From a virus: 21,743 nucleotides of DNA. The stretch is from IMG/VR virus record IMGVR_UViG_3300032297_000402, positions 1 through 21,743 of that record; one strand, given 5' to 3'. The notes beneath the pieces were generated by a model. It saw only the letters and a program-made list of their open reading frames with translations, was not told where the DNA came from and made no database searches. Shown here in pieces: positions 1-21,743 of the stretch. How positions within the stretch are numbered: position 1 is the first letter of the stretch; every line of letters begins with the position of its first letter. The translations under genes and the position numbers were made by a program.

Positions 1-1386
1 ATCTGATGTAGAATCATAATTTTCATATCTTATTAGATTATAGAAATTATCATACTTGTCAGTCAGATAATAAAGTTTCTGTGGATCGTTTACGTTCACG
101 TCATAAGATCCAGGAACCCATCCTGATGCTCCTTCATAAAAGAATCTAACCCCTGTCTCACTACTTTGTAAATTGTTTACATTATTGTAATAATACCCAA
201 CGTTATTTCTTGATGGCTTTGGTAAATTATTATTACCTGCAGCATCTTTAAATCGATAAAAGAAATCTCCGTTTGAATATAGCTCTCCAAGATCATTCTT
301 AGAAACATAGCAACCAAAATATCTATTGATAGTATAAAGATCAGCATCTGGATCATTAAAAAGGAACTCTAAATTCAAAATATTTGAGCAGATGATCCCG
401 TTTCTCTCAAACCCTGATGTAACATAATCTTCGAAGTCAGATTGAACCGTAGATCCATTAGAATTAAGATACTGATTAAGAAGCTCACCTCTCTGTGTAA
501 GGACACCGTCTTTTATACTGGTACCGTTATAGTAAGTATAGGTATCATTCTGGAAAGAAAAATCTATCGGATATTCTCTGTATAATGGATCGTTAACTAT
601 ACCTCTAATATATTTACCAATCTGAGTTTCAGATCTAAGATCGAAAGTAGCAACGGTAGTTGCATACGGAAGTATCTTTGAATTAAAGAAGCTATTAACA
701 TCATTAACTTGACTTTGATACTTCAGTTCATTCATTTCAACAACCTTACCAGAACCAGAAATGATAGTGTACGATGGATATAAGCTATCGCCAGTAATAA
801 ACTCACCGGCTACATATTCAACAGGAACACCAGCATTATCAAATCCATAAGTTACAGTGAAAACTTCAGAGACCCCAGGATCTTGTACAAGTTTATATTG
901 AACCCCTGTAGATATCGTTGTCTGATTTGTTGAATAAGGGTAACTTAGGGGTTCGGGAATTTTAAAGATCACGAAGAATTCGGGTAATTCATCCCTTAAC
1001 CAAAGAGGCTGAAAATAAGAAAAGTTCTCTGTATAATTCCTATCTATTAATGTAGATGCACCAGCACCATAAAAGAAATCGTACTGGTCAGAGAATACCT
1101 CAACGGATTTGTTTTCCCCGTCGGTGAATTTACCAACATCAAATATTATATCATTAGGAACAGTTCCATCGAGGAAAAAATTATAAAGATCCTTCGAATA
1201 ACTATTCTCCCCAGATACGCTGTATTTCTTGTATTTACTTAAACTCAGTGTTGGATTTGCGTTCATTGAATTCAACCACACGTTGTCACTAGAGTCAATT
1301 GTAACCCTGACATTTCCAGTTAACTTTGGATTTGTTCTAAGTATTCCAAACGATGTGTTGTAGTCAAATAGTTTTATTTCTGCCAT
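1..1386 (-). CDS. Large phage virion protein of unknown function, N-terminal 462 aa (3' end outside window)
   Basis: The frame is open for exactly 462 codons from an ATG at 1386 to the window edge with no stop, so the gene is cut by the window, not broken. The protein starts MAEIKLFDYNTSFG and is rich in Asn, Tyr, Phe, Ser and Asp, with only short charged stretches. It has no signal peptide, no membrane segment and no catalytic motif I recognise. An aromatic stretch near residue 120 (YFQPLWLRDELPEFFVIF) is the most distinctive part. Composition and predicted beta character match the neighbouring baseplate/fibre proteins. It lies 27 bp after the 1195-aa gene on the same strand, so it is probably the next cistron of the late operon. 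The leader (GAATAAAGAA before ATG) has no Shine-Dalgarno sequence. A structural role is inferred from context only; I do not recognise the family. Confidence 0.85.
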   Translation of the reverse strand, partial: MAEIKLFDYNTSFGILRTNPKLTGNVRVTIDSSDNVWLNSMNANPTLSLSKYKKYSVSGENSYSKDLYNFFLDGTVPNDIIFDVGKFTDGENKSVEVFSDQYDFFYGAGASTLIDRNYTENFSYFQPLWLRDELPEFFVIFKIPEPLSYPYSTNQTTISTGVQYKLVQDPGVSEVFTVTYGFDNAGVPVEYVAGEFITGDSLYPSYTIISGSGKVVEMNELKYQSQVNDVNSFFNSKILPYATTVATFDLRSETQIGKYIRGIVNDPLYREYPIDFSFQNDTYTYYNGTSIKDGVLTQRGELLNQYLNSNGSTVQSDFEDYVTSGFERNGIICSNILNLEFLFNDPDADLYTINRYFGCYVSKNDLGELYSNGDFFYRFKDAAGNNNLPKPSRNNVGYYYNNVNNLQSSETGVRFFYEGASGWVPGSYDVNVNDPQKLYYLTDKYDNFYNLIRYENYDSTSD

Positions 1387-1413
1387 TTCTTTATTCTTTT
1401 CGGTCAAACATTA

Positions 1414-4400
1414 TTAGCCAACATTCACACTTGATGACGAGAAGTTAGGCGATGATAAATTATCATTTTTGTATTTACCTGTAATCTGAACATCGAAAGA
1501 GAAAGGACTTTGATTTCTAACTTGTATATCGATACCTATTTTTTTAGTGTACGAAATGTTGGTAGGATTGCCATCTGATCTAAATCCTCCAATATATCCA
1601 AGCTTATCTGTTGTTCTAAATTGGAAAACTAGAGGGAATGATATAGAATCACTTAATCCCTGCTTAACGTATTTAGAAGCAAGCTGTGTTGATCCTTCAA
1701 CCTGAATTGTAGAAGCAGTTGGTGTACCTAAGAAAACATATGCTCCACAGGTGTATCTACCAATTAGATATTGATCATCTTGAGTAAATCCTAATTTCTG
1801 AGGATACATTGCATCTTGTCTGGAAGCAGTTGCACCCTGTACGAAATCTGTTGTAACTACCTGATATCCGAGCCCTCTATATGAGTTTTGGATTGTTGTA
1901 TCCTGATAGAAGTAATCGGAATGTCTAAAATAAGGGTAGACCACAACGCCACCAGAAAAATCAGGTTTAACGAGATTCTCAAAAGAGAGACCTGTACTTA
2001 AAGCTGGGTGATCTTTGTGTATACAGAATTCGCTTAAAGTCCCATTACCTTCACCAGAGTAAGATCCTGTTGTTCCTGTTATTCCGCCATTCCAAACATT
2101 AGAGTTTGTTCCAGAAGCAGTAGGAACAGCAGTATCTGTAGGATCAAAAGGAAGTAACTGGCTTCCGTTTCTAGGAAGTCCTGAAGAATCCCCAGAATAA
2201 TCGTATGATGCTGAATATGAAGCAGGGACGTTATACAAATCAGTGTCCAAACCAACAGACTTCCATCTTGGATACATGAACTGACTGTTCGAGTTACCAG
2301 AAGCATAAGGAGGAGCTTGTCTATATAATTCAAATGAGTTATCGTTAGCACCACCTGTTGATCCAACCGGGATTATATCAGAGGTTGTTAATGATGTTAT
2401 CGAAATTGGAGTTTCACCATATCTAAGATTTGTTGCATAGCCTTCAGGTAAAGCATAAGTTGATGATGTACCAGCAAGTGTATCAAGGCCTCCAGGTAAA
2501 ACTGAGCATAGTTCAAGTATACCAGCGGAACTATTTGATATACGTATAGCTGGCTTAAACGTAACGATTTGACCAGCACCGGTAGTAGTTGGATTTAGAA
2601 CCTGCTCGTTAGTATATCCAGCGTTCAATAGGATCGAAGATCCGTTTGTAACAAGCTGTGCGTTACCTGATGAATCAACTATATAAACATCCAGCGTACC
2701 AACTGCATTTCCAACCGCTGCTCTTAGTGAGTTTATTTGGTCCTGAAGCTCTGTAAGTTTTTGGAACATATCCAGAGGAGATCCGGTCGTATCATAAAAT
2801 CCAGATGCAACAGAAGCAGCATCCATGTAATATGTTTTATTTCCTGCAGTAAACTGTTTTGATAAAAGTCCATCAACACCCTTAGCACTCAAATCCTGTT
2901 GGATCTGTAAAACAGCTAAATCCTTAAGGTTGTTATTAACTGCTGCCGCTGGTGTTTGTGTGCTTTCAGTTGCAGGGAAAGAAATGACCACTGGTGTTGA
3001 GAAATCTGACATTGTCGGATTATCTGGCCAGCCAGCCTCTGAGATAGATCTAATCCTAATCTCAACCTTTTCACCCTTCGTAATTGGAATATCCAGCTGA
3101 TTTATATTTACAGCATCAGCATTATCTGTTGCCTCTGGAGCCCAAATGTATGTACCGCTATTAGGATCATACACTTTCTTTCTTAATTCAGACTTAATCT
3201 CGTTCCAGTTGCTAAAAGCAGCAGTTTTTTCTTGACCGTTATTGTCAAGAAACTTTAACTGATCCACAGATGGTGAAGCACCAGAGTCACTTAAATACCT
3301 GTATTGTATCAGGAACTGTACGACATGCTGAGCTCCAGTAACAGGGCTTTCTTTTGGAGCAGGAATTGGCCAAAATCCTCTAACTCTATATTTAGGATCA
3401 GCGATCAATTGTGGTGCTGATTGTGATAAAGTTGTTATATCATTAACAACAGATGTTAATAACTGTTGTTTTTGAACTCTCTGCTCAGTTAAAGAATTAA
3501 GGTTAGCTGATAACGCCTGAACGTTGTTACTAGTAGTCGTTGAAGCCTGCACAGACCCGTTAGTTGCAGGAGATATTGAGCTTATCGAAGAATTTGATAA
3601 ATTTGATGTTGGTAGAGCAGAACTCGATGAAGAATTTATTTGAGTCCTAGTTTTCGATATCGAAGCATCAAGCTGAGATATCTCAGACTGTAACGTAGCT
3701 TTTAGAGCAATTTTGTCATTTAAGGTCTGTACATCAGTTCCTTGTGTCAATTGTTTGTTGATCTGAACTACACTAAAATTACTCTCAGCAACAACAGGAG
3801 CTGATGGCAAAAGACCGTTGATGGCATTTATTTTTTTCTCCTTAGCCATTCCTAAGAATATCTGTCCAAGATCTGCTACAGAAGTCAAATAAAATTGCTC
3901 CAAGGTCTGAACTCCGAAGTCTGTATTTATTCTAAGTTCGTTACTGAATATAACTATACCAGGAGACCATGTAGAAGCAACAACGTTATAATTGTCGTCA
4001 ATCTTCTTGAAGAAAATACCTTGTCTTTCATCAAATCCAACGTTAACCTCTACGTATCTAGAATTAAATTGGGTAGATAATAGGGTTAAAGAATTAGTTC
4101 CTATATTAACTGGTTGATATCCAGATGTTCTTTTGAGCTGTACCGATGTCTCGTCGATATTAATAGCTGTTATTTGATATCTAGATCCATCCTCAGTGAG
4201 AAGAACATTACCAACAGCAAGTGTTTTACCATCAGTAATATTAGAAGAAGTATCCGTATAATTTACGGTGTTCAATTTGTAATTTCTTCTAGTTTCTGCT
4301 GTCTGTTGTCCATTAGCACTAGTAACAGTAACAACGTCGTCGTAATAAGATAAAACCCCAAAATTACCCTTGTTTCTTATAGTTCTTAATGGTAGATCAA

Positions 4401-5001
4401 GATTATCCTCATCAACGAAGTAAATTATTCCGTTATCCGTTAATGCTTGAATAAAATCTTGTTCACTAATATCATTTCTTCCTTTAAGGTTGCTATCGAA
4501 ATAAGCCTTTTTTTCGTCAGTGTCAGTGTTAGCTATTATCCTTTTTACTCTGATTCGATCAGCATCATCAGGTAATTGACCTGTTACGTCTATACTGACA
4601 TAAAGTAAAGGAGAAAGGAAACTTTCAAAAAACCAATTGTCCCTCGTTGAGAAAGTGCTTGGTACTTGAAGATTTACAAGAGGTGTTGGGTCTTTTAAAG
4701 GCTGAGATCTGTAAACCTGAGAATATGTACCATCAGGGTTTCTTACAGTTGCAAAATTATCACCAAGTCCGGCTAAAGACTGTATATTAGAATCCAATCT
4801 CTGGATCTGACTTCTGAGATACCCGTAAGCAGGGATATTAGCGTAAGCAGGTAATCCTGCTTCATCTAACATCTCTATTTGTACGCTATCATTGGTTGAA
4901 GTTGCAACCTCGTTCAAGCCGTTAATTATCTCAATAGAATTTTTTTGTAGTCTTAAAAACTGAGCTACTAAGGAGCTAATAGAATTCTGAGTTGCTGACA
5001 T
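1414..5001 (-). CDS. Large phage structural protein with coiled coils and a fibronectin-III-like domain
   Basis: This 1195-aa protein has no enzyme motif. Residues 1-80 are largely helical. Residues about 415-457 (NDKIALKATLQSEISQLDAS) and 490-528 look like coiled coils, separated by a Ser-rich linker at about 457-485. Residues about 535-680 look like a fibronectin-III/Ig-type beta domain, ending in the strand pattern KVEIRIRSISEAGWP followed by FSTPVVISFP. A short helical segment at 740-768 precedes a Gly/Ser/Thr/Tyr-rich C-terminal region of about 430 aa. Coiled coil plus beta tip is the usual plan of trimeric tail fibres and baseplate spokes, so a fibre or baseplate-peripheral role is likely, but the family is not recognised. 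It sits 17 bp after the 736-aa gene, in the same direction. The leader is AAGAAAATAAG with no Shine-Dalgarno sequence. Two G-x-T-G motifs occur, near residues 890 and 973. Confidence 0.87.
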   Translation of the reverse strand: MSATQNSISSLVAQFLRLQKNSIEIINGLNEVATSTNDSVQIEMLDEAGLPAYANIPAYGYLRSQIQRLDSNIQSLAGLGDNFATVRNPDGTYSQVYRSQPLKDPTPLVNLQVPSTFSTRDNWFFESFLSPLLYVSIDVTGQLPDDADRIRVKRIIANTDTDEKKAYFDSNLKGRNDISEQDFIQALTDNGIIYFVDEDNLDLPLRTIRNKGNFGVLSYYDDVVTVTSANGQQTAETRRNYKLNTVNYTDTSSNITDGKTLAVGNVLLTEDGSRYQITAINIDETSVQLKRTSGYQPVNIGTNSLTLLSTQFNSRYVEVNVGFDERQGIFFKKIDDNYNVVASTWSPGIVIFSNELRINTDFGVQTLEQFYLTSVADLGQIFLGMAKEKKINAINGLLPSAPVVAESNFSVVQINKQLTQGTDVQTLNDKIALKATLQSEISQLDASISKTRTQINSSSSSALPTSNLSNSSISSISPATNGSVQASTTTSNNVQALSANLNSLTEQRVQKQQLLTSVVNDITTLSQSAPQLIADPKYRVRGFWPIPAPKESPVTGAQHVVQFLIQYRYLSDSGASPSVDQLKFLDNNGQEKTAAFSNWNEIKSELRKKVYDPNSGTYIWAPEATDNADAVNINQLDIPITKGEKVEIRIRSISEAGWPDNPTMSDFSTPVVISFPATESTQTPAAAVNNNLKDLAVLQIQQDLSAKGVDGLLSKQFTAGNKTYYMDAASVASGFYDTTGSPLDMFQKLTELQDQINSLRAAVGNAVGTLDVYIVDSSGNAQLVTNGSSILLNAGYTNEQVLNPTTTGAGQIVTFKPAIRISNSSAGILELCSVLPGGLDTLAGTSSTYALPEGYATNLRYGETPISITSLTTSDIIPVGSTGGANDNSFELYRQAPPYASGNSNSQFMYPRWKSVGLDTDLYNVPASYSASYDYSGDSSGLPRNGSQLLPFDPTDTAVPTASGTNSNVWNGGITGTTGSYSGEGNGTLSEFCIHKDHPALSTGLSFENLVKPDFSGGVVVYPYFRHSDYFYQDTTIQNSYRGLGYQVVTTDFVQGATASRQDAMYPQKLGFTQDDQYLIGRYTCGAYVFLGTPTASTIQVEGSTQLASKYVKQGLSDSISFPLVFQFRTTDKLGYIGGFRSDGNPTNISYTKKIGIDIQVRNQSPFSFDVQITGKYKNDNLSSPNFSSSSVNVG

Positions 5002-5018
5002 CTTATTTTCTTAAAATT

Positions 5019-7229
5019 TTATGCATTGTTAGTTAAGCTTTTTCCAACTATATCTACTTGGAAAGTTAATGTGTTAAAGTCGATACAAACGATCTCGATT
5101 ACTGGCATATAATCATAACTAGCGATATCTGAATCAACCAGAGATATTATAAGATCCGAATAAGCAACATTAGATGGGTTACCTATTGGATATTTACCTA
5201 ATGAGTTAGTTACGAAATTAATGTTAAAGTCCCCAGGAATTATTTGATCACCAAAGCTAAATCTAAACACCTGTCCTGTTTTCCAATTAACCACGTTATC
5301 ATTAATTCTAATGACCATATCTTGAACAAGTGTAATAGGAGTTCCATCGTTTATGTGTTTAACATAATTTCCAAAATTTCTTAGCTCTACTGTATTCGGA
5401 GATGAATTTTGGAGAGTTATTACACCCATATTTGCTCCGATGTTGTAATCCTGGTTGTTGTTAGCTATCGTGAGTTGGTTAGGAACGCTTCTGTCTACGA
5501 TTATTCCGTTACCTTGTCTAATCAAATCAAGATTGTATGAAATCTCGACAGAGGTTTCGTTGTTAATAATAGCTCTGATAAGCTCATAGTTCTGGTTTAT
5601 TAGTCCCATAACAGCCTGAGTGTTATTAAACAGAGCTTGGTTAGCCGCGTATGAAGCTTCAAGATTGTCTATCCTATTATTTAGAACAATCGAAGTATTA
5701 GACGAAAGTAGTAAGTTCTCTATATTAGAAACTCTTTCCTCCAATGAAGCATACGTTGTTGCCGTATTATTTAAAGTTGAAGAAGCATCCTGAAGAACGT
5801 TCATTGCGTCCATAAACATAGTTAACGAGAATGGAGAATAATCGTTAATAGCTTGTTCTACTCCAGTTTGGTCTATATCAACATCGAATTTAATATTAAG
5901 CTTAAGACCGTAAGAGTTACCGTTAAGTTTAGTTACAATATTAGGCTTGTATTTTTGGAATGTTGGTATTGAGTAAATTCCACTTCCAGTTGTTTGTACG
6001 TCGTCCAAGAAAAGGACACCATAAAGGTTAGTAGCTGAATCCGCTGGTACAGCTGGATCATATACATCATAATAAACTAAAACACAGTTGAATTCGAAAT
6101 CAGAAGATATAGAAGTTGAGTTGAATTCCTCGATAGTAGAAATTGAGGGGTCATCTATGATTTGTTTATATGAATTTGGATCGAAATCAATACCAACAGA
6201 ATCCAATTTAGTTCTAACATATTGTTGGTATCCGTTACCACCAGTTGCACCGTTATAAGATTTAGCAAGGATCAATGCGGTAGGATCAGTAAAAGAAGAA
6301 TCAGTAAAGTAAGTGTCCGCAGTATCTCTTGGACTGTACCAGTTACCAGATCCAGTAGACCCGTTTGTAGTGTCCTCGTAGGTAACACTAGGAGATCCTA
6401 ATACATCATCATCAAAAATAGCAAGGTTAGTGAGACCGCTTGGATTTAATTCATCATACGATCTTCCAGTAAGATACTCGTCATCAAGGGGATCTACTGG
6501 ATTATTTGTCCATTGATAATCAGGATAATAGTTCTCGTCAACTACATTCTTAAATAAAACCGTTGGAGTATTACCATCTTTAGTAGGTACATGCACATAA
6601 ACCTCCGAATATGTGTTATTGTTATTCTTAACTGAGTTAACTATATCGAGGTTACCTAGATATTGAACCACCCTATTATATGTAGAGCCTGAAAGACCAA
6701 AAGATCCAGTACCTCCTGTTGGATCACCCTCAACATATCTTTTTTGTGTTACTGGTAGATCGTTAACTGTTGTCACGATATTCTGGTTTAGAGCAGAAGA
6801 AACCTGAGACGAGCTTGCTGGTTGATATCTTATTGCTCCAAGCTCTTTTAACCATTTAAAAAATACCCTCTCTGAGACATTCTGTTTCAGAGAAGAATTA
6901 TAAGCATCCGAACTTAGTATAGTTGTTTCTAGATTCAAACAATAGCTTTGAAAGCTCTGAGAAAAATCAACATTTGCATTTCCAGTAATAATATTACCAG
7001 CACTAGTTGCTTTATCTAAGAAAGCACTGTCAGGAGCGTTAAGCTTAATACTATTACCAAGTGGATCACCGGAATTTATTTCGGGGATATTTAATAAAGC
7101 AAACTTTGAGAATTTGAACTTATTAACCGAATTATTGAACGTAAAAGACAAATCTTCAGCAGCAGAGGAGAAAGCGTAAAACGTTCCACCCTGAATTTGA
7201 AGGGGTCTTATAAATGGAGTTTTTGCCAT
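5019..7229 (-). CDS. Phage virion structural protein with central coiled coil (fibre/baseplate type)
   Basis: The protein has 736 aa. Residues 1-460 are mixed beta, Asn/Ser/Asp-rich, with three G-x-T-G motifs (about 172, 291 and 327). Residues about 470-560 form a long helical region with heptad-like hydrophobic spacing (TTYASLEERVSNIENLL, then VLNNRIDNLEASYA), typical of a trimeric coiled-coil stalk. Residues 560-736 are again beta-rich, with LIRQGNGIIVDRSVPNQLTI and NWKTGQVFRFSFGDQI as distinctive strings. There is no signal peptide, membrane segment or enzymatic motif. The fold plan suggests a trimeric fibre or baseplate appendage, but I cannot name the family. The gene starts 19 bp after the stop of the 299-aa gene. 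That gap (minus strand TATAAAAAAACTAGATTA) is A-rich and lacks a Shine-Dalgarno sequence. Confidence 0.87.
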   Translation of the reverse strand: MAKTPFIRPLQIQGGTFYAFSSAAEDLSFTFNNSVNKFKFSKFALLNIPEINSGDPLGNSIKLNAPDSAFLDKATSAGNIITGNANVDFSQSFQSYCLNLETTILSSDAYNSSLKQNVSERVFFKWLKELGAIRYQPASSSQVSSALNQNIVTTVNDLPVTQKRYVEGDPTGGTGSFGLSGSTYNRVVQYLGNLDIVNSVKNNNNTYSEVYVHVPTKDGNTPTVLFKNVVDENYYPDYQWTNNPVDPLDDEYLTGRSYDELNPSGLTNLAIFDDDVLGSPSVTYEDTTNGSTGSGNWYSPRDTADTYFTDSSFTDPTALILAKSYNGATGGNGYQQYVRTKLDSVGIDFDPNSYKQIIDDPSISTIEEFNSTSISSDFEFNCVLVYYDVYDPAVPADSATNLYGVLFLDDVQTTGSGIYSIPTFQKYKPNIVTKLNGNSYGLKLNIKFDVDIDQTGVEQAINDYSPFSLTMFMDAMNVLQDASSTLNNTATTYASLEERVSNIENLLLSSNTSIVLNNRIDNLEASYAANQALFNNTQAVMGLINQNYELIRAIINNETSVEISYNLDLIRQGNGIIVDRSVPNQLTIANNNQDYNIGANMGVITLQNSSPNTVELRNFGNYVKHINDGTPITLVQDMVIRINDNVVNWKTGQVFRFSFGDQIIPGDFNINFVTNSLGKYPIGNPSNVAYSDLIISLVDSDIASYDYMPVIEIVCIDFNTLTFQVDIVGKSLTNNA

Positions 7230-7248
7230 TTAATCTAGTTTTTTTATA

Positions 7249-8148
7249 TTAAGACCAAGACATATTAGTTGCAGATAGAACCACCCATGATCCTTCTTGT
7301 GATCCTGTTCCCTTTCCTACTCTAGGTTCCCATTGCAACTGTATAGAAGACTGATAAGGTTTCCCTGCATCTACTGTTATACCAGTAGAAGGGAAAGCCC
7401 CATAAGAAGAAGATGTATTGAATCCAGTGTAGTTTGATCCTTGTATACCAGTTTTAATGCTTCCAGCGGATGCCTCTGTGTTAACGATCGTAATTCTAAG
7501 ACCAGCTGGTAGATTAGAAGCAGTAGCTCCAGTACCACCAACACTCATATAGAATCCAGAAGAGCATTGAGCATAAATAACATCCTCCTGTCCAGTTATT
7601 GCGTATGGGCTACCACTACTTGTAGCAAGACCTCCACCACCGCCTGTTGCTGACTGTGGAAATGCTGTACCTGCAGTAGCTCCAGTTACAACTACAGAAT
7701 TCTGAGATATGATATTACCCCCGTAAATTCCATTTATTGCTCCGAGAGTCATTGACCTATTTAAATAAGTAGCACCATTTAGATTTGTGTTACCTGTAAA
7801 AGTAGCAGTTCCAGATTGGGTTAATGTTCCTGACAAAGTGAAAGCACCGCTTCCTGTTAGAGTTGTTGTTGATAAGCTTGCAAATGAACCCGCTCCATTA
7901 GAAAGAATTTGAGCTAATGCTGTTCCACCGCTAGGAACTATGATTTGGTCAAATTTTCCAGTTTTAGCTGATACTCTACCAGTTGAAGCTGATGAGATAT
8001 CAAGTATTCCATTTACTGAATCTATGTTAAATGTAGTAGAATACGCATTAATCCAATTCTCTAAAAGAAGGAAATTTGAATTGATTGTAGTCCTAGATGC
8101 AGAAATCGAATCGGATCCGAGTATTGATGTTGTACTAACTGATGCCAT
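7249..8148 (-). CDS. Tail-fibre-like / virion surface protein, Gly-Ser-Thr-rich
   Basis: This is a 299-aa protein. Residues 1-35 (SASRTTINSNFLLLENWINA) form a likely N-terminal helix, possibly a virion-attachment or trimerising segment. Residues about 96-145 are a regular Thr/Ser/Gly pattern with a period near six (LTGSGAFTLSGTLTQSGTAT), as in stacked beta-turn or triple-beta-helix fibres. A poly-Gly stretch lies at 169-173. Residues 185-299 look like a compact beta domain ending in Trp-Ser. No enzyme motif is present. It is the first minus-strand gene after the phoH interruption, so it either has its own promoter in the 66-bp divergent gap or depends on read-through antisense to phoH. The leader ATACTTAAAAA has no Shine-Dalgarno sequence. 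The fibre assignment rests on composition and repeats only. Confidence 0.87.
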   Translation of the reverse strand: MASVSTTSILGSDSISASRTTINSNFLLLENWINAYSTTFNIDSVNGILDISSASTGRVSAKTGKFDQIIVPSGGTALAQILSNGAGSFASLSTTTLTGSGAFTLSGTLTQSGTATFTGNTNLNGATYLNRSMTLGAINGIYGGNIISQNSVVVTGATAGTAFPQSATGGGGGLATSSGSPYAITGQEDVIYAQCSSGFYMSVGGTGATASNLPAGLRITIVNTEASAGSIKTGIQGSNYTGFNTSSSYGAFPSTGITVDAGKPYQSSIQLQWEPRVGKGTGSQEGSWVVLSATNMSWS

Positions 8149-8214
8149 TTTTTAAGTATTTTTTGATTTCTTATATTTTGAAATATATATCACATCATTT
8201 TCAAACATTAAAAT
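8149..8214. promoter_or_regulatory. Divergent AT-rich intergenic region between phoH and the fibre-like gene
   Basis: This 66-bp gap, almost entirely A/T, is the only place in the window where two genes start back to back. It must hold the phoH promoter and may hold one for the leftward genes. No clean sigma-70 or T4-late (TATAAATA) box is present. On the plus strand TATATTTTG is near the Bacteroidota -7 consensus TAnnTTTG, with one extra T. On the minus strand TATATTTC matches it in all but the last base, but the nearest upstream TTTG is about 14 bp away, closer than the usual 19-21 bp. A TTTGAAA/TTTCAAA dyad lies inside. The promoter role is inference. Confidence 0.5.
8177..8205. repeat. 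7-bp inverted repeat (TTTGAAA-N15-TTTCAAA) in the divergent gap
   Basis: The arms are 8177-8183 and 8199-8205, with the axis near 8191 and a centre-to-centre distance of 22 bp, about two helical turns. It ends 9 bp before the phoH start codon. The geometry would suit a dimeric regulator, but 7-bp arms in such AT-rich DNA can easily arise by chance. Function is unproven. Confidence 0.35.
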
Positions 8215-8913
8215 ATGCCAGTAGGAAAAAGCAAGCTAACTAAAAGGGATTTCAATCAAATTTCTCTTTCACCGAAACAGAAAGAGTATTCTGATGCAAT
8301 CATCAATAACACAATAACATTTTGCTGGGGACCAGCAGGAAGTTCTAAAACATTCTCAGCTTGCTACACAGCTTTGCAATTACTTGCAAGAAACGAGGTC
8401 CAAAAGATCATTTTAACAAAACCGATTCAGGAGTCAGGAGAAAAGCTGGGAAGCTTGCCAGGAGACGTTTCTGAAAAGATCAGTCCTTTTATGGAGAGCT
8501 TCTTAATAACGATGGAAAAAATAATATCAAAAGAGAAGCTAGGACAATTGATCAACGACAAATCAATCGAGTTTAGACCCCTTGCTTATATGAGAGGAGC
8601 AACTTTCGATGATACAGTAATGATATTGGACGAGGCACAAAACTGTGACATGAAGCAAATAATGCTTTACACTACAAGGATGGGCAATGGATCAAAAGCT
8701 ATTATAGCGGGTGATGTTACCCAACATGATATTTCACACGAGAAAGTAGCTCTACCAATCTTCATAGATATTATGAAAGGAATCGAATCTATAGCCTCTG
8801 TCCAATTTGGTGAGGAGGACATAGTAAGATCTAAGATTCTTAAGGAAATTGTAAAAAGGTACGAGGCATGGAAATACCAAGACAAGCACACTTCCTCGAA
8901 TAAAAAGAATTAG
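8215..8913 (+). CDS. phoH: PhoH-like P-loop ATPase
   Basis: This 232-aa protein has the PhoH-family layout (PF02562). A Walker A loop GPAGSSKT is at residues 39-46. Walker B with the family signature ILDEAQN is at 137-143. A TTRMGNGSKAIIAGDVTQHD block covers 153-172. A C-terminal RSKILKEIVKRYE segment matches the usual family ending. PhoH-like proteins bind and hydrolyse ATP and are linked to RNA metabolism; they are frequent in large marine and freshwater phages, and their phage role is unsettled. The canonical glycine before the Walker A lysine (GPAGTGKT) is serine 44 here. It is the only plus-strand gene in the window, inserted within a leftward structural cluster. Its TAG stop (8911-8913) overlaps the TAA of the convergent 1213-aa gene (8910-8912 read on the minus strand). 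The leader CATTAAAAT has no Shine-Dalgarno sequence. Confidence 0.95.
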   Translation: MPVGKSKLTKRDFNQISLSPKQKEYSDAIINNTITFCWGPAGSSKTFSACYTALQLLARNEVQKIILTKPIQESGEKLGSLPGDVSEKISPFMESFLITMEKIISKEKLGQLINDKSIEFRPLAYMRGATFDDTVMILDEAQNCDMKQIMLYTTRMGNGSKAIIAGDVTQHDISHEKVALPIFIDIMKGIESIASVQFGEEDIVRSKILKEIVKRYEAWKYQDKHTSSNKKN

Positions 8914-11900
8914 TTTCCTGTAAAAGTTGCATCAGGGTTATCTGGGATAACTAATCCAGACCCGAATGGTTGTATGCTATTTATAAGGATCCTTTCCTGC
9001 TCATCAAGTAGTTCTACTGAGAGGTCAAGTAATTGACCATTACCGCTCATTATCGGTGGTTTGTACCCATAATCAGCAGAATTAACAAACTCTGGGTTTG
9101 GATCATTAGCTTTAGGTATAGACTGGTTAACGACTTTTATGAATGCGGGTTTAGATATCTCGTAAACGTTGCCTGCTGAATCCTCCACTGAGTTTTGTAT
9201 AGAAAAATAACCGCTTTGTGTGAATGTATAAATAAAATAAGGTACATTCTTCACGTCGAGCAGAATCTCATTCGTCGAAGCATTTTTTAAAACCCATCTA
9301 TTATTACTTTTCCCAAATATCTTAGAATCATAATTGCTCATGAAAACTGTGGAAAGCATAGGGACAAATAAATCAGAGCTTGAGTTATGAACATCAACCC
9401 ATGTCCAAGCACCAGATCCTGCCCTTGATATAACGTCTCCGAGATCAATTCCGGTTCCTGGTTTATAGCTTTCTAGGAAAGCAACAAAGCTTCCCGTTCC
9501 TCCAGCATAAGGTAAATATGAAGGTCCTGTAGATCCCGTATTAGATCCAGCTATGAAAACATCAAGATCCGGGTGTGAAACTAGCTTTAGCTGGGATTGA
9601 TCCCCAGTAAGTCCGGTAGTTGAGAAAGTAAGAAGCTGATCCACATACGTACCATATACGCTCCTTCTAACTATAGAATTAGCACTACCTGTTACACCTG
9701 GGGTTTCTGGGTAATGTATAGCTATATTATAGTATCCAGAGTTATCAGCATCGGTATTATCAGAAATAGAAGCCTCGTATGATCCTCCATAGTTATCATC
9801 AAGTAATTCGTACGAAGAAAGTATAGAAAATTGTCCACCTGGCTTTACAGAGAGAGTACCGAGATTAAGAGAACCTGAATCGCCAGCAAGAACCCCGTCT
9901 CCACTCTGGAATTTCTGAAGATAAGCATAACCAGTATAAAGGAAGTCAACGAAATATTGATCTTTGCTCTTGTATGATTTTATCGTGTTATACCAATTTT
10001 GATAATTCGAAGAAAGATCAGAATTTACTATAAAAGATCCAGTTATACCTTCATTATTATAACCGTTGACAGTAAAAAATGGCAGTGAGCTTCCAGTAGC
10101 TGGATGATATGGACTTAATCCTTGGTTATTAAAACTACCTTTGTACGTACCACTTAAAACGTAAGAATTAGAATCTTCCAAAGAGATTATATTATCGAGA
10201 GAACCGTTTGAAGTAGATCCAATAACAAAAGCAGTCTTTAGATCCAAATTAGAGTTCATATCTATAACTAAACCATTTGTAGCGTAATCACTCAAATATT
10301 GATTAGTGAAGATTGAATCGGGAGCATTAAACCAATCTCCGTCGTTTAAATATCCATTTTTTAATGTGGCTAGTCCTCCAGCTATATTTCCAGTTATTCT
10401 AACTGAGTTTTTAGAAACTGAAAGATCAGAGTTACCAAATGAGTTCGGTGAAGTAGCACCAGTGGCACCTGCAGGATCATATGTTGAACTGATAGCAGGG
10501 AAGTACCTGAAGTTTTTTAAACAAAATGATGACAATGGGTCGATTTGGGAAAAATCTATACCACCATAGCTGATTTGATTGCCTAAATCAAAGTCAACCT
10601 CCGCAATAAAATATGAAACAGTATCCTGTAATATAGACTGATCCGGCAGATATATCCCGCTGGTAGCACCAGTTGCTCCATTAAGAATCCAAGGGTAATC
10701 ATATGATGAAGTTAATCCAGGAGCTCCAATATTAGAGAAGCCAATAGGTCCTCCAATAGGTCCGGTTATTCCAGTTACGTTCATAGATCCAGAATTTGGA
10801 TATTCCGAAGACCATACAAATTTACCTGCTTCCATATATCTTGTGAATGATCCAAGGATAAACAATGAGCTATCGTCTAATGAAGGCTGTGCTTTTAGAA
10901 TTTTAGTTTCATAACCTCTGATTGGTATAGCTCCTTGTATCTGTCCACCATCAGAATAGAAGGCAACAAATCCGAAATTTTGTGCGGATCCAGTTGATCC
11001 TACTGGATTTGGATTAGTAAGTGTAAAATTAGTGCTCTGATTATTTTGTTCTCCTAGATCAAGAGATGCTGAAGAAGAATAACCAGTAACTACATTATAA
11101 TCTCTAAATCTAGATACAGACGTAACATCAAAATTAGTTGTATTATCCAGCCAAGAATATGGAGGTATAAGATTAGCCTCTTGCTGATCTTGCCATGGGA
11201 TAACTGTACCGTTATTCCAATAATCCTGGTCACCAGCTCTACCATCAGATATAGCTTTCAGGTCAGTTTCTAAAAATAGATTTCTTGTATCCATACCAGG
11301 ATGGAGATTACCGAGATATGATAAATCGCTACCTGTCCACGTTGGAAGAGTCCATGTGTATTTATTAGACTTGGGTAATCTAGCAGCATCTGTTGTTCCA
11401 CCCTCTGACGTTGGTGTGTAATAAACAAAATTCCAACCATTAGTACCTTCATATTTAGAGGTTGCATAAATGTGAGGAATTGTATAATCAAACAATACAA
11501 CATAATTACCTGCTACCAGCCAAAGGTCATTCTGAAGAACAGTTAAGCTACCCTTGATAACTTTTTCTTTAGCTAAGAGTATCGATATAACTCTATTATC
11601 AGGCAAGGAAGAATTTGAGGTGTCGTACAAAGTAAACGTATCACCATTGAAATGATAAAGACCGTCGGTAGTTACAGCAACATTTAATGGATTACCTGTT
11701 CTAAAAAACACATGTCCATTGTACCTCGAAACAACCTTAGTTACACCATACCCGTTACCAGCGCTCCAGGTATAGAATTTACTGTTATCCCAGTAAACAA
11801 TACCCTCAGAAGTACCAGCCCAGTAGTTTCCATTTTCATCAAATGATATCGAATATACACTATCAGATCCAATGCTGCTGTTACTGGAATTATATTTCTT

Positions 11901-12551
11901 CAAAACAGGGATAGCTAAGGTTCCGTCCTCAAGCTGAATCGTATCAAGGGTTCCTTGAGGAATAACCTGAAGACCATCGTCAGTACATAGATAATAATCG
12001 AAAGAATCACCACCTATACCTTTGGCTGTAATCTCATAAATATGAGGCCAGGTATACCCAGGAGAAACCTCTTTCCACGTGCTGCTCTCGGATTCATATC
12101 TCCATAAATATCCACCAGTTACGCCAACGTTACCACTAGCACCAGTTCCACCTCCTCCATTAAGGGGGGATATAAAAGCAAGAACCTCATTACCAAAAGG
12201 GGAAGCATATATGGTTGGAACCTCCCAGTTTGAACTAGCTTGAGAAAGAGCTCCAAACTCTGTTATATCCCAGCTAGATCCGGTTGCAGCGTTAATCTCT
12301 CCAGCATTAAATATTATAGTCTGGGAAAGTGAAGCAGTGACCGCACATCCTACCCATTTATAATCATTATTATCAACAGAAATTGATCTAGTATCAAGAA
12401 AATATGGATAGTTGGAGGGAACTACTGAATTAGTATAATCATAATATTCCCATGAAGATCCGTTATATTTAGTTAGATCCCTTCCAGCACACCAGACATT
12501 TCCTGATGAATCTAGATCTGCCTGATTTATAAAGTAGTTTGAATTTGCCAT
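8910..12551 (-). CDS. Large virion protein with propeller-type repeats and C-terminal PKD-like domain
   Basis: This protein has 1213 aa. Residues about 8-355 hold repeats resembling two-component-regulator propeller blades (Reg_prop, PF07494): ADLDSSGNVWCAG (11-23), ISVDNNDYKWVG (57-68), ISFDENGNYWAGTSEGIVYW (235-254) and TTDGLYHFNGDTFTLYD (294-310). Residues about 560-1030 contain spaced segments like beta-propeller SBBP repeats: SLFILGSFTRY (562-572), TAFVIGSTSNGS (773-784), SYVLSGTYKGSF (796-807) and DVFIAGSNTGSTG (997-1009). Residues 1086-1142 look PKD/Ig-like (YTFTQSGYFSIQNSVEDSAG). A short interrupted collagen-like tract starts near 594. There are eleven G-x-T-G motifs. No catalytic residues are evident. 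The architecture suits a peripheral baseplate or receptor-contact protein, which is inference. It starts 19 bp after the PKD protein gene and its stop overlaps the phoH stop. Confidence 0.88.
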   Translation of the reverse strand: MANSNYFINQADLDSSGNVWCAGRDLTKYNGSSWEYYDYTNSVVPSNYPYFLDTRSISVDNNDYKWVGCAVTASLSQTIIFNAGEINAATGSSWDITEFGALSQASSNWEVPTIYASPFGNEVLAFISPLNGGGGTGASGNVGVTGGYLWRYESESSTWKEVSPGYTWPHIYEITAKGIGGDSFDYYLCTDDGLQVIPQGTLDTIQLEDGTLAIPVLKKYNSSNSSIGSDSVYSISFDENGNYWAGTSEGIVYWDNSKFYTWSAGNGYGVTKVVSRYNGHVFFRTGNPLNVAVTTDGLYHFNGDTFTLYDTSNSSLPDNRVISILLAKEKVIKGSLTVLQNDLWLVAGNYVVLFDYTIPHIYATSKYEGTNGWNFVYYTPTSEGGTTDAARLPKSNKYTWTLPTWTGSDLSYLGNLHPGMDTRNLFLETDLKAISDGRAGDQDYWNNGTVIPWQDQQEANLIPPYSWLDNTTNFDVTSVSRFRDYNVVTGYSSSASLDLGEQNNQSTNFTLTNPNPVGSTGSAQNFGFVAFYSDGGQIQGAIPIRGYETKILKAQPSLDDSSLFILGSFTRYMEAGKFVWSSEYPNSGSMNVTGITGPIGGPIGFSNIGAPGLTSSYDYPWILNGATGATSGIYLPDQSILQDTVSYFIAEVDFDLGNQISYGGIDFSQIDPLSSFCLKNFRYFPAISSTYDPAGATGATSPNSFGNSDLSVSKNSVRITGNIAGGLATLKNGYLNDGDWFNAPDSIFTNQYLSDYATNGLVIDMNSNLDLKTAFVIGSTSNGSLDNIISLEDSNSYVLSGTYKGSFNNQGLSPYHPATGSSLPFFTVNGYNNEGITGSFIVNSDLSSNYQNWYNTIKSYKSKDQYFVDFLYTGYAYLQKFQSGDGVLAGDSGSLNLGTLSVKPGGQFSILSSYELLDDNYGGSYEASISDNTDADNSGYYNIAIHYPETPGVTGSANSIVRRSVYGTYVDQLLTFSTTGLTGDQSQLKLVSHPDLDVFIAGSNTGSTGPSYLPYAGGTGSFVAFLESYKPGTGIDLGDVISRAGSGAWTWVDVHNSSSDLFVPMLSTVFMSNYDSKIFGKSNNRWVLKNASTNEILLDVKNVPYFIYTFTQSGYFSIQNSVEDSAGNVYEISKPAFIKVVNQSIPKANDPNPEFVNSADYGYKPPIMSGNGQLLDLSVELLDEQERILINSIQPFGSGLVIPDNPDATFTGN

Positions 12552-12570
12552 CTTTGTATTTATCTAACTA

Positions 12571-14133
12571 TTAAAATATGCTCCCACCGTATTCCATTTC
12601 AGTACCGGTCGAAGAGTAAGTGGTTAATGTAAATGTTGTTACTATACCAGTACAGCTATATCCTAAATATGATGAATTTACACCAAAAGGCAAAACAGCA
12701 TATGAAGGGGGTAGCGTAGCGTTTAATGTTGACGTATTGTCAGTAATTACTATTGACGTAACAGCAGGAGATTTAGCTACTATTTGAAGCCCGTAATAAT
12801 CGGAGCTATTTCCAAACGGTCCTGAATAATCGCTATCTGCAAAAGCTTCTACGGATCCAGTGGATCCTAAAGAGGATATAATAGCATCATTTATTTGTGT
12901 AGCAATTCCATCATTAGGACCAGCGGTATCCTGCATAACATAGAATTCACCAGGACCTCCTGGTTCATTACCAACGCCACTATTGGCATTGAACGGTATT
13001 ATCATGTTGTACGGGGTTCCGCTTACAGTTATACCAATTCGAATTGTATAAACAAGTCCACTAGCACCGTGATTATTCATATAGGTTGGTGAGGGAACAA
13101 TAGGATTTGTTTTATTACCCGATGAATTCTCCTGGTAAAGAAATCCACTCATAGCACCTTGCAGAGAATTAACCTGTGGGTACCTACTAGCTATAATCTG
13201 AGCTAAAATATCAGGGGAAATCCCATATGTACTATAAATTCCAGTGAGATATCCATTATCAGCATAATATATTGATGTAGCATATCCAGGAATAATATAT
13301 TTTCCGTCATCAATCATAGGATCTCCCGATCCATAAAGAATTGAATCAACCACTATCTGACCAGATATGCTACCAACTCCATTACCCGTTATAAATTCAC
13401 CACCGAGTCCTGTACATGTAATTGTTGCTGATTCCTGGGTAGAATGAAAATAAGAATTCGTAGATCCGGCGTTTTCGTATATAATATAGGATCCGGGTAA
13501 TCCAAGATCAGAAGTTAGATAACCTGTGTTAGTAAAATTACCACTCTGTGAATAATTATCTAGATTCATCTGAATGACTTCCGAAGGACCGAGTTTTCTG
13601 ATTATAAAGTTCTGAGAATCAACGTCAGAAGCCAAAGCAGTCGATGCTTCAAGTTGTGCAGTTACTGTCAATTGATGTCCAGGAACATCAGAGTAAGCAG
13701 CACCTGGCAGTAATATCCAATCGTTATAAGATGCACCAGTAACACTCTGTGTAGTGTATACGGTTCCAGCTATATCCCATACCCACGTATCGGGATTTGA
13801 AGGAAGACCTGTCGAGGTATCAGTGAAATTAATCGCAGTCGACATTTTAATATCAGATGAGCTTTTAGTAAAAGAAGCTGTAACCTCTGCTGGTAGAACG
13901 GTAATAAAGCTGTTCTGAGTGAAGAAATTAGTAACGTTGTTTGAATCAGTTACTGTCAGAGTTGCAGAATAACTACCAGGATTAGTATAACTAACCAAAG
14001 CTGTAGCACCAGTTGAACCTGATATATCCCCGCCGTTAAAAGACCAAAGATAGTCATAGGGAAGTTGACCACCCGATGTTGTGCTGGTGAATAATATTGA
14101 TTGACTCTGATATATTGATATTGGATTTGCCAT
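12571..14133 (-). CDS. PKD-domain virion protein
   Basis: The protein has 520 aa. Two tandem PKD/Ig-like domains open it. The first spans about 10-80, with the hallmark YLWSFNGGD then SYTNPGSYSATLTVTDSNN. The second spans about 83-178, with VTASFTKSSSDI, INFTDTSTGL and DTWVWDIAG. PKD domains are beta-sandwich modules used for carbohydrate or protein contact and as spacers, and they occur in phage tail and capsid-surface proteins. Residues 180-520 are Gly/Ser/Asn/Tyr-rich beta sequence without a recognised family. Residues 360-460 contain a compact region (VYTIRIGITVSGTPYNMIIP and following). There is no signal peptide, so it is not secreted by Sec and is most likely assembled into the virion. 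It lies 10 bp after the 1355-aa gene and 19 bp before the 1213-aa gene. The leader CGAAAAAACT has no Shine-Dalgarno sequence. Confidence 0.88.
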   Translation of the reverse strand: MANPISIYQSQSILFTSTTSGGQLPYDYLWSFNGGDISGSTGATALVSYTNPGSYSATLTVTDSNNVTNFFTQNSFITVLPAEVTASFTKSSSDIKMSTAINFTDTSTGLPSNPDTWVWDIAGTVYTTQSVTGASYNDWILLPGAAYSDVPGHQLTVTAQLEASTALASDVDSQNFIIRKLGPSEVIQMNLDNYSQSGNFTNTGYLTSDLGLPGSYIIYENAGSTNSYFHSTQESATITCTGLGGEFITGNGVGSISGQIVVDSILYGSGDPMIDDGKYIIPGYATSIYYADNGYLTGIYSTYGISPDILAQIIASRYPQVNSLQGAMSGFLYQENSSGNKTNPIVPSPTYMNNHGASGLVYTIRIGITVSGTPYNMIIPFNANSGVGNEPGGPGEFYVMQDTAGPNDGIATQINDAIISSLGSTGSVEAFADSDYSGPFGNSSDYYGLQIVAKSPAVTSIVITDNTSTLNATLPPSYAVLPFGVNSSYLGYSCTGIVTTFTLTTYSSTGTEMEYGGSIF

Positions 14134-14143
14134 AGTTTTTTCG

Positions 14144-17100
14144 TTAAGGTCCAGTAGCTACAGTAAAAGAAACTACCAATGGAGGTGGTGCACCAGGAAC
14201 ACTGGTTGGTATTGAGTAACTACCACCAGTAGCTGCGGTTAGTGTAAAATTCAAATCAAGAGGAGCTGATGTAGTTAAAGAAGCTGTTGCAGTACTTGGT
14301 ATTACTCGGTAATAAAAATTAGTAATATGTGGATCGGTAGAGCTATTTAATTGAGATGCTGCATCGCCAAGTGTAATGTATGCTGAAGAACCAGTACCAC
14401 CTGATGAAGAAAAAGTAACACCAACTGGAAAAGGTACAGTTTCATTTCCTGTGCTAACTTTTATATTATCTCCAACTTTAGCAGTGTGAATTTCATAACC
14501 ACCAAGCCATCCGTTCTCGTAAGCAAAATCTTCCCATCCATGGGCATATGATTGATCCCACGTTGATTCGTCGAAAGTGTCCCATACCAGGTTCTTAGTT
14601 CCAAAATATTTCAAGGTGGAAACTGGAAATTCAGAATCTTGAGGGCTCCAAGAAACATATCCACTGGCACCGGTAACTCCGCCACTAAAACTAGGATTTT
14701 CAGAAACAAGCAATAGAGATCCTGTCAATGATACATTTAGGGTGCTACCGTTGCCAATGAATCCACTAGATGTATCTGATACAATATTTATTGTAGCAGG
14801 AATAGCATCAGGTTGCTCTGATTCTGCAAAATAATCGGGCTGCGTGTATACTGAATTTATTTCCTGTATTATCGAATTAACTGTTGATTGTAGATTAGAT
14901 CCAGAAGAAGTAGCTCCAATAACTCTACCGTCAACCGATACAGATATACTTCCACCCCCGGTAACAGTCTGAGAAGGATATGTTGAAGGAATTACATATA
15001 AACCAGTTCCACCTGCTATTGAAGAGGTTCCTGACGTTGCACCAACACCAGATTGCGGAACTATCACATAAGGTATCTGGAAAGAATATCCAGTCGCACC
15101 CGCAGGGATTATAACATCCCATGATTTATTAATAGGATCAATAGAGCCATTTATATAGATCATCGAGCCATCTTCAAATTGATGCGGTTGTGTTGTATGT
15201 ACATATGCATAGCTATATTGGCTACCCGATATAAGAACTGAATAAACTTTTGAGATGTCAAGTACATTCTGTGATAACGTAAAAGAAGCTGAAGCTCCAA
15301 CTGGATCAGTGTATGAATAAACCTGAAGGTTCTGTCCTTCTACCGCATTGTTACCATAGATTGCAAAATCTAAAATCTCAGCCGGAATTTTTCTCTGCTC
15401 TGGTCCAGTTGATCCGATAAGTTCATCATACGTTTTACCCTCTGCTGGGTACTCCCATATACTGTCATATTCGTCCCAGTCTCTTATTGTTTGATCCCAA
15501 ACATAAATTTCATTTTCTCTATATCTGGTCCAAGCATCTATTGTTATCTGTCGTGGTGAAACGTTAATAACGGACTTCCTGATCTTTCTGTTTTTGAAGT
15601 TAAACGCATCATATACGTTGCAGGTTACATTATATTCGCCTGTGTAAGGCAAGAAGTGCGCTAGCTTATAAAAGTCTATTATATAGCCTCTAAATGAAAA
15701 ATAATATCCAGATCCAGTCTGTGTCTGAGGCTTTTCTATTATCCACTCGATCTCATGATATTGTGAAAAATCTATACTTCCCCACGTCAAAGCAGCTTCC
15801 TGTGACGTGAAACTAGGAAGAAGTAAGGAATCCCAGCTCATACTCATTTCATCCCATGTCCATGGATCAACAAGAAATTCCAATATAACGGGCATACCTA
15901 TTGGATTCATGTACGGTTCACCTGTTGTTGGATCTACATAAGCTATAGGATCCTGTGTATTATCACCAAGATTTTCAATCAATCCATTCTCTTTAAGATA
16001 ATAGAATTCGGAGATTGCTTCAATTAGACTTTGATTTTGTTGAGATGTGTGTTGTTGATTGGAATCAAGCGGATCTACAATGTTACCAAGATCCGATATC
16101 GGAGAGTTCGTAATATTAATAGATCCATTTAAAACTGAAGTATTTACTGAAGAGTAATAGTAGATGGTTGATTGCTCTTGAGGATTAACAGATATGCTAA
16201 CAACACCGTCATCACCTCCATTACCTTCAACCCCTAACGGATCAACCTGATTAAGCGAAGGATCTGTGGTTAAATAGAAATCATATCCAGAAGTTTTAGG
16301 ATAGAAATAATATTTTTTACCAATCTCTAGATCCAAGGTGGGATTATCACCGCTCTCTAAAGAAAATCTGAAAACATCTCCAGAAGGACCTGCAACAGTA
16401 ACATCAACATCAACAGAATCATAATAGTTCATTGGTGCTTGAATAGAATACTGTAAAGGCCTTGTACCAAATGCTCTCAGATCCTCTATGAATCCAAAAT
16501 CGGGATTAGCTTTAAAATCAACATTATTACCAGAATCAAAATCACTCCTCTGTAAAACATCGGTCCATTCTTTAGTATTATAAACATTGAAATATACACC
16601 CTCCCCAGTTATATCAACAATCCTAGCATTTAATGGTAAATAAGTAAGTTTAAGTCTTTGCTTTAAAGCAAAAAGCTTAAGTAAAACCTCCTCCTGAGTA
16701 AAGGGGAAAGCCTCTAACGTAACAGGATAACCATAATCGTCCAGTTGGTTTGAAACTGTATTTATATCGTAATACAATCCAAATAGGGATGTCTTCTTGT
16801 AGGTTCTGCTAGGAACTAATGTATTCTCAGAGGAAACATTCAGAATATATTCACCCTGATCATTCGGACCATAAGTCTGTTCAAGTCTATATTTTCCAGA
16901 GTTTTCATTGTCAAGTACATCGGCTATTAATATAGTCTGATTTGGTGCTGGTGTATTGAGATAGTTATTCAGGAACATCTTATTCTCCTGTATAGGAGTA
17001 AGTGTAACATTACTATAATTTAAGTTTAACCAGTATTCCTTAATTCTTAAGTCCTGATACCCAAAGAATTTTAAAGCTCCAATTAGACCCTTGTAACTTC

Positions 17101-18211
17101 CTATGTAGGGGAATATCTCCTCCCCTGCTACCATTAGCTCCTTTCTTTTCTCGTTAATCTCGATATAGTTTGGAAAAGGTTCATTCGGATCATGCTCTCT
17201 TAATATTGTGGAATCTTCACCGAAGAAAGCCCTACCTAGGTTGTTGGTCAGTACATTTAGTCTTTCGTCCTCACCGATGACCTGTCCATAAAACATAACC
17301 TCTAATATCTTCTCAGGGGTACCTGAAGTAATATCTTCAATTATCAGCTTTCTCTCATATATCTCAGCTGCAACGTCTGGAGCATTTAATGCAACATTTA
17401 TGCTCATTGATTTAGACGGGGTAGACGTCTCAGGAGTAACTATATAGCCAGAAGAATAATAATCCGAAGGGTTGTCAATAACACTATAAGCTATATTTTG
17501 ATAGTTAATAATTGATGGCTCCCCTCCAATCTCAGGATCATTTTCTAGTATCTGGTAAGTGAATATTATATCCGTTACATCAACATTTCCATAGCTATCA
17601 TTTTCCCATCTAGTTCTCCAATATGGAGAATTCGAACTCCCAGTAGCACCAGTGTGAGGAAACCCTAAGAATTTGTCATTCGTTACAGAATCGATAAATT
17701 CCTGAACTATAAAGATCTGCTGATTCTCATAAAGTCCAGCTGAAACAAGATCGAAGTATACAGTTCCTTCGAAATAGCCTCCAGGAAGGTCAGTATAAAA
17801 GGTTTCACAATAGCACATGGTGCTATTGGATATTGCTATAGGACCAATTAATTTAGAGAAATTAATGGTTACTATAGATCCAGCAATAGATATGCTGGAT
17901 ATTTGTCCTTCCAATATGTTTGAAGGATAGAAAGACATCTTAAGACTGATCTTACCACCGCCATCTAGATTTTCATTTACAGAGTTCACCCACTGTGTTA
18001 TATCATAACCATTGATGTCCTGTACATTGAAATAAACTATATTAGAAGAAATGTCATATAGCGATACCTGACCTACTGCAGGTGAAGCTGATGATGAATT
18101 CGATTCGTAATTAAATTTGTTTGTTAGCGGTGCAGCACCGGTTGCACCAACATAATCGAAGTTAAGTGGTTGACCAGTTTTGTCAAAAAATCTTAATAAC
18201 CTGTTTGCCAT
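14144..18211 (-). CDS. Giant baseplate-associated protein in the T4 gp7 position
   Basis: This protein has 1355 aa. In T4 the gp6 gene is followed by gp7, the 1032-aa wedge backbone; here one small gene intervenes, so a gp7-like role is a positional guess. A conserved-looking block sits at about 315-395 (ERLNVLTNNLGRAFFGED, then PYIGSYKGLIGALKFFGYQD and KEYWLN). Helical sequence with basic residues follows at 505-530. A PKD/Ig-like segment is at about 845-885 (FLPYTGEYNVTCNVYDAFNF). Trp-Asp pairs spaced 7-8 residues apart recur at 786-793, 905-919 and 1210-1226. The last 350 residues are Gly/Ser/Thr-rich with several G-x-T-G motifs, like a fibre or shell surface. No enzyme motif is seen. The gene starts 2 bp after the 175-aa gene stop, implying coupled translation. 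The leader TTTTAAGC has no Shine-Dalgarno sequence. Confidence 0.87.
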   Translation of the reverse strand: MANRLLRFFDKTGQPLNFDYVGATGAAPLTNKFNYESNSSSASPAVGQVSLYDISSNIVYFNVQDINGYDITQWVNSVNENLDGGGKISLKMSFYPSNILEGQISSISIAGSIVTINFSKLIGPIAISNSTMCYCETFYTDLPGGYFEGTVYFDLVSAGLYENQQIFIVQEFIDSVTNDKFLGFPHTGATGSSNSPYWRTRWENDSYGNVDVTDIIFTYQILENDPEIGGEPSIINYQNIAYSVIDNPSDYYSSGYIVTPETSTPSKSMSINVALNAPDVAAEIYERKLIIEDITSGTPEKILEVMFYGQVIGEDERLNVLTNNLGRAFFGEDSTILREHDPNEPFPNYIEINEKRKELMVAGEEIFPYIGSYKGLIGALKFFGYQDLRIKEYWLNLNYSNVTLTPIQENKMFLNNYLNTPAPNQTILIADVLDNENSGKYRLEQTYGPNDQGEYILNVSSENTLVPSRTYKKTSLFGLYYDINTVSNQLDDYGYPVTLEAFPFTQEEVLLKLFALKQRLKLTYLPLNARIVDITGEGVYFNVYNTKEWTDVLQRSDFDSGNNVDFKANPDFGFIEDLRAFGTRPLQYSIQAPMNYYDSVDVDVTVAGPSGDVFRFSLESGDNPTLDLEIGKKYYFYPKTSGYDFYLTTDPSLNQVDPLGVEGNGGDDGVVSISVNPQEQSTIYYYSSVNTSVLNGSINITNSPISDLGNIVDPLDSNQQHTSQQNQSLIEAISEFYYLKENGLIENLGDNTQDPIAYVDPTTGEPYMNPIGMPVILEFLVDPWTWDEMSMSWDSLLLPSFTSQEAALTWGSIDFSQYHEIEWIIEKPQTQTGSGYYFSFRGYIIDFYKLAHFLPYTGEYNVTCNVYDAFNFKNRKIRKSVINVSPRQITIDAWTRYRENEIYVWDQTIRDWDEYDSIWEYPAEGKTYDELIGSTGPEQRKIPAEILDFAIYGNNAVEGQNLQVYSYTDPVGASASFTLSQNVLDISKVYSVLISGSQYSYAYVHTTQPHQFEDGSMIYINGSIDPINKSWDVIIPAGATGYSFQIPYVIVPQSGVGATSGTSSIAGGTGLYVIPSTYPSQTVTGGGSISVSVDGRVIGATSSGSNLQSTVNSIIQEINSVYTQPDYFAESEQPDAIPATINIVSDTSSGFIGNGSTLNVSLTGSLLLVSENPSFSGGVTGASGYVSWSPQDSEFPVSTLKYFGTKNLVWDTFDESTWDQSYAHGWEDFAYENGWLGGYEIHTAKVGDNIKVSTGNETVPFPVGVTFSSSGGTGSSAYITLGDAASQLNSSTDPHITNFYYRVIPSTATASLTTSAPLDLNFTLTAATGGSYSIPTSVPGAPPPLVVSFTVATGP

Positions 18212-18213
18212 GC

Positions 18214-18741
18214 TTAAAATACTCTTCTGTTATTAAATGGAACTGTATAATTGAAATAGTTCTTTATTTGTTTGACCGATTCAATTAAACCAAAGACAAC
18301 TCTCTGGAAATATTCAAGAATAGCAGTCCTTGAGGGATCACGAAAAATAACGTTGGACATCGTTCTCTCGAATATTTGTTCCTTGTATATAAAACCTTCA
18401 GGAACTACATCATTTATACTATTTTTTATATCAAATAGGTTGTCTGTTGGATCAAACTGATAATATCTTCTTTCCATCTGGATAGGCTGGATTTGCTTTA
18501 TTATGGCGGCATATGTTTGTGAGGACGAACACGGTCCATACAATTGAGTACCAAACGAATCTGTTGTAACTGATCTATATCCGGAACAACCTATATTTAT
18601 GGCTCTTTCTTGGGCTTTAGCTATCGATGTATATAGATCATTAGATGTTTCAAAATCGGTAGTGTTCGTTTTGAAAGTTATTCCATTTACCGTATAAGAA
18701 TTGGCCTCTGGAGCAAAATAAGGACTGTAATCTTGTGCCAT
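18214..18741 (-). CDS. Uncharacterised 175-aa protein of the baseplate-wedge cluster
   Basis: I take the ATG at 18741 (MAQDYSPYF) as the start, giving 175 aa. It begins 1 bp after the stop of the gp6-like gene, and most neighbours also begin Met-Ala. An in-frame ATG at 18759 would add six residues and overlap the upstream gene by 17 bp. The N-terminal half has two cysteines (C52 and C71) in a GCSGYRS...YGPCSSSQTY pattern that could form a small metal or disulfide knuckle, though two Cys alone are not enough to say. The C-terminal 90 residues are helical and charged (SRTAILEYFQRVVFGLIESV). T4 gp53, another wedge protein, is of similar size (196 aa), and the position between gp6-like and gp7-position genes suggests a wedge component. 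I see no sequence proof of that identity. Confidence 0.85.
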   Translation of the reverse strand: MAQDYSPYFAPEANSYTVNGITFKTNTTDFETSNDLYTSIAKAQERAINIGCSGYRSVTTDSFGTQLYGPCSSSQTYAAIIKQIQPIQMERRYYQFDPTDNLFDIKNSINDVVPEGFIYKEQIFERTMSNVIFRDPSRTAILEYFQRVVFGLIESVKQIKNYFNYTVPFNNRRVF

Positions 18742-18742
18742 G

Positions 18743-20473
18743 TTATCTATTTTGAGCAATTATTTTTGCTTTAGCTTCTGCATTAAGTTCATTCAGGAAA
18801 TTCATAGGATTTATAGATGCAATCGATATGTTTAGAGCAGATGGTTTTCCTGCAACAATACCATCCTCATAATAAACACCATTCCTGTCTGTCCAACCAC
18901 CTCTCATAAGAATTAACTGACCTCTTCCTATAATAATATCACCAAAATCATCCAGACCAATTTGTCTGTTTAATTGTGAAGCGCTTGCGTTTGCTAGATT
19001 GTCAACTGCAGAATGATACTGCTCATTTTCTTGACCAACGAAGTAGAATGAAACTGAATCAACCCCCTGTATGCCTTCGACGAGGGCAATTATATCGGAT
19101 TTTGGTATTCTATCTCTTCTCTTCATATTTAGCATATATTCAGAAATTGACATTCTTACTTTATCCTTAATCACCTCAGGATCATAACCTTCAAAGATTG
19201 AAATTACAACGTTACCAACAAATCTTTTAATATCAGGCTCTATTATTTTAACAACCGTTGTTGCTACCATCTGACCTGAATCCTCTATTACATTGAGTAT
19301 ACTTAATTTTTGTGCAGATGTTAATAAAAAGCTAGTTTGAGGAATATCAAAATAATCCTGGTTAGATGTTATATTAAGGGTAACGTCGGGTACTAAAAAA
19401 ATGTAAACAACGTTATCGTCATCGATGTAATCATCATCAAAAGTAGAAAATGCCTGGATTTGTGAGAATATATTAAATTTCTGTAGGAATATCTCATAGT
19501 TTTCTGCATTAGCAAGAACATAAGATCTACTTGTTTTCGGTGCAACCAATCTAGTTAGTTCAACAGGTTCCGGGTCTGCTCCAAACGAAGGATCTATAGC
19601 TCCGATAATTTTTAGATAGTCATTCAGATTAACCTCATTACCAAAAAGATCCGTTCCAGAATCCAAGAATTTATAAGAAAGCTGTGAATCTTTTTTTGTC
19701 ATCACATTTCCTACAAATCCTGATGTTTGCAGATACTCGACTCTGATAATGCTTCCACTCTGAGGAACCTTACCGAAATTGGAATTGCCAAAGTAAATGT
19801 CGATACCCTCAGAGATTCCAGATTTTACTAAGTATCCTTCTGCTTCAAGAGGTATGTCATATAGAGATTCGTATTTTTTCCATCGGTTTCCGTTTACATA
19901 GACATTGACGTAAAACTGGTCTATGTAAGCTCCAGATTTAGATGGAACGTTAAAACTTTGTAGTGCAGCTCCGGTACCAGTAAAAGAAACATTACCGAAA
20001 GCTCCCTGAACTATTTTAAAGTTGAAGGTATTAGATCTGTTCAAAGGAATCTTTACAGAAGGAGAATTTATAACCAGAGTATATGGCAATCCGTTCTGTA
20101 AACATTGTATTCTAGGGTTTCCTGAAAGCATTACTGCTCCACCACCAGCATCAGACTCTCTTAGATTCCAGGCTACCGAAACCTCACCCTGAGCTGCCAT
20201 ACCTCTCATTGGGTCATAACCAGCAATTCTAGCTAAACTTCTTATCGAATAGCTCCTAGTAGCCTCCTGTATATTTAGCTCTGTAATAGAGTCTTCGATA
20301 AAATAAAGGATTAGCTGAGATATGTTCTCAAGTACAAATAGAATTTGTCCCCAAGCTGAAGCTACGGTAAATACGTTTCTAGACTGATTGTATGTTCTTT
20401 GCAAAAAATCATACGTGTCACCTAGAAGTCCTCTGATCAGGATGTTATTTTTCTTAAAAATGTTATTAGCCAT
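18743..20473 (-). CDS. Baseplate wedge protein, gp6 / baseplate J-like
   Basis: This 576-aa protein corresponds to T4 gp6 (660 aa), which forms the inner ring of the baseplate wedge. The N-terminal 90 residues are helical (WGQILFVLENISQLILYFIE; SIRSLARIAGYDPMRG), as in the family. The baseplate_J signature appears at about 224-256: IDIYFGNSNFGKVPQSGS followed by IRVEYLQTSGFVGN. A second typical block is at 442-478, with RRDRIPKSDIIALVEGIQGV and DSVSFYF, matching the gp6/J-like C-terminal domain that mediates ring contacts. An acidic loop (FDDDYIDDD) lies at 345-353. The gene starts 5 bp after the gp25-like gene stop, in the order also seen in many contractile-tail clusters (W/gp25 then J/gp6). 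The leader GTTAAAGATA has no Shine-Dalgarno sequence. Confidence 0.92.
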   Translation of the reverse strand: MANNIFKKNNILIRGLLGDTYDFLQRTYNQSRNVFTVASAWGQILFVLENISQLILYFIEDSITELNIQEATRSYSIRSLARIAGYDPMRGMAAQGEVSVAWNLRESDAGGGAVMLSGNPRIQCLQNGLPYTLVINSPSVKIPLNRSNTFNFKIVQGAFGNVSFTGTGAALQSFNVPSKSGAYIDQFYVNVYVNGNRWKKYESLYDIPLEAEGYLVKSGISEGIDIYFGNSNFGKVPQSGSIIRVEYLQTSGFVGNVMTKKDSQLSYKFLDSGTDLFGNEVNLNDYLKIIGAIDPSFGADPEPVELTRLVAPKTSRSYVLANAENYEIFLQKFNIFSQIQAFSTFDDDYIDDDNVVYIFLVPDVTLNITSNQDYFDIPQTSFLLTSAQKLSILNVIEDSGQMVATTVVKIIEPDIKRFVGNVVISIFEGYDPEVIKDKVRMSISEYMLNMKRRDRIPKSDIIALVEGIQGVDSVSFYFVGQENEQYHSAVDNLANASASQLNRQIGLDDFGDIIIGRGQLILMRGGWTDRNGVYYEDGIVAGKPSALNISIASINPMNFLNELNAEAKAKIIAQNR

Positions 20474-20478
20474 TATCT

Positions 20479-20850
20479 TTAACTTACTTTCAAAGTAACC
20501 AAGGGACTTTCATTTCCATTTTGTGGAATATAAAAATCTATAAGAGCAATATCTCTCTCAGTTCCCTGATAAAATTTTAAATTAAAATACCCGCCAAGCT
20601 GTGCAAATAGAGGAACATAAGTTGTTAGACCGAGATTAATCTCGTCTCTTATTGTTTTCTCAGACAGATCAAGGCTAAAAACTAAATCCTCAAGATTCAA
20701 TCCAAATTTAGGATCGCCCAACACCTCTCCTTTGTTCGTAAGGAGTAGCATTTTCAATTGACCTACACAGATTTCTACAGGCTGTGTAATCTCGATAATG
20801 CCCTGTTTGTAATACGGGTCTGCTGGATCTCTGTTATAAATCTCTACCAT
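20479..20850 (-). CDS. Baseplate wedge protein, gp25 / GPW-like
   Basis: This 123-aa protein fits the GPW_gp25 family (PF04965; T4 gp25 is 132 aa). The signature is at residues 35-58: LLLTNKGEVLGDPKFGLNLE followed by DLVF, matching the family pattern of T-x(2)-GE, then P-x-(Y/F)-G, then L-x(3)-(L/V)-F. Gp25-like proteins sit at the inner baseplate next to sheath and gp6-type proteins and form part of the core bundle that starts sheath assembly. The C-terminal half is amphipathic and ends in beta strands (ALIDFYIPQNG). No upstream in-frame ATG, GTG or TTG exists in the 31-bp leader, which fixes the start. That leader is the longest in this part of the operon and contains a hairpin reaching into the start codon. 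Confidence 0.93.
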   Translation of the reverse strand: MVEIYNRDPADPYYKQGIIEITQPVEICVGQLKMLLLTNKGEVLGDPKFGLNLEDLVFSLDLSEKTIRDEINLGLTTYVPLFAQLGGYFNLKFYQGTERDIALIDFYIPQNGNESPLVTLKVS

Positions 20851-20870
20851 TGGGGAATTAATTTCCCAAT
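20849..20870 (-). promoter_or_regulatory. Hairpin overlapping the gp25-like start codon
   Basis: Read on the minus strand (mRNA sense), the arms are ATTGGGAA and TTCCCCAAT, which pair over 8 bp with one bulged C around a 5-nt ATTAA loop. The last two bases of the 3' arm are the A and U of the AUG start codon (20850-20849). It could limit access to the start codon, so that translation depends on coupling to the upstream gene ending 31 bp earlier. The function is inferred. Confidence 0.45.
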
Positions 20871-20881
20871 ATATATCGAGA

Positions 20882-21658
20882 TTAATTCCACTGTAAGAAA
20901 TAAGATGGAGTGTTCTCTCCGTTGATCATATCCATTACCTCTTGAAGCTCTTTTTCACCATCTGATCTTAGTTCAGCAGTGTTTACAGTGACCCCTCCAG
21001 GAAGGTTATAATTGAATGCGCTAAGAACCCTAGATAAAGAAATTTTGGCTTTAGCAAGACAGTATCTAATGAAAAGTTCATCGTCATATAATGCATCATC
21101 ATCTATAGCTACGAAGCATCTTACAGCAACATCCATTCCATTTTGATCATATCCTGTTCCAACTCCTCCACTGCCTGATCTATTTGGATCTCTACCAAGT
21201 ATGGTTAATTTCTTAGTGTTCTTGTTCCATTTGTAAGCATATGTAGGTAACAGATAAGCCTGAGCTAAATCGAAGTAAGAGTACATTACTGTTCTATAGA
21301 CAAGGTTGTCACCCGTGAAAGGAGATAGAAGAAGCTCAGATCCTAATAATTTAGAATCTCCAAAATCTCGATCGGGGTTTCCTGATATACCCATACCATT
21401 AACTTCTCTAACGTCATAAACAGTAACAATCTTGTCTGGTAATTGAATCTGTCTGGTTTTTCTAAAACTAGGGTGAGCAAACATATTGTTAGCTAGAATG
21501 AAAACCCTATCCTCCACAGCATACTGATAATTATCATACATCCAAGCTTTTGCTCTTCTGATGATCCTGTCAATTTCTTGATCGTTAAGATTATACGGTA
21601 AAGAACAACTTGCTGAAATGTCGTCTTTGATCTCCTGTACTAATTCTTCTAGAGTCAT
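20882..21658 (-). CDS. Putative neck / tail-completion structural protein
   Basis: This 258-aa protein is probably soluble, with no signal peptide or membrane segment. The N-terminal 60 residues are helical (MTLEELVQEIKDDIS; DQEIDRIIRRAKAWMYDNYQ). A beta-rich middle follows (VYDVREVNGMGISG). A C-terminal helix-turn-helix block at about 193-243 contains FIRYCLAKAKISLSRVLSAF and the distinctive NLPGGVTVNTAELRSDGEKE. Blocks of this kind (helix, PGG, then acidic helix) are, to my recollection, common in conserved structural proteins of large phages close to neck and baseplate genes, but I cannot check this by search. Location directly upstream of the gp25- and gp6-like wedge genes supports a neck, tail-terminator or baseplate-hub role. 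It starts 1 bp after the upstream gene's stop and ends 31 bp before the gp25-like start. Confidence 0.87.
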   Translation of the reverse strand: MTLEELVQEIKDDISASCSLPYNLNDQEIDRIIRRAKAWMYDNYQYAVEDRVFILANNMFAHPSFRKTRQIQLPDKIVTVYDVREVNGMGISGNPDRDFGDSKLLGSELLLSPFTGDNLVYRTVMYSYFDLAQAYLLPTYAYKWNKNTKKLTILGRDPNRSGSGGVGTGYDQNGMDVAVRCFVAIDDDALYDDELFIRYCLAKAKISLSRVLSAFNYNLPGGVTVNTAELRSDGEKELQEVMDMINGENTPSYFLQWN

Positions 21659-21659
21659 A

Positions 21660-21743
21660 TTAGTAATTCTGATTTTTGAAAATAATCCTTCTCATCGGAT
21701 TATTCAAGTCTTTTAGTCTAGAATCTGTTATAAATCTAGATTG
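21660..21743 (-). CDS. C-terminal 27 codons of an upstream gene (start outside window)
   Basis: Reading leftward from the window edge, one frame is open for 27 codons and ends in TAA at 21662-21660, one base before the ATG of the 258-aa gene. The peptide ends SRLKDLNNPMRRIIFKNQNY and is basic. The 1-bp spacing equals that between the gp6-like and 175-aa genes, which supports it as a true gene end. The fragment is too short to identify. Confidence 0.6.
   Translation of the reverse strand, partial: QSRFITDSRLKDLNNPMRRIIFKNQNY

Follow-up and report, generated by a model that had tools for sequence, protein, structure and literature searches.

A conserved twin-propeller protein encoded in the baseplate gene cluster of huge phages is a candidate host-surface-binding protein

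Our computational analysis of a window of 21,743 bases from the IMG/VR virus record IMGVR_UViG_3300032297_000402 draws attention to a gene, here called PROP, whose 1213-aa product is predicted to combine two propellers with a PKD-like C-terminal domain and is conserved in 78 viral-contig loci. On balance we favour the view that PROP is a baseplate-anchored protein of huge Bacteroidota phages that binds the host surface, docked through its C-terminus and with its propellers directed outward, and it is in our view a good candidate for the component with which the phage takes hold of its host. The gene occupies positions 8910..12551 and is read on the minus strand, from 12551 to 8910; a preliminary description made from the sequence alone had given these coordinates and this length correctly, and the ORF is genuine. 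All features within PROP mentioned below are likewise on the minus strand.

The genomic context is that of a tail baseplate. Upstream of PROP, all on the minus strand, lie a 520-aa neighbour with an N-terminal PKD domain (12571..14133; PKD_4 over the cut-off, recognisable in 39 of the 78 loci), the 1355-aa baseplate-region protein g1355, which is phrog_28177-like (14144..18211), the 181-aa protein g181, a gp6-like baseplate wedge (18743..20473; phrog_219, 2.3e-31), a gp25-like baseplate wedge (20479..20850) and a head-tail adaptor-like protein (20882..21658; phrog_211, 4e-10). On the other side, beyond a PhoH-like gene, four further minus-strand genes (g4 to g1) are conserved in related phages. 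The cluster order gp25-gp6-g181-g1355-PROP-g4-g3-g2-g1 is identical across the 78 loci, with g1355 upstream of PROP in 72 and g4-g3-g2 downstream in 76, the remainder being cut by contig ends. PROP thus lies within a tail and baseplate cluster, which is one of the marks of a phage receptor-binding protein, and its gp25-like, gp6-like, adaptor-like and phrog_28177-like neighbours agree with the phage tail assignment of the preliminary description. By gene order, g1355 might be likened to gp7 of phage T4; when the phrog_28177-like proteins (alignment A5, 13 hand-chosen rows) were compared as a profile with the PDB, nothing useful came back. The PhoH-like gene (8215..8913, plus strand; PF02562, 6.5e-61), whose 3′ end shares four bases with the end of PROP, separates PROP from g4 in most loci, where it is antisense to both, and is on the same strand in L072-L074; among the 78 loci in which gene order was read it was not found at L059, L071, L078 and L079, and it is perhaps a passenger gene, gained and lost at this position.

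Propeller 1 (residues 8-356; 11484..12530) has seven four-stranded blades and, judging by profile comparison, is homologous to the Reg_prop propellers of Bacteroidota, namely those of hybrid two-component sensors (HTCS) and PorZ. AlphaFold was run on two overlapping halves of PROP, residues 1-480 and 355-1213. The model of the first half has a mean pLDDT of 79.9, mostly 85-95 over residues 8-356 except in the loop 134-142, and the two models together contain two seven-bladed propellers, in keeping with the closed propellers that the preliminary description had proposed to look for. One blade (residues 227-248; 11808..11873) carries the diagnostic Reg_prop motif. The full motif put forward in that description occurs once, at residues 235-254, a count matched by 0 of 20,000 shuffles of residues 1-360, and the relaxed motif D..[GND]..W.(.)G occurs three times (residues 14, 60 and 238), a number reached by 0 of 20,000 shuffles; the claimed pattern of N-terminal blades therefore holds for one perfect and two recognisable blades, but the others are visible only in the model. 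Since the window PROP scores 18.2 bits against Pfam Reg_prop (PF07494, E 0.0026), below the cut-off of 20.4, we call it Reg_prop-like and not a formal member of the family. Among 16 related whole records, Reg_prop was over the cut-off in 12, every time in a PROP-sized ORF and in no other protein, and below it in three (G014, together with G011 and LR756500, where the ORFs are of other size); one record gave no match at E <= 0.1. All 20 members of alignment A1 (20 of 29 proteins after a 95% identity filter) matched at E <= 1, the best at 4.7e-5. The contig of L033 (G011:C1:5796-6617) has two weak Reg_prop matches of 12-13 bits in a different, 1086-aa ORF.

The kinship is carried by the sequence profile. 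When a profile of the N-terminal half of 50 orthologs was compared with all PDB sequences at E <= 0.1, only five distinct ones were found, all of them HTCS-type ectodomains or PorZ (4a2l, BT4663, 3e-28; 3v9f, BT3049, 5.6e-25; PorZ, 2e-6); the A1 profile again found only HTCS ectodomains and PorZ, with several blades of each HTCS target aligned. These results substantiate the earlier link between the N-terminal blades and HTCS propellers. By fold, the top Foldseek matches of propeller 1 in the PDB were BT4663, BT4673 and PorZ, and after realignment the second propeller of PorZ came first (Z 24.0, 299 residues, 18% identity), tied with unrelated seven-bladed propellers at Z 23-24, which is why the fold score is not taken as evidence of kinship. 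These ties, together with the score of the window PROP below the Pfam cut-off and its single perfect motif blade, are what would be expected if the resemblance to Reg_prop were the convergence of a generic seven-bladed propeller and not a capture from the host; we consider this most improbable, as the PDB profile singles out HTCS ectodomains and PorZ over several blades and all five confirmed cellular relatives of the diagnostic blade belong to Bacteroidota (blade-only genome scan, 5 of 107 stretches confirmed). A scan with the whole N-terminal half, covering one genome each for 84,980 species, gave 60 stretches, none of which was confirmed as a relative, and orthologs can be as low as ~32% identical to the window PROP in their best segment, so the capture of propeller 1 does not look recent. 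The domain capture from the host suggested in the preliminary description is thus consistent with the Bacteroidota origin of the blade relatives, but it does not look like a recent event.

Propeller 1 is followed by a linker (residues 357-466; 11154..11483), well conserved up to about residue 446 and modelled mostly with low confidence, and then by propeller 2 (residues 467-1026; 9474..11153), also of seven blades and the most variable part of the protein. The regions 1-360 and 550-1035 singled out earlier were close to these limits, but the second propeller begins earlier, at about residue 467. In the model of residues 355-1213 (mean pLDDT 77.4), blade 1 of propeller 2 seems to be completed by strand 1020-1026, the final one of the propeller. 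The best fold match is CylK (7fh6; Z 27.6, rmsd 3.2, 382 residues, 11% identity), and the seven-bladed designer propeller 7big aligns with Z 24.1. The resemblance of this region to SBBP repeats, and with it the SBBP part of the profile check proposed alongside PF07494, found no counterpart in Pfam, at E <= 10 for the window PROP or at E <= 1 in 20 orthologs; the PF07494 part of that check, as described above, gave a match below the cut-off in the window copy and over it in 12 of 16 records. Among phage and giant-virus proteins, a viral fold library offered numerous propellers, of which none bore a name that clearly marked it as Reg_prop. The likeness of propeller 2 to CylK and, weakly, to sialidases, and the use of propellers by phage endosialidases (PMC4901313), would suit a depolymerase that trims capsule or LPS. 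We hold such an enzyme to be very unlikely and disfavour this reading of propeller 2, because the window PROP matches no enzyme family in Pfam, PHROGs or NCBIfam, the C-terminal half has no PDB sequence match at E <= 5, and propeller 2 is the most variable part of the protein.

The PKD-like domain (residues 1027-1145; 9117..9473), which we propose as the anchor, is followed by a tail with a helix in the AlphaFold model (residues 1146-1213; 8913..9116). The domain is modelled as all-beta with moderate confidence (10-residue pLDDT means ~39-86). Pfam PKD has no match in the window PROP, matches 8 of 20 orthologs at E <= 1 (best 0.0053) and scores 19.9 bits in L045, where the cut-off is 23.5; for these reasons we call the domain PKD-like only, the term that the preliminary description had used. 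The phage LR756500, the top match for four neighbours of PROP in the window, has a cluster composed of gp25, gp6, g998, g205, g700 and g1231 in which PROP was not found; g998, next after gp6, is the counterpart of g1355 and ends in a domain that resembles the C-terminus of PROP. A C-terminal profile searched in eight whole related phage records matched two, LR756500 (1.8e-6) and MaF61 (3.9e-8), each time in the phrog_28177-like gene, and had no match in the other six; the pT24 protein, scored directly, gave a weak 7.6 bits. In the reverse direction, a profile of the terminal domains of these three proteins (LR756500, MaF61 and pT24) compared with the 43 ORFs of the window ranked PROP first (1.8e-11), followed at a distance by g1355 (0.023) and the PKD protein (0.34), and g1355 of the window itself lacks that terminal domain. 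This homology, though reciprocal, extends over ~70-100 residues at 20-35 bits, a limit that matters since PKD-like domains are short and common. When viral contigs were searched for C-terminal domains that stand alone, 80 loci came up, and of the nine contigs that were new, seven had the full PROP architecture and two were cut by contig ends.

In a gp6 tree, from which Lak-C1 was left out because its gp6 extract was too short, the rows that bear PROP form one clade (100/100), with LR756500, MaF61 and pT24 outside it, the placing of these sister phages being unsure because their branches are long. The last domain of PROP was apparently taken from the neighbouring baseplate protein, and the simplest reading of the comparison is that the domain once ended an ancestral baseplate-region protein and may then have moved to the end of PROP. 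Such a move suggests that PROP may dock where the domain did.

PROP carries large additions in some lineages. A loop of blade 2 (residues 72-78; 12318..12338) is the site, at about residue 75, of a whole DUF5122 propeller in L078 (2.1e-71) and L198 (8.9e-77), and a loop of blade 3 that is rich in Gly and in part modelled with low confidence (residues 130-146; 12114..12164) receives in L136, at residue 133, an insert of ~314 aa with a weak YCF48/BNR match; the sites in L078 and L136 were not taken from hmmalign, which misplaced both at the N-terminus. The loops that join the second and third strands of propeller blades lie on a common face. Since both insert loops join strands 2 and 3, they share one face of propeller 1. 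In propeller 2, the loop 616-644 (10620..10706) is enlarged in most of the distant clade, and the region 946-983 (9603..9716) bears inserts in L026, where it is Lcl_C-like and lectin-like (9.2e-7, below Pfam's cut-off), and in L016-L018 and L083, the inserts of L017 and L083 matching no family. N-terminal extensions with Thr/Pro-rich repeats occur in five orthologs (L011, L012, L015, L022 and L025); in L011, L022 and L025, long Thr/Pro-rich repeat linkers connect variable N-terminal stretches to propeller 1. Divergence is also uneven: over 24 close pairs, picked greedily from 100, from lineages that are not independent and with one pair (L036-L039) of cut proteins, mismatch per site was 0.205 in propeller 2, almost double that of propeller 1 (0.113) or the C-terminal domain (0.099). 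The alignments A2-A4 exclude L033, L036 and L039, which are cut by contig ends, and A2 also excludes L078 because of its insert; A4 comprises 40 of 51 rows and A6 27 of 50.

The high conservation of propeller 1, part of the linker and the C-terminal domain is open to another reading, in which PROP sits inside the baseplate or tail as a hub, with propellers that scaffold fibres or wedges, and another protein binds the receptor. A conserved propeller 1 would be unusual for a fast-evolving receptor-binding tip and weakens the adhesin role, and the nozzle of phage SU10, whose core is a seven-bladed propeller that accommodates extra domains between blades 2 and 3 (PMC9509320), is somewhat like PROP with its blade 2 and blade 3 inserts. 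Yet the LR756500 cluster without PROP indicates that the protein is not needed for a baseplate, and foreign-propeller and lectin-like inserts and the high divergence of propeller 2 suggest an exposed surface, so that we rate a hub as possible but rather unlikely. The host-binding role is favoured by the gene context, the lineage-specific presence of PROP, its modular additions, the variability of propeller 2 and the kinds of ligand that its relatives bind.

PROP was found in the 78 loci by two scans, on contigs of up to 434 kb; tblastn of INPHARED with the window PROP and the L041 and L027 orthologs gave no match, and PROP is missing from all named phages that the searches covered. Named-phage relatives of three of its neighbours include Lak phages of Prevotella, phages of Tenacibaculum, Chryseobacterium and Flavobacterium, unassigned huge phages and phage PAU. 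Because nearly all of these relatives come from phages of Bacteroidota or from huge phages without an assignment, and because T9SS sorting domains are present in 7 of 22 related phage records, the hosts are likely to be Bacteroidota; PAU, whose recorded host is Sphingomonas, not a Bacteroidota, counts against this. The T9SS domains (PF18962) are over the cut-off in loci that include L158, L159, L160, L161, L162 and L163, and three of the seven records have similar small clusters of secreted-looking proteins. The 636-kb phage LR756504.1 encodes, at L157:4065-5606 on the minus strand, a protein of ~512 aa with Reg_prop over the cut-off (26.0 bits), a C-terminal T9SS sorting domain (TIGR04183, 26.1 bits, cut-off 23) and a start that by eye looks like a signal peptide; this secreted-looking protein is apparently a phage-encoded T9SS cargo with a host-type propeller. 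As such cargo has been reported for Cryophage (PMC7468147), these records would extend it to huge phages.

How, then, might PROP act? We infer that it is part of the virion, a structural protein of the tail baseplate in huge phages infecting Bacteroidota, held there by the PKD-like domain that in sister phages ends the phrog_28177-like protein, and that both propellers face outward. Propeller 1 probably has an ancient origin in the Reg_prop propellers with which Bacteroidota equip their own surface. Together with propeller 2, which changes faster, it would bind a glycan or some other part of the host envelope and thereby bring the tail into place for infection. Lineages may furnish exposed loops or the N-terminus with further adhesive modules, be they whole additional propellers, a lectin-like domain or Thr/Pro-rich extensions. 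It can further be imagined, though we find it doubtful, that the phages captured a PorZ- or HTCS-type propeller, grafted it onto the terminal domain of the adjacent baseplate protein and so bind the same class of surface glycan (of LPS or O-antigen type) as the host propellers, the scaffold then nesting further propellers and lectins. To our knowledge, host recognition by huge Bacteroidota phages is poorly known. PROP offers a conserved and testable candidate in 78 loci, its domains, variable regions and hot spots of insertion now mapped out, and suggests a route to a new phage adhesin, in which the terminal domain of a baseplate protein is shifted onto a host-type propeller. Propellers in phage host-recognition proteins are already known; in open-access full text we found no paper on a phage propeller of Reg_prop type, which is no proof of its being unpublished, and as far as our searches go no twin propeller of Reg_prop type that has borrowed a baseplate domain has been described. 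New here is the homology between the C-terminus of PROP and the domain that ends the post-gp6 protein in LR756500 and MaF61.

The closest known systems include PorZ of Porphyromonas gingivalis (5m11), a surface component of the T9SS in which two seven-bladed propellers precede a C-terminal beta-sandwich (PMC5121618). PROP shares this order of two seven-bladed propellers and a C-terminal all-beta domain, as judged from halves modelled separately and a last domain of moderate confidence. Unlike PorZ, it has no T9SS sorting domain (no PF18962 or TIGR04183 match); its C-terminal half has no sequence match to PorZ, and its last domain is instead like the one that a phage baseplate-region protein carries. 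The HTCS ectodomains BT4663 (4a2l), BT3049 (3v9f) and BT4673 (3ott) have a Reg_prop propeller homologous to propeller 1, but PROP lacks the Y_Y_Y, histidine kinase and response-regulator domains of the hybrid sensors (Pfam, E <= 10). BT4663 binds disaccharides at the entry faces of its propellers (PMC5121618), and a reported role of PorZ is the delivery of anionic LPS (PMC8545088). CylK (7fh6), matched by propeller 2 in fold at 11% identity and without a profile match, is an enzyme. Nozzles of the SU10/T7 type, likened to PROP by description, have a seven-bladed core with domains inserted between blades, but differ in their structural role and in belonging to short-tailed phages (PMC9509320). 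Likewise by description, PROP resembles other propellers of phage host-recognition and baseplate proteins, namely the phi11 RBP, with a cavity that could hold GlcNAc, PRD1 P2, and phiKZ gp131C, which is seven-bladed and lies at the baseplate periphery; the part of PMC4901313 available describes no Reg_prop kinship for these three.
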